Origin: Bacillus sp. es.034
GTDB taxonomy: Bacteria; Bacillota; Bacilli; Bacillales; Bacillaceae_B
Direction of reading: 5' to 3'
Length of the DNA stretch: 64,000 bases
NCBI RefSeq assembly: GCF_002563655.1
Contig: NZ_PDIY01000001.1
Coordinates: 3,880,001-3,944,000, forward strand
The notes beneath the pieces are model-generated. The model saw nothing but the letters and a program-made list of their open reading frames with translations. It was not told the DNA's origin and did not search any database. Of this stretch, positions 1-64,000 are shown piece by piece (position 1 is the first letter of the stretch; each line of letters starts with the position of its first letter). Position numbers and translations under genes: made by a program.

Positions 1-234
1 GACTTCCCGTTCCTCTAGGTCTGGTCTATAGGTCGCCTGAAGGGACACCCATTCGCTGCCCTTAAGGGTGACCTCCACCATTTTCTTGATGCTTTCCGTG
101 ACAAGTTTATGCGCTTTCTCAGGTATCCACTCATTCACCTTCGTTTGTGCCTGTTTGGATACCCTCTTAAAGATGGACGATTTCCTGGTGTATCTTCGTT
201 TCCACTGCTCGAGCTCTTCTATTTCATGGTCCAC
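1..234 (-). CDS. ecsC: EcsC family protein, partial (3' part beyond the left edge)
   Basis: This is the 5' end of a gene that runs off the left edge. From a GTG at 234, preceded by GGTGG at 7 nt, the frame stays open for 78 codons. It contains IPEKAHKLVTESIKKMVE followed by a segment resembling the EcsC amino end (amphipathic helix, then VTLKGSEWVS). It lies directly downstream of ecsB on the same strand, as in the B. subtilis ecsABC operon. EcsC proteins have no established biochemical role. Identification rests on the short match plus the operon position. Confidence 0.75.
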   Translation of the reverse strand, partial: MDHEIEELEQWKRRYTRKSSIFKRVSKQAQTKVNEWIPEKAHKLVTESIKKMVEVTLKGSEWVSLQATYRPDLEEREV

Positions 235-296
235 TTTAGAACCACCATCCTTTTTCGTCAGCCTTTACTCATACTATGTTCATCTTACCAGTTTCA

Positions 297-1526
297 TTAA
301 AAAAGCGTTTCTTCCATCTTCTTCAATCTTTGAACCAGGTAGAACTGACTGAAAAAGATGGAGAAGGATAAGCCTGCAAGAAGCGTGATCAATCCCGGCA
401 GCCACTCTTCCCTAATAAAAAGGGGGATGGAAAACACAATGGCCTGAATCATCATCGACTGGCTCATGATTTTCTGAAAAGATGATGTCTTCAATTCCTT
501 TGAAACGGGGTAAATGAGTACCCAGATCTTATAGTCAAAGCGCTTGAATAAAGGAATCATCTGAAAAGCTGTCAAATAAAGAAATACCATAGCCGTCAGG
601 ATACTGAAGACGAAAGATGAATTGGAATAAATCAGCAGCACACCGATCAGGGTCAAGCGTATATACAGACCTGAATATTCACTTGTCCTCACAAGCGAGC
701 GAAGATATAAATAGCGATACGTTGATGCTTGCGAGAAAGGCACCGTCACAAGCCAGTCGAGCCATTTTCTCCGGTGCACTTTCCCTTTCAGCTTTGGAAC
801 ATCCGTGAACATATTGGCGATGCGATAAAAGATCAGCATACGCTGCTCTTCAAGATTGATCAATAAATCCCATTTAAGGTTCTTACCCTTTGCTGCTTGA
901 TGAAAATAAAAGGCATATCCGAGCATCAAGGCGGCCACGACGAGTGTCATCCAAAGGTCGGCTCCCGATAAAACAAGGAACAAAAGAGTCCCGCTTAATA
1001 GAAAACGGACAAGACTGTCCGTCAGGTGAGCTTCCCTCTCCTGAAACCTTAACATGAACCAGCGAACATAGAGATTCCATATTTTCATGACCAATATTAA
1101 GCCAAGTAATGGAAAGAAGCTTCTGAAACTGTTTCCGGATACAGCTACATACATAGGCATCAGGGCAGCCAGGACAAGCAGTTGAATGTAGGATTGAAAC
1201 ATGAAGCTGATCCAGACGCATTTCCTGAAATAACCGGATAAACGTTCTTCTAAAGGGAGAAGAAATACAGCATCCGCTTCCCGAAGGAATGTGTAAACAG
1301 GACTCCATGCCAATAAGAGACCAAGTACGACTGACATGATGAGAGGAGCCGGGAATGTCGGCTCGAGTGTCTTCACCCACTGATTATACGTAAATGCCGC
1401 GCCCCCCAAAGCGAAAATCAGGACAAATAACAAATGATCGTTGAACATGTACTTCAAATACTTTTGAAGTTCCTGGTTATACTCTACAATCCTCTTTTTC
1501 CAGATTCCCTCCACATTATTCATCAT
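297..1526 (-). CDS. ecsB: ABC transporter permease EcsB
   Basis: This is the membrane partner of EcsA. The 409-residue protein has roughly ten hydrophobic segments, the normal size for EcsB, and a conserved basic region KGKVHRRKWLDWLVTVPFS between two membrane blocks. Its start overlaps the end of ecsA by 11 bp, so the two are translationally coupled, and ecsC follows. In B. subtilis and related species EcsAB affects protein secretion, intramembrane proteolysis by RasP and peptide export. That role is known for the family and is inferred here. ATG codons at 1526 and 1523 are both possible starts. Confidence 0.93.
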   Translation of the reverse strand: MMNNVEGIWKKRIVEYNQELQKYLKYMFNDHLLFVLIFALGGAAFTYNQWVKTLEPTFPAPLIMSVVLGLLLAWSPVYTFLREADAVFLLPLEERLSGYFRKCVWISFMFQSYIQLLVLAALMPMYVAVSGNSFRSFFPLLGLILVMKIWNLYVRWFMLRFQEREAHLTDSLVRFLLSGTLLFLVLSGADLWMTLVVAALMLGYAFYFHQAAKGKNLKWDLLINLEEQRMLIFYRIANMFTDVPKLKGKVHRRKWLDWLVTVPFSQASTYRYLYLRSLVRTSEYSGLYIRLTLIGVLLIYSNSSFVFSILTAMVFLYLTAFQMIPLFKRFDYKIWVLIYPVSKELKTSSFQKIMSQSMMIQAIVFSIPLFIREEWLPGLITLLAGLSFSIFFSQFYLVQRLKKMEETLF

Positions 1527-2259
1527 GGGATTCTTCCTTGGTCAGCTGGATATATATATCATCTAAGGTGGCTTCAGGCATAGTAAACTCCCTGCGAAGC
1601 TCTTCCAGAGTCCCCTTTGCCCGGATTTTCCCTTCGTGAAGGATGATGAATGAATCACAATATCTTTCGGCAGTAGCTAATATATGAGTAGACATCAGGA
1701 TGCCCGCCCCATTTTGTTTCATTTCCTCCATCCAATCCAGTAACGATTGGATCCCGAGTGGGTCCAATCCGACAAACGGCTCATCGATGATGTACAGACT
1801 GGGCTGGATAAGAAAGGCACACATAATCATCACTTTTTGTTTCATCCCTTTAGAAAAATGGGCAGGAAACCAGCTCATCTTCTTCTCCATGCGAAACGCC
1901 TTCAACAATTTATCGATTCTTCCCTTATATTCCCCATCTGATAATCCGTAGGCCATGACCGTAAGTTTCAGGTGTTCCTCCAGGGTCAGTTCATCATATA
2001 AAATCGGTGTTTCCGGTATGTATGAGAATTGCTTGCGATACTGATCGGCATCCTTTTTCAACGTATGGCCATTGATGGATACCTCCCCTTGCTTCGCCTC
2101 CATCAGACCGATGATATGCTTGATGGTCGTACTCTTACCTGCCCCATTCAATCCGATCAACCCGACAATTTCATTAGAGTCAATGGAGAATGTTATATCC
2201 TTCAAAACCGGCTTCCTTGTATACCCGCCGACAAGATGCTTAATTTCTAATAACGACAC
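1516..2259 (-). CDS. ecsA: ABC transporter ATP-binding protein EcsA
   Basis: This is the ATPase of the Ecs exporter (247 residues). Walker A is GLNGAGKST, the signature region FSKGMKQKV, and Walker B LYIIDEPFVGLDP, with the switch histidine in MSTHIL. A GTG start at 2259 gives MSLLEIKHLVGGYTRKP, which matches the usual EcsA amino end and lies 11 nt after AAGGA; a TTG at 2268 sits too close to that site. It is the first gene of ecsABC. Its upstream region is the repeat-filled gap shared with divergent hit. Confidence 0.93.
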   Translation of the reverse strand: MSLLEIKHLVGGYTRKPVLKDITFSIDSNEIVGLIGLNGAGKSTTIKHIIGLMEAKQGEVSINGHTLKKDADQYRKQFSYIPETPILYDELTLEEHLKLTVMAYGLSDGEYKGRIDKLLKAFRMEKKMSWFPAHFSKGMKQKVMIMCAFLIQPSLYIIDEPFVGLDPLGIQSLLDWMEEMKQNGAGILMSTHILATAERYCDSFIILHEGKIRAKGTLEELRREFTMPEATLDDIYIQLTKEESHDE

Positions 2260-2370
2260 GAGCAGCAACGTCCTTTCTCTTCTATATGTATTATTTCTAT
2301 TTTATCAAAACTTTTAAGCAAAGGCATGCTTTGAATAAGCAACCTTCCATATTTTAGTACTCATAACTTC

Positions 2371-2821
2371 ACCCAAGAATGCACAACATATTATCAGAAG
2401 GGGCCAGCAATAAGAAAAAGGGGATGGTTGTTAAAGACCAGCTAACCGATTTCACTATTGTTTGCGACTTGAAGGATTCGTCGTCTTCTTTAGTGAATGA
2501 CACACTCACCCAATTCATTTCATCAAAAATTTGATAAATGAGGTGTTTGTTAAAGCACATTTTGACTAAATCAACTTTCTTATTAAGCTTTCTTAGCCTA
2601 CAAGATAAGGGGATGGTCAGTTTGCACAGAGTCATTCATGTTTCTAACGATTTACACATATCATCCTTATAGCAAATGAGGTGTTTGTCCAAGACGGCTA
2701 ACGGTTTCTATTGTCTAAATGCTTAAATAGCAAAAAGATAAGGGGATGGTCGCATTGAACAAAGTTCATTCTACCCAAGAATGGTACACTTTTCGAAGCT
2801 ACTAACGAATGAGGTGTTTAT
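2371..2821. repeat. Degenerate tandem repeat, about 134 bp period with 67 bp half-units
   Basis: Two motifs alternate through the 700-bp gap between divergent ecsA and hit. GGGGATGGT occurs at 2420, 2609 and 2742. AATGAGGTGTTT occurs at about 2537, 2675 and 2808. The last four elements are spaced 66-67 bp apart. ACCCAAGAATG at 2371 and again at 2773 lies exactly 402 bp apart, three times 134. The two motif types are themselves related, since both are followed by GTtaAAGA and GCTAAC-GgTTT-CTATTG-like sequence (compare 2421-2460 with 2680-2715). No convincing gene lies here. The function is unknown; candidates are a protein-binding array or a repeated RNA element. Confidence 0.7.
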
Positions 2822-2967
2822 CAAAGAGAATGAAGCCTGACATTTAAACCTTTACAGTATTACCCCTTCTAAAGAAGAGAGGCAGGAAAATCGTTCCTGT
2901 CTCTTCTTCATTTATTTTTACTTTAATGGTAAAATACATACACCATTACTGAAAGGTGGAAATGAGC

Positions 2968-3390
2968 ATGAGTGACTGTATTTTTTGTAAAATCATCGAT
3001 GGAGAGATCCCGGCAATGAAAGTGTACGAAGATGACCATGTCCTTGCGTTTCTTGATATCAGCCAAGTGACAAAAGGCCATACACTCCTTATTCCGAAAG
3101 TACATAAAGAAAACGTCTACGAGCTGACCCCTGATGTGGCGAGCCACCTTTTCTCTGTTGCACCAAAGATTGCAAACAGCATCAAGGCTGAATTTAATCC
3201 TGTAGGAATGAACCTATTAAGCAACGCGGGTGAAGAAGCAGGACAATCCGTCTTCCATTTCCACATGCACTTCATACCACGCTACGGCAACGGAGATGGT
3301 TTCGGAGCTGTATGGAAAACCCATAACGACGACTACAGCCACGAAGATTTAAAGGAAATCGCCGATTCTATCGCCGGTCATCTGTCATAG
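2968..3390 (+). CDS. hit: HIT family protein Hit
   Basis: A 140-residue histidine-triad nucleotide hydrolase/transferase. It opens with a CIFCKI zinc-type motif, has HTLLIPKVH in the middle and the catalytic triad HFHMHFIPR near residue 100. HIT proteins of this type hydrolyse adenosine phosphoramidates or bind nucleotides; the physiological substrate in Bacillus is uncertain. The ATG at 2968 lies 8 nt after GAAAGGTGG. The GTG at 2956 and ATG at 2962 are too close to that site. It is divergent from ecsA, as in B. subtilis, and is followed by a strong terminator. Confidence 0.95.
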   Translation: MSDCIFCKIIDGEIPAMKVYEDDHVLAFLDISQVTKGHTLLIPKVHKENVYELTPDVASHLFSVAPKIANSIKAEFNPVGMNLLSNAGEEAGQSVFHFHMHFIPRYGNGDGFGAVWKTHNDDYSHEDLKEIADSIAGHLS

Positions 3391-3395
3391 CATTG

Positions 3396-3438
3396 AAAGC
3401 CCGGCCCTCCCTGAGAATAAAGCGGCCGGGCTTTTTTC
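3396..3438 (+). terminator. Rho-independent terminator of hit
   Basis: AAGCCCGGCC pairs with GGCCGGGCTT, followed by TTTTT, immediately after the hit stop codon. Confidence 0.9.
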
Positions 3439-3452
3439 AGAAATATTGGTCT

Positions 3453-3480
3453 TTGACACGGTGTCTCTATATGTTATAAT
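3453..3480 (+). promoter_or_regulatory. Sigma-A promoter of trpP
   Basis: A perfect TTGACA at 3453-3458 and TATAAT at 3475-3480 are separated by 16 bp. This predicts a leader of about 77 nt before trpP that contains the TRAP-type triplets. Confidence 0.85.
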
Positions 3481-3515
3481 GTACCTATCTTTTCGCTAAT
3501 GGCAACAGTGCACAT

Positions 3516-3561
3516 TAGGAGAAGCGGAATTCAAAGACTAGTTTAGTTGAGGAGAGATGAG
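3516..3561 (+). promoter_or_regulatory. TRAP binding site overlapping the trpP ribosome-binding site
   Basis: Five triplets occur with exactly 2-nt spacers: TAG 3539, TAG 3544, GAG 3549, GAG 3554 and GAG 3559. Two more adjacent triplets (TAG 3516, GAG 3519) lie upstream. TRAP, the trp RNA-binding attenuation protein, binds GAG/UAG triplets spaced 2-3 nt. The run covers the Shine-Dalgarno sequence and ends 3 nt before the ATG. Bound TRAP would therefore block translation when tryptophan is plentiful, as is known for B. subtilis trpP. Confidence 0.8.
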
Positions 3562-3563
3562 AA

Positions 3564-4100
3564 ATGAATACAAAAACACTTGTATCCCTGTCTTTATTAG
3601 TAGGGATCGGAGCGGTACTGCACACAGTGATCCCGGGCATATTCTTAGGAATGAAACCGGACATGATGCTGACGATGATGTTCTTGGGAATCATTTTGTT
3701 TCCTGCAAAGAAAAACGTCTTGCTGCTAGGTCTACTGACAGGAGTCATTTCAGGATTGACAACACAATTCCCTGGTGGATTCTTGCCAAACCTGATCGAC
3801 AAACCGGTCACGGCATTCGTCTTTTACGGATTATTCCTGGCAACAAAGAAAATCACTCGTTCACTGTTAGGCGCTTCTGTTCTAACCGCAATCGGTACAC
3901 TCGTATCAGGAAGCGTATTCCTGCTTTCTGCATATATGATCGTTGGCCTGCCTGGAGCTTTCTTCGCTCTATTCGCAGCAGTCGTACTTCCGGCAACACT
4001 TGTGAATGCCGGCGCCATGTTCATTGTGTATCCGATCATCAACGGTATCTTAAAACGTTCAACCATTCGAGAAGCTGTCACAACAGAACAGCTTTCCTAA
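3564..4100 (+). CDS. trpP: Tryptophan transporter TrpP
   Basis: A 178-residue membrane protein with five or six hydrophobic segments, the size and sequence type of TrpP (YhaG). Characteristic stretches are GAVLHTVIPGIFLGMKPD near the start and TTQFPGGFLPNLIDKP near residue 75. It takes up tryptophan. The RBS is embedded in GAG triplets, so the gene should be under TRAP translational control. It has its own promoter and a terminator after the stop. Confidence 0.93.
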   Translation: MNTKTLVSLSLLVGIGAVLHTVIPGIFLGMKPDMMLTMMFLGIILFPAKKNVLLLGLLTGVISGLTTQFPGGFLPNLIDKPVTAFVFYGLFLATKKITRSLLGASVLTAIGTLVSGSVFLLSAYMIVGLPGAFFALFAAVVLPATLVNAGAMFIVYPIINGILKRSTIREAVTTEQLS

Positions 4101-4112
4101 ACACAATAATAA

Positions 4113-4160
4113 AAACACCCTCCATGCCTTGTGAGCCGTCACAAAATGGGGGGCTTTTTT
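4113..4160 (+). terminator. Terminator of trpP
   Basis: CCCTCCAT pairs with ATGGGGGG, with one G-U pair, and is followed by CTTTTTT. It also lies at the end of the convergent small gene that stops at 4162. Confidence 0.75.
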
Positions 4161-4161
4161 A

Positions 4162-4356
4162 TTAACTGACTGCAAACCAGAGCAGTATCCCTATGAGAAA
4201 CGTGATCAATCCTCCTGAACCCAATATGGTCGCACGCTTTTTTAATATATTTTTAGGAGGATACATTCCAGGTCTTTGAATACTGATGAAGTTATATACC
4301 ATACTTAGAAACAAAACAGTACTGAGAGCAAAGAAACCAAAGATTATTCCGTCCAT
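4162..4356 (-). CDS. Small two-helix membrane protein, function unknown
   Basis: A 64-residue protein starting MDGIIFGFFALSTVLF, with two hydrophobic helices at residues 1-24 and 43-62 and a short basic connection (KNILKKR). The ATG at 4356 follows GGGGGAGG at good spacing; the longer upstream frame has no RBS. It is convergent with trpP and divergent from yhaH. I do not recognise a characterised family. Confidence 0.7.
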   Translation of the reverse strand: MDGIIFGFFALSTVLFLSMVYNFISIQRPGMYPPKNILKKRATILGSGGLITFLIGILLWFAVS

Positions 4357-4521
4357 TCTGTTAGAACCTCCCCCCTCTTCCCCACCTCTTATCTTATTTT
4401 TATGCGTTGGAAGAGAAAGATATGAACCGTCTTGTTTCAATCTGTTCTAAAAGGGAAAAGGAGAATACATACTGATTGGAGAAATATAGTATTATAGAAA
4501 TAGAAGAACGAGGTGAACATA

Positions 4522-4893
4522 ATGAATAAAAAATCTCTTACCTACGGATTATTGATCGGTGGAGTGGTCGGAGGAGTCGCGTCCCTGCTGACATCCCCTT
4601 TATCAGGTAAAGAAATCCGTGCACAAATCAAAGACAAGAAAGACGATTGGACAGTGGTCATCGAGGAAATGAAAGGCCACATCGGTGAATTGAAAGAGTC
4701 AATCGGCACCCTGTCACAGGAAGGAAAGGAAACGGTCCTTCAGCTATCCAAGGATCTTCAAGCTTCCTTCAAGCAGTGGCAGGCATCAACCGAGCCGAAC
4801 AACCAGCGCCTTCAGGAAGAAATCCAATCCATCCAGCGAACCATCGAAGAGCTGGAAAAGTCGATCAACTCAGCTAACACAACGAATCAATAA
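4522..4893 (+). CDS. yhaH: YtxH domain protein YhaH
   Basis: A 123-residue protein. An amino-terminal glycine-rich membrane segment (LLIGGVVGGVASLLTSPLSGKEIR) is followed by a long charged, probably coiled-coil region rich in E, K and Q. This is the YtxH/gas-vesicle-like layout, and the place next to trpP and scoC matches B. subtilis yhaH. The ATG at 4522 follows GAGGTG; the GTG at 4513 lies inside the RBS. YtxH-type genes are often general-stress genes. Its molecular role is unknown. Confidence 0.85.
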   Translation: MNKKSLTYGLLIGGVVGGVASLLTSPLSGKEIRAQIKDKKDDWTVVIEEMKGHIGELKESIGTLSQEGKETVLQLSKDLQASFKQWQASTEPNNQRLQEEIQSIQRTIEELEKSINSANTTNQ

Positions 4894-4898
4894 CCCCT

Positions 4899-4958
4899 AT
4901 CCCCGTTTTGCCTTTCCCCCATTTACGGGTTATGGCTTACGGGGATTCTATTTTCTTT
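4899..4958 (+). terminator. Possible terminator after yhaH
   Basis: ATCCCCGT (4899-4906) can pair with ACGGGGAT (4939-4946), with a smaller CCC/GGG pairing inside, followed by T-rich sequence. The long loop keeps confidence modest. The rest of the 374-bp gap to scoC (to 5267) is AT-rich with no gene I can support. Confidence 0.45.
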
Positions 4959-5267
4959 GAAATAAAATTTAATTCCACCCCGATTTCTTTCAGAATAGTG
5001 ATTCCCAATATAAATCCCGTCATTACAGGGTTCAAACTCTCTTATCTTTCTAAAACAAGGCCGGTAAACCAACCAGAAATTATATACTTCGAAAAATTTT
5101 GTCAATTTAGCCTTTATTAATTATTACTTTATTGGCATAATAAAATATAAGCGCTTTCTTTTTTGATAATCGTTGTTTTAGTAAATCCTTTGGAACTGCT
5201 TACAACGCAACCATTTCAAGAACAGCTTATAGTAAAAAAAGATTTTCTAGCAAAGTGGGTGAATGAG

Positions 5268-5843
5268 ATGAAGGAAAGAGAATTTACTTTGAAAGAGGCA
5301 ATGCTCTTCAGTCAAAGGATGGCTCAGCTTAGTAAAGCTTTGTGGAAGGCCATAGAAAAGGACTGGCAGCAATGGATCAAGCCATACGACTTAAATATCA
5401 ATGAACATCATATTCTCTGGATTGCGTATCATTTAAAGGGTGCTTCCATTTCGGACGTGGCCAAATTCGGTGTTATGCATGTTTCAACGGCATTTAACTT
5501 TTCAAAGAAATTAGAGGAACGTGAACTTCTTGAGTTTTCCAAACGGGAGAATGATAAGCGGAATACGTACATTCAACTGACGGCCAAGGGCGAGAATATC
5601 CTTCTCGATCTAATGAAGAACTATCAGCCGGAAAGTCATTCCATCTTCCAGGGAGTGGCGCCATTACGGGAGTTATATGGGAAGTTCCCTGAAATGATCG
5701 AAATGATGACCGTCGTACGTAATATTTATGGAAATGATTTTATGGAAATATTCGAAAAGTCATTTCACAATATTGAAAATGATTTTTCTGATGATAATGG
5801 AAAGCTCGGTGAACTATTTGAAGATGAGGAAGAACTGGCCTGA
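5268..5843 (+). CDS. scoC: MarR-family transition-state regulator ScoC (Hpr)
   Basis: A 191-residue MarR-type repressor nearly identical in its core to Sco[22 protein letters not shown], then [15 protein letters not shown] and the recognition segment [17 protein letters not shown]. ScoC represses extracellular protease and sporulation genes and peptide transporters during the transition to stationary phase. I start it at the ATG at 5268 ([12 protein letters not shown]), which aligns with known ScoC; the 35 residues upstream have no family match. It faces yhaI, with 1 bp between the stops. Confidence 0.93.
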
Positions 5844-5844
5844 T

Positions 5845-6174
5845 CTACAAGCACTTCTGTAATTGTACCATCAAAGCTGGATAAATATTCTGAACCAGGC
5901 AACTATCCACGACTTCATGCACTTTCAGCTTTGCATGAAGCTCTTCATCAAATTCTTTAAAAAGCGGAGTATTGTATACGAATCCTTCCGCTTTTTGTTT
6001 TTCAAGTTTCATGCTCAATCTATCACAAGTATGAAAGAACTCCTTCACTTCCCTCTCTGACAATCCATTTCGAATGATCAGACGATAAAAGGGAAACCCA
6101 TTTTCGGGGCACATTTCTGCCATCAACCTCTGATGATATTCAAGTTTTTCTATTCGCTTCATTAGTTCGTGCAT
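5845..6174 (-). CDS. yhaI: DUF1878 family protein YhaI
   Basis: A 109-residue helical, soluble protein. It has the pattern RIEKLEYHQRLM, PFYRLIIRNGLSEREV and KLKVHEVVDSCL seen in YhaI. The ATG at 6174 lies 6 nt after GTGGGTG; a GTG at 6183 is possible but poorly placed. It is convergent with scoC, as in B. subtilis. The function is unknown. Confidence 0.85.
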   Translation of the reverse strand: MHELMKRIEKLEYHQRLMAEMCPENGFPFYRLIIRNGLSEREVKEFFHTCDRLSMKLEKQKAEGFVYNTPLFKEFDEELHAKLKVHEVVDSCLVQNIYPALMVQLQKCL

Positions 6175-6357
6175 CTTTATCACCCACTATTTATCTCATA
6201 CTCTCATTGTACAAAACTATCACATACCTGTCGCCTCAAACTCCCTCAAAAAAATAAGAAAAATCCTTCTAAAATGTATTGATTTTTTCCGGCAATCGTA
6301 ATAAAGTATGTAAAGCACTTAATTAACCACTTTTCGTCTAATGGAGGCGATTTTTTT

Positions 6358-6894
6358 ATGCATTGCTGGAAAACAATCAACCTGGAAAAACAATTTGGAT
6401 TTTACCGAGTCTTTTTACTTTCATCCATCATCATGATGATGGTATTCTCATTAATATACGTACCAATCAACTTACTATTTCCGAGTGCTTTTTACGACAA
6501 GCATTTCCTGGGATTCTTCATGGGACTGATCAGTATCTACCCGTTGCATAAATTTTTCCACATCGTGCCTATCTTGCCTTTTGTGAGAAAAATAAAATGC
6601 AAATGCAACAGAAAAATGTATTTTTTACCGATACTCTCATTGCGGGTGGATCAGCCGATTTCAAAATCCCGTTATTTGGTAGCCCTTGTGGCTCCGTTCT
6701 TTGTACTTAACAGTATTTTATTATACGGATGCTTCCATTTCCCACATTATTCGCATTACTTTACCATGCTCATTGCATTTCATTCAGGCATCTGTGCCAT
6801 TGATTTCATTTATGCGAAACAGTTGATGGACTCACCAAAGAATGCATTAATCGAAGAAAATGAAGATGGATACGAAATATTGATTTATCAGTAA
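6358..6894 (+). CDS. yhaJ: DUF3267 family membrane protein YhaJ
   Basis: A 178-residue protein with four hydrophobic segments. Histidine-containing motifs (PLHKFFHIVP near residue 62, and FHSGICAIDF near residue 145) fit the DUF3267 putative zincin membrane peptidases. GGAGGCG stands 9 nt before the ATG. No substrate is known and peptidase activity is only predicted for the family. Confidence 0.75.
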   Translation: MHCWKTINLEKQFGFYRVFLLSSIIMMMVFSLIYVPINLLFPSAFYDKHFLGFFMGLISIYPLHKFFHIVPILPFVRKIKCKCNRKMYFLPILSLRVDQPISKSRYLVALVAPFFVLNSILLYGCFHFPHYSHYFTMLIAFHSGICAIDFIYAKQLMDSPKNALIEENEDGYEILIYQ

Positions 6895-7102
6895 GGATGA
6901 TGGATGGCCATTGAAGCATACACTCGATGGAAGAAATCATCCTTCAATATTTTCAGGATGATTCACTGCTTTCGTTTACCTGTTCTAGGCCTCATATATG
7001 AAAAAAGCTTCATGAACATGAATTAAGGCAACACTCTTGCTACCAATTAGGGAAATAATTTGGTAATGTATAGTCTATAGGAGATAACGGGGAGGGGTTT
7101 GG
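6895..7102. other. Intergenic region with a 9-bp inverted repeat
   Basis: AATCATCCT at 6935-6943 is matched by AGGATGATT at 6955-6963 across an 11-nt spacer. No T-run follows, so it is a weak terminator candidate for yhaJ or a protein site. Nothing else is visible before the RBS at 7091. Confidence 0.4.
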
Positions 7103-7282
7103 ATGATCTCCATGTTTTTAGTATTTGCTGTCTTCATCTTATTTTATATAAATAAAATGACCAACGCATTATGTTTACAAAAAGAAATACCTGAAGAACG
7201 CCAACCTAAGGTATTTAGGACCATCAATATCCTAATCACCATACTGCTGGTTTCTTCTTACATAGAGATACTATTTACATAG
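7103..7282 (+). CDS. Small membrane protein, 59 residues, unknown
   Basis: The open frame runs ATG 7103 to TAG 7280. GGGGAGGGG lies just upstream and a strong terminator just downstream. Two hydrophobic segments (residues 1-16 and about 40-54) flank a short charged stretch containing LCLQKEIPEERQPK. I do not recognise the family. The RBS, terminator and composition support a real gene. Confidence 0.65.
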   Translation: MISMFLVFAVFILFYINKMTNALCLQKEIPEERQPKVFRTINILITILLVSSYIEILFT

Positions 7283-7294
7283 AACATGAAATGT

Positions 7295-7331
7295 AAAAAA
7301 AGCAGATCCGGAAACCCGGATCTGCTTTTTT
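7295..7331 (+). terminator. Terminator of the 59-residue protein gene
   Basis: AGCAGATCCGG and CCGGATCTGCT form a perfect stem with loop AAAC, flanked by A- and T-runs. It can serve both strands and so may also end the YjcZ-type gene at 7343-7438. Confidence 0.9.
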
Positions 7332-7342
7332 ATCTATTTATA

Positions 7343-7438
7343 TTAGCAAACGTATGCTGCACCAATGATGATTAACAAAATGAATAAAACTACGATTAAC
7401 GCGAAACCTCCGCCGTACCCGCCGCAAGCACCTGACAT
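7343..7438 (-). CDS. YjcZ-family tiny transmembrane protein, copy 1
   Basis: A 31-residue protein: MSGACGGYGGG, then FALIVVLFILLIIIGAA, then YVC. This is the tiny Bacillus transmembrane family (YjcZ type), often called sporulation proteins. GGAGGAAGCG precedes the ATG. It is the first of three adjacent copies. Confidence 0.85.
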   Translation of the reverse strand: MSGACGGYGGGFALIVVLFILLIIIGAAYVC

Positions 7439-7565
7439 ATGCGCTTCCTCCTTTCATGTATGAAAAGCATTAACATATGAATATGAAGCAAAAGGGGCCA
7501 GCCTTTCTTAAGGTATTGCCCCCTCTTACAGTCTTTATCCGGTGAACCTAAACCCTGAGGCTAAA

Positions 7566-7649
7566 TTATAGCCATGCTGCACCTACAATAATTAACAGGA
7601 TGAACAGTACTACGATTAACGCGAAACCTCCGCCGTATGCATTACCCAT
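7566..7649 (-). CDS. YjcZ-family tiny transmembrane protein, copy 2
   Basis: A 27-residue protein: MGNAYGGG followed by the same FALIVVLFILLIIVGAA helix and ending WL. AAAGGAGG stands before the ATG. Unlike the other two copies it lacks cysteine. Confidence 0.82.
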   Translation of the reverse strand: MGNAYGGGFALIVVLFILLIIVGAAWL

Positions 7650-7734
7650 AACTTTCCACCTCCTTTGAAGCGCTACTTTATCTTATTCAAGTTAGCTGCC
7701 ATTTGTTTTAGGCTAATGTCATAAATTAAATTTT

Positions 7735-7821
7735 TTAGCAAATATATGCGGCACCAACGATGATTAATAAGATGAACAGCACTACGATTAACGCGAATCC
7801 GGAATTGTATCCACAGCTCAT
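7735..7821 (-). CDS. YjcZ-family tiny transmembrane protein, copy 3
   Basis: A 28-residue protein: MSCGYNSG, the shared FALIVVLFILLIIVGAA helix, then YIC. AAAGGAGGT precedes the ATG. Cysteines at both ends, as in copy 1, could form crosslinks in the spore. That is inference only. Confidence 0.82.
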   Translation of the reverse strand: MSCGYNSGFALIVVLFILLIIVGAAYIC

Positions 7822-7942
7822 ATTTATTACCTCCTTTTCTCTCTTCGCTCTTATCATATGAAAGTACCTAGGAAATGGGTGTGTAAAATGCCCATTTTTC
7901 TGAAGATTAGTTTGGAAAATATTTTTTAAAATGGAAGAAGTG

Positions 7943-7951
7943 TGTTATAGT
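7943..7951 (+). promoter_or_regulatory. Extended -10 promoter candidate of prsA
   Basis: TGT then TATAGT (7946-7951) forms an extended -10 element 57 nt before the prsA start. No good -35 is visible. Confidence 0.45.
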
Positions 7952-8007
7952 ATGTTTTGTAGATTTTGACATGCCATCAAACGAAATTATTGTAGGAGTT
8001 GGTCACC

Positions 8008-8961
8008 ATGAAAAAATGGATCATTTCAGTATCACTGGCTGCGGGAGTCGTAGGACTTGCAGGGTGCAGCGGTGACGGAGCTGAAGGAAACAGTGACGTT
8101 GTTGCAACAACAAAAGCCGGAGATGTAACAAAAGATGAACTTTACAAATCAATGAAACAAAAATTCACTCCACAAATGGAACAGGCCCTTCAGGAACTGG
8201 TATATACGAAAGTCCTTGAGGACAAGTATGAAGTATCAAAAGAGGAAGTTGATAAAAAGCTGAATGAAGCGAAAGATCAATTAGGACCTCAATTCGATAG
8301 TTTCTTACAACAATATAATCTGGACGAAAAATCGTTCAAACAATACTTAAAGCTTCAATTGCTTCAAGAAAAAGCCGCCATTTCCGATGTGAAAGTAACG
8401 GATAAAGAAGTCAAAGACTACTACGAGAAATGGAAGCCTGAAATTAAAGTCCGCCATATCCTTGTAGAAGATGAAAAAACAGCGAAAGAAGTCAAACAAA
8501 AATTGGCAGATGGAGCGAAATTCGAAGATCTTGCAAAGGAGTACTCCACAGATCCCGGTTCTGCTGAAAACGGCGGAAGCTTAGGATGGGTAGATTACGC
8601 TGGTCGCCAAAACTTTGTTCCTGAATTCTCGAAAGCCCTCGACACTCTTGAAAAAGGAAAAGTAAGTGAGCCGATCAAAACAGATTATGGTTACCATATC
8701 ATCGAAGTGACAGATAAAAAAGAAAAGAAATCCTTTGACGAAATGAAAAAGGAAATCGAAAAAGAACTAAAGCTTTCCAAAGTGGATCCTCAAAAAATCC
8801 AGGAAGCGATGAAAGCTGAAATCGAAAAAGCTGATCTGAACATCAAAGATAAAGATCTGAAAAAGTCATTTGATCAAGTATTGAATCCTCCTGCAGCACC
8901 TGAGGGCGGAGAAACACCTGCAACTGAAGGCGAAGCTCCGGCAACGGAAAAACAGGAATAA
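8008..8961 (+). CDS. prsA: Foldase lipoprotein PrsA
   Basis: A 317-residue lipoprotein. The signal peptide ends in the lipobox LAGC (Cys about residue 20). An amino-terminal SurA-like helical region precedes a parvulin domain at about 145-240, with VRHILVEDEKTAKEV, GGSLGWVDY and GYHIIEVTDK. A Pro/Glu/Ala-rich tail ends the protein. PrsA folds secreted proteins at the outer face of the membrane. The ATG at 8008 follows TAGGAGTTGG; the in-frame TTG at 7999 lies inside the RBS. It is monocistronic with its own terminator. Confidence 0.95.
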   Translation: MKKWIISVSLAAGVVGLAGCSGDGAEGNSDVVATTKAGDVTKDELYKSMKQKFTPQMEQALQELVYTKVLEDKYEVSKEEVDKKLNEAKDQLGPQFDSFLQQYNLDEKSFKQYLKLQLLQEKAAISDVKVTDKEVKDYYEKWKPEIKVRHILVEDEKTAKEVKQKLADGAKFEDLAKEYSTDPGSAENGGSLGWVDYAGRQNFVPEFSKALDTLEKGKVSEPIKTDYGYHIIEVTDKKEKKSFDEMKKEIEKELKLSKVDPQKIQEAMKAEIEKADLNIKDKDLKKSFDQVLNPPAAPEGGETPATEGEAPATEKQE

Positions 8962-8965
8962 TCGA

Positions 8966-9004
8966 AAAGGACTGACGGCTATTATGAGCCATCAGTCCTT
9001 TTTG
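8966..9004 (+). terminator. Terminator of prsA
   Basis: AAAGGACTGA(C)GGCT pairs with AGCC(A)TCAGTCCTTT and is followed by TTT. Confidence 0.85.
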
Positions 9005-9014
9005 TATGAATTGA

Positions 9015-9194
9015 TCATGACGTCAGTTGACGCTTCTTCTCTTTTTCCTCTTCCATTCGATGAATATACACTTCTCCTTCTTTCTCAATCCACTCATCTT
9101 CCTGCGTCTTTTCTTCCTTCGCCGATTTAATCGTCATAAAGGCACTCCCGAAAATTCCTGCTACAACCAGGTACATCCATATAGGCAGGGTCAT
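9015..9194 (-). CDS. yhaL: Sporulation protein YhaL
   Basis: A 59-residue protein: MTLPIWMYLVVAGIFGSAF membrane anchor, then a strongly charged tail with EDEWIEKEGEVYIHRMEEE. This is the YhaL type found beside prsA in Bacillus. AAGGAG lies upstream; I use the ATG at 9194, though the ATG at 9203 is directly next to the RBS. Its exact role in sporulation is not established. Confidence 0.82.
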   Translation of the reverse strand: MTLPIWMYLVVAGIFGSAFMTIKSAKEEKTQEDEWIEKEGEVYIHRMEEEKEKKRQLTS

Positions 9195-9271
9195 TTGCTT
9201 CATCTCCTTATAGGTTTGTCCTCTTTTATTTACACTATATGAGTGCCGGGAAGAAAACATGACAGCATGAT

Positions 9272-9304
9272 AAAAAAGAATCCGGTACATGGACCGGATT
9301 CTTT
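9272..9304 (-). terminator. Terminator of yhaM
   Basis: On the minus strand AGAATCCGGT pairs with ACCGGATTCT and is followed by TTTTT. It lies just after the yhaM stop. Confidence 0.88.
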
Positions 9305-9307
9305 TTA

Positions 9308-10249
9308 TTATTTATGAAAGGTAGGTTTATAGAATGAACGGTTATCGAGTGCGAATACTCTCTCCGTATACTCTCCCGGCTTCACCCGTTCAAGTGCCCG
9401 ATCAAGCATATTCATCTTTGCATCGACATTATCGATGTAGTGAAGGATTTCTGCTTCCCTGATGAGTGGCGGCTTAGGACTTCCCCATTCGGCTTTTCCG
9501 TGATGACTCAGCACGAGATGTTGAAGAATCATGACCTCTTCGCCTTCAATTCCCAGTTCATCCGCTGCTTTCCCGATTTCGTTCACCATGATCGAAATGT
9601 GCCCGATCAAATTCCCTTCAATCGTGTATGTTGTCGAAGTAGGACCCGACAGCTCGATGACTTTCCCTAAATCGTGAAGGATGACCCCGGCATAGAGGAG
9701 ATCCGAATCCAGGGAATGATACAGTCCGGCAATGGCTTTCGAAAGATCCAGCATCGAGACTACATGATAGGCAAGGCCTGATACGAATTCATGATGATTC
9801 TTCGTAGCAGCCGGATATTCCAGGAAAGGCTTTTGATATTTCTTGATCAGGTGCCTTGTGATGCGCTGGATGTTCGGATTTCTCATTTCAAAGATATATT
9901 GTGTAATCTTGCTCGTCATCTCATCTATGCTCACCGGCGCCGTTTCCAGGAAGTCTGAAATGGCATAGCCATCCGCCGGGGAAGCAGGCCTGATCTGTTT
10001 GATCTTCAGCTGATTCTTCCCACGGTAACTGTGTATGTCACCGACGACCCTGACGATCGTTTCAGGCTGGTAGGCCTTCTCATCCTGCTCAGAAGCATCC
10101 CAGAGCTTCGCTTCCATATCCCCGCTCTTATCTTGAAGGATCAGCGTGAGAAACGGCTTTCCTGTATTTGTGGTACCCTTTGTCATTTGCTTGATTAATA
10201 ATGGCAAGTCGATCGTCTCACCTACGCTGAAATGTGTAATACCTGACAT
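9308..10249 (-). CDS. yhaM: 3'-5' exoribonuclease YhaM
   Basis: A 313-residue nuclease. An OB-fold nucleic-acid-binding domain (residues 10-90, [16 protein letters not shown]) is followed by an HD hydrolase domain with [13 protein letters not shown] near 150-165, the metal motif VILHDLGK near 190, and SHHGK near 245. YhaM degrades RNA and single-stranded DNA from the 3' end with Mn or Co ions. GGAGGAGAAG precedes the ATG. It lies just downstream of yhaN-yhaO, the usual arrangement. Confidence 0.95.
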
Positions 10250-10303
10250 CTCTTCTCCTCCGTTCCACTATAAAAGTAGTTTCAGTATATCATATTTTTT
10301 CAC

Positions 10304-13264
10304 TCAAGTAGTCCGGATCGACTCCTCCCTCTTTAACACAATCACCTCTTCATCCGTGAACGATTGTTTGATATGAGGGTGACAGGTGAAAAATAACACT
10401 TGATGGTCCCTTGCCACTTTCCTTAGGAGCGAAAGAAATGCATTTGTTCTGGTCAGGTCAAAGTTGACTACCCCATCATCAATCAAAACTGGTAATGGAT
10501 ATTTATCACCCATCGATTGAATGAGGGCAAAACGGATCGAAATAAAAAGCTGCTCTTTCGTCCCTTGACTGAGTTCGATTGCATCAAAGATGGTCCCATC
10601 CATCCTCTCCACTTTGATCATTTCATCATCCAGTAAGAAAATGCGGTGATAATGCCCTTCTGTCATTTCCCTGAAATTTTCTTCTGCAAGCTCTATGACT
10701 TTCGGCATTTTGGTTTTCTGATATAGCTCCATCGTTTTCCTTAACGTGACCCCTGCCAATGTATACGCAGACCATTCAAAGGCAAGCTCCCTAAGCTCGG
10801 CTTTTTTGCTTTCGAATTCTTGAAGGATGGCCGAATGGGTCTTGCCTTCTTCTAACGTTTTGATTTCATACGAAAGGGAGGCGAGTTCTTTTTGCAGAGC
10901 GGACAGCTGTTTTGACAACTCATCGATGGATTGTAAGACCCGGGCCGATTCCCTCCTGCTTTCTTCCAACGAATTAAACTCAAGGAATGTATCAAGGGTT
11001 TTTTTAGTCAATCTCGTTTTCATCCCTTTATATAGAGACCAAAGTTCGCTTCGTTCCTGAACCATCATAGCCTTCTCCCTGAATTCCATTTCCCCGGTGC
11101 AGCCAGCTATTTGGATCAGGTCATGTAGATCATGGCGGATTTTTTCAATTTCTAAGGAATTTTTTTTGATATCCATAGATAATGGCTCTAACTCTGCAGC
11201 AATATTGTCGACTATCAGCCGTCGTTTCTCCAGATCCTGCAGCATCCCTTTCAATTGAAGCAGCGCTTCGTCCACCGTCGTGAACAGAAGGGCATGGCGG
11301 TGAAACCACTCCTGGCATTCTTCCGTGAATTCTTTTACTTTCTTCTCCGAATAAGCCTCTTCACTGGATAAATGAGTATATGTTTCATAGGAATAGACTA
11401 ATTCTTTCATCTTGGCAAATGCATCACGCAGCCATTTCCAATGAAAATCGGCAGGTAAGTATAATTCCCCTTTCAGGCGTTCTATCCTTCCCTCTCCTTT
11501 GATGATCGCTTTCACAAGCTCTTCCTTTCTCTCGTGAAGCTTCTGTATCTTCAGCTCCTGTTCTTCTAATGTCAGGACACGCTGCTTCCACTCGTTGCGA
11601 AATTCCATTTGTTCCAAAAGGCTTTGTTCTGCTGTATCCAGGGTGCCGGTTTTCTCCGGTTGAACTTCTTTCGCTCTTGCCCTGAGTTTTTGAAGGGTGA
11701 GAGCTTCATTCCTGACATTCCTCCTCGATTGAAAGATGATTCCACCGATAGCCATCAGAAACAGCAAGCTCATACCTGCCATGATCCAATTGCCGGAGAA
11801 CACCCCCCATAAACCGAATCCCATTGCAATCAGGAATGCTCCACCACTGAGCAGCATCTGATACGAATAGGAAGCTTTTTTTCGGCTATAGTTTTCCTCT
11901 GCCTCCCTTACTTGCAGATTCACCCATTCCATCTGCTCCCTTGTAGAATGCTTGCCGGTAAGAGCTTTGACCTTTCGTTGTAATTCTTGATATTCATCCT
12001 CTTCCATTAATCGTTTTTCTAAGTCTTCGCATTTACTTTCAATGGTTTGAAGTTCTTCCATTTCCTCTGCCTGAAGCTTTTCCAGGCTTTCCCGTTCGTG
12101 AAGGAGCTTGGTCTGATGCTCCAATGCCTGCTGTATGTTTTCAGACATCATCATACTTGTATTTAATGAAGGGATATTTTCCATTTCAATCTGCAGCCCT
12201 AATTCCCTGATGGTGTCGCTGATTTTACTTTGGACCATTCTTAATTCTCTGCTTCGTTCCCCGCTCTCTTCTTTCCACTTCAAGTAAGAGGATTGACGGG
12301 ACAATAGTTCCTCCATGTAAGGAATCTCTTCTCTTAACGTAAGGTCCAGATCTTTTGATTCCAACTTTTCCTGCAGATTCTGTTGTTTGCTTTTCAGGGT
12401 CTCAAGATAGGCTGACGTTTGTCTTTCTTCGATTTTCAGCTCGTTCATCCGTTCTAATCCGTGTGGAGGGAATTCGGGGTCTTTCAGCTGGGAGAGGCGC
12501 TTTTCCACATCATTGAATTGGACAAGGGTATCCCAATTTTCATTTACGGAAATAAGATTTTCTCTCTGATCAGAAAGAAGCTCTTTTTCCTTCTCCAGAG
12601 CTGTTATTTCCGACTCAAGAGTCCTGCGTCTCCCTATGAGGGGCAGATACTGATCGTTTTTCTCTTTCCCTTCCTTCACTTGTTTTTCAAGATCTTTTAG
12701 TTCGGAAAGCACGACATTGATCTTCGGTTTTCTACCTGACTTTTTAAACAGCAGTTCCCTTTCTTTCTGCCAGTCCTGCGAAAGCTTCAATAAAAGGTCC
12801 GTCCCTGTAGAACCCGCCGTGAATAAATACCGGTTCAGTTCTTCTTTTTTGAGTCGCTGGATGTTTTGAAGGCCATCCAGGTTGAATGAGAAGATGTTTT
12901 GATAGGTGGACTGGTCCATTTTGCCCAACAATTGTTGGAGGGTTTCTTCTCCCTCCACTCTTCCATCTTCAAATTGGACGGTTACGTCTCCCGCAGCCTT
13001 CCCTCTGATCCGCTCGATGCTCACAATCCCCTGATCTTCCATCCTGCAAAGGATTTTCCCACCATACTCGGACGAGGATTTCGGAATGTACCTCAATAAG
13101 GATTGCTGTTTGGTTGGAAAACCGAATAGGATGCTATGAATGAATGACATGATCGTCGATTTACCCGCTTCGTTTTCTCCATAAAATAATTGAAGATCGC
13201 TAAGTGTATAATGCTTGTTGTCAAACTTCCCATATCCGTATATATGAAGTTCCATCAGCTTCAA
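10304..13264 (-). CDS. yhaN: SMC-like ATPase YhaN (SbcE-type nuclease subunit)
   Basis: A 986-residue protein built like Rad50/SbcC. The amino end carries Walker A (YGENEAGKST), long coiled coils fill about residues 170-470 and 570-850, and a two-helix membrane-like stretch lies near 465-510. The carboxyl end has the signature and Walker B region (ELSQGTKEQL, LPVLIDDGVVNFD). With YhaO it should form an SbcCD-like DNA end-processing complex. Start and stop overlap yhaO by 4 bp. The central hydrophobic pair is a known feature of YhaN and hints at membrane contact. Confidence 0.9.
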   Translation of the reverse strand: MKLMELHIYGYGKFDNKHYTLSDLQLFYGENEAGKSTIMSFIHSILFGFPTKQQSLLRYIPKSSSEYGGKILCRMEDQGIVSIERIRGKAAGDVTVQFEDGRVEGEETLQQLLGKMDQSTYQNIFSFNLDGLQNIQRLKKEELNRYLFTAGSTGTDLLLKLSQDWQKERELLFKKSGRKPKINVVLSELKDLEKQVKEGKEKNDQYLPLIGRRRTLESEITALEKEKELLSDQRENLISVNENWDTLVQFNDVEKRLSQLKDPEFPPHGLERMNELKIEERQTSAYLETLKSKQQNLQEKLESKDLDLTLREEIPYMEELLSRQSSYLKWKEESGERSRELRMVQSKISDTIRELGLQIEMENIPSLNTSMMMSENIQQALEHQTKLLHERESLEKLQAEEMEELQTIESKCEDLEKRLMEEDEYQELQRKVKALTGKHSTREQMEWVNLQVREAEENYSRKKASYSYQMLLSGGAFLIAMGFGLWGVFSGNWIMAGMSLLFLMAIGGIIFQSRRNVRNEALTLQKLRARAKEVQPEKTGTLDTAEQSLLEQMEFRNEWKQRVLTLEEQELKIQKLHERKEELVKAIIKGEGRIERLKGELYLPADFHWKWLRDAFAKMKELVYSYETYTHLSSEEAYSEKKVKEFTEECQEWFHRHALLFTTVDEALLQLKGMLQDLEKRRLIVDNIAAELEPLSMDIKKNSLEIEKIRHDLHDLIQIAGCTGEMEFREKAMMVQERSELWSLYKGMKTRLTKKTLDTFLEFNSLEESRRESARVLQSIDELSKQLSALQKELASLSYEIKTLEEGKTHSAILQEFESKKAELRELAFEWSAYTLAGVTLRKTMELYQKTKMPKVIELAEENFREMTEGHYHRIFLLDDEMIKVERMDGTIFDAIELSQGTKEQLFISIRFALIQSMGDKYPLPVLIDDGVVNFDLTRTNAFLSLLRKVARDHQVLFFTCHPHIKQSFTDEEVIVLKREESIRTT

Positions 13265-14472
13265 TTTTTTTCACCCCCACTTTTCAGTAAGTGCTTTGTT
13301 TCTTCTATGAGATCGTTCTTCTCTTCGTCCTCCAACGGGGCAAGAAATCGGTAAATCGACGGATGTTCATACAGCTCTGCCAGGACTTCTTCCCACTCTT
13401 CCCCTTCCAGGTATTCAAGGGTCGAAATCATATCCTGAAGAAAGGGATCCCGTTCCTTTAACACTGTGGTGGCGGGAGAACGGTGTATGGAGTGAACCCA
13501 TTTCAATTCTCCATGACTTTCCATATCGGATTGCAGCGCCTCCAGGAGATCGCCATTTTCAACCTTCCTCATCATATCTTCAGGGAGCGATTCTGCATCG
13601 GTTAGGACGATTTCAATCAAGCTATCTTCATTTATGGTTTCCACCGCCTGTTGGATGCGCTGAAACACTTCACCAAACCTCGCTATACCTTGCAGGGATA
13701 CATCGCATGTTTCCCACAGCAAATCATGGGTGGGAATGAACGTCAGCTCTGTCTGATGCTCACCGAGTAAGACCTCATAGCATCCCTTTGCACCGGTCTC
13801 CTTTCGATGCCTGCCCTGGATATTTCCGGGATAGACGATAAATGGCTCTTCATGCAAGATCCGGCGTTGATGAATATGCCCAAGTGCCCAGTAATGGTAA
13901 TTCTTATCCAATAATTCATTTATCGTAAAAGGGGCATACGTTTCATGGGAAGAATGCATGCTTCCTTCACTTCCATGCAGGATACCGATCGTATAACGCT
14001 CAGCCGTTCCTTTAGGATATTCCCCGATCCTTCTTTCCCGGATATGCCTTGTTCCATAGCTGAACCCCACAAGATCAACCAGGGTACCAGTCCTCGTGGT
14101 AAGCTGTTTCACTTCTGTTTTCTCATGAAAAATATGTATGTTATCCGGCATATCCAGCTCTAAACGACGGCTGCCGAGATGATCATGATTTCCGTGGACG
14201 ACGTATACAGGGATATGATGTGAATGTAGGATTTGAAATTGTTTCACTAATTTAGCCTGAGCCCTTATGCTTCGGTCTTCTTCATCGAACAAATCCCCAC
14301 TGAGAATCATAAAGTCGATCCCTCTTGCAATCGCTTCTTTCACCACTTTTTCAAAAGAAGCAAAGGTACTATTATGTATTCGTTCAAATAATTCTGTCGG
14401 TAAATGCTTCAGCCCTGTAAACGGACTGTCCAAATGTAAGTCTGCTACATGAAAAAACCGAATGTTCTCCAT
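13261..14472 (-). CDS. yhaO: Metallophosphoesterase YhaO (SbcD/Mre11-like DNA exonuclease)
   Basis: A 403-residue protein with all calcineurin-type metal motifs: HVADLHLDSPF near residue 10, ILSGDLFDEEDRS near 60, YVVHGNHDHLG near 95, ILHGSEGS near 165, and ALGHIHQRR near 200. The remainder is a capping and partner-binding region. It is the nuclease partner of YhaN and is encoded first in the pair, with a 4-bp overlap. Confidence 0.93.
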   Translation of the reverse strand: MENIRFFHVADLHLDSPFTGLKHLPTELFERIHNSTFASFEKVVKEAIARGIDFMILSGDLFDEEDRSIRAQAKLVKQFQILHSHHIPVYVVHGNHDHLGSRRLELDMPDNIHIFHEKTEVKQLTTRTGTLVDLVGFSYGTRHIRERRIGEYPKGTAERYTIGILHGSEGSMHSSHETYAPFTINELLDKNYHYWALGHIHQRRILHEEPFIVYPGNIQGRHRKETGAKGCYEVLLGEHQTELTFIPTHDLLWETCDVSLQGIARFGEVFQRIQQAVETINEDSLIEIVLTDAESLPEDMMRKVENGDLLEALQSDMESHGELKWVHSIHRSPATTVLKERDPFLQDMISTLEYLEGEEWEEVLAELYEHPSIYRFLAPLEDEEKNDLIEETKHLLKSGGEKN

Positions 14473-14575
14473 GAAATCCCTCCTCCAACACTACGAATAT
14501 ACGTTCTGATATTCATTCATTATATCCTAAAACCGGGGAAGATTTCAGTATGTATTAACAAATTATCACATTCAT

Positions 14576-14613
14576 GCATAAAAAGGCTGCCACTTTTAAA
14601 GGTGACAGCCTTC
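14576..14613 (-). terminator. Terminator of the yhaQ-yhaP operon
   Basis: On the minus strand AAGGCTGTCACCTTT pairs with AAAGTGGCAGCCTT (one G-U pair) and is followed by TTTTATG. It starts just after the yhaP stop. Confidence 0.82.
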
Positions 14614-14616
14614 CGC

Positions 14617-15867
14617 TTATTTCTTTGATGTTAAATCGATGGCTTTCTTAATATCTTTATATGAATTGGACTTCCCGTATAATAGCACTCCTCCACGATA
14701 GACACGTGCACCGAATACTCCCAGTAAAGCGATGGAAACAATCAGGACGAGTATCCCGATGACCGGCTCATACACCGGCAGGTTCAGCATCCCGACACGA
14801 AGGAACATGACCATCGGTGTGAAAAAGGGGATGTACGATGTAACCGTGACAAAGCCCGATTCCGGACTTCCAAGGCCAAACATGGAGATGAAGAACCCGA
14901 TCATGATCAGGAAGGTCATCGGCATGATCATCTGCTGGACATCTTCAATTCTACTCACAAGAGATCCGAGCAGCGCTGCAAGGGTTGCATACAGGAAATA
15001 ACCAAGCAGAAAGAAGATGATAGCATAAATGATGACACTGAGTGATAGGGATTCAAACCCGAATCCTTCAAAGAATCCCCCTACCAGTTCATCCTTCTTG
15101 CGGATCAGGGTGAAATAACCTACACCAAGGATAACAGCTAATTGAGTCAAGCCAACGAGACCGATCCCAATGATTTTGGCAAACATTTGTTTGACCGGTG
15201 ATACACTTGATATGAGGATTTCCATGACCCTGGAGCTTTTCTCTGTGGCGACCTCCATCGCCGTCATATTGGCATACGCAATCACCGAGAAATAGATAAA
15301 GAATAATAAGACGTATACAATGCCCCTTGCCTGACTCAGTTCTTCTTCAGACTTTGCCCCTTCAAGCAGTGCCTCCTTCTCGAAATCAACGGGGGCGCTT
15401 AATAAGGATAGCTCCTCCCCGGACAGATCCAGCTTACCCGCAGCAAGGGAAGATTTCACATTCTGCAGGGCTGCCTGCAATTCCCCGGTCACGGCAGACT
15501 CCGATAACGAGTTTGATTTATACAGGGCCTGTGGCAGCCCATCACTGCTTTCACTTAAGACCAATAAACCTTTATATTCTTCCGACTCTATTTTTTTCTC
15601 GATTTCCTTTGTTGATTCCGAAGCAGGCTCTAATTGAATCTCACTATTCATCGTCTCCAGCTGCCCCAGGAGCGGTTCATATAATGTGCCCGTTTCATCC
15701 TGAACCGCTACCCTGCTTTCTTCCTCATCCGTGAAACTCGAAATGACGCTGTCGAAATTGGCCAGCAGGACAAGTGCTGCGGCAATGATGATCGTGGATA
15801 TGATAAAAGACTTGGCTTTCAATTTTGACATATAGGAATGACCAAGGATCAAGAAGAAGTTATTCAT
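14617..15867 (-). CDS. yhaP: NatB-type ABC-2 permease YhaP
   Basis: A 416-residue permease. One amino-terminal helix is followed by a large extracellular domain (residues about 45-175), then six helices from about 180. AMEVATEKSSRVMEILISSV is the typical ABC-2 coupling helix. It is related to NatB sodium exporters. Its start overlaps yhaQ by 8 bp. The exported substrate is uncertain; Na+ is the family suggestion. Confidence 0.87.
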   Translation of the reverse strand: MNNFFLILGHSYMSKLKAKSFIISTIIIAAALVLLANFDSVISSFTDEEESRVAVQDETGTLYEPLLGQLETMNSEIQLEPASESTKEIEKKIESEEYKGLLVLSESSDGLPQALYKSNSLSESAVTGELQAALQNVKSSLAAGKLDLSGEELSLLSAPVDFEKEALLEGAKSEEELSQARGIVYVLLFFIYFSVIAYANMTAMEVATEKSSRVMEILISSVSPVKQMFAKIIGIGLVGLTQLAVILGVGYFTLIRKKDELVGGFFEGFGFESLSLSVIIYAIIFFLLGYFLYATLAALLGSLVSRIEDVQQMIMPMTFLIMIGFFISMFGLGSPESGFVTVTSYIPFFTPMVMFLRVGMLNLPVYEPVIGILVLIVSIALLGVFGARVYRGGVLLYGKSNSYKDIKKAIDLTSKK

Positions 15868-16759
15868 AAGAAGTTCCCACCTTTTCTATAAATATATCGT
15901 TCAGTGAAGGTTCCTCAAGCTCGAATTTACGCAGGAAGCCCTTTTGGACAACATCATGAAATACTCCTTGGGCGGCAGCCTCGGATTCCACCTGGAGCAG
16001 GACTCCTTCCGTTGTTTCTTTAAGCTTTGTCACTCCCTGCATGTCCTTAAGGTAGGTAATGTCGAAATCCGCATGTATCACGACATTCTTCTTTCCAAAG
16101 GAACGTTTGATTTCCTTCAGTCCGCCATGTACCACGGGACGCCCTTTATGCATGATACACAAGCTTTCACAGAGCTCCTCCACATGCTCCATCCGATGAC
16201 TTGAAAACACGATGGTCGTTCCATTCTTCTTGATTTCCCTGACGGCGTCCTTCAACAGCTCCACATTCACGGGATCAAGACCGCTGAATGGTTCATCAAG
16301 GATCAATAGTTTCGGTTTATGAATGACCGATGCGATGAATTGAATTTTTTGCTGATTCCCTTTGGAGAGTTCCTCCACTTTTTTATTGAGGTATTGAGGA
16401 ACATTGAATCGCTCCAGCCAATAATCCAATTCTTTCAGGATCGTCTTCTTTTCCATCCCCCGCAGGCGTGCCAAATAGACGATTTGATCACTTACCTTCA
16501 TCTTCGGATAAAGTCCCCTTTCTTCCGGGAGATACCCGATTTTGGGACTGGTGGAATAATCAATCCCCTTGCCGTCCCACGTGATCCTGCCTTCTGTTGC
16601 ATCCAATAATCCCAACACCATTCGAAAGGTCGTCGTCTTTCCGGCTCCATTCGCCCCAAGGAACCCGAACATTTCACTTGGGGGAATTTCTAGTGACAGC
16701 TCATCTACCGCTGTGAAATCCCCAAACCTTTTGGTGACCTGTTGTAATTTCAAACTCAT
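15860..16759 (-). CDS. yhaQ: NatA-type ABC ATPase YhaQ
   Basis: A 299-residue ATPase with Walker A GANGAGKTT, signature LSKGNQQKIQ and Walker B LLILDEPFSGLDP. It belongs to the NatA/CcmA group with a DUF4162-like carboxyl region. The ATG at 16759 lies 10 nt after GGAGGG; the longer frame to 16801 starts upstream of that RBS. It forms an exporter with YhaP. Confidence 0.88.
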   Translation of the reverse strand: MSLKLQQVTKRFGDFTAVDELSLEIPPSEMFGFLGANGAGKTTTFRMVLGLLDATEGRITWDGKGIDYSTSPKIGYLPEERGLYPKMKVSDQIVYLARLRGMEKKTILKELDYWLERFNVPQYLNKKVEELSKGNQQKIQFIASVIHKPKLLILDEPFSGLDPVNVELLKDAVREIKKNGTTIVFSSHRMEHVEELCESLCIMHKGRPVVHGGLKEIKRSFGKKNVVIHADFDITYLKDMQGVTKLKETTEGVLLQVESEAAAQGVFHDVVQKGFLRKFELEEPSLNDIFIEKVGTSYE

Positions 16760-16949
16760 CTTTTGTTTTCCCTCCTGTTGCCCTTTAATGAAATCCGGCA
16801 TTCTTATCTCTAGTACTCTACGATTTTATCCATAAAAGGTTTCATTTTCCATTCTTTTTTCATTATCAAACTATTTAGACTTCCCAAAAAAATGATAATA
16901 TGAAAAAATAAAGAAGAACATCATTTTAAGTACAAAGGGGTATTACATA

Positions 16950-17135
16950 ATGAAAGTATATAAACTGACGGTTTTCGAGAAAGACGGCAAAAAAATCCTA
17001 GACGAATCATTCGAAGCTTCCTCTGACAGCGAAGCGAAGAAAATGGGCGAAACCATGCTTGAGGAAAAAGGCTATGCTGAACATACGCATCGCTGTACGT
17101 CCCCACTTGGGAAACTCTTGCTGTTTCATGTGTAG
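16950..17135 (+). CDS. yhzD: YhzD-family protein
   Basis: A 61-residue protein: LTVFEKDGKKILDESFEA, then EAKKMGETMLEEKGYAEH and THRCTSPLGKLLLFH. It matches the B. subtilis YhzD type in length and sequence. AAAGGGG lies upstream of the ATG. No function is known; the conserved HRCTSP block suggests a functional site. Confidence 0.82.
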   Translation: MKVYKLTVFEKDGKKILDESFEASSDSEAKKMGETMLEEKGYAEHTHRCTSPLGKLLLFHV

Positions 17136-17143
17136 AAAGACTT

Positions 17144-17182
17144 CTTGCATTACAGACTTCAATGGCTGTAATGCATTTTTTT
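17144..17182 (+). terminator. Terminator of yhzD
   Basis: TGCATTACAG pairs with CTGTAATGCA and is followed by TTTTTTT. Confidence 0.9.
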
Positions 17183-17229
17183 GGATGTACGAAAAAGAAC
17201 CAGCCTTAAAGACTGATTCCCGTTATCCA

Positions 17230-18024
17230 TTATTCACCCTTGAATTCAGGTCTCCTCTTCTCCACGAATGCGCGGATGCCTTCCTGGTGATCGGAGGTTT
17301 GGCGCATGAGCCACTGACCTTCCTTCTCAAGATCAAGTGCATGCTGCAATCTTTCTTTGTTTAACTCCACATATACTTCTTTCGTTTTCAGCATGGCTTT
17401 CGTCGGCGCACCTAATACCTGTTTCGTATAGCGTGCTATGCCTTCCTCCAATTTCCCTGAAGGGATGGCTTCATCGACGAGCCCCTTCATCAGGGCTTCC
17501 TGTCCTTCAAATACTTTTCCATTCCAGATCAAACGTTTTGCCTTATGGGTGCCGAGTCGTTCCTGTAGAAGGAAATGACTTCCTCCATCCGGGATCAAAG
17601 CGATTCCGATAAAGTTCATGGCGAGCTTACTATCCTCTTCACAAAGGATATAATCAGAAGCCAGGGCGAGGCTCAACCCGAGCCCCGCCGCTGCCCCGTG
17701 AATGCCTGTCAGGACCACTTTCGGCATGGAATACAAGGTCATCACCAGTTCACTGATCGTATCCATGATCTGAGAGAACTGTTCTTCTCCACTTAATGAC
17801 AGCATGGACTTAATATCTCCCCCTGAGGAAAATCCCTTCCCCTCCCCTGTCAGGATCAATAAAGAAATCGATGGATCATTTTTCACTTCCTTCAAAGCAG
17901 CCAGTAATTCTTCCATAAGCCGGGCATCCAATGCGTTCAGGGACTGCGGCCGGTTCAAATGAACCCTCGCCACCTTCCCATCTTTATGTAATTTCACTGT
18001 TTCATATTGATTTGACACTGTCAA
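17230..18024 (-). CDS. yhaR: Enoyl-CoA hydratase/isomerase family protein YhaR
   Basis: A 264-residue crotonase-fold protein. It has LNRPQSLNALD near residue 25, the oxyanion-hole segments GKGFSSGGDIKSM near 65 and IHGAAAGLGLSLALASD near 105, and the family ending RRPEFKGE. The TTG at 18024 lies 6 nt after GGGGAGGG and is the best start; no ATG is well placed. It is followed upstream by an acyl-CoA ligase on the same strand, suggesting a fatty-acid or CoA-thioester catabolic role. The specific substrate is unknown. Confidence 0.85.
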   Translation of the reverse strand: MTVSNQYETVKLHKDGKVARVHLNRPQSLNALDARLMEELLAALKEVKNDPSISLLILTGEGKGFSSGGDIKSMLSLSGEEQFSQIMDTISELVMTLYSMPKVVLTGIHGAAAGLGLSLALASDYILCEEDSKLAMNFIGIALIPDGGSHFLLQERLGTHKAKRLIWNGKVFEGQEALMKGLVDEAIPSGKLEEGIARYTKQVLGAPTKAMLKTKEVYVELNKERLQHALDLEKEGQWLMRQTSDHQEGIRAFVEKRRPEFKGE

Positions 18025-18085
18025 AAAAATCCCTCCCCTTTCTATTAGCATAGCGCAGAATGATTATTTAGAAAAGTACAATAAT

Positions 18086-18118
18086 TCAAAAATGGAGATC
18101 GACATAGAGCCGATCTCC
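18086..18118 (-). terminator. Terminator of the acyl-CoA ligase gene
   Basis: On the minus strand GGAGATCG pairs with CGATCTCC, followed by ATTTTTG. Confidence 0.78.
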
Positions 18119-18126
18119 CGTCTCAT

Positions 18127-19740
18127 TTAGATTTGTTTCATTTGATCCTGAACCTGATCCCTGAGAGCCCTCTTCAAAAATTTCCCCACAGAGGTTTTCG
18201 GGATTTCATCCAGGAACAGTATCTCATCCGGCAGCCACCATTTCGCAAACTGAGGCTTCAGGAATTCCATGATTTCTTCCTTGGTCACACTGCCTTTTCC
18301 CGAGTCCTTTAAAACGACACAGGCAATCGGACGTTCCTGCCACTCCTCATGGGGCACTGCCACCACAGCAGCTTCGAAGATATGCTCATGGGCCATGAGG
18401 GCATTTTCAAGATCCACGGAAGAAATCCATTCCCCACCGGATTTGATCAGATCCTTCGTGCGGTCGACGATCTTGATATATCCCTCTTCATCAATGGTGA
18501 CGACATCTCCCGTATACAGCCAGCCATCCCTGAAGGCATCCCCGGTGCGTTCATCTTCATAATACTCAGAAGCGATCCAGGGCCCCCTTAAGGCAAGCTC
18601 CCCCATTTCGATACCATCCCATGCCACTTCCCCGTCTTTCCCGACGATCTTCATATCCAATCCAGGGACGAGGATCCCCTGCTTTGCTTTCAAGTCGAGC
18701 TTCTCTTCGGGAGAAAGATCGTCATGATAGCTTTTGGATGCGGCGATCACAGCGAGTGGGCTCGTTTCAGTCATGCCATACGCATGCATGAACGGGATGC
18801 CGAACTTCTCTTCGAATGACCGGATCATCCCTTTCGGAGCTGCCGATCCCCCACACAGAACGGAACGAAGACTTGAGAGATCATACTCATTTTTCTCCAA
18901 TTCATTGAGTAATCCAAGCCAAATCGTCGGTACCCCTGCAGAAATGGTCACCTTTTCATCCTGCATGAGCCCGGCAAGCAGTCCAGGCGTGAAATATGGT
19001 CCCGGCAGAACCTGCTTACTACCGAACCAGACCGACGCAAACGGGAGTCCCCAGGCGTTCACATGGAACATGGGCACCACCGGCAGGGCAACGTCCCTCT
19101 CACTGACCCCTGTCGTATCAGCCAGACCCAGTGCCATTGCATGGAGCACGATGCCCCGATGGGAATAGATGACTCCTTTAGGGTTTCCGGTCGTTGCCGA
19201 CGTGTAGCACATTCCAGCAGGGGCATTTTCATCAATGTCGTTGCGGAATTGGAACGATGGATCCCCCTCTTCCAACAAGCTTTCATAATGATACACAGGC
19301 TCAAGGGTCGTTTCAGGCAATTCTCCATCGGTCATGACGATGAAGGCTTTAACCGTCGGGATCTGGTCCTTCACCTTCTCAATGAGCGGGACGATGTCCG
19401 GATCGATCAGCAATACTTGATCCTTCGCATGATTGATGATGTAAACGATATGTTGGGACGATAAGCGGATATTGATCGTATGTAATACGGCTCCGCTACA
19501 TGGAATCGCAAAGTACGCTTCTAGATGACGATGATGATTCCATGCAAGTGTACCGACTTTGTCTCCTTCTTCAACTCCGAGTTTCGACAGGGAGCTTGCC
19601 AGCCTCCGCGTTCTCTCACCCCACTGTTTGTATGTGAAGCGGTTGATACCCGACTCTGTCCGGGATACGATTTCTTTCTTAGGAAAATACTTTTCGGCTC
19701 GTTCAATCATTTGTGTCAATAGCAGAGGTGTTTGCATCAT
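18127..19740 (-). CDS. Fatty-acyl-CoA synthetase (AMP-forming)
   Basis: A 537-residue adenylating enzyme. The AMP/ATP loop is CYTSATTGNPKGV near residue 180 (Ala where Gly is usual), with YGMTETSP near 320, GWLYTGD near 412, and the hinge and carboxyl domain DRTKDLIKSGGEWIS and KTSVGKFLKR. It converts fatty acid, ATP and CoA to acyl-CoA. The length and the NHHRHLEAYFAIPCSGAVLHTIN segment suit the medium/long-chain AlkK-type ligases. Its own terminator separates it from yhaR. Chain-length preference cannot be read from sequence. Confidence 0.88.
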   Translation of the reverse strand: MMQTPLLLTQMIERAEKYFPKKEIVSRTESGINRFTYKQWGERTRRLASSLSKLGVEEGDKVGTLAWNHHRHLEAYFAIPCSGAVLHTINIRLSSQHIVYIINHAKDQVLLIDPDIVPLIEKVKDQIPTVKAFIVMTDGELPETTLEPVYHYESLLEEGDPSFQFRNDIDENAPAGMCYTSATTGNPKGVIYSHRGIVLHAMALGLADTTGVSERDVALPVVPMFHVNAWGLPFASVWFGSKQVLPGPYFTPGLLAGLMQDEKVTISAGVPTIWLGLLNELEKNEYDLSSLRSVLCGGSAAPKGMIRSFEEKFGIPFMHAYGMTETSPLAVIAASKSYHDDLSPEEKLDLKAKQGILVPGLDMKIVGKDGEVAWDGIEMGELALRGPWIASEYYEDERTGDAFRDGWLYTGDVVTIDEEGYIKIVDRTKDLIKSGGEWISSVDLENALMAHEHIFEAAVVAVPHEEWQERPIACVVLKDSGKGSVTKEEIMEFLKPQFAKWWLPDEILFLDEIPKTSVGKFLKRALRDQVQDQMKQI

Positions 19741-19885
19741 ATTCGATCTCTCCCCTCAAAATAGTAAGCGTTTACAATAAATGTCTGATTTTCTGTGTCT
19801 ATCTTACTAATTCTCCTTTCATGATGATATTTCCTTTAAGCGGGAATGAAATATTCCTGTAATGAGCGGGGAAACGGAAGCAAAA

Positions 19886-19920
19886 AAAACACGCCACTAA
19901 AATTGAAGCGGCGTGTCTCT
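19886..19920 (-). terminator. Terminator of hemZ
   Basis: ACACGCC and GGCGTGT pair around a 15-nt loop, with T-runs on both sides. On the minus strand it directly follows hemZ. Confidence 0.82.
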
Positions 19921-19922
19921 TT

Positions 19923-21416
19923 TTATGAAAATAAATCATTTAAGATCTTGATTTTCTTTTCTGTGTACTCTTTGAATCCAAGGTTATAGGCATTCGGTTC
20001 TTTCGGATTGGCGAAGTGCGTGATCTTACCGGTTTTCGGATCAATGAATTTGCTTGCCGCCCCGCAGCCGATTCCAATGATGGTCTGGACTTCTTCCATA
20101 ATCATGATGTTATAGATGCTGTCCTGCTGGGGAAGGGCGTATCCCACATTTTCCAGGTTACCAAGAATGTTCTTCTGACGGTATAAGTAGTATGGCTCAT
20201 AACCGTGTTCCTTGGTCCAATCTTCAGCAAGATTCATCATCTTCTCGATCTCAAGCCGATCCGCCACTTTATACTTGTCCTTATTCTTCGTCATTTCAGA
20301 CGCCCGCTTAAAGGACAAGGTGTGAACCGTCAAGGATTCAGGCATAAGCTTCTCAGTTTCGTCCAAAGAATGCTGTAGCTCCGGAAGCTCCTCCCCTGGA
20401 AGACCAATGATGAGGTCCATATTGATATTGTTCATGCCCATACCACGGGATAAATGAAATTTATCAATCGTTTCCTCCACTGTGTGATGGCGCCCGATCG
20501 CTTTTAAGGTTTCCTGGGTGTACGATTGAGGATTGATGGAAATACGGTCGATATTCCATTTATTGAGCACTTCGAGTTTATCTTCGGATATCGTATCCGG
20601 TCTCCCTGCCTCCACCGTTACTTCCCTTACCTTCTCGACATCCGGGAAGGAGCGGTACATCTCTTCATAAAGAGCATCCATTTCCTCAGCTGTGATGGAC
20701 GTCGGGGTACCCCCGCCATAATAGATGGTCGTAATCTTGATATTGTTTTCTCTCATCCAGCGTCCCATTTCCTGGATTTCGTAATGAAGTCCCGCCAGGA
20801 AGGAATCGACCCTCCCCTGTTTACCGAGAATCGCATAGGCAGGGAACGTGCAATACGCACACTTGGTTGGGCAAAACGGAATGCCGATATAAATGCTCAC
20901 TTCATGCTGAAGGTCATAGAGATCAGGTACGACGGATAATTGACGATCCACGATGCTTTGCATCAACTGAATCTTTTCATCCGTGATCAGGTATTCTTTT
21001 CTTAACTTCTCATGAATCTCTTCCTTGGGCAATCCAAGCTGCATCTGCTTATGAATGAGCTTCGTGGGGCGGATTCCGGTCAAGATGCCCCATTTCTGCC
21101 TGATCCCCGTCAAATCTTGAAGAACATTCAAATACACATGGGAAACAGCCGTTTTCAGCTGTTTGAACCGTTCTTTCTCATTTTCATAAGGCACCCAGTC
21201 GTGCTCATAGCGTGCTGTGTATGATTGTCCTTTTAAATTCGTTAATATGGCTTCCGCCTCTATCTTGTCTTCTGAAGAAAGTTCTATATGGACTTGAAGA
21301 TCGGCCTCATTACAATCACCGAAGTGAATGGCAGACTCTTCAAAGAATAAATTCGCAATCAATCGCAGGGGGCGTTCAAAACGCTCATCCTCGATTCCTT
21401 TTATCAAAACATTCAC
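19923..21416 (-). CDS. hemZ: Coproporphyrinogen III oxidase-like radical SAM protein HemZ
   Basis: A 497-residue protein. An amino-terminal domain of about 160 residues specific to HemZ precedes a radical SAM core with the cluster motif PFCPTKCAYCTFPAYA, then TTIYYGGGTPTSI, VTVEAGRPDTI and MDLIIGLPGE. HemZ is the anaerobic coproporphyrinogen dehydrogenase candidate of Bacillus heme synthesis. The GTG at 21416 lies 8 nt after AAAGGTG. Confidence 0.92.
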   Translation of the reverse strand: MNVLIKGIEDERFERPLRLIANLFFEESAIHFGDCNEADLQVHIELSSEDKIEAEAILTNLKGQSYTARYEHDWVPYENEKERFKQLKTAVSHVYLNVLQDLTGIRQKWGILTGIRPTKLIHKQMQLGLPKEEIHEKLRKEYLITDEKIQLMQSIVDRQLSVVPDLYDLQHEVSIYIGIPFCPTKCAYCTFPAYAILGKQGRVDSFLAGLHYEIQEMGRWMRENNIKITTIYYGGGTPTSITAEEMDALYEEMYRSFPDVEKVREVTVEAGRPDTISEDKLEVLNKWNIDRISINPQSYTQETLKAIGRHHTVEETIDKFHLSRGMGMNNINMDLIIGLPGEELPELQHSLDETEKLMPESLTVHTLSFKRASEMTKNKDKYKVADRLEIEKMMNLAEDWTKEHGYEPYYLYRQKNILGNLENVGYALPQQDSIYNIMIMEEVQTIIGIGCGAASKFIDPKTGKITHFANPKEPNAYNLGFKEYTEKKIKILNDLFS

Positions 21417-21502
21417 GTTCTAATCACCTTTCATAAAACTAATAAGCTTTTATAAGTGTACAGAAAGGGGTGGGAATGGTCAATGGTCCGAACCCTCCCA
21501 AC

Positions 21503-21545
21503 GAAAGAACACCCCGTATTCCTGTTGGAATGACGGGGTGTTCCT
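21503..21545 (-). terminator. Terminator-like hairpin after yhaX
   Basis: GAACACCCCGT pairs with ACGGGGTGTTC. The T-tract on the minus side (TTCTTTCG) is imperfect. Confidence 0.65.
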
Positions 21546-21549
21546 TTAG

Positions 21550-22422
21550 TTACGATTTTATGATATTCATTTTTTTCAGGAATGGGATGGGATGTTGTTT
21601 CCGGAATAACTCAGTGACAAAGTACGGAATCCCTTTTTCAACCTGACTGCGTGTGATCCAGTCCGCCGCTTCCCTCACTTGACGCGGTGCATCCCCCATG
21701 GCGACGCCGAGGCCGGAGCACTCCATGGAATCAATGTCATCTATGCCAGATCCTACCATCACGATTTGATGCTTCTTCACTCCAAGACGCTCAGATAGAT
21801 ACATCAATCCCCTGAGCTTTGATACACCCTTAGGAACGATATCCAGTTTATAGTCTGACGTCGGGATCGCGTCCACTTCTTCATACATTCCTTTTAACGA
21901 AGCGACAACGTCCAACATATCTTCCCTGTGTTCCATCACAACCGAAATCTTCGGTACCGCCATCGGATTCTCCAACAGGTGATCACTCACCCGGTCCACA
22001 AACTGTTTGCTGTAAAGTAATTTGGATTCTCTTTGCCATGAGACCTTTGCCATCTCACGTGCCCCGGTACTGGTTTTGCCTACGATGGACCGCTTTTCGT
22101 GGGACAAGTGTACCTGACATGAAAATCCTTCAAGGAATTGAGAGATTTCATACGTAATGTCTTCCGCAATTTTTTTCACATACATCGGTTTTTCAAGCTC
22201 GCCTGCGATATAGGCACCGCTGTGTGTAACAATCGGGCTTTCAAGCTTCAGGGCTTTGGCTACTTTCTTAGCAGAAGCAAAACTCCGGCTTGTAACCAAT
22301 GTGACCGGAACCCCTTTATCTTGAACGTACTCAATTGCTTCCTTCGTTTCCTTCGCAATTTTTCCGTTTTCATTTACGATTGTGCCATCAATATTCAAAG
22401 CCAGCATTCGATAGATCATCAT
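21550..22422 (-). CDS. yhaX: HAD-superfamily Cof-like protein YhaX, probably without canonical phosphatase activity
   Basis: A 290-residue Cof/HAD IIB protein; ATG 22422 lies 6 nt after GGGGGG. Motif I, normally DxDGT, reads LALNIDGTIV, so the nucleophilic first Asp is Asn (residue 10). Motif IV, normally GDxxND, reads GSGIDDIDSM, so its metal-binding Asp is Ser. Motif II (VTSRS) is present. The overall fold and length are normal, and I recall the Asn in B. subtilis YhaX too. It may be a binding protein rather than a hydrolase. In B. subtilis yhaX is a mother-cell sporulation gene. Confidence 0.85.
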   Translation of the reverse strand: MMIYRMLALNIDGTIVNENGKIAKETKEAIEYVQDKGVPVTLVTSRSFASAKKVAKALKLESPIVTHSGAYIAGELEKPMYVKKIAEDITYEISQFLEGFSCQVHLSHEKRSIVGKTSTGAREMAKVSWQRESKLLYSKQFVDRVSDHLLENPMAVPKISVVMEHREDMLDVVASLKGMYEEVDAIPTSDYKLDIVPKGVSKLRGLMYLSERLGVKKHQIVMVGSGIDDIDSMECSGLGVAMGDAPRQVREAADWITRSQVEKGIPYFVTELFRKQHPIPFLKKMNIIKS

Positions 22423-22507
22423 TGGTGTCCCCCCTATATGTTGTCTACTCCCTTTCTCTACTTTTATGAAGGATGGGAGACAAATATGCCAAGGGTGTGG
22501 AAAGCAA

Positions 22508-22544
22508 TAAAAAAAGACCGACTCCCCATCAGGAAGTCGGTCCC
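22508..22544 (-). terminator. Terminator of yheA
   Basis: On the minus strand GACCGACTTCC pairs with GGGGAGTCGGTC and is followed by TTTTTTT. Confidence 0.87.
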
Positions 22545-22556
22545 TCTTCATAACGA

Positions 22557-22910
22557 TTATTTTTGCATTGAACCGTAAAGTTCTTCAAGCGGCTTCATGA
22601 TGACTTTGTTTAAGTCATTGATCACCATGCTCATGCGTTGCTCAGCTTCCATAAGCTTTGCAATCTTTTCGTGTTGCTGAACAAGTTGAGCTGTTTTTTG
22701 AGCCTGCTCCACTTCTTCCTGGGAAATCTCTTCACCGCTCATTTGTTTTTGTTGAAGAGTCATTTGAATGTTTCTGAAGTTTTCAAACATCTTGTTAGCA
22801 GATTCGTCATTGTTTACTTCATCATACATTTTCTTCAGTTGCAGGAATTCATCGCTCTGACGCAATGCGCTTTCCAGTTCGTTCGCTTGATCGTATAAGT
22901 TAATAGCCAA
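22557..22910 (-). CDS. yheA: YlbF/YmcA-family protein YheA
   Basis: A 117-residue all-helical protein of the Com_YlbF family, with LYDQANELESALRQSDEF at the start and NKMFENFRNIQ near residue 40. The TTG at 22910 follows TAGGAGGT. Relatives YlbF and YmcA bind RNase Y and steer mRNA maturation; YheA's own role is unknown. It has a terminator and is separated from yheB by 74 bp. Confidence 0.88.
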   Translation of the reverse strand: MAINLYDQANELESALRQSDEFLQLKKMYDEVNNDESANKMFENFRNIQMTLQQKQMSGEEISQEEVEQAQKTAQLVQQHEKIAKLMEAEQRMSMVINDLNKVIMKPLEELYGSMQK

Positions 22911-22984
22911 AATACGTACCTCCTAAAATTTCAGTCTCCCTCACTATAACAAACAATGGGGTTGATTTCTAGGCAGGACCCTTA

Positions 22985-24124
22985 TCAGGATATGAAAAGG
23001 GCGATCAATCCCTGAATGATCCCGATCACGCCTCCGAGCAGAGCACCGAGATAGGTGATCATTTTGAATTCCCGCCTCGAAATGCCGAGGACGAGTTCCT
23101 CGAGCCTGCCGACAGAGAAAGATTCAACCTGCTCCTGGACGATATGCTGAAGGTGCATCTTCTCCATGAGATTCGGAATCTTCTTGGATAAGAGGTCCGT
23201 CCCTCTATCCACCCATTTCGGCAGCTGTTTGTGGAAGAAGGATTGCTGGTGCGGTTCGAGCCAAGAACTGAGCGGTTTCTTGAGGTGACCGTCGATGTTG
23301 ACGAGTTTGACCAGTGACGTTTGGACGGTCTGGATGAGCTCCTCTTCCGGCAATCTGTCGATGAACTCTTCCAGTTTCATCTGTTTCAGCTTCGACCACT
23401 CTTTTGACAATAGGTTAAAGAGGATCTCCTGAGTACCTTCATGCTTGATGAACTTGACGATTTCCGGCTGCACTTTATCCGCAACCGAGGTGTTGCCGAG
23501 GAACATGCCAAGCATGTTTCCGAGCATGCCGCGTTCTTTCAGAAAATCGTCGATCATGATTTTCACTTTCATTTTTCCTTCAGGGCTTGTGAAATACGTT
23601 TCCGCCCTGTTTGCAATGAAGTCGACAAGCTTCGGAATACTTTCTGAAACCTTTTCCTGCCACCTCTCAGGGAGTGCCTCTTCCAGTTTCATAGACGTAT
23701 AGGACTTCTTTGTATCCTTGATCTTTACTGCGACCCAGTCCTCAAGCCATTCATTGAGTCGATGGGAGGAAACGGGGATTTGGAGGGTATCGAGCCACTC
23801 ATCCACCGTTTTGTCGGATGTGAAGACCGGCTGCAATTCTTCGGACAGCCAGAGGGTCACATCCTTTTGGAAGTCTTCATTCATCACTTTTTTTTGAAGG
23901 CTTTCAGGGGTGATTAAGTGGTCCACCACCATCTTCCCTAGTTGTTCCGCCAGTTCCCCCCGTCGTTTCGGGATCAGTCCCGGTGTGAATGGGACTTTGA
24001 ATTTTCCGATATAGTATGCCCGATAAGGCCTGAATAACATTTTTATTGCGAGTGAATTGGTGACTCCCCCAATAAGGGCCCCAACGATTACCATGAATAA
24101 TACCAGGATGAAAGCATCCAACAT
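22985..24124 (-). CDS. yheB: DUF445 family membrane protein YheB
   Basis: A 379-residue protein. An amino-terminal helix is followed by the conserved NSLAIKMLFRPY and FTPGLIPKRRGELA motifs near residues 25-60, then a long helical middle, and a carboxyl-terminal pair of helices (LGALLGGVIGIIQGLIALF). This is the DUF445/YheB layout. The function is unknown. It is divergent from the ATP-grasp gene cluster, with the starts about 130 bp apart. Confidence 0.88.
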   Translation of the reverse strand: MLDAFILVLFMVIVGALIGGVTNSLAIKMLFRPYRAYYIGKFKVPFTPGLIPKRRGELAEQLGKMVVDHLITPESLQKKVMNEDFQKDVTLWLSEELQPVFTSDKTVDEWLDTLQIPVSSHRLNEWLEDWVAVKIKDTKKSYTSMKLEEALPERWQEKVSESIPKLVDFIANRAETYFTSPEGKMKVKIMIDDFLKERGMLGNMLGMFLGNTSVADKVQPEIVKFIKHEGTQEILFNLLSKEWSKLKQMKLEEFIDRLPEEELIQTVQTSLVKLVNIDGHLKKPLSSWLEPHQQSFFHKQLPKWVDRGTDLLSKKIPNLMEKMHLQHIVQEQVESFSVGRLEELVLGISRREFKMITYLGALLGGVIGIIQGLIALFIS

Positions 24125-24156
24125 GAGTGCACCTTCCTTTTCTACTTCTCTCGTTT

Positions 24157-24184
24157 GAACATTTTGCCTATGTTTACATAGAAT
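24157..24184 (+). promoter_or_regulatory. Candidate sigma-E promoter of the ATP-grasp operon
   Basis: CATAGAAT at 24177-24184 resembles the sigma-E -10 (CATACAAT type), with GAACATTT 12 bp upstream as a weak -35. B. subtilis yheC/yheD are mother-cell genes, which fits. Sequence support alone is thin. Confidence 0.35.
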
Positions 24185-24255
24185 GCTATATCAACATTAG
24201 CCCAATAAATTATTATAAAGTCATTCTAACGGGTTATGCAAACGGGGAATGCCGG

Positions 24256-25587
24256 ATGAAGATAAAATGTTCATTTATTTCGCGTCAATCGAAGGACCAT
24301 CATCATTTATACATTCCAGAAAAATGGATGGACCGCTTTCCCTTTCAACGACATATGACGTTGAAATGTGGCAGCTCCCTTCTTGACGTGACATGCATGG
24401 GAACAAAAACAGATTCTTTACAGATTATGTTGGATACATCCGATTCATTATTCGCATCCATCCCACCATTGGAAAATATATGGATTTCTATCGATACGAG
24501 GAATGCCATGATCCATATGGGACCTGTTGCGGCTCTCTTACTCAATCAATCTTCTCTCGCGACCATCCATTCCCATTCTTTAAAAGAATATTTTACAGAG
24601 TGTCAGGAATGGTTTCAACGAAAAGGTGGATTTTTCTACCTGCTTCCCCTTTCCTCCTTCGCCGGGAATAAAAGGGAAGGTGTTTATTATAACGGGAACG
24701 ATTGGGAAACCGGTCTTCTACCTGATCCCCATCTCCTATACAATCGATGTCACTCACGAAAAATAGAACGGTCCCCTTCCTTTCAAAAGGCTCTTGGACG
24801 CACTCTGGACCGGGGCATCCAGGTTTTTAATTCCGGCTTTTTGTCCAAAGATGAGGTTTACAATGCATTAAAAGACAGCCCCGCCCTCTCACCACACCTG
24901 CCCGAAACCGTAAAGGGCCTTGATTCCTTAGAGAAGATGCTTACCTTGTATAAGGATGTTTTCGTGAAAGGGATAAATGGGAGCAAGGGACGCTACATCA
25001 TGCGTATCCAAAAAAGAGACGATGGATTTCATATGCAGCAAAATTCATTTTCAAACGAGAATCCGCTCACCTTTCCGACCTATCCTGCTTTGTACAAACA
25101 GCTTAAGGCTTGGTGTAATAGTACTTATCTGGTTCAGGAGACAATCCCCTTCCTAACGGTCGAAGGACAGCCTTTGGACTTTCGATTTCTTTGTCATCAG
25201 AACCGGAATAAAGACTGGGAACTGGTCTCATCGGTAGCAAGAATTGCTTCACAGGATCAATTCGTGGCAAATGTCGACCAAGGCGGACGGATTGAAAAGC
25301 CTCTCCCGGTCTTGCAAACGATTTTTTCTCCCAGGGAGAGCCTGGCTATCATGAAAGGGATGAAAGAATTATGTATACACGCTTCAACGCTTCTTGCCGA
25401 TAGCATGGAAGGACACTTCGCTGAACTTGGCATCGATATCGGCATCGATCAGTCGGGAAAACCATGGCTGATTGAAATCAATTCCAAGCCCTCTAAACGG
25501 ACCTACTTAGAGAACGACAGGATTCGTCCTTCGGTTAAAGCACTTTATGAATATAGTCTAGCAATCTGGACTAATAAGGAGGAATAA
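24256..25587 (+). CDS. YheC/YheD-family ATP-grasp coat-associated protein (YheD-like), copy 1 of 4
   Basis: A 443-residue protein of the endospore-coat ATP-grasp family. Family landmarks are the N-terminal beta region (about 1-100), LLYNRCHSRK near 160, the ATP-grasp lysine segment VFVKGINGSKGRYIM near 240, DFRFLCHQNR, and the metal-binding carboxyl motif ELGIDIGIDQSGKPWLIEINSKP near 390-410. The ATG at 24256 is chosen because the upstream 43 residues lack family similarity. It is followed after 4 bp by copy 2. The substrate is unknown. Confidence 0.85.
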   Translation: MKIKCSFISRQSKDHHHLYIPEKWMDRFPFQRHMTLKCGSSLLDVTCMGTKTDSLQIMLDTSDSLFASIPPLENIWISIDTRNAMIHMGPVAALLLNQSSLATIHSHSLKEYFTECQEWFQRKGGFFYLLPLSSFAGNKREGVYYNGNDWETGLLPDPHLLYNRCHSRKIERSPSFQKALGRTLDRGIQVFNSGFLSKDEVYNALKDSPALSPHLPETVKGLDSLEKMLTLYKDVFVKGINGSKGRYIMRIQKRDDGFHMQQNSFSNENPLTFPTYPALYKQLKAWCNSTYLVQETIPFLTVEGQPLDFRFLCHQNRNKDWELVSSVARIASQDQFVANVDQGGRIEKPLPVLQTIFSPRESLAIMKGMKELCIHASTLLADSMEGHFAELGIDIGIDQSGKPWLIEINSKPSKRTYLENDRIRPSVKALYEYSLAIWTNKEE

Positions 25588-25591
25588 TACG

Positions 25592-26683
25592 ATGAATCAC
25601 TCATTGGGCATCATGACCCTCACCCCGGAAGTGACAAATGAATATTTTCTCGAAATTGCAAAGCAGTCCCCTTCATATCCAATCGACCTTTACCTGTTTT
25701 CTCCACAGGGAATATCTCCTTTAAACGAAACCGTTGAGGGATTTCATTTCGACAGGGTGACGGGGGAATGGGAAAAGGATGCCTTTGAAATCCCGGAGTA
25801 CATCTATGACAGAACCTATTATCAGAGGGATATGAAGTCCCGGCAGGCGAGAGCTGTCGTTCAATGGTTAAAGAACCAGAAGCATATCCGTTTCCTAGGG
25901 TACGGATTACCAAACAAATGGCATCTTTATGAAAAACTGAAGCAGACCTCCATCGCCCCCTATATCCCTGAAACATCCTTAGTGACAGGTGGAAAACATT
26001 TATTAAATCTTCTCCTCAAACATAAAGATATAATAATCAAACCTGTCGACGGTGCCCATGGTTTTGCCGTTTACCATCTCGTTGCAAAACCACATGAAAT
26101 TCTCGTTCGCACCACCAAAAAGCAAGGAATCATAGAACAATCATTCCCAAATGAAGTTGTCTTTCTAAAATGGGTCGATCACATGCTCAAGCTTCACACG
26201 TTCATTTGCCAAAAAAGGCTGCCAAACCTGACGAAAGGAAATGCCCCTTTCGATATGCGCATTCTCCTGAATAAAGATCGCAATGGGGAATGGAGGGAAT
26301 TCCAACGTGCGATCCGTCAAGGTGAAGAGAATGGGATTCTGACGAATATCAGCCGTGGGGCATCCTATCTTTCCTACAGTGAGTGGAAGGATGGCCAGGA
26401 TTCACATACATGGGATTTTATCGACGAAGAACTTACATCTATTTTGGAAGAAGTCCCTATACTGCTTGAAAGACATTTTTCCCCTCTTTTTGAAATTGGG
26501 GTCGATCTCATTATCGGGGATGATCATTCCCTATGGATCCTGGATCTGAACTCTAAACCGGGGCATAAGGTAGTGGATGCATTACATCCCGGGAAGTTGC
26601 CAACATTATATCAGGCACCTTTAGATTATTGTGACTTTCTGTCCTCACAATCTCTTTCATCCTTAAGGCGAGGTGATTTCTAA
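25592..26683 (+). CDS. yheC: YheC/YheD-family ATP-grasp protein (YheC-like), copy 2 of 4
   Basis: A 363-residue protein, the same length as B. subtilis YheC, lacking the N-terminal beta domain of the YheD type. It has IPEYIYDRTYY near residue 70, IIIKPVDGAHGFAVY near 145, DMRILLNKDRNGEW, and EIGVDLIIGDDHSLWILDLNSKPG near 305-330. In the last motif Asp replaces the usual Glu before the final Asn. AAGGAGG precedes the ATG, and its stop overlaps the start of copy 3 by 1 bp, so the genes are co-translated. Confidence 0.85.
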   Translation: MNHSLGIMTLTPEVTNEYFLEIAKQSPSYPIDLYLFSPQGISPLNETVEGFHFDRVTGEWEKDAFEIPEYIYDRTYYQRDMKSRQARAVVQWLKNQKHIRFLGYGLPNKWHLYEKLKQTSIAPYIPETSLVTGGKHLLNLLLKHKDIIIKPVDGAHGFAVYHLVAKPHEILVRTTKKQGIIEQSFPNEVVFLKWVDHMLKLHTFICQKRLPNLTKGNAPFDMRILLNKDRNGEWREFQRAIRQGEENGILTNISRGASYLSYSEWKDGQDSHTWDFIDEELTSILEEVPILLERHFSPLFEIGVDLIIGDDHSLWILDLNSKPGHKVVDALHPGKLPTLYQAPLDYCDFLSSQSLSSLRRGDF

Positions 26684-28056
26684 TGCTCCATGCATATAAA
26701 GTCGAATACTTCCAAGATGAAGAAAGCATCCTCTACCTTCCGTCCGGGTTCAAAACCGGGGAAGGCACCCTTCCACACACCGTGATACTCGGGACCAGAA
26801 GACAACCCGCCAGCTGCAGGCGCCATCCGAATGGACGTAACGTAATGGGGATCAGTACAGGTTTAGCGGAAAGGCTGCACCTTCCCTTAAAAGTGGATTC
26901 CCTCTCCCTGTATTGTAAAGATGAATGTTTACACGCAGGGGTACTGATTGGAATCTTCACTGCGGGTTTCACAAGTTTCCGATTAAGTCCCATCGGACAA
27001 CGCTCCCACTTCTTCAAGAAGCTATTATCGGTCCAATCTTCCTTGGGAGTCGTCCCCTTTGTATTTGGAGAACGGCATATTGATTGGGAGAATGGACTTA
27101 TCAAAGGGTTCTTTCATTTTGGGGAAGGATGGGAAATGGAAGAAATCCCTTTCCCGAATGTGATTTATGACAGACTTCCGAACAGGCAGAGTGAAAAGCG
27201 GAAAACCTATCAGGGACTGAAGGAGAGACTGGAAAGAGAATACGGGATTCCGTGGTATAACCCAGGATTCTTCAATAAAATGGACCTTTTCGAGAGATTG
27301 GAAAATGATCTGACGGTTCAACACTTCCTTCCAGAAACCAGGCCGTTTCAATCATTTGAGGAAATGGAGCGGATGCTTTCCGCCTATAATCATATTTATT
27401 TGAAGCCGAAAAACGGGAGTCTCGGAAACGGAATACACAAAATCACGTATAACCGGTCCACAGAAGAGTATTACTGCCGTTTCAGGGACAGTGATCAGAA
27501 GAACCGTTTATTAAAGTTTAAATCACTGGAGCAGCTGGCCAATACAGTGTTCAAAAGCCGGAACCTGGACTCCTTCATCGTCCAGCAGGGAATCTCCTTA
27601 CTGAAAGAGAATAATCGTGCCATCGACTTCCGGGTCCATACAAATAAAGATGAAGAAGGAAACTGGCAAGTCAGTGCAATGGCGGGAAAAGTGGCCGGAA
27701 CGGGAAGTGTGACGACACATGCGAATAATGGTGGAGAAGTGAGGGTCCTTTCAGAACTATTCCCTGAAGAAAGTGAAAGACAAACCCTTGAAGCGGCATT
27801 AAAGGAAGCGGCATTATTGTTGTCACACGCCATTGAGGAAAATCTTGAAGGATTCATCGGTGAAATAGGCTTCGATTTCGGTGTGGACGAACAACACCGC
27901 ATTTGGATGTTTGAAGCAAACTCAAAGCCTGGCAGATCAATATTCTCACATCCTGACTTAAAAAGGTTTGACTTATTAACAAGGAAGCTCGCCCTTTCAT
28001 TTGGCATTTTCCTCACGCACCAAAGCTTGGATCATCCTGAGGAAATGATACCATGA
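26683..28056 (+). CDS. yheD: YheC/YheD-family ATP-grasp protein (YheD-like), copy 3 of 4
   Basis: A 457-residue protein, about the length of B. subtilis YheD (453). The amino domain includes RHPNGRNVMGISTGLAERL. It has VIYDRLPNRQSE near residue 165, IYLKPKNGSLGNGIHK near 245, IDFRVHTNKDEEGNWQV near 310, and EIGFDFGVDEQHRIWMFEANSKPG near 395-420. It overlaps copy 4 by 4 bp. A coat-associated role is known for YheC/YheD; the ligation product is unknown. Confidence 0.85.
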   Translation: MLHAYKVEYFQDEESILYLPSGFKTGEGTLPHTVILGTRRQPASCRRHPNGRNVMGISTGLAERLHLPLKVDSLSLYCKDECLHAGVLIGIFTAGFTSFRLSPIGQRSHFFKKLLSVQSSLGVVPFVFGERHIDWENGLIKGFFHFGEGWEMEEIPFPNVIYDRLPNRQSEKRKTYQGLKERLEREYGIPWYNPGFFNKMDLFERLENDLTVQHFLPETRPFQSFEEMERMLSAYNHIYLKPKNGSLGNGIHKITYNRSTEEYYCRFRDSDQKNRLLKFKSLEQLANTVFKSRNLDSFIVQQGISLLKENNRAIDFRVHTNKDEEGNWQVSAMAGKVAGTGSVTTHANNGGEVRVLSELFPEESERQTLEAALKEAALLLSHAIEENLEGFIGEIGFDFGVDEQHRIWMFEANSKPGRSIFSHPDLKRFDLLTRKLALSFGIFLTHQSLDHPEEMIP

Positions 28057-29246
28057 TCATCCATTACGACCGGATAAAGAAGACCTTTTTTCACGGGGAA
28101 GAACCCATCACAACCTATGGATTCGGGAAGGACTCCTTTCTCTTATCCTCTAAAGCTTCCAGTCAATGCTATACCTTTACCATATCCCCCCGCAAGAGGA
28201 ATCGTCCCGCGATTCCCTTAGTCGGCATCGTCTCAAGTAAAGAAGGAAAAAACAAATATAAGGGAAACTTTGAATTATTCCGGTCGATACAACAGGACGT
28301 CGAGCAGTCTGGAGGAATCTGCTTCGTCTTTTCCCCCCAGGATGTTCTGGGTGATTCAATAGAGGGGATCATGTATCATCATGTTTTACACAAATGGGTA
28401 AGATGCCTGTTCCCCGTTCCGAACGTCATATATAATCGTGTCCCATCAAGGCATGCCGAGCAAAATCAAGCATACGAGAAGCTTCTTCTTTTTATAAAGA
28501 AGCATGGGATCCCATTCTTCAACCCCCATTTCTTTAATAAATGGGAAGTCTACCAGCTGTTATCCAAAAATGATGAACTCAAAGCATATCTTCCACAGAC
28601 CGAGATGGTTACCGATGAAGCCTCCCTTTCACGTTTCCTGTCCACGCATCAGAAAGTATATGTTAAACACTCTCTCGCTTCGCAAGGAAAAGGGATCCGA
28701 CTGATTGAACTGGATGACAGAGGTGGTGTCCTATGTAAAAGCATTAAGAAAATAGAGAGATTCACATCGATCTCCAGGCTTCATCAAACGTATAACGAAT
28801 GGTTTACGAGCAATCAGTGGATCATGCAGGAAGCGGTCCCATGTAAAACAGTGCACGAACATCGTTTCGACTTTCGCATATTAGTCCTTCACACAGGTGA
28901 TGATTTCCGTTTGATCGGGATCGGGGTCCGCATGTCCCAGCGACAGGAAGTCACCACTCATGTACCTGCCGGCGGTAAAATCATTTCCCTGAAAGAAGTT
29001 GCAGATGCAGAAACAAAAAAAGAAATCTCAAGGATCGTTCAAACCTGCGGGGAAGAACTGGCTAAATCGTTTGGATATGTAGGGGAGTTTTCCATTGACC
29101 TCGCTCCCAAAGAACAAGGGGGATTCGTTTTGTTTGAAATTAATTCAAAGCCCATGTGTTTCGATGAGGCGGAAATTGAGACGAAGCGGAGAAAGCAGCT
29201 TGTCCGTACGTTCATGACACTCAGTGCTCAAAACAGTGAAGGTTGA
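28053..29246 (+). CDS. YheC/YheD-family ATP-grasp protein, copy 4 of 4
   Basis: A 397-residue protein with VIYNRVPSRHAEQ near residue 125, KVYVKHSLASQGKGIRL near 205, DFRILVLHTGDD, GVRMSQRQEVTTHVPAGG and EFSIDLAPKEQGGFVLFEINSKP near 350-370. All ATP-grasp landmarks are intact. It closes a four-gene co-translated run and its stop codon lies within the first arm of the terminator. Confidence 0.83.
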   Translation: MIIHYDRIKKTFFHGEEPITTYGFGKDSFLLSSKASSQCYTFTISPRKRNRPAIPLVGIVSSKEGKNKYKGNFELFRSIQQDVEQSGGICFVFSPQDVLGDSIEGIMYHHVLHKWVRCLFPVPNVIYNRVPSRHAEQNQAYEKLLLFIKKHGIPFFNPHFFNKWEVYQLLSKNDELKAYLPQTEMVTDEASLSRFLSTHQKVYVKHSLASQGKGIRLIELDDRGGVLCKSIKKIERFTSISRLHQTYNEWFTSNQWIMQEAVPCKTVHEHRFDFRILVLHTGDDFRLIGIGVRMSQRQEVTTHVPAGGKIISLKEVADAETKKEISRIVQTCGEELAKSFGYVGEFSIDLAPKEQGGFVLFEINSKPMCFDEAEIETKRRKQLVRTFMTLSAQNSEG

Positions 29247-29283
29247 ATCTTCGTGAATGACACAAGGTTCAACCTTTTTCTTT
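29239..29283 (+). terminator. Terminator of the ATP-grasp operon
   Basis: AAGGTTGAA (29239-29247, overlapping the stop codon) pairs with TTCAACCTT (29268-29276), followed by TTTCTTT. Confidence 0.8.
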
Positions 29284-29287
29284 ATCG

Positions 29288-29686
29288 CTACCGTAAGGAA
29301 TTATAGATGGTTGAAAATCTGGTTGCATGCTCCTGTTCATCTGTCATGGCAATAAAAAGCGGTTTATACGCCTGCTGATTGGGAATCTCCAGGAGCATAT
29401 CCCGGTAAAACTCCGCCCCCTCCAGTTCATCCTTCAGTGCACGGAGCACCCCTTCCTTGAAAGTGGTGAAACCCACCTTTTCCTTCTTGTGCTCATAATA
29501 CTCTCCCGTCAATAGATAGTGAAGATATTGAAACATTTCATAATGTTCTTTTTCATCTTTTTGAGCGTGTTCAATAAACTCTACGTACAGCGGATTGTTG
29601 GTCCGCGCTTTTAGCTCTTTATAGAAATAATAACCTGTCCATTCATCACTGATCGCCTTCTCTAAATCACGAATAAACGAATTCAT
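29288..29686 (-). CDS. Ferritin-like (rubrerythrin-type) protein
   Basis: A 132-residue four-helix protein with paired carboxylate/His motifs: ISDEWTGYYFYKEL (residue 13), EFIEHAQKDEKEHYEMF (residues 35-52), DELEGAEFYRDML, and TDEQEHATRFSTIY. These suit a di-iron ferritin-like fold. There is no rubredoxin domain. It is convergent with the coat ATP-grasp operon. Small ferritin-like proteins of this kind occur in Bacillus spores; substrate and timing are unknown. Confidence 0.78.
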   Translation of the reverse strand: MNSFIRDLEKAISDEWTGYYFYKELKARTNNPLYVEFIEHAQKDEKEHYEMFQYLHYLLTGEYYEHKKEKVGFTTFKEGVLRALKDELEGAEFYRDMLLEIPNQQAYKPLFIAMTDEQEHATRFSTIYNSLR

Positions 29687-29809
29687 TCTTCGTCCCTCCC
29701 CTATCTCTTCAGTAAATTCTATTAGAGAAGCCCTTCATTTATGATACATTTCACGGCCGGTCCTACACAGCTCGTGTTAAAACGTTTACAATATGAATGG
29801 AGGTGACAA

Positions 29810-30022
29810 ATGATGATCCAACATTTTCAATTTAAGAACATGTACGAAAATAAACAGCTCCCGGGATGGACATTCTCCTTTTATTTCAGCGGGACCAAAT
29901 ATACAGGAATATACCATAAAGACGGAAGAATTGAATGGACCGGCCCCAATCCTTCTGCTGACAAAGAAGAGATCCTTAAGAAGCAGTTGCATGAACTGAT
30001 GCTCTTCCATGTTTATGAGTGA
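29810..30022 (+). CDS. yheE: YheE family protein (DUF5342)
   Basis: A 70-residue protein: IQHFQFKNMYENKQLPGW, then FYFSGTKYTGIYHKDGRIEW and a conserved ending LHELMLFHVYE. Sequence and position after yheD match YheE. GGAGGTGAC precedes the ATG; a second ATG lies at 29813. No function is known. Confidence 0.85.
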   Translation: MMIQHFQFKNMYENKQLPGWTFSFYFSGTKYTGIYHKDGRIEWTGPNPSADKEEILKKQLHELMLFHVYE

Positions 30023-30119
30023 TGCAAATTACATAATACCCAAGGAAGAAAGAATTTAATCCTGCTCCATGCATAACTTCAGCCCCCTTTCTAAAACTAA
30101 AGAAAGGAGGCTGATGAGC

Positions 30120-30308
30120 ATGAAAAAAGACAATAAGAACGATAAATTCCTTCCTGATACGAATTACGAAGGAAAAGAAAAAGCATTCCTGGATGTCGAC
30201 CGTTTCATCAACGAAGGTATGTCCGGAGGTTCCGTGCACATGAGGAAAAACACGACCAACATCGAAGAAGCGATCGAAATCACCGACTACGAAGAACCCC
30301 CAAAATAA
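30120..30308 (+). CDS. Small acidic hypothetical protein, 62 residues
   Basis: A charged soluble protein starting MKKDNKNDKFLPDTNYEG, with INEGMSGGSVHMRKNT in the middle and an acidic end. GAAAGGAGG lies 9 nt before the ATG at 30120. It has its own terminator. I do not recognise the family; the SGGSVH segment looks conserved-like but that is a guess. Confidence 0.65.
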   Translation: MKKDNKNDKFLPDTNYEGKEKAFLDVDRFINEGMSGGSVHMRKNTTNIEEAIEITDYEEPPK

Positions 30309-30316
30309 TATGAACA

Positions 30317-30360
30317 AAAAAAGCTGCCAATCAGGAATCTTCCCCTTTGGCAGCTTTTTA
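30317..30360 (+). terminator. Bidirectional terminator
   Basis: AAAGCTGCCAA pairs with TTGGCAGCTTT, with A- and T-runs on both sides. It serves the small gene ending at 30308 and the convergent cstR-like gene. Confidence 0.9.
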
Positions 30361-30364
30361 CCTT

Positions 30365-30625
30365 TTATCTACTTTTGACGAGCATATTGACAGCTTCTTG
30401 AATCGCATCTTCCGCCTTTATGCCCTCTTCTTCGGACTCGCGTATGCATGCTTCCAGATTCTTTGCCACGATGAGGCCGATCGTGCGGTCAACAGCAGTA
30501 CGGACGGCTGATAGTTGAGTCACAACATCCTTACAATGCTTCTCATCTTCCATCATTTTCAATACTCCACGAACCTGACCTTCAAGACGTTTCATTCGAT
30601 TCGTTACTTCTTTCGTATATTCCAT
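30365..30625 (-). CDS. CsoR/CstR-family repressor, persulfide-sensor type
   Basis: An 86-residue DUF156 repressor with RLEGQVRGVLKMM. Cys31 and Cys60 are present, while the position equal to the CsoR copper-ligand His (three before the second Cys) is Asn56 in KNLEACI. Cys at 31 and 60 with no His is the arrangement of CstR-type persulfide sensors rather than the copper sensor CsoR. GGGGTG precedes the ATG. No rhodanese or sulfur-handling gene is next to it, so its target lies elsewhere or is itself. Confidence 0.82.
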   Translation of the reverse strand: MEYTKEVTNRMKRLEGQVRGVLKMMEDEKHCKDVVTQLSAVRTAVDRTIGLIVAKNLEACIRESEEEGIKAEDAIQEAVNMLVKSR

Positions 30626-30655
30626 TCAGGACACCCCATAAGAATTATTCATTAT

Positions 30656-30677
30656 ACAATAGTATTAAAATTATTGT
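30656..30677. promoter_or_regulatory. Inverted repeat upstream of the cstR-like gene
   Basis: ACAATA (30656-30661) and TATTGT (30672-30677) flank 10 AT-rich bases between the CstR-like gene and the divergent regulator. It could be an operator for either. It does not resemble known GC-containing CsoR/CstR sites. Confidence 0.35.
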
Positions 30678-30772
30678 ACTTTTGCAATCATGCACTCTTT
30701 GATTACTCCAGCTATTTCAGTACAATGTCATTATAACCTTTTTTACTATAATAATGAACAAAGAGGGATCAC

Positions 30773-31690
30773 ATGTTTACATCTTTACGTAAAAAATATC
30801 CTGGTGCCATCATTCAGCATCATTGTCCTACAAGCCTTAAATCTACGAAAATCTGGTTTACTAACGAACAGGAAGATGAATATATAGGGATCGATGCATC
30901 TGAGATTTCCCAGCCGGAATTGGATTTATTATATTGCTTGTTTAAAGAGGTCACCCCTTCACCTGGAAGCGTGAATGATTCTCCCGGTTCCGCCGAGTGG
31001 TACCATTACTTATTGGAAGACGGGCCGGTCCCATCAATGAATGATGGAGAATTCCGCATCATTCAATTCAGTCTGAAGGAAGGCAGGGATCAGCTTCAAC
31101 TGGAAGAAGCGTTCCAACATTTATTACCACACGGGACCATCCTCGTTTTCCTCGCTGATCGCATGGGACTGCTTATAGAACAGAAGCATGAGTGGATGCT
31201 GGATGAGGAACAGCTACAGTCGATTTCCCATGTCATTGAATCGGATTTCTTCGTCAGTCCTTCTTTTTACCTAGGGCAGTTTCACGATGCCGATTCACAT
31301 CTTCCTGCTTATTTTGCCCATGAGCGTGAGCTATTTTCGTTCTCCAGGACCATTCATAAGCAGGCATTCATCCAGTCGGCCGTGACGGTTCTGCCTGAAT
31401 TCGCCCTCCACCACTTTCCGCATGAGTGGGAGGAGCATTTCTTTAAAAAGGTCACCGACTTCTTTTCTGAAGATCCTGAACAGATTCACACCATAAGGGC
31501 ATTTCTCGAAAATCAATCCAATATCAGTCAGACCGCCAAGACATTATTTCTGCATCGGAACAGCGTGCAGTACCGGATCGATAAGTTTATTGAAAAAACA
31601 AATATAGATATTAAAAGCTTTCAAGGTGGGATCCTTGCCTACTTTGCCTGTTTAAGCTTCCAATCTGACAACCTGCCCAATAATGTTTAG
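30773..31690 (+). CDS. PucR/CdaR-type helix-turn-helix regulator next to msmX
   Basis: A 305-residue protein. The carboxyl end (about 245-300) is the HTH_30 domain of PucR/CdaR proteins: FLENQSNISQTAKTLFLHRNSVQYRIDKFIEKTNID. The long amino part contains no motif I can name. GAGGG lies upstream of the ATG. It precedes msmX by 96 bp on the same strand, so it may regulate sugar uptake. The effector is unknown. Confidence 0.78.
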   Translation: MFTSLRKKYPGAIIQHHCPTSLKSTKIWFTNEQEDEYIGIDASEISQPELDLLYCLFKEVTPSPGSVNDSPGSAEWYHYLLEDGPVPSMNDGEFRIIQFSLKEGRDQLQLEEAFQHLLPHGTILVFLADRMGLLIEQKHEWMLDEEQLQSISHVIESDFFVSPSFYLGQFHDADSHLPAYFAHERELFSFSRTIHKQAFIQSAVTVLPEFALHHFPHEWEEHFFKKVTDFFSEDPEQIHTIRAFLENQSNISQTAKTLFLHRNSVQYRIDKFIEKTNIDIKSFQGGILAYFACLSFQSDNLPNNV

Positions 31691-31752
31691 GCAACTTTGT
31701 GCAGGTTGACCATATCATTTTGAATCCGCTTTCTCTACAATGAATCTATAGA

Positions 31753-31766
31753 TGAAAACGATTGCA
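31753..31766 (+). promoter_or_regulatory. Candidate cre (CcpA site) before msmX
   Basis: TGAAAACGATTGCA fits the catabolite-responsive element consensus (TGWNANCGNTNWCA) in all but one position. It lies 21 bp before the msmX start, where CcpA would act as a repressor or roadblock. Confidence 0.6.
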
Positions 31767-31786
31767 TTTCAAGGAGGAGAAAATAA

Positions 31787-32884
31787 GTGGCTGAATTAAA
31801 ATTAGAAAATATCCACAAGATTTATGATAGTAAGGTAACGGCGGTAAACGACTTTAACCTTCACATTCAAGATAAAGAGTTTATCGTATTTGTCGGTCCA
31901 TCGGGCTGCGGGAAATCCACTACTCTGCGGATGATCGCAGGACTTGAAGAAATTTCAAAAGGAGATTTCTCCATTGACGGAAAACGCGTGAACGATGTGG
32001 CTCCAAAAGACCGTGACATCGCCATGGTGTTCCAGAACTATGCCCTTTATCCACATATGAGCGTATATGATAATATGGCATTCGGTCTTAAATTACGTAA
32101 GTTCGATAAGCAGGAAATTGACCGTCGTGTTCAAGAAGCGGCTAAGATCCTTGGCCTTGAAGCACTGCTTGATCGTAAACCTAAAGCATTATCAGGTGGT
32201 CAGCGTCAGCGTGTAGCCCTTGGCCGTGCCATCGTCCGTGACGCGAAAGTGTTCTTGATGGATGAGCCTTTATCCAATCTTGATGCAAAGCTTCGTGTAC
32301 AGATGCGTGCTGAAATCGCCAAGCTTCACCAACGTTTACAAACAACAACGATCTACGTAACACATGATCAGACAGAAGCGATGACGATGGCAACACGTAT
32401 CGTAGTCATGAAAGACGGTGTGATTCAACAAGTCGGTTCCCCTAAAGAAGTATATGATAAGCCGGAGAATGTCTTCGTAGGCGGATTCATCGGATCACCT
32501 GCCATGAACTTCTTCCACGGATCACTCGAAGATGGGAAATTCGTCATCGGTAATACGAAAGTGTCTGTACCGGAAGGAAAAATGAAGGTGCTTCGCGAAC
32601 AAGGTCATGTAGGAAAGAGCATCATCCTTGGTGTCCGTCCTGAAGATATTCATGACGAGCCTCTTTTCCTTGATACTGCCCAAGGTGCGAAGATCACGGC
32701 GAAGATTGAAGTATCTGAATTAACGGGTGCTGAAACGATGTTATATTCTCAATTAGAAGGACAAGAGTTTGTAGCCCGCGTTGACTCCCGTACAGATATC
32801 GTTGCAGGTCAAACGATCGACCTGGCATTTGATATGAATAAAGCTCATTTCTTTGATTCAGAGTCTGAGTCAAGAATTCGATAA
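31787..32884 (+). CDS. msmX: Multi-sugar ABC importer ATPase MsmX (UgpC type)
   Basis: A 365-residue ATPase with Walker A GPSGCGKST, signature LSGGQRQRVALGRAI, Walker B VFLMDEPLSNLDA and the C-terminal TOBE regulatory domain (IILGVRPEDIHDEP). MsmX is the shared energising subunit of several carbohydrate importers. The start is GTG at 31787, after AAGGAGGAG. No permease or binding protein is next to it, consistent with a multitask ATPase. A cre-like site suggests glucose control. Confidence 0.93.
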   Translation: MAELKLENIHKIYDSKVTAVNDFNLHIQDKEFIVFVGPSGCGKSTTLRMIAGLEEISKGDFSIDGKRVNDVAPKDRDIAMVFQNYALYPHMSVYDNMAFGLKLRKFDKQEIDRRVQEAAKILGLEALLDRKPKALSGGQRQRVALGRAIVRDAKVFLMDEPLSNLDAKLRVQMRAEIAKLHQRLQTTTIYVTHDQTEAMTMATRIVVMKDGVIQQVGSPKEVYDKPENVFVGGFIGSPAMNFFHGSLEDGKFVIGNTKVSVPEGKMKVLREQGHVGKSIILGVRPEDIHDEPLFLDTAQGAKITAKIEVSELTGAETMLYSQLEGQEFVARVDSRTDIVAGQTIDLAFDMNKAHFFDSESESRIR

Positions 32885-32893
32885 TCATATAAG

Positions 32894-32931
32894 AAATGGC
32901 GCACCCCGAAAGCAGGGTGCGCCATTTTTTA
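32894..32931 (+). terminator. Terminator of msmX
   Basis: AAATGGCGCACCC pairs with GGGTGCGCCATTT and is followed by TTT. It also ends at the stop of the convergent zinc-ribbon gene. Confidence 0.9.
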
Positions 32932-33183
32932 TTAAAATTCCGTCAGGTCTATACTTTTGCCTTCTTCTTCCCCACACCGGATGCATGTAAAAAGATGAAG
33001 ACAAGTATCAGAGCAGCTGCTATTCGGAATGCCGTCGGCTAATTGCACGTGCTGAATATCCATATACGCACTATACTCATCGTAAAAATCATAATATCTA
33101 CCCTGATCCTTTGTCGAGTCCCCGCACTTACTGCAAAGTCCCCTGTATTCAACGATCCCGTTACATAACGCGCAAGCTTTCAT
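32932..33183 (-). CDS. Small zinc-ribbon protein, unknown function
   Basis: An 83-residue protein with CALC (residues 4-7), CSKC (17-20) and CIRC (67-70), plus extra Cys at 57 and 61. The first two pairs suit one structural zinc. The middle is acidic and aromatic (YYDFYDEYSAYMD). Immediate neighbours are msmX and the SASP gene. I do not recognise the family. Confidence 0.72.
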   Translation of the reverse strand: MKACALCNGIVEYRGLCSKCGDSTKDQGRYYDFYDEYSAYMDIQHVQLADGIPNSSCSDTCLHLFTCIRCGEEEGKSIDLTEF

Positions 33184-33301
33184 GATGTGTCACCATACTT
33201 TCAATCTAAATCTTTGTATAGTGTTATCCTTTTTACATTCAAGGTGATTTATGTAGAAAACTTGCAGGGATTTAATAGGAATAAATTCCCTGTCATCCCC
33301 T

Positions 33302-33331
33302 TGAATATAATCCTTCAGAGAAACCATAATA
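33302..33331 (+). promoter_or_regulatory. Sigma-G promoter of the SASP gene
   Basis: TGAATA (33302-33307) and CATAATA (33325-33331) are separated by 17 bp. This is very close to the forespore sigma-G consensus seen at ssp genes. It would start transcription near 33338, about 140 nt before the coding sequence, so the tRNA-like element lies within the leader. Confidence 0.78.
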
Positions 33332-33375
33332 CCTAGTAACAAGGCAGAAACAAGCCTTCACTAAACCCCACCCGA

Positions 33376-33444
33376 TGGGTTATACCATAATAAGATGGTC
33401 GCTCATGGAATAGCGGGCTGGTGCAATTCCAGCTAACCCAACCA
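33376..33444 (+). ncRNA. tRNA-like cloverleaf in the leader of the SASP gene
   Basis: The sequence folds as a tRNA. The acceptor pairs TGGGTTA (33376-33382) with TAACCCA (33434-33440). Positions 8 and 9 are T and A. The D stem is CCAT/ATGG (33385-33388, 33395-33398). The middle arm is CGCT/AGCG (33400-33403, 33412-33415) with loop CATGGAAT. The T stem is GCTGG/CCAGC (33417-33421, 33429-33433) with 7-nt loop TGCAATT and joins the acceptor directly. A discriminator A and encoded CCA follow. The 6-nt D loop without GG, the 8-nt anticodon loop and the 1-nt variable region rule out a normal tRNA. I read it as a tRNA-derived or tRNA-mimicking leader element, perhaps cut by RNase P. Confidence 0.7.
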
Positions 33445-33479
33445 AAAAAATCATATACATTTTAAGGAGATGACAGATT

Positions 33480-33698
33480 ATGCAACAGCAGCAATCTCGC
33501 AGCAATTCATCTAACCAACTAGTAGCTCCAGGAGCTCAACAAGCAATCGACCAAATGAAGTACGAAATCGCTTCTGAATTTGGCGTACAATTAGGACCTG
33601 ATGCAACAGCTCGTGCTAACGGTTCTGTAGGTGGAGAAATCACAAAACGCCTGGTTCAAATGGCTGAACAACAAATCGGTGGCGGGTACCAAAAATAA
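33480..33698 (+). CDS. Alpha/beta-type small acid-soluble spore protein
   Basis: A 72-residue SASP. The protease GPR recognition segment is [10 protein letters not shown] near residue 28, followed by [28 protein letters not shown], the standard DNA-binding sequence of the family. Such proteins coat spore DNA in the A-like form and protect it against UV and heat. AAGGAGATGAC stands upstream. Expression should be forespore-specific from the sigma-G promoter 150 bp upstream. The leader carries a tRNA-like fold. Confidence 0.95.
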
Positions 33699-33722
33699 TC
33701 AGTAAGTTAATATGAATGGATA

Positions 33723-33753
33723 AAACTCCCGGTCTTTAGGCCGGGAGTTTCAT
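33723..33753 (+). terminator. Terminator of the SASP gene
   Basis: AAACTCCCGG(T)C pairs with G(G)CCGGGAGTTT. A-rich and T-rich flanks let it serve the convergent fumC as well. Confidence 0.85.
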
Positions 33754-33788
33754 TATGTCTTAAATAAATATCAAGTCCGGGCTTTCCA

Positions 33789-35174
33789 TCATTTATTATG
33801 GACCATGGCTGCGGGATCAATCCATTTATCATACTGTTCTTCTGTCAAGTAACCTGACTCGAGGGCTGCTTCTTTTAATGTGGACCCGTTCTGATGGGCC
33901 TTCTTCGCAATTTCTGCCGCCTTCTCATATCCAATGTGGGGATTTAAGGCGGTGACGAGCATGAGTGACCTTTGCACAAAGTCTTCAATGACCTCCCGAT
34001 TTGCCTCTAAACCCTTCACGCATTTGTCGTTGAAGGACTTAATCCCATCCGCAAGCAGCCTTACGGATTGCAGCATATTATAAATGATGACCGGTTTGAA
34101 TACATTCAGTTCGAAGTTCCCCTGACTTGCGGCAAAGCCTATGGCCGCATCGTTTCCAAACACTTGTGTGGCAACCATCGTCACAGCCTCGCTTTGTGTC
34201 GGGTTCACCTTCCCCGGCATGATGGAGCTGCCTGGTTCATTGGCAGGTATCGTCATTTCCCCTATGCCGCTTCGTGGTCCGCTTGAAAGCCATCTGACAT
34301 CATTCGCAATTTTCATTAGATCCGCTGCCAATGCCTTGATGGCACCGTGGACGAACACGACTTCATCATGGGATGTCAGGGCATGGAACTTATTATCAGA
34401 TGAAACGAATTTGATGCCTGTCTGTACTTCTAATTGTGCAGCAACCCTGCTGCCAAAGGTCGGATCTGCATTGATCCCGGTTCCTACTGCTGTTCCCCCA
34501 ATGGCAAGGTTGACCAAACGCTGTACACTTTCTCTTGTCATGCTATAGGTTTTTTCCATCATGGAGCGCCATCCGCTTATTTCCTGCCCAAGAGTTAACG
34601 GCGTGGCATCCTGGAGATGGGTTCGGCCGATTTTTATAATATCCTGAAATTGCTTTTCTTTCTCTTTCAGTGTTGCAATGAATTCCTGAAGCACGGGAAA
34701 CAGCTTGGATTCGATTTCCTGATACGCCGCTACGTGCATGGCAGTCGGGAATGTATCATTGGAACTTTGAGACATGTTCACATCATCATTGGGATGAACC
34801 CTCTCCTCCGAGCCGTTTTCACCGAGAAGTTCATTGGCACGATAAGCCACTACTTCATTTACATTCATATTGGACTGTGTCCCACTTCCCGTTTGCCATA
34901 CGACCAGGGGAAAATGGTCATCCCACGCCCCTTCCAAAATCTCGTCACAGGCCTTTCCAATCGCCTTCCTCTTCCCTTCAGAAAGCTTTCCAAGCGAATG
35001 ATTGACGACTGCAGCCGCCTTCTTCAACTGTGCAAAGGCATATGTAACCTCGATGGGCATCTTCTCGGTACCAATCTGGAAGTTTTCCTTACTCCTTTGA
35101 GTCTGGGCCCCCCAATATTTTTCCTTCGGCACCTTCATTTCTCCTATTGTGTCACGTTCAATACGGTATTCCAT
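33789..35174 (-). CDS. fumC: Class II fumarate hydratase FumC
   Basis: A 461-residue TCA-cycle enzyme interconverting fumarate and L-malate. Landmarks are [13 protein letters not shown] near residue 95, [15 protein letters not shown] near 130, [16 protein letters not shown] near 180 and the family signature [13 protein letters not shown] near 315. The ATG at 35174 follows GGGAGGA; the longer frame to 35201 starts upstream of the RBS. It is monocistronic. Confidence 0.95.
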
Positions 35175-35286
35175 TGTCATTCCTCCCTGTAAATGATCCA
35201 ACTACTACCATATTTCCACTAAAACGTCCCTTCTAACCTTTTTCTGAAAAGTTTATTAACGTCAGCTGACTATATGAACAAAATCT

Positions 35287-35322
35287 AAAAAAAGATGAAT
35301 GAGCCCATGTCCCATTCACCTT
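35287..35322 (-). terminator. Terminator of the cystine-type importer operon
   Basis: On the minus strand GTGAATG and CATTCAT form the stem, followed by CTTTTTTTAG. Confidence 0.72.
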
Positions 35323-35328
35323 CTCACT

Positions 35329-36063
35329 TTATTGTATTAAGTTAAGGAATTGCTTCGTCCGTTCATTCGTCGGGTTCTCGAATACTTCCTGTGGAGAGCC
35401 TTCTTCGACAATATAGCCCCCATCCATGAAAATGACTTTATCGGCCGCTTCTTTCGCGAACCTCATTTCGTGTGTCACGACGACCATCGTCATCCCTTCT
35501 TCAGCAAGGTCTTTCATGACCTTGAGCACCTCACCTATCAGTTCGGGATCGAGTGCAGAGGTTGGCTCATCGAAGAGCATCACTTCCGGCTCGATTGCGA
35601 GAGCCCTTGCGATGCCGACCCTCTGCTGCTGCCCACCTGAAAGCTGGAATGGATAGTAATCGACCTTATCACCGAGGCCCACTTTTTCAAGCAGCCCGAT
35701 GGCTTTCTTTCTTGTTTCCCCCTTGTTACGCTTTTGTACGACCGTAGGACCTTCCATGACGTTCTCAAGAGCGGTCATGTGGGGGAACAGATTATAATTT
35801 TGAAATACCATCCCGGTTTTTCTTCTTAGTTGAAGAAGCTCCTGCCTGGAGGCTTTCTTCGTGAAGTCTACCGCCGTTCCTCCTATTGAAACGGTCCCCT
35901 CATTCGGGATTTCAAGGGCATTCAGACAACGGAGGAAAGTTGTCTTCCCGGAGCCTGAAGGTCCGATCAGGACGATTACCTGTCCTTTATCGACTTCTAC
36001 GTTCATTCCCTTTAAGACTTCTAACTGATCAAATCGTTTCGTTAATCCTTTGATGGAAATCAT
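35329..36063 (-). CDS. tcyC: Polar amino acid (cystine-type) ABC importer ATPase
   Basis: A 244-residue ATPase with Walker [10 protein letters not shown], signature [15 protein letters not shown] and Walker [14 protein letters not shown]. It is of the GlnQ/TcyC type. The ATG at 36063 lies 8 nt after AAGGAG; the TTG at 36069 is too close. It is the last gene of a binding protein-permease-ATPase operon resembling tcyABC (yckKJI) of B. subtilis. Cystine is the best substrate guess. Confidence 0.8.
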
Positions 36064-36081
36064 ATTCAATCTCCTTTTAAA

Positions 36082-36777
36082 TTACTTCGCAATATATCGG
36101 TCCAGCCTGTTCTCGATGCGGCCTTGTATGATTGATAATATAAAGCAGATGATCCAGTAAAGTACGGCTGCTTCCATATACATAAGCAGGAACTCATAAT
36201 TCGTTGCAGCGATTTCCTGGGCTTTTCTGAACATTTCTGTTACTAGGATCAAGGAAGCAAGGGATGTATCTTTCACTAGACTGATGAATGAGTTGGCCAA
36301 TGGTGGAATCGATACTCTCGTCGCCTGGGGCAGGATGATCCTTTTTAACGCCTGTGAATAGGTCATGCCGATCGAATATCCCGCTTCCCATTGGCCTTTT
36401 GGAATCGATTGAATCGCCGCACGGACGATTTCTGAAGAATACGCACCTTTGTTCAATGAAAAGGCAATGATAGCTGATGGGAATGGATCAAATTTGATTC
36501 CTAGAGTAGGTAACCCATAGAATATGATAAATAATTGCACGAGTAAAGGCGTGCCCCGTATCGCCGAAACATAAAATCGGGCAATACCCCGTAAGATCGA
36601 TACATTTGATAGACGTGCAAGAGCAGTGAGTACAGCCAGAATCATACCTAAAGCAAAAGAAATCAGCGTCAGAGGGATAGAATAATACAAAGCCCCCTCT
36701 AACATTGGAAGCAGGGAGCTTTGTAAAATATCAATCATTGCTTCAGGATCCTGGTATATGCTACTTAGGAGATACAT
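36082..36777 (-). CDS. tcyB: Polar amino acid (cystine-type) ABC importer permease
   Basis: A 231-residue HisM/GlnP-type permease with about five helices. It includes the family segment [17 protein letters not shown] near residue 95, [23 protein letters not shown] near 140, and the EAA-loop ATPase contact around [14 protein letters not shown]. The ATG at 36777 overlaps the binding-protein gene by 17 bp; an ATG at 36738 is an alternative. Confidence 0.8.
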
Positions 36778-37576
36778 CTTCTCCGAACCATTTCTCAGAA
36801 ATCTCTTTGTACGTACCGTCTTCCTTCATTTCCTCTAACGCTTTGTTTACTTCTTCAACCAGTTTGTCGTTCCCTTTACGGAACATGAAACCGCTTTGAC
36901 CCGCATCTTCCGCTTCAGCAGCGATTTTGACTTTGGCGTTCGGTTGTTTCTTCAGGTAATCAAGAATCGAAATTTTATCGTTCACGGTCACGTCCACCCT
37001 GCCTTGTTCAAGTAGCTGGATTGATTGTGATAACCCTTCTACACCCTGGATCTTGGCACCGTTCTTTTCAGCGATATCCCGATAGTTACTTGTCAGTGAC
37101 TGAGCTGAAGTCAACCCTTTGATATCTTCAAATGCTTTGACATCCTTGTTGTCTTTTGACACGACCACTACGGCACTTGATTCGATATATGGTTTAGAGA
37201 AATCGTATTTCTTTTCACGGTCTTCACGAATTCCCACCTGGTTTGCGATCATATCGAAACGCTTGGAATTCAAACCTTCAAACATTGCATCCCATTGCGT
37301 TTCCTGGAATTTCACTTCGACACCAAGACGCTTCGCTATTTCACGGGTGATTTCTACGTCAAACCCGGTCAGTTTTCCTGATTCGTCATGGAATGTGAAA
37401 GGAGGATATGTACCTTCCGTCCCGACAAGTAATTCGCCATCTTCCTTAACCTTATCGTAAAGGGATGTCTTTTTCGAATCAGCATTTGATTCTTCTTTAT
37501 CTTTAGATTGCCCACATGCAGCTAATACCATTGATAAGGCGATTAGCATGATGATGGATAATTTCCATTTTTTCAT
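36761..37576 (-). CDS. tcyA: Cystine-type amino acid ABC importer substrate-binding lipoprotein
   Basis: A 271-residue lipoprotein with lipobox LAAC at about residue 21. The extracellular SBP_bac_3 domain contains [32 protein letters not shown] and [21 protein letters not shown]. This amino-acid clamp and the sequence type fit TcyA (YckK). It is the first gene of the operon. Upstream 200 bp show no riboswitch I can recognise; in B. subtilis related genes answer to CymR. Confidence 0.82.
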
Positions 37577-37776
37577 TGTAAAACCCCCACTATTCTTATC
37601 GGATTTAAATTTGTTACGAATGTCATCATAAAACGTTACCAGAAATAAGTCAACATAAAAGTTTCATTTCAAGATTTTTTCTTCATATCTTTAGTATGTA
37701 TCCCTGAATACACAAACATGTAAAAATTTCCGATTATAAGATACACTATTTTTATAAGAAAATGGGAGGGCATGAT

Positions 37777-38385
37777 ATGAAAATTGCTTTATTCGGGAGC
37801 ACGGGCCGGGTTGGTTCCGTAGTCTTCCAACGGGCTGTGTCAGAACATGAAGTAAATCGATTGGTACGGAGAGGCAGCGGACAAGACGTTCCAGGTACGG
37901 AAATAATCGGAGATGTGTTGAACGAAGAAGATGTGATGAAGACCATCGAAGGCTCAGATGCCGTGATCAGCTGCCTGAATACAGATAAGGGGGATGTCCT
38001 CACAAAAAGCATGCCAATCCTGTTAAAAGCCATGAGAAACTATGGAGTGAAACGAATCATCACGTGCGGGACGGCGGGCATTCTCCGGGCGCGTACGGAT
38101 GATGGTCTTTACCGTTTTCAGTCGAGTGAATCGAAACGCAGGAGCACAACAGCTGCGGAAGATCACCTAAGGGCCTTTCTCATGCTTCAGGCATCCGATA
38201 TGGACTGGACCATCGTTTGCCCTACCTATTTGCCGGATGGAGAACGGCTCGGTAATTACCGAACGGAAAGAGATGTACTACCAGAAGGCGGTAGCAGCAT
38301 TTCCATGTATGACACAGGAGATTTCATATATAAACAACTGTCAGACCTGTCCTTCATTAAAAGCCGGGTTGGCATCTGTTACTAA
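37777..38385 (+). CDS. NAD(P)-binding Rossmann-fold oxidoreductase (atypical SDR/NmrA-like)
   Basis: A 202-residue protein with an NAD(P)-binding GSTGRVGS motif at residues 7-14 and the segments GSDAVISCLNTDKGD near 65 and RIITCGTAGILRARTDDG near 100. It belongs to the short atypical SDR group (biliverdin reductase/NmrA-like). GGAGGGC precedes the ATG at 37777. The substrate is unknown. Confidence 0.8.
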   Translation: MKIALFGSTGRVGSVVFQRAVSEHEVNRLVRRGSGQDVPGTEIIGDVLNEEDVMKTIEGSDAVISCLNTDKGDVLTKSMPILLKAMRNYGVKRIITCGTAGILRARTDDGLYRFQSSESKRRSTTAAEDHLRAFLMLQASDMDWTIVCPTYLPDGERLGNYRTERDVLPEGGSSISMYDTGDFIYKQLSDLSFIKSRVGICY

Positions 38386-38397
38386 GTGTATGGGATA

Positions 38398-38434
38398 AAA
38401 AAAAACGGGACTGAATGTCAGTCCCGTTTTCCTA
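38398..38434. terminator. Bidirectional terminator
   Basis: AAACGGGACTGA pairs with TCAGTCCCGTTT, with A/T flanks. It lies between convergent genes. Confidence 0.9.
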
Positions 38435-38917
38435 TTATTTGAAGATAGCAGAAATGATTTCATCCGTGCTCATTCCACTTTCGACGTCAAAGGTACCTGG
38501 GCGCAGCTCGTTCTCAAGCCCCCGTTTTTCTACCTCTTTATAGAAATCCAACCCGTCTTTTATGATATTGGCTTTTTCCAAAGCATTTCCTACGTCGATA
38601 CTTGTCATACCTGTAGAAACGGTGAGCATCGTTTTGTAGACAACCTTGCCGTCATCTTTCTTATCCGATGCTTCTTCCTGCTTTTCATTCATGGCTTTCA
38701 GCTGCTTGTTCCATTGGTCTTCTGTATGTATGACATAGCCTTTTGAAGTCAGCTTCTTCACCATTTCATCCTCTGACAGTTTTTGCACTTCAGCAGGTTC
38801 TTCTTTTCCGGTACTACTTGCTTCCGAAGGACCGAATAGATACACAGCCCCTATCAAAGAGGTGGCGATCAAAATCCCCCCAGCAAAGCTCCGCAATGAA
38901 TTCGATGTCAATGTCAT
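38435..38917 (-). CDS. Membrane-anchored MltG/YceG-like N-domain protein
   Basis: A 160-residue protein. One amino-terminal helix (FAGGILIATSLIGAVYLFG) precedes a charged linker. The carboxyl 65 residues (VSTGMTSIDVGNALEKANII, LRPGTFDVESGMSTDEIISAI) resemble the LysM-like part of endolytic transglycosylase MltG, without its catalytic domain. It may be a regulator or wall-binding relative. It overlaps the upstream gene by 4 bp. Confidence 0.68.
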   Translation of the reverse strand: MTLTSNSLRSFAGGILIATSLIGAVYLFGPSEASSTGKEEPAEVQKLSEDEMVKKLTSKGYVIHTEDQWNKQLKAMNEKQEEASDKKDDGKVVYKTMLTVSTGMTSIDVGNALEKANIIKDGLDFYKEVEKRGLENELRPGTFDVESGMSTDEIISAIFK

Positions 38918-39294
38918 TGTGCCACTAAGCCCCTTTCAGCCTTTTGAGCCATAAATGGCGCAAGCATACGCTCCACTTCATTAGGCTTGAGCTTTGTTTT
39001 CCCTGCAATACTTTCAACAGAATAACCTCTTTTATACAAATCAAGCATCTCACGGAGCAATTCGCGCTCCTCGGATGCTGCAGGTGCAGCTCCTGCCTGC
39101 TGGGCTGTAATCTCTGCATCCAATTGTATGTTTCGCAACTGCTTCTCGAGTTCATGAACCTCGTTCAATACAGAAATGGATACATGTTCTATCTGTTGCT
39201 CAAGCTTCGAGTTGGTTTGTGTCGTTTTAATAAACGATAACATGAGCAGCACAACTGCTGACCCAAATAAAATGGCGATTGCCCATCCCATCAT
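38914..39294 (-). CDS. Single-pass membrane protein with coiled coil and HTH-like end (DUF6115/SwrB-like)
   Basis: A 126-residue protein. The amino-terminal helix (AIAILFGSAVVLLMLSF) precedes a coiled coil (about 30-65), an Ala-rich linker and a carboxyl helix-turn-helix-like segment MLDLYKRGYSVESIAGKTKLKPNEVERML. The layout recalls SwrB-type DUF6115 proteins. It is translationally coupled to the MltG-like gene, suggesting a joint envelope role. Identification is tentative. Confidence 0.62.
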   Translation of the reverse strand: MMGWAIAILFGSAVVLLMLSFIKTTQTNSKLEQQIEHVSISVLNEVHELEKQLRNIQLDAEITAQQAGAAPAASEERELLREMLDLYKRGYSVESIAGKTKLKPNEVERMLAPFMAQKAERGLVAQ

Positions 39295-39503
39295 AGGATC
39301 CTCCCTTTATGAAACTTTTTTATCAATTAAATTATACATTGATAATGGGAGAAATTCGATTTAAAACGACAAAATCCCACGAAAGTCCTGTTTTCTTAAC
39401 AGGAAATTGTATTTACACATGGATGATTCCCCGTCACACCAGGATATTTTCAAGTTCTAAAAGAAAAAGCATCCGACTACTATCGTCAGATGCCCTGCCT
39501 CTT

Positions 39504-41522
39504 CTATCCTGCCAGATGATCTTTAGATCCCTGCTGGAGCTGATACATTTGATAATATCGGCCAAGCCTTTTCATTAATTCATCATGATTCCCACGTTCA
39601 ACGATTTCCCCTCGATCTAATACAAGGATTTGATCGGCTTCCTTGATCGTGGATAATCTGTGAGCGATGATGAAGGTCGTCCGGCCCTGTTTCAGGACTT
39701 CCATCGCTTCCTGGATGATCGCCTCAGTCTCTGTATCGATGCTTGATGTCGCTTCATCGAGAATCAGGATTGCAGGATTAAAGGCCAGTGCACGTGCAAA
39801 GGATATCAGTTGGCGTTGACCGGATGAAAGGGTGCTTCCTTTCTCAATCACCGGTTCATCATATCCATTCTCCAGGTTTTTGAACACTTTTTCCGCCCCT
39901 ACAGCATTGAGTGCCGACTCTACCTGCTCCCTTGTAATCCTAGGATCATCGAGACTGACATTCGAAGCAATCGTTCCGGTGAACAAGTAAGGATCCTGCA
40001 AGACGATTCCCATATGCTCCCGAATCGTTTGATAGGGAATATCGACAATGTCTTTTCCATCAATCCTGATTTTCCCTTCATTGCTATCATAGAAACGGAA
40101 AAGCAGATTCATGATGGAGCTTTTTCCTGAACCCGTATGTCCCACCAGGGCAACGGTTTCCCCTTTGTTTGCTTCAAACGTAATATCTTTCAATACATAT
40201 TCATTCTTTTTATATCCAAAGAATACATGCTCAAAGCTGACATTCCCCTCGTATCTGCTCATTTTCCCATCTTCAACAGGGGTCCCCGTCTCTTCAAGCA
40301 GCTGGAAAACCCGTTCTCCCGCCACAAGTGCCTGTTCAAGATTGGCAAGCTGGTTCACGATCCCTGTCACCGGCTGGAACAACCGGTTGATGTAATCCAC
40401 AAAGGCATAAAGGACGCCGAGCGTGACAACGGATCCCACTCCGATCGATGCTCCTCCGAAATACCATATGAACGCTACGAAGGTGATGTTCCTCAGTACC
40501 CCTACAAGGTTATGGGAGGTCATTGAATTTAAGCTTAACAGCTTATTTTGATAGTTGTAGTGGGTTTGGTTCAGATCTTCGAATTCTTCGTTCGTTTTCT
40601 TCTCCCTGCTGAAAGCCTGAATGATGTTCATGCCTTGTATTGATTCATTGATCATGGCATTGATATCACTTACTTTCGATCTGATGATATGATTGTATTT
40701 CGACGCATAAATACGGTAAAGATACGTCCACATAACCAGGATCGGTATCAGGATCAAGCAGATGGCCGCTAATTTTGCATCAAGGATAAAGAGTGCAATG
40801 TAAATCCCGATAATATAAATCGTACTGGAGAAGAACGTCGATAGTACGGTTACATACAGGTCCCTGATTGCTTCCGTGTCGTTTGTGATCCTGGCAACGA
40901 CCTTCCCTGCCGGCAGATTATCGAAATAACGGATCGGAAGCTTCTGGATGTGTTGAAACACATCATTACGCATCTTTTGAATAACACGGTTTGCCGCCTT
41001 CTGAAGGTAGAACCGCTGGCCGTATTGGAAGAAGGCCGCGACCACAAGCAAGCCGAAATAAAAGGCAATCAAGCGGATGATCCTTGGGATTTCAGGATTA
41101 TAGAACTTGAGAAGCTCATCCCCTGTTAATTTCTTGGCGGGATAGGTTTCTGATTCCCCGCCTTTAGTGATCGTCATCTCCCCCGATGACACCGATCGTT
41201 CCCCGTCAAAGGAAACGGTGGCAGGAACGAAATAAAACGCTCTGCCAACCTGAAGGATACGGACGTCTTCCCCTTTGGTTTCTCCATCACTGAAATATTG
41301 ATCACGCTTATACCAAGTTCCCTCATAAGGTACAGCTTCTTTTCCCTCAACCGTTTCATACCAGGTCGATTCAATCCCGAGAATATGATCATCAATCAGT
41401 TTTTTGGCTATGAAAGGACCGGCTAGTTCCGCCGCCACTGATACACTGAGCATCAAGAGGGCAGCTATGATGATTTTTTTATAAATCAGGGCATATTCGG
41501 TTAGTTTTCTTCCGACTTTCAT
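39504..41522 (-). CDS. bmrD: Heterodimeric multidrug ABC exporter subunit BmrD (YheH)
   Basis: A 672-residue half-transporter. Between helices 1 and 2 it has the long extracellular insertion typical of YheH (about residues 45-150). The nucleotide-binding domain carries Walker A GHTGSGKSS, signature LSSGQRQLISFARAL and a canonical Walker B ILILDEATSSID with catalytic Glu. It should supply the functional ATPase site. It overlaps bmrC by 4 bp. Confidence 0.92.
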   Translation of the reverse strand: MKVGRKLTEYALIYKKIIIAALLMLSVSVAAELAGPFIAKKLIDDHILGIESTWYETVEGKEAVPYEGTWYKRDQYFSDGETKGEDVRILQVGRAFYFVPATVSFDGERSVSSGEMTITKGGESETYPAKKLTGDELLKFYNPEIPRIIRLIAFYFGLLVVAAFFQYGQRFYLQKAANRVIQKMRNDVFQHIQKLPIRYFDNLPAGKVVARITNDTEAIRDLYVTVLSTFFSSTIYIIGIYIALFILDAKLAAICLILIPILVMWTYLYRIYASKYNHIIRSKVSDINAMINESIQGMNIIQAFSREKKTNEEFEDLNQTHYNYQNKLLSLNSMTSHNLVGVLRNITFVAFIWYFGGASIGVGSVVTLGVLYAFVDYINRLFQPVTGIVNQLANLEQALVAGERVFQLLEETGTPVEDGKMSRYEGNVSFEHVFFGYKKNEYVLKDITFEANKGETVALVGHTGSGKSSIMNLLFRFYDSNEGKIRIDGKDIVDIPYQTIREHMGIVLQDPYLFTGTIASNVSLDDPRITREQVESALNAVGAEKVFKNLENGYDEPVIEKGSTLSSGQRQLISFARALAFNPAILILDEATSSIDTETEAIIQEAMEVLKQGRTTFIIAHRLSTIKEADQILVLDRGEIVERGNHDELMKRLGRYYQMYQLQQGSKDHLAG

Positions 41523-43276
41523 GCGCCCACCTCCTCTCGTGAGGAATCTTCAACTTGTTGGCGGTCAAATTGTTCTTTATACCAACCGCCATTCCCGAGG
41601 AGCACTTCATGGACCCCTTCTTCTACCACTTTCCCATCCTCGAAAACGATGATCCAGTCAGCATGCTGGACCGCTGAGAGACGATGAGTCGTAATAATCG
41701 TTGTTTTTCCTTCACGTTCTGTTCGTATATTGTCTATGATCTTTGCTTCTGTCTTGGCATCGACAGCCGATAATGAGTCATCAAGGATCAGGATTTCAGG
41801 GTTCTTAATGAGTGCTCTTGCAATCGAAATCCGCTGTTTCTGCCCACCCGAGAGAGCCACACCCTTCTCCCCTACAAGGGTGGTCAACCCATCAGGCAGC
41901 ATGTCGAGGTCCTTCTTGAAATCAGCCAGCTCTATCGCCTTTTCCAAATCTTCCTCTGTTGCATCATGCTTTCCGAATAATATATTTTCTCTTACGGTCC
42001 TGGAAAAAAGAACATGATCTTGTGGGACATAGCCAATCCAATCCCTTACCTGCTGAATGGACAAATCATCAATCGGGATTCCTCCGATCGATAGGGAACC
42101 ACTTCCCGCTGGGTATTCACGGAGTAGCTGCTTGATGAAAGTCGTCTTGCCGCTTCCTGTCTTTCCGACTATCCCAAGAGTTCCTCCTTGATGAATGTTC
42201 ACATTGATGTTGGATAGATTCAGTACCTGTGATGAAGGATACTTGAAGTCCACATCCTTAAATCCGATCCGTTCGGGGGAATCAATCGTTTTAGGATTCT
42301 CCCTATCCTGAACGTCCTGGACATAACCGAGAGTCTCCTGGACCCGATCGAGGGACGCATTCCCACGCTGCATCACATTGATCAATTCACCAATCGCAAA
42401 CATCGGCCAGATCAGCATCCCGAGATACACATTAAAGGAAACCAGCTGTCCCAAGGTAATGCTCTGGTGGAATACCAGGTAAGCGCCATAACCCAATCCG
42501 ATTAAGTAACTTAATCCAACGAGGACTTTTATGGTCGGTTCAAACAAAGAGTCGATCCTCGCAACACCGATATTTTTGTTATACACATCTTCTGTCATAT
42601 CACCGAACCGCTTCTCATCTGCCCTTTCCTGTACGTAAGCCCGGATGACCCTGACCCCTGCAATCGACTCTAGAACTTTATCATTCAGGTCTCCGAATGC
42701 ATCCTGAGCTTCTGTGAACCGTTTATGGATCCTCGCCCCGTATACCTTCATTAACAGAGCCATGATCGGCAGAGGTAAAACGGCCGCTATCGTCAGTTTC
42801 CAGCTGATGAGAAACCCCATCGTAAACAGGATTGTTAACATGAACACGCTTGAATCGATCAACGTCAGGACACCGAACCCCGCCGTGATCGAAATCGCCT
42901 TTAGATCATTCGTAGCCCTCGCCATTAAATCACCCGTCCGATTCTTCTCGAAGAACGTCGGGGTCATCTTTAAGAGGTGACCCATGAATTTACTGCGCAG
43001 CTTCCTTTCTACGAGAAAGGCCCCGCCAAACAGTTGATACATCCACACATACGTCATTCCATACGATATGATGGCAATCCCGGCAATCATCCAGAGATAC
43101 TTCCCCACCACATCCCAGGTCATCGCACCAAGGTGAATGTCATCGATGGCATTCCCGACAAGCTTTGGGGGAATCACATCAAGGATCCCAACAATCGTCA
43201 AGAGGACGATCGCCATTGTATACCTTTTCCAATTTTCAATAAAGAACCATGATAATTTCTTAAAAATACTAAACAT
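41519..43276 (-). CDS. bmrC: Heterodimeric multidrug ABC exporter subunit BmrC (YheI)
   Basis: A 585-residue half-transporter, the exact length of B. subtilis BmrC. It has six helices and a nucleotide-binding domain with GKTGSGKTT and LSGGQKQRISIARAL. Walker B reads ILILDDSLSAVD, so the catalytic Glu is Asp. That is the known asymmetric, degenerate site of BmrCD. GGGGAGGT stands 8 nt before the ATG. A long attenuating leader precedes it. Confidence 0.93.
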   Translation of the reverse strand: MFSIFKKLSWFFIENWKRYTMAIVLLTIVGILDVIPPKLVGNAIDDIHLGAMTWDVVGKYLWMIAGIAIISYGMTYVWMYQLFGGAFLVERKLRSKFMGHLLKMTPTFFEKNRTGDLMARATNDLKAISITAGFGVLTLIDSSVFMLTILFTMGFLISWKLTIAAVLPLPIMALLMKVYGARIHKRFTEAQDAFGDLNDKVLESIAGVRVIRAYVQERADEKRFGDMTEDVYNKNIGVARIDSLFEPTIKVLVGLSYLIGLGYGAYLVFHQSITLGQLVSFNVYLGMLIWPMFAIGELINVMQRGNASLDRVQETLGYVQDVQDRENPKTIDSPERIGFKDVDFKYPSSQVLNLSNINVNIHQGGTLGIVGKTGSGKTTFIKQLLREYPAGSGSLSIGGIPIDDLSIQQVRDWIGYVPQDHVLFSRTVRENILFGKHDATEEDLEKAIELADFKKDLDMLPDGLTTLVGEKGVALSGGQKQRISIARALIKNPEILILDDSLSAVDAKTEAKIIDNIRTEREGKTTIITTHRLSAVQHADWIIVFEDGKVVEEGVHEVLLGNGGWYKEQFDRQQVEDSSREEVGA

Positions 43277-43308
43277 CCCAGTCTACCTCCCCATGTTGAC
43301 TTTCTTTA

Positions 43309-43368
43309 CTATCCGCCTTCTGTCTCCACAGCAGACATCATCTTCTTCATTTGAACCATTACCATCAT
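43309..43368 (-). CDS. Leader micro-ORF just before bmrC (19 codons)
   Basis: The frame encodes MMVMVQMKKMMSAVETEGG, ending 32 nt before the bmrC start. It has an excellent RBS (GAAGGAGGAAAAG). Its methionine-rich start and position recall a leader peptide. Translation may keep the bmrC RBS open or sense ribosome inhibition. Confidence 0.6.
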   Translation of the reverse strand: MMVMVQMKKMMSAVETEGG

Positions 43369-43430
43369 CTTTTCCTCCTTCATAAAAATGGATAATCTAT
43401 GTGTGATCAAGGATTCCCTTGGTTCCACCG

Positions 43431-43533
43431 TTAAGCGCTAAACATACAAAAGACGGACGTCACAGGGCAGTCAGAATCGCATTCTCCAGTTAGGTGAATT
43501 TGAATCTGTTGTGCCATCTAGACGTCCGTCTTC
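43431..43533 (-). other. Second leader segment: 12-bp stem enclosing a possible 28-codon ORF
   Basis: AAGACGGACGTC (minus, 43532-43521) and GACGTCCGTCTT (43461-43450) pair perfectly across 59 nt and are followed by TTGT, a weak terminator. An ATG at 43517 opens a 28-codon frame to 43431 (MAQQIQIHLTGECDSDCPV and onward). It has no clear RBS, so translation is doubtful. The stem may be a second attenuation or processing element. Confidence 0.5.
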
Positions 43534-43544
43534 ATGAATGGACA

Positions 43545-43578
43545 TAAAAAAGCACAGATTATAAACATAACCTGTGCT
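43545..43578 (-). terminator. Attenuator terminator in the bmrCD leader
   Basis: On the minus strand AGCACAG pairs with CTGTGCT and is followed by TTTTTAT. It starts 29 nt after the stop of the first leader ORF and 300 nt before bmrC, so it must be bypassed for bmrCD expression. Ribosome-mediated attenuation is established for B. subtilis bmrBCD. Confidence 0.82.
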
Positions 43579-43606
43579 CGTGGATTCATATGAAATCGTT
43601 AAGGAG

Positions 43607-43681
43607 TTACTGGTCATGTGATGATATGAAATTGATTTGAAAAGTCGCTGCTGCTCCCTGAGATCCGTACACTTTCATCAT
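43607..43681 (-). CDS. bmrB: BmrB-like leader peptide (24 residues)
   Basis: The frame encodes MMKVYGSQGAAATFQI followed by NFISSHDQ. GGAGGG lies 6 nt before the ATG at 43681. A sigma-A promoter lies upstream and an intrinsic terminator directly downstream. This is the layout of the translated regulator BmrB, where drug-stalled ribosomes allow read-through into the exporter genes. I assign the name by position and layout, not by remembered sequence identity. Confidence 0.7.
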   Translation of the reverse strand: MMKVYGSQGAAATFQINFISSHDQ

Positions 43682-43722
43682 CACAAACCCTCCATTCGTT
43701 AGCGTTTTTTATTCCATTAATA

Positions 43723-43751
43723 ACCATACTATAGGACCTTAATTGTGTCAA
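43723..43751 (-). promoter_or_regulatory. Sigma-A promoter of the bmr leader
   Basis: On the minus strand TTGACA (43751-43746) and TATGGT (43728-43723) are separated by 17 bp, giving a start near 43716, about 35 nt before the leader ORF. Confidence 0.78.
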
Positions 43752-43836
43752 TATTATTTTTATTGATAATTTTCTATATACTATGAGTTTCTTCTGTATT
43801 CGTGAACCATCTTTCCTCTACTTCACTACCGTCTTA

Positions 43837-44043
43837 TCATTCCACTTGATTTCCTTTTCTCCTAAAAACTTTTTTGGCGAATATGAAATAAAAAATGAGG
43901 GGCATCGGGCACTGAATGAGTCCCCAAATTCCCCAGAACCAATACTGATGTCCATTCTTACGTGCATCGATGAATAAATAGATGCTTTGGACCAAAAGCA
44001 GGGGAATGACAATCAACAAGATATAAAGCTCTTCTCTTGTCAT
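43837..44043 (-). CDS. yxlD: YxlD-like small membrane protein of the sigY operon
   Basis: A 68-residue protein with two helices (LYILLIVIPLLLVQSIYLFID and WGLIQCPMPLIFYFIFA) and a conserved YWFWGIWG turn between them. It overlaps yxlC by 4 bp. YxlD together with YxlC restrains SigY in B. subtilis; the role here is by analogy. The operon ends here, without yxlE, yxlF or yxlG. Confidence 0.75.
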   Translation of the reverse strand: MTREELYILLIVIPLLLVQSIYLFIDARKNGHQYWFWGIWGLIQCPMPLIFYFIFAKKVFRRKGNQVE

Positions 44044-44357
44044 GTCCGTTTCACCTTTTTCGTATAAGTCAACCCAATAAATATCAAAGCTCCTGCGAAA
44101 ATGAGAACCTGAAGGAGAAGAAATAGAATCGGCATTTGAAACAAAGTAAGAGAGAAAACGGTCAGTAGGCAGCCAGCTAGAAGAAGAAAGAGTATCATAT
44201 CTCGTTTAAATCTTGCTTTTAACCGTTCTTGCTGATCCTCGACCAACTGCTCAAACCATTGCAGAGACGGAGTACTTTCCTCTACTCCACGATCAATGGA
44301 TCGAAAGCCTTCATCTATCAATTCCTTTAGTTCATCATGTACATGTTTGTTGTTCAT
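44040..44357 (-). CDS. yxlC: YxlC-like SigY anti-sigma protein
   Basis: A 105-residue protein. A cytoplasmic amino part with SLQWFEQLVEDQQERLKARFKRD precedes two helices (residues 53-98). Size, topology and overlap with sigY (23 bp) match YxlC, the membrane anti-sigma factor of SigY. It is cotranscribed and coupled with sigY. Confidence 0.78.
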   Translation of the reverse strand: MNNKHVHDELKELIDEGFRSIDRGVEESTPSLQWFEQLVEDQQERLKARFKRDMILFLLLAGCLLTVFSLTLFQMPILFLLLQVLIFAGALIFIGLTYTKKVKRT

Positions 44358-44874
44358 CTATTTTCAACTCCTTTCTCATCCTTGTAATTCCGTGATGGAC
44401 CCTGGATTTAACGGTCCCAGGCGGCAGATCAGTCATTTGCCCGATCTCCTCGTAAGAGTATCCATAATAGTGTTTCAATATAATAGGAAGCCTCACCTCA
44501 TCTGAAAGCCGGCCCAGTGCGGCTAATGCATCATTCCACTCTTCGTTTCTCGATTCCATTTCCCACTTGAGCTTTCTACCACTCATTTCTTCCCTTTTCC
44601 AATCCTTTTCTCTTTTGCTTTTGCGCTGAAGATCGATATACCGATTTGTGGCGATCGTGATCAGCCAGGAGGAAAACTTGGATTTCCCGTTGTATTGTTG
44701 GATTTTCTCCACACACTTAGCCATTGTGTCCTGAGCAAGCTCCTCTGCCAGATCACGATTCATCGTTACTTTGATCAAATACTTCACTAAAAAGGGGTAA
44801 TGTTCTCTAAATAGAAGAGCAAAGGCTTCATGGTTCCCTTTTTTCGCTTGCATAATCCATTTTTTCTCTTCCAT
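44335..44874 (-). CDS. sigY: ECF RNA polymerase sigma factor SigY
   Basis: A 179-residue ECF sigma factor. Region 2 is AFALLFREHYPFLVKYLIKVT, AEELAQDTMAKCVEKIQQY and FSSWLITIATNRYIDLQRK. Region 4 is LPIILKHYYGYSYEEIGQMTDLPPGTVKSRVHHG. A promoter with the SigY-type TGAACG/CGTC elements lies upstream, consistent with autoregulation, and yxlC/yxlD follow. SigY responds to nitrogen starvation and possibly maintains toxin genes in B. subtilis; its target here is unknown. Confidence 0.88.
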   Translation of the reverse strand: MEEKKWIMQAKKGNHEAFALLFREHYPFLVKYLIKVTMNRDLAEELAQDTMAKCVEKIQQYNGKSKFSSWLITIATNRYIDLQRKSKREKDWKREEMSGRKLKWEMESRNEEWNDALAALGRLSDEVRLPIILKHYYGYSYEEIGQMTDLPPGTVKSRVHHGITRMRKELKIDEQQTCT

Positions 44875-44919
44875 CCTTTACTTTCCTTTCTATCCCCCGG
44901 CAGGTGAGTTCATTGATAA

Positions 44920-44944
44920 GACGTATATAAAGAAAAAACGTTCA
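44920..44944 (-). promoter_or_regulatory. Autoregulatory SigY promoter
   Basis: On the minus strand TGAACG (44944-44939) and CGTC (44923-44920) are separated by 15 bp, with a T-run after the -35. This is the element set reported for the sigY autopromoter. Confidence 0.72.
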
Positions 44945-45063
44945 TAAAATGATTATACTTTTTTATATTTTTTTCATTCTTTTTTTAATATCTGTTATGG
45001 AAATTTCTTTTCTATCCTTCCAAACCACATCATTTTCAAATGAAGAAAGAGATGCATTATATG

Positions 45064-45104
45064 AAAATACCCTCCTGAATCATCTTGCCCAATTCGGGAG
45101 GGGG
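45064..45104 (-). terminator. Terminator of the MFS gene
   Basis: On the minus strand CCCTCCCGAATT pairs with GATTCAGGAGGG (one mismatch) and is followed by TATTTTC. Confidence 0.75.
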
Positions 45105-45110
45105 ATTGCT

Positions 45111-46379
45111 TTAACTATTTAAAACAGCAGATTGTGTTTGGTCTTGTTTGACGTATTTAGGAAGGATGATGGTGTAGAAAACGGCTACGGTGATGAGGCA
45201 GCCTCCGACGAGCCAGTAGAGCATTTCAACTGTGATCACAGACGGGAATGTCATGGCAATGACTCCCAGGGTGATGGATTGTGAGAGCATCATAAGTGGA
45301 TTGATCCATCCCTGTACCCTCCCCATCATCTTAGGGTCAATGATACTTGGCATCCAGCCCCCGATTGCAATGTTAACAAGTGGCAATCCGAGTGCGGCAA
45401 TGAAAATGATCATCAGAAAAAGCCAGGTGGTCGGGGCAAACGATGCTGCGATGATAAAGGTACCCGATATCACGAGACCTGCCACGATCAATACATGAAA
45501 CTTGAATTTCTGGGTGAGCATGGAGGAGAAGATACTGCCGATCAGGACTCCTGCCCCGAAGGCAACCCCTAATAGAATTGAATATTCTTCATAGGAATCG
45601 GGAGCCAATTTATATTTCAATATAAAGATAGGAATCACCGAAAACCCGCCATTCACGATTCCGAATACAACAAACCCGCCAATCAACGATAAAAGGAGCT
45701 TATGGTTCAGGATATACTTCATACCAGCTGTAAAGTCTTTCGAGACAGATTGGATGTTCAAGTCTTTCCACGAATGTTTTCCATTTGGGAGCCTGACTTC
45801 TTCAGGAATGACACATTTTTTGATCAAGATCGCTGAAACCACAAACGTAATGAAATCCACCGCAATGGCACCATAAATCCCGGTGGTCCAATAGACAAAG
45901 ATCGCAACGGCATTTCCAAGTAGCATAAACAGGCTCATCACCATTTGGTTCAGCCCTGCAGCAGTAGAATAATCATCCTTAGAGAGTACACCCTGCAGGA
46001 TTCCTTGTTCTGCCGGGAAGAAAAATTTCTGGACACCGCTTCTCAGGAAGAGAACCGTAAAAATAAGCGGAAGCCAGCCTATAAAGATGGCACCGAATAA
46101 TAATAATGTGAGAAAAGCACTGATCGTATCACAGTGATACGCAATTTTTTGGCGGTCCAGTCTGTCAGCGAACACGCCTACAAGGAAAAACACGAGAAGA
46201 GTCGGTAGTGAATACATCATTTCCGTAACCGATGCATACATGGGCTGGTCAGAAAATCGATCCAGAAGATAAAACATAAACGCCGTCAGACCGATCACAC
46301 TTCCCATATGCGAAGTGAAGTTTGCGAAGAATAATTTTAAAAATATTGGATTCTTAAAGATTTCAATCATTTTTTTCAT
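45111..46379 (-). CDS. MFS transporter (drug-efflux, MFS_3 type)
   Basis: A 422-residue protein with about 12 helices and the loop 2-3 signature GVFADRLDRQKIAYHCD. It is of the MFS_3 group of putative macrolide/drug exporters (MefA-like). GGGGGACGG lies upstream of the ATG at 46379. A structured leader at 46440-46500 precedes it. Substrate unknown. Confidence 0.82.
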   Translation of the reverse strand: MKKMIEIFKNPIFLKLFFANFTSHMGSVIGLTAFMFYLLDRFSDQPMYASVTEMMYSLPTLLVFFLVGVFADRLDRQKIAYHCDTISAFLTLLLFGAIFIGWLPLIFTVLFLRSGVQKFFFPAEQGILQGVLSKDDYSTAAGLNQMVMSLFMLLGNAVAIFVYWTTGIYGAIAVDFITFVVSAILIKKCVIPEEVRLPNGKHSWKDLNIQSVSKDFTAGMKYILNHKLLLSLIGGFVVFGIVNGGFSVIPIFILKYKLAPDSYEEYSILLGVAFGAGVLIGSIFSSMLTQKFKFHVLIVAGLVISGTFIIAASFAPTTWLFLMIIFIAALGLPLVNIAIGGWMPSIIDPKMMGRVQGWINPLMMLSQSITLGVIAMTFPSVITVEMLYWLVGGCLITVAVFYTIILPKYVKQDQTQSAVLNS

Positions 46380-46439
46380 AACATCCGTCCCCCATCATTA
46401 TGTAACTATCTTTATCATATGGAAATAGCCTTAAAGACA

Positions 46440-46500
46440 GTAGGGGCTCCTGGTGGTTTTTTCCTCCGTCTCGGGTCGGATAAGGTTTAGGCGCCCCTGC
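46440..46500 (-). ncRNA. Structured leader element before the MFS gene, class not recognised
   Basis: On the minus strand GCAGGGGC (46500-46493) pairs with GCCCCTAC (46447-46440, one G-U). Inside, CCT/AGG, then CCT/AGG and CCG/CGG stack in order, separated by AAA opposite AAAAAACCACC and by TAT. The apical loop is ACCCGAGA. Such a stacked hairpin with A-rich internal loops 60 nt before an efflux gene resembles a riboswitch or attenuator. It does not fit any class I know. Confidence 0.5.
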
Positions 46501-46516
46501 AAATCATTCAAATTCA

Positions 46517-46552
46517 ATAAAAATAGCCCGGAACACCAAGGCTCCGGGCTAC
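46517..46552 (-). terminator. Terminator of the yfcC-iadA operon
   Basis: On the minus strand TAGCCCGGA pairs with TCCGGGCTA and is followed by TTTTATT. Confidence 0.88.
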
Positions 46553-46564
46553 TCTTTCTTTCAA

Positions 46565-47740
46565 TCACTGTTCAAATGTCCCTTTCACGATCGCTTCCCC
46601 GTTCTCCACCATCAGTTTTCCCCTCGCGAAGACCGTATTCACGTCAAGGGTTTCCTGATCCAATAGGACAAGATCAGCGTCCTTTTCGACTTCCACGTGA
46701 CCTTTTTGCTTTAGTTTCAGTATTTTCGCAGGATTCGAGGTGATGACCCTGATTGCTGTTTCCAATGGGATGTTTTCCACCAGAACGGCGTCCTTCACTT
46801 CATCATAGAGGCTTGACACCTGACCGATCTGCAGTCCGATCAGTTCTCCATCACTATCAAAATTCGGCAGACTTGCTTGTCCATCGGAAGTGTAAGTGAT
46901 TTGTTCCACCGGTACGCCCGCATCGAGCATGCGTTTAAGTGCCTTACTGCATTTCACTTCCCCATCTTCAAGAAACTGAGGGATGGTACTCGTCGTAAAG
47001 TCTACATATCCACCTTTAAGGGCATATTGAATCCCTGCTTCAAAGAGATGGGCATTCCGGTTGATATGAGTCGGATAGAACTGCTTGATCGGAATATCCG
47101 TTGTCTCGACAATCTTTTCCAACAGGTCCAGATGATCATAACTATCCCCGACGTGAACATTGACAATCCCGGCTTTCCCGGACAGCATCCCTCCGATCCT
47201 TGCGGCGGAAGCAATTTTTGCTAATTCGTTTACCGTCGGCTGAGATGAGCGATGATCGGCAATCGCCACTTCACCCACACCAATGATTCTATCCACTAGC
47301 ATGATATCATCTTCAATCTTTCCGGTAAGTGTTTTCAAAGGTACCTGGTATGAACCGGTTTGCGTATAACAGGTTATCCCTTCTTCCTCAAGCCCCTTCG
47401 CTTTGGCTATGAGGCTTGCCATCTTCCTCGTCGTCCCGTCTGTGCCGATGACACCGACAAGAGTGGTGATTCCCGTGAGAGTGGCCTGGGTCAATTGGAT
47501 TTCAGGGGTTCTTGTCCGGAAGCTCCCTTCGCCCCCTCCGCCCATAATATGGACGTGGGAGTCGATGAATCCGGGTACAATATATTTCCCGGTTGCATCC
47601 ACCACTTTTATATCCACAAATTGACCGGGAAGTGCAATCTTGTCTTCAATGAATCCTATTTTATCCCCTACCAGGAGGATATCCTTTTTCCCTAGATATG
47701 CTGGAGCATAAACTTCCCCGTTTTGTATAAGTGTTAACAT
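46565..47740 (-). CDS. iadA: Isoaspartyl dipeptidase (beta-aspartyl-peptidase) IadA
   Basis: A 391-residue amidohydrolase. The first metal pair is HVH in VPGFIDSHVHIMGGGGEG near residue 60; later ligands lie in IVNVHVGDSYDHL and PTHINRNAHLF, and the catalytic Asp in TYTSDGQ. It cleaves isoaspartyl dipeptides formed when proteins age. The ATG at 47740 follows GAAAGGGG. It lies after a permease under a sigma-54-type promoter, suggesting peptide scavenging. Confidence 0.9.
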   Translation of the reverse strand: MLTLIQNGEVYAPAYLGKKDILLVGDKIGFIEDKIALPGQFVDIKVVDATGKYIVPGFIDSHVHIMGGGGEGSFRTRTPEIQLTQATLTGITTLVGVIGTDGTTRKMASLIAKAKGLEEEGITCYTQTGSYQVPLKTLTGKIEDDIMLVDRIIGVGEVAIADHRSSQPTVNELAKIASAARIGGMLSGKAGIVNVHVGDSYDHLDLLEKIVETTDIPIKQFYPTHINRNAHLFEAGIQYALKGGYVDFTTSTIPQFLEDGEVKCSKALKRMLDAGVPVEQITYTSDGQASLPNFDSDGELIGLQIGQVSSLYDEVKDAVLVENIPLETAIRVITSNPAKILKLKQKGHVEVEKDADLVLLDQETLDVNTVFARGKLMVENGEAIVKGTFEQ

Positions 47741-47796
47741 GATGTTTGCCCCTTTCACTATTTATTCATAATGTAGCCTGGCCCGAAGATGGCTGA

Positions 47797-49299
47797 TTAA
47801 AAGCCAATGAGCGTTGCTGTAATGACAAAGATGGATGATAGGACGAATAGTATAAGCATGAATTTAATGATGAATTTCGCCCACACAGCCCAGTCGACCC
47901 TGGCTGCCCCGAGGGTCCCCATAAGGGCGGCAGAAGTCGGAACCAGGATATTCGTTAATCCATCCCCCAGTTGGAAAGCGAGTACCGATACTTGACGCGT
48001 GACGCCTGCGATATCGGAAAGCGGGGCCATCAACGGCATCGTGAGCGCCGCTTGACCAGAACCGGAGACCACGAAGAAGTTGAATACAGATTGGAATACA
48101 TACATACACCATGCAGAGATGGCTTCCGGGAAATCACCGACTACCTGCCCTGCACCATATAATACGGTGTTCAATACAGATGGTGCGTCCGGTACGTCTC
48201 CACCAAGGATGATGACGATCCCTTTTGCCATCCCAACCACCAAAGCTGCAGGAAGAAGATCTTTTGCACCATCGATGAAGCCGTTCGCTACATCATCCCA
48301 ATTCATTCCATTTAATTTAAACAGTACCCCTATTACCCCTGCAACTAAGCCTATTGTGAAGAATTGGCTTGCAATTTCAGGAATGTAGTAGGCGTGTTCC
48401 ACTACTCCCCAAATGATCCAGGCGATCCCCACTGCCACTGTAAGGATGACGAGGAAATGTCCCAAAGTGAATTTGGCATTTAGTTGTTCCACTTTACCTT
48501 CTTTTCTGAAATACTCATCCGTTTTATAAGAAAGACTTCGTTTAGGATCCTTCTTGATCGCATTGGCATATCTCCAAGTATAAATGATCCCCACCAGTGT
48601 GAAGACAACCCACATGGCAATTCGGAAGCCTGCCCCTGATAATACCGGAACACCTGAAACTCCCTGTGCGATCGCTACACCAAATGGATTCATCCATGAA
48701 GTGGCAAATCCGATCTGAGTGGCTACATACGTGATCATGATGCCCGTGATGGCATCATATCCGATGGCAATCATGATCGGAACGAGGATCATGGCAAACG
48801 CGATGGCCTCTTCCCCCATACCAAAAACGGCTCCACCCAATGAAAATAAGAAGAACATGATCGGAATGATAAGGGACTCCTTCCCCTTGGTCCGATCGAT
48901 TACTTTCAAGATCCCTTCTTCGATCGCCCTTGTTTTCATGATGATTCCGAAGGCTCCCCCGATAATGAGGATAAAAGCCACTACCCCAACGGCCGAGCCC
49001 CATTTATCCCCTGATACAAGACCTTCAAATACATAATTCAGGAGACCGATCCCCCCACCAGGTTCAAAAAGGCTTGTTCCTTCCCTGATCAGGTTTCCAT
49101 CCTCATCTTTTAAATAACTGAACGAATCCGGATCCAGGACTGTTTTCGTTTGTTCTTCCCCATTCTGCATATACGTGATCTCTTCTGTTGCAAATTGCCC
49201 CTTAGGTATGACATACGTTAATATGGCAGCCGCAAGTACGACGAAAAACACAATGATAAATGTATGCGGCACCTTCCAAGCTTTTTGTTCTCTCTCCAT
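47797..49299 (-). CDS. YfcC-family (DcuC superfamily) membrane permease
   Basis: A 500-residue protein with about 12 helices. It has an extracellular acidic loop after helix 1, and SLGGAVFGMGEEAIAFAMILVPIMIAIGYD and GQAALTMPLMAPLSDIAG as conserved transport segments. YfcC proteins are ion-coupled carriers of carboxylates, amino acids or peptides. The ATG at 49299 follows GGGGGGAAAAG; 31 residues of the longer frame are upstream of the promoter -12. It is the first gene with iadA, so isoaspartyl peptides are a plausible cargo (inference). Confidence 0.83.
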   Translation of the reverse strand: MEREQKAWKVPHTFIIVFFVVLAAAILTYVIPKGQFATEEITYMQNGEEQTKTVLDPDSFSYLKDEDGNLIREGTSLFEPGGGIGLLNYVFEGLVSGDKWGSAVGVVAFILIIGGAFGIIMKTRAIEEGILKVIDRTKGKESLIIPIMFFLFSLGGAVFGMGEEAIAFAMILVPIMIAIGYDAITGIMITYVATQIGFATSWMNPFGVAIAQGVSGVPVLSGAGFRIAMWVVFTLVGIIYTWRYANAIKKDPKRSLSYKTDEYFRKEGKVEQLNAKFTLGHFLVILTVAVGIAWIIWGVVEHAYYIPEIASQFFTIGLVAGVIGVLFKLNGMNWDDVANGFIDGAKDLLPAALVVGMAKGIVIILGGDVPDAPSVLNTVLYGAGQVVGDFPEAISAWCMYVFQSVFNFFVVSGSGQAALTMPLMAPLSDIAGVTRQVSVLAFQLGDGLTNILVPTSAALMGTLGAARVDWAVWAKFIIKFMLILFVLSSIFVITATLIGF

Positions 49300-49345
49300 T
49301 TCTTTTCCCCCCGTTTGACAGATTAATATCCTACATTTTCTTACA

Positions 49346-49362
49346 TGCAAGTTCCATGCCAA
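49346..49362 (-). promoter_or_regulatory. Sigma-54 (SigL) -24/-12 promoter of yfcC-iadA
   Basis: On the minus strand TTGGCATGGAACTTGCA gives GG and GC exactly 10 nt apart, matching TGGCAC-N5-TTGC. It lies about 47 bp before the yfcC start. The adjacent divergent gene encodes a sigma-54 activator. Confidence 0.88.
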
Positions 49363-49412
49363 TCCATTATTATCTGAAAATACAAACTTCAATCCCGCTA
49401 ATGGTTGAAATA

Positions 49413-49446
49413 GGTTAGAATATAGATAACCAAAAACCTTTTGTTA
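49413..49446. promoter_or_regulatory. Candidate enhancer/operator repeats for the sigma-54 activator
   Basis: GGTTA (49413) and TAACC (49427) form one inverted repeat. TAACC-AAAA-ACC-TTTT-GTTAACC continues to 49450. The GGTT/AACC units lie 50-90 bp upstream of the sigma-54 promoter and just before the activator gene, a fitting place for an upstream activating sequence. Confidence 0.5.
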
Positions 49447-49464
49447 ACCATAAGGAGGATTCAA

Positions 49465-51525
49465 ATGAAACGTGAATTAATTCTATTAGCCGGCACAAAG
49501 GAAACAGAGAGAGCCCTGAAGGAACAGTTACAGTCCGTTTTTGGCGAACTGATCCATATTACCAGTTATGCCTGTGATGAGGGGATTGCATCCTTTTTCA
49601 CAAATGAGCTGATTGTATATTCTTCTGCGCTGATCGACCCTGAAGTACAGGAATATATCGATTTCGATTCCTGTACCATCATCAAAGCACGCCGCACGGT
49701 GAACTACGAATACATAGACCGTATATTTGAGTTACCTCCCGGAAAGAAGATCCTTTATGTGAATGATTTCATCGAGACGGCCCAAGAAGCCGTCGCCACT
49801 CTGAAACGTCTCGGGATTGATCATGTGGACTATATTCCCTACTCCCCATCAGGAGGAGGGAATATGAAACAAATTGATACCGCTGTTTCTCCAGGGGAGA
49901 TGGCAAGCATCCCCTCTTCCATTTCCCAAAAAATCGATATAGGCGTCAGACTGATTGATTTGAATACAATCATGAAAATCATCCATCACTTTCAGTTATC
50001 AGAGAGATTGACCTTTGATATCACAGATCGTTATACAAGGAAAATCATCGAGCTCAGCCAAAAGCTCGGTGCCATCAACCGTCGAGCCAAAACATTAAAC
50101 AAATTTTTAAATAAAGTGGTCGATGGAGTTAACGACGGGATCCTCGCCTTTCAGGAGGATGGGGAAATCACCGTCTTCAATGAAGTGCTCGAAAGAATGA
50201 TCGGGATCACCGCCGCTCACGCTAAGGGTAAGAAATTGAGCAGGGTGTTTAAAAACATCGAACTTAATCATTTTCTGACCTCGGAGCAGGATGAAGATTT
50301 GGAATACTTCACCCTTCGACAGCAGAATGTCATGGTATATCGTTTCCGTTTGGAAGCTGAGGGTGTCATTGTCGCTACTTTCAAAGATATGGAAGAGACC
50401 ATTGAAATGGAGAAAGTGCGGAAACGCGAGCTGCAACGAAGGGGTTATATCGCTAAGTATACATTCGACAGCATATTAGGGAACAGCCATCTTATTAACG
50501 ACACAAAGTTGATTGCAGAAAAACTCGCAATAAGCGAGCTGCCGGTATTGATTTACGGTGAGACAGGGACTGGGAAAGAGCTGTTTTCCAGCGCCATGCA
50601 CAATGATTCTTCACGGAAGAACAGTCCATACCTCGCTGTTAACTGCAGCGCCTTGCCGGAAGACCTATTGGAAAGTGAATTATTCGGTTATGAGGAAGGA
50701 GCCTTTACGGGGGCGAAAAAGGGCGGCAAAAAGGGCTTATTCGAACAAGCCGATGGAGGCACCCTGTTCCTTGATGAAATAGGTGATATCAGCTTAAAGC
50801 TTCAGGCGAGACTCCTAAGGGTCCTTCAGGAAATGGAAATCAGAAGAATCGGAGGAAACAAAAATATCCCGGTGGATGTTCGGATCATCGCTGCTACAAA
50901 CAAGGATCTTCAAGCCTTAATCATTAAAGGTACGCTCCGGGAAGACCTCTATCATCGATTAAAAGTGTTATCCTTACAGCTTCCAAGCCTCAGGGAAAGA
51001 AGTGAAGATATCCCCCTCCTTATCGAACACTTCCTCGGTATGGAGCATAGTAAAATCACCACGATCGACCGCGGCGTATTGGAAGCCATGAAGAAAGCTC
51101 CGTGGAAGGGAAATATCCGGGAACTAAAAAATACACTCCTATATATGATGACCGTCGCCGGGCACAACAGGCTGACACTCCAAGAATTACCGAGAAATGA
51201 TCATAATTTCACTGATATAGAGCAAACTAACGGTACCTATTCTCCATCGGGAATCACCATGTCTAAATCCCAGGAGTATATCAACATTCTGACAGCATTA
51301 AAGGGATTCTTTGGAAACGGAGAGAGGGCAAGCAGGGAAAAGATCCATTCTTCCCTCCAACAAAGTCCGACCCCGCTCTCCGTTCAACAGATCAGGACAA
51401 GATTGAGTGAATTACAGGATTTAGGATACGTTTCCATTCAAAGAGGGAGAATCGGAACTGAAATAACACCTGCAGGAGTAAATTGGCTAAACGAAAAGAG
51501 GGAGAATGTTTTAACCAGTCGATAA
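49465..51525 (+). CDS. Sigma-54-dependent enhancer-binding transcriptional activator
   Basis: A 686-residue protein. The amino-terminal 180 residues resemble the PrpR sensor (ARRTVNYEYIDRIFELPPGKKILYV split over residues about 70-100). A PAS-like domain covers about 210-320. The AAA+ domain has GETGTGKE near 370, the sigma-54-contact loop GAFTGAKKGG near 425, Walker B GGTLFLDEIGD, and RIIAATNKDL. Instead of a Fis HTH, the end looks like a winged helix (VQQIRTRLSELQDLGYVSIQRG). The ATG at 49465 follows AAGGAGG. It probably activates divergent yfcC-iadA. Confidence 0.88.
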   Translation: MKRELILLAGTKETERALKEQLQSVFGELIHITSYACDEGIASFFTNELIVYSSALIDPEVQEYIDFDSCTIIKARRTVNYEYIDRIFELPPGKKILYVNDFIETAQEAVATLKRLGIDHVDYIPYSPSGGGNMKQIDTAVSPGEMASIPSSISQKIDIGVRLIDLNTIMKIIHHFQLSERLTFDITDRYTRKIIELSQKLGAINRRAKTLNKFLNKVVDGVNDGILAFQEDGEITVFNEVLERMIGITAAHAKGKKLSRVFKNIELNHFLTSEQDEDLEYFTLRQQNVMVYRFRLEAEGVIVATFKDMEETIEMEKVRKRELQRRGYIAKYTFDSILGNSHLINDTKLIAEKLAISELPVLIYGETGTGKELFSSAMHNDSSRKNSPYLAVNCSALPEDLLESELFGYEEGAFTGAKKGGKKGLFEQADGGTLFLDEIGDISLKLQARLLRVLQEMEIRRIGGNKNIPVDVRIIAATNKDLQALIIKGTLREDLYHRLKVLSLQLPSLRERSEDIPLLIEHFLGMEHSKITTIDRGVLEAMKKAPWKGNIRELKNTLLYMMTVAGHNRLTLQELPRNDHNFTDIEQTNGTYSPSGITMSKSQEYINILTALKGFFGNGERASREKIHSSLQQSPTPLSVQQIRTRLSELQDLGYVSIQRGRIGTEITPAGVNWLNEKRENVLTSR

Positions 51526-51533
51526 CGGGGTAT
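51508..51533 (+). promoter_or_regulatory. Candidate sigma-B promoter before the 22-residue ORF
   Basis: GTTTTA (51508-51513) and GGGTAT (51528-51533) are separated by 14 bp, close to the general-stress consensus GTTTAA-N12-15-GGGTAT. It overlaps the end of the activator gene. Confidence 0.55.
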
Positions 51534-51597
51534 CTTACCTTTAACCGGTTAGATACAAAAAACATTCTTCACGATACAATAAGTCGAGGTGATTTTC

Positions 51598-51666
51598 ATG
51601 GTACGTACGATCTTAATGGTCATTGGCGCAATTGTTGTTATTGGCTGGATCATCAGCATGCTTTAA
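51598..51666 (+). CDS. Micro-protein, single transmembrane helix (22 residues)
   Basis: The protein is MVRTILMVIGAIVVIGWIISML in two stretches (positively charged start, then one helix). CGAGGTGA lies 5-6 nt before the ATG. A sigma-B-like promoter lies upstream and a strong terminator downstream, making a complete small transcription unit. The function is unknown. Confidence 0.62.
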   Translation: MVRTILMVIGAIVVIGWIISML

Positions 51667-51726
51667 GCGAGACCCTATCAGCCAAACATTATTCTTGCAA
51701 TTATTTGAGTTATATTATTGAAAGCG

Positions 51727-51769
51727 AAGGAGCAGAATGGATCTTCCCCCCATTCTGCTCCTTATTTTT
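51727..51769 (+). terminator. Terminator of the micro-protein transcript
   Basis: AAGGAGCAGAATGG pairs with CCATTCTGCTCCTT, followed by ATTTTTATTT. Confidence 0.9.
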
Positions 51770-51870
51770 ATTTCAGAATAATCCACACCCTATCTCGGGA
51801 ATTTGCCGAAGAAGATTAAAAATTCTTTAAACGGGTAAACAACAGGTATCCCAATGTTGAGGTGATTAAC

Positions 51871-52389
51871 GTGTATAGACATATTCTATTAGCTTACGAT
51901 GAAACAGATGGCAGTAAAAAAGCATTAGACGAAGTATCGAAATTAATGAAAAGTTCCATAGACTCTAAACTGACCGTGCTTCATATTTCAGACGAAAAGA
52001 CAGCGAATGAACCCCGTGACAATTTCACACCGACTCATGCACTCGCTGATACGTCACCTGGTTTCGATAACCAGTACATGGGGAATTTATCGGTTTCCCC
52101 TGACAACAAAGTCCGTGACGAAGACAGGCATGAAATCAAGACACCTTCTTCCACTCACCCGTATTTAGTAAATGCAAGGGAAAAACTTTCCCCTCTTGGA
52201 GTGGATGCCAACTACATTCACCTGTCAGGGTCAGAAGCGAAACGCATTTGTGAATACGCCAAGGAAATACAGGCAGACCTGGTTGTCGTTGGTAGCAGCG
52301 GAAAATCCGGCATGAAAAAATGGGTACTCGGAAGTGTAAGCGAAAAAGTCACACAAGACTGTGAATCCAGTGTCCTGGTGGTAAAGTAA
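51871..52389 (+). CDS. Universal stress protein (UspA family)
   Basis: A 172-residue UspA-fold protein. It begins YRHILLAYDETDGSKKALDE, has a variable middle insertion of about 50 residues (80-125), and ends with the nucleotide-binding VVVGSSGKSGMKKWVLGSVSEKV. The GxxGxxxx-S pattern indicates ATP binding. GTG at 51871 lies 6 nt after GAGGTG; the GTG at 51862 is inside that RBS. Confidence 0.88.
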   Translation: MYRHILLAYDETDGSKKALDEVSKLMKSSIDSKLTVLHISDEKTANEPRDNFTPTHALADTSPGFDNQYMGNLSVSPDNKVRDEDRHEIKTPSSTHPYLVNAREKLSPLGVDANYIHLSGSEAKRICEYAKEIQADLVVVGSSGKSGMKKWVLGSVSEKVTQDCESSVLVVK

Positions 52390-52397
52390 ACCATCAA

Positions 52398-52442
52398 CAA
52401 AGAGGAGGGACGGACCTTGAAAGGTCCGTCCCTCCTCTTTAT
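52398..52442. terminator. Strong bidirectional terminator
   Basis: An 18- to 20-bp stem (AAAGAGGAGGGACGG with CCTT, and its complement) with a short loop lies between uspA and the convergent regulator gene. Confidence 0.92.
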
Positions 52443-52450
52443 TATGTATC

Positions 52451-52903
52451 CTAATCAACCGTTAATTCATCCAACCGTTTACGGCTGCTTTCCTCATCAA
52501 AGCTGCTATAGATCCGGTAATCCTCTGCATCGAGTATCCGATAATGTTTGCTGAACAGATTTTGTTGAAGAATGTATTCGTCGGTCTTTTTGATATCCTT
52601 CCACCAAATCTTTCCACCAAGTGTCTTTTCCTTCCGATAATCAATGCCTTCCCGGGCGATGGTCTCGATGACTTCGAGTGGTTCTCCACCAAGACTGGTC
52701 ATCAACGTTTCACTATCCTTGAATAATGCACAAATCGCGACCGCTGCGGTCCAGCTGGCCATCACCCTACCCTTTTCAATCTGCACGAGAGTTTTTTTCG
52801 ATAGCCCTATGACTGTAGCCATCTTATCCTGCGTATACCCCGCCTCTGTCCGTACCAACCTTAGTTTATCAGAGATGATTAATATGATTTCTTCTTTTGT
52901 CAT
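52451..52903 (-). CDS. XRE-family helix-turn-helix regulator
   Basis: A 150-residue protein. The amino-terminal HTH is LRLVRTEAGYTQDKMATVIG and LSKKTLVQIEKGR (residues 13-50). The carboxyl part (WWKDIKKTDEYILQQNLFS, YRIYSSF) has no motif I can name. The ATG at 52903 follows AAGGTGTG. It lies alone between uspA and the broken photolyase. Targets unknown. Confidence 0.82.
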   Translation of the reverse strand: MTKEEIILIISDKLRLVRTEAGYTQDKMATVIGLSKKTLVQIEKGRVMASWTAAVAICALFKDSETLMTSLGGEPLEVIETIAREGIDYRKEKTLGGKIWWKDIKKTDEYILQQNLFSKHYRILDAEDYRIYSSFDEESSRKRLDELTVD

Positions 52904-53100
52904 GGTTTCACACCTTAATTGTTTATAGTGTAATATTACACCTATATCATACCTGTTTTCAATCCCAATCAAACATCTTTTATCCAACCCATTGAATTTT
53001 GAATACCAATCTATGATTCATTATACTTCTACTTAGAATACGTTAAATAATTTACGTAACCATGTGCTGAAACCAGCATCATTTCAAAGGAGGAATCAAG

Positions 53101-54229
53101 GTGAAGGATCCCATCATCGTTCTGATCAGGGAGGACTTACGGATTCATGATCACCCTGCTCTCTATGCAGCTTGCCAGGAAGGGAACGTGATCCCCCTTT
53201 ATATATTGGATGAGGAAGCCCCCCTAGGCGAAGCAAAGAAGTGGTGGCTGCACCGGAATATCGAGACCTACCAACATACCCTTCAATCGATTAACGGCAG
53301 ACTATGGCTTGATAAAGGGAACGTGGAAGAAGTCCTTTCCCAATGGGTGAAGAACACAAATGCAAAAGCTGTTTACTGGAATCGGATATACGCCCCTGAC
53401 ATTTACCAAAGGGATCGTACGATGGCCGAGTCCTTATCTTCTCAAGGAATCCAAATCAAAACGTTCGAGGGAACCCTTCTTATGCCCCCTTGGAAAATCA
53501 AAAAGGATGACGGTACTCCATATAAGGTGTATTCAGCTTATTACCGATCACTCAGGAAAGAAGAAGTCCCTAAACCCCTTCCAGCGCTTAAACGGATGGA
53601 AGTTCCACATCTTCAAGACGTTGGAATGGTCCTGAACGATTTGGATCTCCTCCCCTCCATCCCCTGGTATCACATGATGGAAAGCATATGGGACCCTGGT
53701 GAAGAAGCTAAATTCAAAAGAATGAACTCATTCCTCACTAAAAGATTAGATGATTATTCTGAAGGTAGAGATTTCCCGGGCATGGGACTGCATTCCACCC
53801 TGTCCCCCTATTTGGCTCTCGGGGTCATTTCCGTCAGGAGAATCTATCATACCCTCCTCGATATGGAGAATAAGCCCATGGCAGAGGGGAGCAGAATGGT
53901 TTCTTGATACCCTGATTGACGCAGACCTTGCCAACAACTCAATGGGGTGGCAGTGGGTGGCAGGCTCAGGATTTGATGCCGCACCTTACTTCCGCATCTT
54001 TAATCCGACCCTTCAAAGTGAAAAGTTTGATGAAGAAGGGATATATATACGGATGTGGGTCCCTGAACTAAGCCGACTCCCAAATCGATATATACACAAA
54101 CCCTCAGACGCTCCCGAAGATGTGCTGAAAAAAGCAAACATTACCCTTGGAACGGATTATCCATATCCGCTCGTTGATCACAAAGCAGCCAGAAATAGAG
54201 CATTGGCCCACTTTGAGGAAATAAAATAA
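53101..54229 (+). pseudogene. phrB: Deoxyribodipyrimidine photolyase, broken by an out-of-frame internal deletion
   Basis: The first frame (53101-53907) encodes the photolyase amino domain and the start of the FAD domain: IVLIREDLRIHDHPAL, VYWNRIYAPDI, then GMGLHSTLSPYLALGVISVRRIYH. Near 53868-53877 the homologous sequence jumps to the next frame with PWQRGAEWFLDTLIDADLA, followed by the normal ending. The core segment in between (the conserved WREF and MRQLWxTGWMHNR regions), roughly 100 residues, is absent. Neither piece can bind FAD fully, so the gene is very probably dead. The RBS AAAGGAGG and GTG start remain. Confidence 0.88.
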
Positions 54230-54235
54230 TGCAAA

Positions 54236-54273
54236 GGAAAGGACCCGAAACGAGCGTATCGGGTCCTTTTTTA
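54236..54273. terminator. Bidirectional terminator
   Basis: AAAGGACCCGA pairs with TCGGGTCCTTT, followed by TTT, between the photolyase remnant and putP. Confidence 0.88.
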
Positions 54274-54275
54274 GA

Positions 54276-55751
54276 TCATTGGTATTCTTTTAGGCGCACC
54301 TTAACCGTTTCGAACTCTTCCTGTACTTCTTTCGCTGGAGGGTTACCCACAAAACTGAAGATCAAGATCGCGATGGTCGCGAAGATGAATCCCGGCAGGA
54401 GCTCATACACATCGAAGAGTCCTCCAGACAACTGCTTCCATACAATGACCGTTACTGCACCCGTGATCATACCTGCAAGGGCACCATTACGTGTCATGCG
54501 TTTCCAGAATAAGCTCAAGATCACGACCGGTCCAAAGGCAGCACCGAAACCAGCCCATGCATAACTGACTAACTCAAGCACTTTACTATCGCGGTCATAT
54601 CCAAGGAAAATGGCCAGGATGGCAATGACCACTACCGAAATACGACCAACCAATACTTCTTCTTTTTGGCTTGCTTCTTTTCGGAAAATGGCTTTATAGA
54701 AATCCTGAGCCAGGGCACTTGATGAAACAAGAAGCTGTGAATCCACTGTGCTCATGATCGCTGATAGAATGGCTGCAAGTAAGAAACCTGCTACCCATGG
54801 ATTGAATAATACTTGCGAGAACATGATGAACACCGTTTCTGAGTTTTCCAACGGTGAATCAGCGAAATACGCAATACCTGAGAAACCGATGAAGATGGCT
54901 CCGAATAGGGAGACGATCATCCATACCATACCAATCAAGCGTGCTTTAGGTATTTCTCTCGTTGATTTAATACCCATAAAACGTACAATGATATGAGGCT
55001 GTCCAAAATAACCCAAGCCCCATGCGAGAAGCGATACGACTGAAACAAACGTCGCTCCCGTGTAGACATTCAAGTAAGATGGATCGATGCTTGATACGGC
55101 ACTTACCGTTGCATCCCAGCCGCCAATTTCGGAAATGGCTACAACCGGAATGATGATCAAAGCAAGGAACATCAGGATCCCCTGAATGAAGTCCGTCCAG
55201 CTGGCTGCAAGGAATCCGCCAAAGAACGTATAAGACAGGATGACCCCTGCACCAACCCATAAAGCTAATCGGTAATCCATATTGAATGATTCTTCAAGTA
55301 AGATTGCTCCACCCACTAAACTCGATGAAGTGTAAAACGTAAAGAAGATCAGGATGATGATAGCAGAGAACACTCGAAGAATTTTGCTTGAATCATGAAA
55401 ACGATTTTCAAAGAAATCAGGTACTGTGATCGAATCATTCGCCACTTCCGTGTAAACCCGGAATGGCTTTGCAACGAATTGCCAATTCAAGTACGCACCT
55501 ACTGATAGACCAATCGCTAACCAGATTGATCCCATACCACTGGCATAAACGGCACCCGGCAGACCCAGCATCAACCAACCACTCATGTCGGAAGAACCTG
55601 CACTCAAGGCAGCTACACCGGCAGTCAATCGCCTGCCCCCAAGCACATAGTCGGATAAATTACTGGTTAACTTAGCTGCCATGTAACCGATAATACCCAT
55701 TCCAATTAAATAAATAATAATCGATGTTAACGTTTGAATATTAATATCCAT
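54276..55751 (-). CDS. putP: Sodium/proline symporter PutP
   Basis: A 491-residue sodium:solute symporter with 13 predicted helices. Landmarks are GGRRLTAGVAALSAGSSDMSGWLMLGLPGA near 40-65 (proline-carrier type), FGQPHIIVRFMGIKS near 255, and SAIMSTVDSQLLVSSSALAQDFYK near 330, which contains sodium-site residues. It imports proline as nutrient or osmoprotectant (PutP/OpuE group). A small co-encoded membrane protein precedes it. Confidence 0.9.
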   Translation of the reverse strand: MDINIQTLTSIIIYLIGMGIIGYMAAKLTSNLSDYVLGGRRLTAGVAALSAGSSDMSGWLMLGLPGAVYASGMGSIWLAIGLSVGAYLNWQFVAKPFRVYTEVANDSITVPDFFENRFHDSSKILRVFSAIIILIFFTFYTSSSLVGGAILLEESFNMDYRLALWVGAGVILSYTFFGGFLAASWTDFIQGILMFLALIIIPVVAISEIGGWDATVSAVSSIDPSYLNVYTGATFVSVVSLLAWGLGYFGQPHIIVRFMGIKSTREIPKARLIGMVWMIVSLFGAIFIGFSGIAYFADSPLENSETVFIMFSQVLFNPWVAGFLLAAILSAIMSTVDSQLLVSSSALAQDFYKAIFRKEASQKEEVLVGRISVVVIAILAIFLGYDRDSKVLELVSYAWAGFGAAFGPVVILSLFWKRMTRNGALAGMITGAVTVIVWKQLSGGLFDVYELLPGFIFATIAILIFSFVGNPPAKEVQEEFETVKVRLKEYQ

Positions 55752-55754
55752 AAT

Positions 55755-55862
55755 CTACTCCTTTGTTTTTTCTGTAAATAAAGTAATGATTGATAAAATG
55801 ATCAATGTTGGCATCGGAATTAATAACCATAACCAGGTTCCCAATGTTAATTCTTCACCCAT
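55755..55862 (-). CDS. Small membrane protein co-encoded with putP (symporter small accessory type)
   Basis: A 35-residue protein, MGEELTLGTWLWLLIPM then a hydrophobic helix ending FTEKTKE. GGAGGAGGTACG lies 6 nt before the ATG, and its stop is 4 bp before the putP start, so it is part of the same unit. Sodium symporters in Bacillus often have such one-helix partners. Function is inferred from position. Confidence 0.75.
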   Translation of the reverse strand: MGEELTLGTWLWLLIPMPTLIILSIITLFTEKTKE

Positions 55863-55887
55863 ATCACGTACCTCCTCCTTATGCATT

Positions 55888-55910
55888 TAAGTGTATTTTT
55901 TATACACTTA
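55888..55910. promoter_or_regulatory. Perfect 9-bp inverted repeat upstream of the putP unit
   Basis: TAAGTGTAT (55888-55896) and ATACACTTA (55902-55910) flank five T residues. It ends 8 bp upstream of the accessory-protein RBS. This looks like a repressor operator; the plus-strand T-run could also make it a weak terminator for nothing in particular. Confidence 0.5.
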
Positions 55911-56125
55911 TTTTTTCAATGTTCATTTCCCGGCTGTTATAGACACAAGAATTATCATACCATAAACGAGAATTTTTTAAAGTCATCTGCTCCTTACAGG
56001 GATAAATACATGAATAAATATACGTTAATATTCGATATATTTGTCTTATATCAAATATTACTCAATATTTATTCACAAAAAATTATTTTAATTTATTGAA
56101 AAACAGTACTTTTTTCTCACCCTAA

Positions 56126-56689
56126 TCAAAATAACGTACCAAGCAGATACGCTTTATTCATAGTTTTTTCATAATCGAATTTTTTATCCCTGTCCATTGT
56201 GTCAAAAAAGATCTCCACTTCCTTGTCAATGACTCCCATCTTTTCTGAAATTCCCTTTATTAGTTGATGTCTCAATGATTCATCATGACCATTAGAAATA
56301 AACTCCTCTTTCGTTTCACCTGCGAGCCCGACCCAAAGAACCTTCTGAGGATTGACTTGAGTGAATGCCGGATATGTAAAGACTCGATCAATATACCCTT
56401 TCATGATAGCTGGTAAACCATACCACCAGATAGGGAACACAAAGATCAAGGCGTCATACCGCTTTAATTTCTTCCTTTCCTTCTCAACAATATAGGAGGG
56501 TTTCCCTTTCGCAGGGTTTTCCCACTCTTCTTCACCCTTTTCATCAAGCAGGGGATTGAATTCCTCCCTGTACAAATCTAAAATGGATGACTTATATTCT
56601 TTGTCATGCAGACCTTTCTGAATATGCTTTGTAATGGAAAACGTGAGGGAATTCGTTCGCGGATGGGCAACAATCATCAGTACTTTCAA
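56126..56689 (-). CDS. NAD(P)H:quinone oxidoreductase / flavodoxin-fold reductase
   Basis: A 187-residue flavodoxin-fold protein of the Flavodoxin_2 group. It has VLMIVAHPRTNSLTF at the FMN phosphate site, LIFVFPIWWYGLPAIMKGYIDRVF near residue 80, and GLAGETKEEF near 125. It should reduce quinones or related compounds with NAD(P)H. TTG at 56689 lies 9 nt after AAGGAG; no ATG fits. It is monocistronic. Confidence 0.83.
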   Translation of the reverse strand: MKVLMIVAHPRTNSLTFSITKHIQKGLHDKEYKSSILDLYREEFNPLLDEKGEEEWENPAKGKPSYIVEKERKKLKRYDALIFVFPIWWYGLPAIMKGYIDRVFTYPAFTQVNPQKVLWVGLAGETKEEFISNGHDESLRHQLIKGISEKMGVIDKEVEIFFDTMDRDKKFDYEKTMNKAYLLGTLF

Positions 56690-56839
56690 GAAAAACAACT
56701 CCTTAAATAGACTTCAGTGATTACTGTGCGGCTTTCATTATTCAGGATAACATACCCGATTTCTCACCAAGTCCGTCTCCTTTAATTTGTCGAATGTGCA
56801 TGTAGAACATACATACCCAATACGACCCGCTCCTTTTTA

Positions 56840-56879
56840 CAAAAAAAAGATGAAATCGAGTTGATTTCACCTTTTTTTC
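56840..56879. terminator. Bidirectional terminator
   Basis: GATGAAATC pairs imperfectly with GATTTCAC, with A- and T-runs of at least seven on either side. It lies downstream of the SDF symporter gene. Confidence 0.7.
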
Positions 56880-56904
56880 TTGCCACATGACGATGAGTGG
56901 ACGT

Positions 56905-58149
56905 TTATGATTCGCCCCTTTGGATCTTAATGGTCCGTTTTTTCTCTGACTCGGATACAAACAGGGCACATGCAGCATCACCAGAGATATTAATGGATGT
57001 GCGCGCCATATCCAACAGACGGTCAATTCCAAGGATCAAACCGATCCCTTCGACAGGAAGATTGACACTGCTTAAGACCATGGCCAGGAGAATTAACCCG
57101 ACTCCCGGTACACCTGCTGTACCGATACTTGCAAGTACAGCCGTGAGGACGACGGTAATCAGCTGTTCCATGGATAAATCCACATTGTATACCTGAGAGA
57201 TGAACACCGTGGCCACCCCTTGCATGATGGCCGTACCATCCATGTTAATCGTGGCTCCCAGGGGCTGTACGAAGGAGCTGACCGACTTTGAGACACCCAG
57301 TCGCTGCTGGGCAACGTCCATTGAAATCGGGAGGGTCGCATTACTGCTGGATGTACTGAACCCGACACTCATGGCAGGACTGAAATTCTTAAAGAACCAA
57401 ATCGGGTTTTTCTTTGCGAGTAAGAAAATCGTACCGCCGTACGTAATCATTGCATGAACAAGTAAAGCCGCCAATACGACTACAAAATAAAGCCACATTG
57501 CTTTCAGGGCACTTGAACCCTGACTTCCGATTGCCGAAGCAATCAATCCAAATGTTCCGTATGGAGCAAATTTCATCACAAGGGTCACGAGATACATCAT
57601 CAGGTCGTTTCCTTGCTCCACAAGTTTAAGGATTCCTTTCGTCTTATCACCCAGAGCCGTCAATCCAAATCCGATGAAGATGGCAAATGCGATGATCTGG
57701 AGCATATTGCCCTCGGTCATGGCCGTTAAAGGGTTTTTAGGGATGATGTTCATAAGTGTTTCGCCTACAGGAGGGGCCTTTTCTGTTTTAAAGCCCTCTG
57801 ATTGGGAGGCATCGATTCCCTCTACCAATCCAGGATCGATGATGTATGCCAGAGTCAAACCGATCACAATGGCGATACAGGTAGTCAGTAAAAAGTAAAC
57901 GATCGTCTTCAATCCGATTCTTCCAAGCTTCTTCGGGTCTCCTAATCCTGCCGATCCAAGGACGATGGAAAGAAAAACGATCGGCACGACAAGCATACTG
58001 ATCAAGTTGAGGAAAATCTTGCCCAGAGGTGTGAACAGATAAGGATCTAATATATCGAATAAATCTTTTGCAAATATGTTCAGAATCAATCCTACTACGG
58101 CCCCTAATATCAAGGCTGTAATAATCTTTGTTGTCAAATTAAATTTCAT
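56905..58149 (-). CDS. Dicarboxylate/amino acid:cation symporter (SDF family)
   Basis: A 414-residue protein with eight helices and two re-entrant loops. The family hallmarks are FSTSSSNATLPISM near residue 275 (first hairpin), GATINMDGTAIMQG near 305 (substrate/cation site), and GTAGVPGVGLILLAMVL near 345. It takes up glutamate/aspartate or C4-dicarboxylates with Na+ or H+. Which substrate cannot be told. GGGAGGTAC precedes the ATG. Confidence 0.9.
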   Translation of the reverse strand: MKFNLTTKIITALILGAVVGLILNIFAKDLFDILDPYLFTPLGKIFLNLISMLVVPIVFLSIVLGSAGLGDPKKLGRIGLKTIVYFLLTTCIAIVIGLTLAYIIDPGLVEGIDASQSEGFKTEKAPPVGETLMNIIPKNPLTAMTEGNMLQIIAFAIFIGFGLTALGDKTKGILKLVEQGNDLMMYLVTLVMKFAPYGTFGLIASAIGSQGSSALKAMWLYFVVVLAALLVHAMITYGGTIFLLAKKNPIWFFKNFSPAMSVGFSTSSSNATLPISMDVAQQRLGVSKSVSSFVQPLGATINMDGTAIMQGVATVFISQVYNVDLSMEQLITVVLTAVLASIGTAGVPGVGLILLAMVLSSVNLPVEGIGLILGIDRLLDMARTSINISGDAACALFVSESEKKRTIKIQRGES

Positions 58150-58521
58150 AGATGTACCTCCCTATAATTCTCCAAATAGTATAAAGATATTACCCTCATA
58201 TCATTTTTATAAAACCAAAAATATTTAGAACTTTTAACGAATGAATTTCTCTTTTGTCATCCCCCGGCTGCCTTGTTCGTTCAAGAACTTCATTCTCCTT
58301 TCCCCATTATACTGATTTTTTATAAAATGAAAGAAGGTTAACAGAGATTCACATCAAATTTACTAGTTTTACGGATTGGGTTTTCATAATTTCAGGCAGT
58401 TCAATGAATCCATTCTACTAAGAAAACCCTTCCAAAAATTTCTTTTCGCATTTCATGGATTATCTTTTACGTGATTGGGTAAATAGTAATAACAGCATGA
58501 AATAGAAAGGAACATACGATT
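58150..58521. other. Intergenic region without recognised features
   Basis: A 372-bp AT-rich divergent gap. GGGTAA at 58477 recalls a sigma-B -10, but no GTTT-type -35 is in place. The RBS AGAAAGGAAC for the next gene lies at 58504-58513. I see no gene or RNA. Confidence 0.5.
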
Positions 58522-58950
58522 ATGAATAAAACCGTCTATTTTCTTTCAAGTAGTCAACAGCGCAGCTTGATGGCTGAGGGCTGGGCAGAGAAGCTCGAAG
58601 TGTCGGATTGGTCATTTAAAAGTGCCGGATGGGTTGCTGACAGTCGTGCTGAATTCAGCGTTCTGGCAATGAAGGAATTATGTATTGATATCAGTTCATT
58701 TCCTCTTTCCCGCATTGAAATGAAGGAACTTGGCGAGGCCTCGGTTATCGTTGCGATTCAGGATACAGAGTATGATGATAAGATGGAACTCCCCTCTGAA
58801 TTAGAAGAAAAAGTCATCTATTGGAATTTACCGAATCCACGAAAGCGGTCTGCGACATTGATTGAAGAATGGGTACACTATCAGGAAATTTGTGACGAAA
58901 TTGCTATGCGGGTAAAGGATTTGGAACATTTACTTCCACAATTACATTAA
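58522..58950 (+). CDS. ArsC/low-molecular-weight phosphatase-like protein lacking catalytic cysteines
   Basis: A 142-residue protein clearly built on arsenate reductase ArsC: YFLSSSQQRSLMAEGWAEKL replaces YFLCTGNSCRSQMAEGWA, then FKSAGW, MKELCIDISSF and WNLPNPRKRS. The catalytic Cys10 is Ser, the CX5R phosphate loop is one residue shorter, and the two redox cysteines near position 82-89 are absent (VAIQDTEYDDKMELP). The fold is kept and the frame is intact, so it may be a binding protein rather than a decayed enzyme. It stands alone, with its own RBS and terminator. Confidence 0.8.
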   Translation: MNKTVYFLSSSQQRSLMAEGWAEKLEVSDWSFKSAGWVADSRAEFSVLAMKELCIDISSFPLSRIEMKELGEASVIVAIQDTEYDDKMELPSELEEKVIYWNLPNPRKRSATLIEEWVHYQEICDEIAMRVKDLEHLLPQLH

Positions 58951-58951
58951 G

Positions 58952-58998
58952 AGGACTGATTACAACAGAACGTTTCATGTAATCAGTCCCTTTTTTTT
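58952..58998 (+). terminator. Terminator of the ArsC-like gene
   Basis: GGACTGATTACA pairs with TGTAATCAGTCC and is followed by CTTTTTTTT. Confidence 0.92.
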
Positions 58999-60025
58999 AC
59001 GTAAAATACTCAAGCTTTGCTTTCGGGAAATGCTTCTCCATATAAGCATACAGATGATCTTTGATTTCCTGCTCTTCATCCTTCTGGTAAATATACTTAC
59101 CGATTCCGTATTTCCCCCATTTGTATCGACGTTCTTCTTCATTTAATTCAAGCTTCGTCATCGGGTAATTCTTCTCGATCACCCTTTTAGCCGGCTTCGT
59201 AAAACGGTGCTGGATAAATTCGAATGTTAAATCCTTCTTTGCTTCTTCAGGAAGGTGGGCTTCAAGGTGTTCGAACATTTGCTTATACCCTTCCTGCCAT
59301 CCTTCATGTATATAGATGGGCGCCACGATAAAACCCAATGGATACCCTGCCCTGGCCACCTTACCGGCTGCTTCCAACCTTTTATCCAACGGGGATGTAC
59401 CCGGTTCAAAATTCTTGATGACATAGTCTGCGTTGATGCTGAAGCGGAATCTTGTCTTCCCATTGTGTCTCGCATCCAGCAAATGATCAACGTGATGAAA
59501 TTTGGTTACGAAGCGTAACTTCCCATACTCCGATTCACCAAAATGCTCAATCGCGCGCTTTAGCGTATGGGTGAGATGGTCTACGCCGACGATATCAGAC
59601 GTACAAGCTGCTTCAAAACGCGTGAAATCAGGTGCCCTTTCCTCTATATACCGATCTGCCGCCTCAAATATTTCATCTACATTCACGTACGTGCGAATAT
59701 AGGGTTTACTGCCCATCGTGGTTTGAAGATAGCAATAATGGCAGTGACCCATACACCCTGTCGCAAACGGGATGGCATACTCTGCTGACGGCTTGGAGGT
59801 ATCGAACTTCAACGTTTTCCGCACGCCTACCACTAACGTTGATTTGGCAATCCTGTATTTTTGAAAATGATTATCCCCAGGCAGATTTCGCACCTGATTG
59901 TGGGAAGTGGTATATCGAATTTCAACATCCATCTTCTCAAACTTTTCCTTTAATTGCTTCCCTAATGGGTAATCCAGTGCATTAGGTTCAAAATAGACCA
60001 ATTGAGGCACGAACGGTTTCACCAT
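58997..60025 (-). CDS. splB: Spore photoproduct lyase SplB
   Basis: A 342-residue radical SAM enzyme that repairs the thymine dimer (spore photoproduct) formed by UV in spores. The cluster cysteines are Cys91, Cys95 and Cys98 (CMGHCHYC), and the hydrogen-donor Cys141 lies in EAACTSDIVGVD, all at the family positions. It follows splA by 12 bp. It should compensate in spores for the broken photolyase, though it repairs a different lesion. Confidence 0.95.
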   Translation of the reverse strand: MVKPFVPQLVYFEPNALDYPLGKQLKEKFEKMDVEIRYTTSHNQVRNLPGDNHFQKYRIAKSTLVVGVRKTLKFDTSKPSAEYAIPFATGCMGHCHYCYLQTTMGSKPYIRTYVNVDEIFEAADRYIEERAPDFTRFEAACTSDIVGVDHLTHTLKRAIEHFGESEYGKLRFVTKFHHVDHLLDARHNGKTRFRFSINADYVIKNFEPGTSPLDKRLEAAGKVARAGYPLGFIVAPIYIHEGWQEGYKQMFEHLEAHLPEEAKKDLTFEFIQHRFTKPAKRVIEKNYPMTKLELNEEERRYKWGKYGIGKYIYQKDEEQEIKDHLYAYMEKHFPKAKLEYFT

Positions 60026-60037
60026 ATTCTTTCCCTC

Positions 60038-60283
60038 CTATAGGTCTCCAAATGATTGTGAATAAGCCTCTTCTGCTTCTGCTTCTGTAGAATAGACGGC
60101 TACTTCATGTGTTAACGGATAATAGGTTTCATAAAGAAATAATGCTAATTCGGTTGGGTTTTCCGGATCGTGCACAACCGCTGCTTCCTGTATATTGGCT
60201 ACACTTTGCGTATGTGGGTTGCGGTAAATCACGTATACAACATCGCCAGCTTGATATGGCGTATAGTGATCGTTCAATTCCAT
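60038..60283 (-). CDS. splA: SplA, regulator of splB
   Basis: An 81-residue protein: YQAGDVVYVIYRNPHTQSVA, then EAAVVHDPENPTELALFLYETYYPL, the sequence type of SplA, a negative regulator of splB transcription with a TRAP-like fold. The ATG at 60283 lies 6 nt after AAAGGTG; the GTG at 60292 is inside the RBS. Confidence 0.9.
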   Translation of the reverse strand: MELNDHYTPYQAGDVVYVIYRNPHTQSVANIQEAAVVHDPENPTELALFLYETYYPLTHEVAVYSTEAEAEEAYSQSFGDL

Positions 60284-60340
60284 TTTTCTCACCTTTTCCT
60301 ATCATTCATTACGTTCATTTTCTGTCAATACAGATCGAAA

Positions 60341-60371
60341 TATGATGGTAAAAGATGTTTAATTAGCATGC
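60341..60371 (-). promoter_or_regulatory. Candidate sigma-G promoter of splAB
   Basis: On the minus strand GCATG (60371-60367) and CATCATA (60347-60341) are separated by 19 bp, one more than ideal. B. subtilis splAB is a sigma-G operon, which supports the reading. Confidence 0.4.
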
Positions 60372-60374
60372 AGG

Positions 60375-60422
60375 TAAAAAAAAAGAAAACTCCTCCCTCA
60401 AATTTGCGGGAGAAGTTTTCGC
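60375..60422 (-). terminator. Terminator of the thiamine-precursor transport operon
   Basis: On the minus strand GAAAACTTCTCCC pairs with GGGAGGAGTTTTC and is followed by nine T residues. Confidence 0.9.
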
Positions 60423-60441
60423 TGCGAACAGGTCGAATGGA

Positions 60442-61179
60442 TTACACATACTGAGACAATTCTTCAAAAATATCCGTTTTCCATTTCAGGAACTCTTCGG
60501 TCAGAAGGATTTCTTTGTCACGCGGCCGCGGGAATGGTACCTTGAACTCCTTTTGCACACGTGCAGGCCTGGTCGATAACACTATGATACGATCAGACAA
60601 GAAGAGGGCTTCGTCGATATTATGGGTGACAAACAGGACCGAACTTAAGTCTTCCTCCCATATGGAAAGGAGCCACCTCTGCATGTCCAATCGCGTAAAT
60701 TCGTCAAGGGCTGAAAATGGTTCATCCAGGCATAAAAAGGATTGGGGACTGACCAGTGCACGTATAAATGCGACGCGCTGTTTCATCCCCCCTGAAAGAT
60801 CTTCAGGGTAAGCGTCCTCATAGCCCTTCAAACCGGCCCGCTCAATCATCCCCATTGCCATTTCCTTATCCCTCTTTCCGTGCAACTCCTGACCAAGCAT
60901 TACATTCTCGATCACCGTCCTCCACGGTAAGAGGGACGGACTTTGTGGCATATAGCTGATGGACCCTCTACGACCATTTATCGACTCTCCATCGAGCTTA
61001 ATATCTCCTGAATCCGGTGCGAATAATCCACCGATCACGTGAAATAACGTACTTTTCCCACTTCCTGAAGGGCCAAGGATGGAAACGAATTCACCTTCCC
61101 CTACTTGAATGGAAAGATCATCGAGAATCAATTCACCATCAAAGGATTTGGACATATTTTGGATCGATAACGTCGTCAT
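60442..61179 (-). CDS. thiZ: Pyrimidine/thiamine-precursor ABC importer ATPase ThiZ
   Basis: A 245-residue SsuB/TauB-type ATPase with GPSGSGKST, LSGGMKQRVAFIRAL and FLCLDEPFSALDE. It is the last gene of a four-gene operon under a TPP riboswitch, with permease, binding protein and a DUF77 protein. The riboswitch indicates transport of a thiamine precursor such as formylaminopyrimidine, as for ThiXYZ. Confidence 0.86.
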   Translation of the reverse strand: MTTLSIQNMSKSFDGELILDDLSIQVGEGEFVSILGPSGSGKSTLFHVIGGLFAPDSGDIKLDGESINGRRGSISYMPQSPSLLPWRTVIENVMLGQELHGKRDKEMAMGMIERAGLKGYEDAYPEDLSGGMKQRVAFIRALVSPQSFLCLDEPFSALDEFTRLDMQRWLLSIWEEDLSSVLFVTHNIDEALFLSDRIIVLSTRPARVQKEFKVPFPRPRDKEILLTEEFLKWKTDIFEELSQYV

Positions 61180-61180
61180 G

Positions 61181-61942
61181 TTATTTGTCCTCCTTTCGAT
61201 TCCACTTCACCATGATTTTTTCTAATAGTACGATGAGTCCAAAGAACAACAGGCTGAGGAGCATGATCATGAAAATGGCGACAAAAACCCTGTCGGTCCT
61301 GAAGGAAGAGGATGCAAGTGTCATATAGACGCCAATTCCTTTTTGAGCCCCCAGCCACTCCGAAATGACCGCACCCATCACACTATAGGTCGCGGAAATT
61401 TTCAAACCGGAGAAGATGGAGGGCAATGCATGGGGCCACTCCACTTTCCGGAAAATCTGTCCTTTGGTTGCACCGGACATTTTCATATAAAGAATGTACT
61501 CTCCATTTGTCTGCCTGAATCCTTCCATCGCCGAAACCGCCACAGGAAAGAAACAAATCAAGGTAATGACGATGATTTTGGGCAGGAGTCCGAATCCGAA
61601 CCAAATGACAAGGAGAGGGGCCAAGACAATGATGGGTATATTCTGAGACAGGATCATGAGGGGATAGACCGCTTCCCTTACCTTAGGGAGGAGATGCAGT
61701 ACCACCGCTGTCCCGAGCCCGATTGAACAGCCAATCGCAAACCCTGCGATCGTCAGAAATGCCGTTGATGAGAAATGCCCCTTGAACTCGGACCACGAAG
61801 CGATTCCTTCTTCCCATATCTCTGAAGGTGATGGCATCAGCCAGGCTGGCACTTCAAATAGTTTAATGGCCACTTCCCAAATGATGAATAAAAGGATGAG
61901 GACCAAGAAGGGTCTCCATCCTTTTGAAATCCAAGTTCTCAT
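61181..61942 (-). CDS. thiX: Pyrimidine/thiamine-precursor ABC importer permease ThiX
   Basis: A 253-residue permease with six helices. The EAA-type ATPase contact is EGFRQTNGEYILYMKMSGA near residue 160, and LKISATYSVMGAVISEWLGAQKGIGVYM follows, typical of SsuC/TauC permeases. Its start overlaps the DUF77 gene by 4 bp and its end is 1 bp from thiZ. Confidence 0.86.
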   Translation of the reverse strand: MRTWISKGWRPFLVLILLFIIWEVAIKLFEVPAWLMPSPSEIWEEGIASWSEFKGHFSSTAFLTIAGFAIGCSIGLGTAVVLHLLPKVREAVYPLMILSQNIPIIVLAPLLVIWFGFGLLPKIIVITLICFFPVAVSAMEGFRQTNGEYILYMKMSGATKGQIFRKVEWPHALPSIFSGLKISATYSVMGAVISEWLGAQKGIGVYMTLASSSFRTDRVFVAIFMIMLLSLLFFGLIVLLEKIMVKWNRKEDK

Positions 61943-62232
61943 CCTTTATATTTCTCCGTTAAATCGTTCATTTCGATCCCATCCGGCTGGTATAATACTT
62001 TGATCTGTGAAATGACGTTTTTGCTTCCTATTTCAATCATCCGTTCATTCATCTGTTCAATCACCTTGAATAATTGTGACAGATCCCCCTCCATCGTCGT
62101 TTCCAACGGATGGACTTCATATCGTACTCCCGATTTTTCAATGATTGCGATCGCTTCATCCACATACGGAATCACATCTTCACCGTTCTTTGTCTTCGGG
62201 ATGATTTGTATACTTACAAGTGCGTTCCCCAT
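61939..62232 (-). CDS. Thiamine-binding DUF77 (MTH1187/YkoF-like) protein
   Basis: A 97-residue ferredoxin-fold protein: ALVSIQIIPKTKNGEDVIPYVDEAI, then VRYEVHPLETTMEGDLSQLF. DUF77/YkoF proteins bind thiamine or its pyrimidine half and often sit in ThiXYZ operons. The ATG at 62232 lies 6 nt after AGAGGTG; a GTG at 62241 is within that RBS. Confidence 0.85.
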   Translation of the reverse strand: MGNALVSIQIIPKTKNGEDVIPYVDEAIAIIEKSGVRYEVHPLETTMEGDLSQLFKVIEQMNERMIEIGSKNVISQIKVLYQPDGIEMNDLTEKYKG

Positions 62233-62244
62233 TTTGTTCACCTC

Positions 62245-63231
62245 TTATTTTGGTAAGAATTCGTTCGTGAATGCTTTCTTGCTTTCGAGTTTCTTATCTA
62301 ATAAACCATTTTCATACATCCATGACGCATAGTTTTCCCAGACTTCCAGTTTCTGCTCTCCCCAACGGTCAGCATCATCTTTATATTTGGGTGCGAGCCA
62401 TTCCTGACTCTTCATGACTAATTCTTTATCAAGATCTGGAGCTGCATCTAATAGAATCTCCCCCGCTTCTTTCGGGTTGTCTATCGTGTATTGATACCCT
62501 TTGGAAGCTGCTGCCATGAATGACTTGACCGTTTCAGGATCTGAATCGATCATTTTTTCATTTGTTGTGAGGACTGGCGTGTAGTAATCCAGTTTATCTG
62601 AATAATCCTTGACATACATCATGTTCAACTCTTCACCGCGGAGTTCAGCTTCAATTCCTGTCCATCCATAATAAATCCAGGCAAAGTCTACGTCGCGGTT
62701 AACGGCAGTAAAGAAATCGGTGTCTCCCATGTTGATGAAATTCACTTTTTCCACATCCGCGTTCTCTTGCTTCATGATTGAATCCATAACGGCTTTTTCC
62801 ACGGGTGACCCCCAGCCGCCATAGCTTTTCCCTTCGAAATCCTTTGGTTTTGTAATACCCTTACTCTTCGGGGAAGCAAACCCCGACGTATTATGCTGAA
62901 TGATGGCAGCTATGGATACGATGGGTACATCCTGGACCCTCGCTTGAGTGACACCTTCCTGATATCCAACTCCGAACTCGGCTTTCCCCGATGCTACGAG
63001 CTGATCGGCACCCGCTTCCCCGGGAAGGATGATGTCTACATCCAGACCCTGATCCTTGAAGTAGCCTTTTTCTTTCGCTACATATAATCCCGTGTGGTTG
63101 GTGTTCGGTGTCCAGTCGAGTACGACATTTACTTTTTTAAGATGGTCCTTCTTCTCATCGGCTGCATCCTCTCCACCGTTACAGGCGGATAAAAGAAGTA
63201 CAGAGCAGATGAGGAATATCCATTTTTTCAT
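62245..63231 (-). CDS. thiY: Thiamine-precursor ABC importer binding lipoprotein ThiY
   Basis: A 328-residue lipoprotein with lipobox LSAC at about residue 16. The NMT1/THI5-like domain includes VNVVLDWTPNTNHTGLYVAKEKGYF, GVGYQEGVTQARVQDVPIVSI, and YGGWGSP. These are the pyrimidine-binding family hallmarks. The ATG at 63231 follows AAGGAGGA. It is the first gene after the TPP riboswitch. Confidence 0.9.
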   Translation of the reverse strand: MKKWIFLICSVLLLSACNGGEDAADEKKDHLKKVNVVLDWTPNTNHTGLYVAKEKGYFKDQGLDVDIILPGEAGADQLVASGKAEFGVGYQEGVTQARVQDVPIVSIAAIIQHNTSGFASPKSKGITKPKDFEGKSYGGWGSPVEKAVMDSIMKQENADVEKVNFINMGDTDFFTAVNRDVDFAWIYYGWTGIEAELRGEELNMMYVKDYSDKLDYYTPVLTTNEKMIDSDPETVKSFMAAASKGYQYTIDNPKEAGEILLDAAPDLDKELVMKSQEWLAPKYKDDADRWGEQKLEVWENYASWMYENGLLDKKLESKKAFTNEFLPK

Positions 63232-63346
63232 GGTGATTCCTCCTTCGATCTTTTGCGGTCGTAACGTTTCATTCCTATATTCTTCGCTTATTCTGGAAAA
63301 TGAATGTAAACCAATGGCAGTTGAAGCGCAAAGTACGGGATACCAC

Positions 63347-63386
63347 AAAAAAACGCCCCAAGCTTCAGCCGTAGGACGCATCGTTA
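63347..63386 (-). terminator. Riboswitch-controlled terminator
   Basis: On the minus strand a GC-rich hairpin (GCGTCC with GGGGCGT, one bulge) ends in TTTTTTT, 26 nt after the TPP aptamer and 115 nt before thiY. It is the likely expression platform. Confidence 0.68.
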
Positions 63387-63411
63387 AACAAGTTATGTAT
63401 CGTTTAAGAGA

Positions 63412-63504
63412 ATGTTTCCTACGCTGGTATCAGCCAGTTCAGGTTCAAAGGGTCAGTATCTAAAGGATACAATCTCAACCGGCCACTCCGGTCCCCCTAC
63501 ACGT
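63412..63504 (-). promoter_or_regulatory. TPP riboswitch (THI element)
   Basis: On the minus strand the conserved blocks appear in order: GTAGGGGGACCGG, TTGAGA, the variable arm GTATCCTTTAGATAC, TGACCCTTTGAACCTGA, CTGGCTGATACCAGC and GTAGGAAAC. These are the TPP aptamer's pyrimidine- and pyrophosphate-binding arms. It should shut off the operon when thiamine pyrophosphate is plentiful. Confidence 0.93.
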
Positions 63505-63557
63505 GGAATATGAAATTAAACGTTATCTTCCTCCCTACTTTGCCATAGAATGAAACG

Positions 63558-64000
63558 TTATTCAAGCTTTTCCTTCTCATATTGAAAGACTCCATAAAAT
63601 TGAGCGGATGCAAACAGTTCCTCGATGAAATCCATACACGAAGCACCAGCTTCTGAATATCCCTGATGATAGGTAAAAAAGGCAAATTGCAGGAGAAAGA
63701 GTATGACTATGGACGGCAAGATCCTTTTCTCTCCTGCATTCAAAGGGTCACGCCCCTCATATCCTTTCATAAAAGCCAGGATCCATTTCATTGAATCATC
63801 TTTTTTCTCTTCCGGGACTGCTTTGAGCATACCTGCGAGGAAGTAGCCGATGTCCGTAATCCGGGGTGCCGTCCGGATTCGTTCAAAATCAATGATCCCG
63901 CACACTTCTCCTCCCTGCATCAAAATATTTCCCGGATTGTAGTCGCTATGAAGGAATTGATGGGGTAAACACTCATAGGGAGGCCCCCACCCCTTCATCT
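63558..64000 (-). CDS. APH-family phosphotransferase, partial (5' part beyond the right edge)
   Basis: The carboxyl half of a kinase-like protein, with the catalytic HSDYNPGNIL (Asp acting as base, Asn for metal) and the metal site IIDFERIRTAPRITDIGYF. This is the aminoglycoside phosphotransferase/choline kinase fold. The frame is open to the window edge, so about half of a 300-residue protein is missing. Substrate unknown; proteins of this family also act on homoserine, thiamine or sugars, and the TPP-controlled operon next to it is worth noting. Confidence 0.78.
   Translation of the reverse strand, partial: MKGWGPPYECLPHQFLHSDYNPGNILMQGGEVCGIIDFERIRTAPRITDIGYFLAGMLKAVPEEKKDDSMKWILAFMKGYEGRDPLNAGEKRILPSIVILFLLQFAFFTYHQGYSEAGASCMDFIEELFASAQFYGVFQYEKEKLE

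Follow-up and report, generated by a model that had tools for sequence, protein, structure and literature searches.

A probable two-layer leader of the bmrBCD type upstream of a multidrug exporter operon in Rossellomorea

The operon that encodes the two subunits of a multidrug ABC exporter in a Rossellomorea genome is preceded by a real and well-conserved leader of a known kind. In our reading, to which we assign a probability of about 0.7, this is a two-layer leader of the bmrBCD type, in which a transcription attenuator is followed by a micro-ORF (ORF3) that would be cut by Rae1. Most of this mechanism has been established only in Bacillus subtilis, where the second layer is already known as the bmrX/Rae1 system; the tandem-terminator architecture and the comparative results described below go beyond the published accounts that we found. 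What is new is the conservation of a bmrX-like ORF whose C-terminus can be aligned with that of S1025, the common occurrence of two successive terminators, the doubt that falls on the BmrB reading frame, and a nucleotide motif in the first leader ORF that is independent of the frame.

Results

The bmrCD locus and its leader

The window, a stretch of 64,000 nucleotides (G000:C1:3880001-3944000), comes from a 4.5-Mb one-contig genome; its BmrC is 99% identical to the protein of Rossellomorea vietnamensis NBRC 101237, which places the window in Rossellomorea. The products of bmrC and bmrD align over almost their full length with the solved chains of BmrC (YheI) and BmrD (YheH) from B. subtilis, and on this similarity we identify the genes downstream of the leader as BmrC/BmrD orthologues. 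The leader itself occupies 43277-43760 of the minus strand (Table 1), and as a whole it folds better than 100/100 shuffled sequences (z = -2.5). Directly upstream of it are a sigY ECF sigma factor gene and two small downstream genes that are possibly sigY regulators (44335-44874 and 43837-44357, minus strand). An MFS efflux protein (TIGR00900; 45111-46379, minus strand) with a weak similarity to the Mef macrolide pumps is encoded nearby.

Table 1. Features of the bmrCD leader and operon (positions in the window; SD, Shine-Dalgarno sequence)
Feature	Position	Strand	Remarks
Promoter TTGACA-17-TATGGT	43723..43751	-	Same form in close Rossellomorea relatives
Region 1 (ORF1 SD/start)	43676..43694	-	Pairs with region 2 (anti-antiterminator); 9-bp core 43685-43677 x 43625-43617
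ORF1, attenuator leader peptide MMKVYGSQGAAATFQINFISSHDQ, 24 codons	43607..43681	-	SD GGAGGG 43693-43688; position conserved across class Bacilli
TCAATTTCATAT, instance of the motif ACAAYTKMATAY	43624..43635	-	Within ORF1, just 5' of region 2
Region 2 (ORF1 end)	43602..43627	-	Pairs with region 1 or with the T1 5' arm (antiterminator); covariation
T1, intrinsic terminator (regions 3 + 4) with T run	43546..43579	-	Stem 43579-43550, 13 pairs
T2, second terminator by comparison	43446..43532	-	12-bp outer stem (43532-43521 / 43461-43450), long structured loop, TTTTG tail; encloses rejected ORF2
Short hairpin CAAGG-GAAT-CCTTG	43408..43421	-	Before ORF3 SD; position kept, sequence varies; mean z -1.7 over 68 leaders
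ORF3, bmrX-like micro-ORF MMVMVQMKKMMSAVETEGG-TAG, 19 codons	43309..43368	-	SD AAGGAGG 43380-43374
bmrC SD GGGGAGG	43286..43292	-	Not sequestered
bmrC, heterodimeric multidrug ABC exporter subunit, 585 aa	41519..43276	-	phmmer E 1e-255 to B. subtilis YheI/BmrC chains
bmrD, partner subunit, 672 aa	39504..41522	-	phmmer E 4e-285 to YheH/BmrD chains

The DNA upstream of bmrC was gathered from 80 named genomes and from about 100 more across the class, and a recurrent order was evident: promoter, ORF1, T1, T2, (short hairpin, ORF3) and bmrC. An initial annotation of the leader had listed the promoter, a 24-codon leader ORF with a good ribosome-binding site, an intrinsic terminator and a 19-codon ORF with an excellent ribosome-binding site, all of which we recovered; its count of up to three micro-ORFs is reduced here to two. 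The alignment of related leaders that it had recommended revealed that ORF1, T1, T2 and ORF3 are conserved in this order; the short hairpin and two alternative pairings had not been listed. In some Cytobacillus/Mesobacillus-type leaders (L025, L044, L090) there is a longer repeat-like insert between T2 and ORF3. The sampled members of five families (f18, f36, f21, f30 and f24; at a guess Paenibacillus-, Brevibacillus-, Alicyclobacillus- and Exiguobacterium-like among others) yielded no ORF3, and the leaders read there have ORF1 and the terminators.

ORF1 and the attenuation switch

The leader has the features of a BmrB-type attenuator: an SD-bearing leader ORF upstream of an intrinsic terminator before bmrC, bmrC and bmrD as the downstream genes, and anti-antiterminator and antiterminator pairings that are mutually exclusive. 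The end of ORF1 (region 2) pairs either with the SD region of ORF1 (region 1) or with the 5' arm of T1 (region 3), and the two pairings thus form a classical anti-antiterminator/antiterminator pair. Covariation was assessed by comparing the pairing energy of segments from the same leader with that of segments from different leaders, in a set of 49 leaders picked as dissimilar, a choice that reduces kinship among them and does not remove it. For the 1:2 pairing the leaders' own segments gave -14.9 kcal/mol versus -11.5 for crossed segments, and for 2:3 the values were -9.85 versus -8.50 kcal/mol; in both cases 0/5000 permutations reached the observed mean, and seven control pairings in the same 49 leaders had no covariation signal. 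With orthologous pump genes and covariation of both alternative pairings, the ribosome-mediated attenuation of BmrB type that the initial annotation had proposed is well supported on sequence grounds. The covarying switch also fits the B. subtilis data, where lincomycin-dependent read-through requires both bmrB translation and the terminator, and where read-through falls and the induction by lincomycin is lost once bmrB translation is blocked (PMC4191407).

Such a switch would operate as follows. Without drug, ribosomes would complete ORF1 and cover region 2, allowing T1 (backed by T2) to form and transcription to stop; if ORF1 were untranslated, region 1 would pair with region 2, and again T1, backed by T2, would stop transcription. 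In the presence of an inhibitor, a ribosome slowed early in ORF1 would cover region 1, so that region 2 would be free to pair with the 5' arm of T1, and read-through would result. Read-through that depends on translation inhibitors has been shown only in B. subtilis (PMC4191407); the drug response that we propose for Rossellomorea is drawn by analogy from that species, and a bypass of T2 after read-through at T1 is presumed.

At the peptide level, ORF1 gave no codon-position signal of conservation in the B. subtilis clade. The ORF does contain a nucleotide motif, ACAAYTKMATAY (11-12 nt); most of 71 leaders from throughout the class have it, immediately upstream of region 2 (information 9.0 bits versus 5.7 in shuffles). 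Since it occurs in all three reading frames of the ORF1s (31/22/18), it cannot be a peptide motif, and a polymerase pause or binding site is possible.

The leader frame in B. subtilis

As the B. subtilis reference we took the leader of genome L158, in which BmrC and the PDB sequence are 100% identical. Where ORF1 would be, this leader has a 23-codon ORF with a strong SD (GGAGGGTTTGCT-ATG CCA AGG...); the GTG start of the annotated BmrB (53 aa, 162 nt) lies 16 nt further downstream and opens a different frame. All 11 leaders of the B. subtilis clade retain the SD and ATG of the 23-codon frame; the annotated BmrB start is lost in 4/11, its frame stops early in several, and in more distant Bacillus it is mostly closed and open in a few. 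The published bmrB start-codon mutant had also lost alternative start codons and ribosome-binding sites in the 5'UTR (PMC4191407) and therefore cannot separate the 53-codon from the 23-codon frame; a GFP fusion to the annotated frame gave fluorescence only from a plasmid (PMC4191407). Codon-position counts in the B. subtilis clade gave no coding signal in either frame, so that the re-annotation is one we infer from the conservation of SD and start: the published 53-aa frame is probably not the conserved one.

Two tandem terminators

The 12-bp long-range stem of the initial annotation is a perfect inverted repeat, and a repeat like it appeared in only 8/3000 dinucleotide shuffles of the leader. 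The frame that it was thought to enclose fared less well: ORF2 (43517-43431) was rejected as a gene, as its start is private to this genome, lacks an SD and lies in the stem, and at the position of its ATG close relatives have AAGGC, paired with GCCTT in the opposite arm of the stem. Because the frame inside T2 has these defects and ORF3 lies downstream of T2, the leader does not have a second ORF controlling a second terminator, as a tandem two-ORF attenuator of the mgtCBR-like kind would.

By comparison among genera, we identify the stem as a second terminator. T1 and T2 stand in tandem in most relatives, usually within some tens of nucleotides of each other; T2 takes the form of a compact hairpin, GGCATATCGC..GCGGTATGCC-T6, in many genera, and in Rossellomorea it has a longer stem and a structured loop. 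One could instead regard the 12-bp stem as a structured, riboswitch-like sensor or as a mobile insertion, given that its structured loop measures ~60 nt in Rossellomorea and that the stem matches no Rfam family (the only match, a sub-threshold one, lies elsewhere and is probably due to chance). However, T-rich tails follow the stem, an ordinary short terminator hairpin occupies the same place in other genera, and the leader has no second copy in the genome, all of which makes such a sensor or insertion very improbable. T2 was also rejected as a repeated element, its compact motif being confined to bmrC leaders in the 3/120 genomes of the order that contain it. A pairing of the T1 3' arm with the T2 5' arm found no support as a T2 antiterminator (covariation p 0.79, 49 leaders); that of the spacer with the T2 5' arm was marginal (p 0.05, 49 leaders).

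ORF3, a counterpart of bmrX

In most of the sampled Bacillaceae, bmrC is preceded by an ORF that has a strong SD and ends in a fixed C-terminus. Its N-terminus is free and its length nearly constant, and the C-terminus is nearly invariant: acidic-x-acidic-(S/G)-G-stop. Among 95 distinct peptides, a set selected by this C-terminus, position -1 is Gly in 92, -2 is Gly in 57 and Ser in 34, -3 is Glu in 74 and Asp in 17, -4 is Leu in 57 and Thr in 20, and -5 is Glu in 38, Asp in 17 and Lys in 15; the stops are TAG (75), TAA (12) and TGA (8). Of all 106 distinct strong-SD peptides, 88 terminate with GG or SG; of the remainder, about half come from wrong picks within the B. subtilis clade. Since the four Gly codons all occur in the C-termini, along with several of the Leu codons and each of the three stops, it is residues and not nucleotides that are conserved. 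The Met-richness noted in the initial annotation is not a conserved feature of the ORF. A DNA pattern for ORF3 had matches in 65/249 genomes of the order, versus ten control matches; 37/39 of the in-frame matches that were inspected lie directly before bmrC, the others being one unplaced match and one spurious 9-codon frame, and in this 4.5-Mb genome the motif has a single match.

The B. subtilis leader has an equivalent ORF of 26 codons that ends in KEKIEGG-TGA. Its size agrees with that of bmrX, which reportedly comprises 26 aa and is cleaved by Rae1 within the ORF in a translation- and frame-dependent manner; this cut is said to shut off the bmrCD mRNA that escapes attenuation. From its place between terminator and bmrC, its SD and the C-terminus that it shares with the B. 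subtilis ORF, we identify ORF3 as the counterpart of bmrX. PMC10632193 and PMC12320835 cite work on the cleavage of bmrCD mRNA by Rae1 within a 'new cryptic ORF'; bmrC and bmrD are among seven candidates for direct degradation by Rae1 (PMC10632193), and bmrCD mRNA rises when depletion of a tRNA maturase impairs translation (PMC10100781). By the same analogy, Rae1 would cleave ORF3 in Rossellomorea, and when translation is inhibited ORF3 would be translated less or cut less and the mRNA would survive. The initial annotation had suspected that the second stem and the third ORF add a layer of control. The layer stands, although it is not a new principle, the bmrX/Rae1 system of B. subtilis being known, and it would consist of mRNA cleavage rather than of unmasking of the bmrC SD.

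A translational coupling of ORF3 to bmrC had been suggested as well; it could take the form of ErmC-like attenuation or of termination and reinitiation. The distance from the ORF3 stop to the bmrC start is indeed short (median 33 nt; 16-24 nt in part of the genus Bacillus), but it ranges between 15 and 86 nt, and bmrC is equipped with an SD of its own, a median of 21 nt beyond the ORF3 stop. No hairpin masks this SD: its probability of being unpaired is 0.55 versus 0.61 in shuffled contexts, which makes masking unlikely, and it is not sequestered in a way that a ribosome stalled on ORF3 could relieve. SD masking was therefore rejected, and with ORF3 lacking in the sampled members of Paenibacillus-like and other lineages, we consider any such coupling improbable.

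Somewhat less easily dismissed, though still doubtful, is the idea that ORF3 encodes a nascent-peptide arrest or slow-termination leader, whose acidic-x-acidic-(S/G)-G end would delay release at the stop, so that control over the translation of bmrC or the stability of the mRNA would be exerted by a parked ribosome instead of Rae1. The last five residues and the stop position are conserved while the N-terminus is free and the length near-constant, as in stop-codon arrest peptides, and a C-terminal Gly is over-represented in ORFs where apidaecin causes strong stalling at the stop codon (PMC7544508). A parked ribosome, however, would shift the accessibility of the unsequestered bmrC SD only a little, from 0.55 to 0.65, and Rae1 has been reported to target the orthologue in B. 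subtilis. The two mechanisms do not exclude each other, as a pause could admit Rae1 to the A site.

A possible signature of Rae1 substrates

Cleavage of ORF3 by Rae1, the reading that we prefer, presupposes the enzyme, and Rae1 (NYN_YacP) is encoded in this genome (G000:C1:727037-727525, E 2e-61). It was present in 25/25 genomes tested and, as these include lineages without ORF3, its presence does not discriminate. The first known Rae1 substrate was S1025, a micro-ORF of the yrzI operon. Adjoining B. subtilis yrzI is a 17-codon ORF, MLRMELLMHYTMEKDQV-TAG, which we take to be S1025; in 30 Bacillus genomes it has 16-19 codons, a variable N-terminus and a fixed (E)KDQV-TAG end. When ORF3 and S1025 are aligned at their stops, both have acidic residues at -5 and -3. 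The Glu-Lys codon pair, reportedly the cut site in S1025, is not conserved in ORF3, a point against cleavage there. The Rossellomorea genome also has a yrzI-family gene, adjoined by an S1025-like micro-ORF, MIYVQVKMLNALWVEKDTA-TAA, that ends in VEKDTA-stop (L243:1679-1738, near G000:C1:2368779-2368838) and is a candidate for a second Rae1 target.

The shared design of ORF3 and S1025 suggests a more general proposal, which we hold tentatively and at somewhat less than even odds: that the bmrX-like ORFs and S1025 are one kind of Rae1 substrate, read near termination and marked by acidic residues at -5 and -3, small residues often at -2 and -1, a preference for TAG and a length of ~17-19 codons, and that the textbook BmrB peptide is in the wrong frame. 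No such sequence rule for Rae1 substrates was found in the literature accessible to us. If it is true, one could predict Rae1 targets from their sequence, and the enzyme would be sensing a specific ribosome that is terminating or nearly so.

Discussion

The comparison of these leaders turns a model of drug-pump control that was based on one species into a comparative one. Evolution has kept the pairing of the ORF1 SD with the ORF1 end, the two terminators and the C-terminus of ORF3; it has not kept the leader peptide sequences, the frame in the 12-bp stem or the annotated BmrB frame. The ORF3 C-terminus, moreover, provides a concrete and testable sequence signature for Rae1 substrates.

The leader resembles several known systems and differs from each of them. 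S1025, like ORF3, has 16-19 codons, a free N-terminus, a fixed acidic-x-acidic-x-x-stop C-terminus and a TAG stop, but it ends in EKDQV instead of (E/D)x(E/D)(S/G)G and belongs to a different operon. The bmrX/Rae1 system of B. subtilis (Deves et al. 2023, RNA 29:1108) likewise places a short unannotated ORF, there ending in E-G-G-stop, between the terminator and bmrC, whereas ORF3 is shorter (19 codons), has a much stronger SD and stops with TAG instead of TGA. The bmrBCD leader of B. subtilis (PMC4191407) has the orthologous pump, a leader ORF, alternative hairpins and a terminator before bmrC; in Rossellomorea, by contrast, ORF1 has 24 codons and ends before T1, and two terminators stand in tandem, whereas B. 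subtilis has a T1 that looks decayed, its terminator being found at the T2 position. Finally, the vmlR leader of B. subtilis (PMC9226507) combines an antibiotic-sensing uORF with an anti-antiterminator, an antiterminator and a terminator, as here, but its uORF has 3 codons, it has an SD-sequestering hairpin, and it lacks a counterpart of ORF3.
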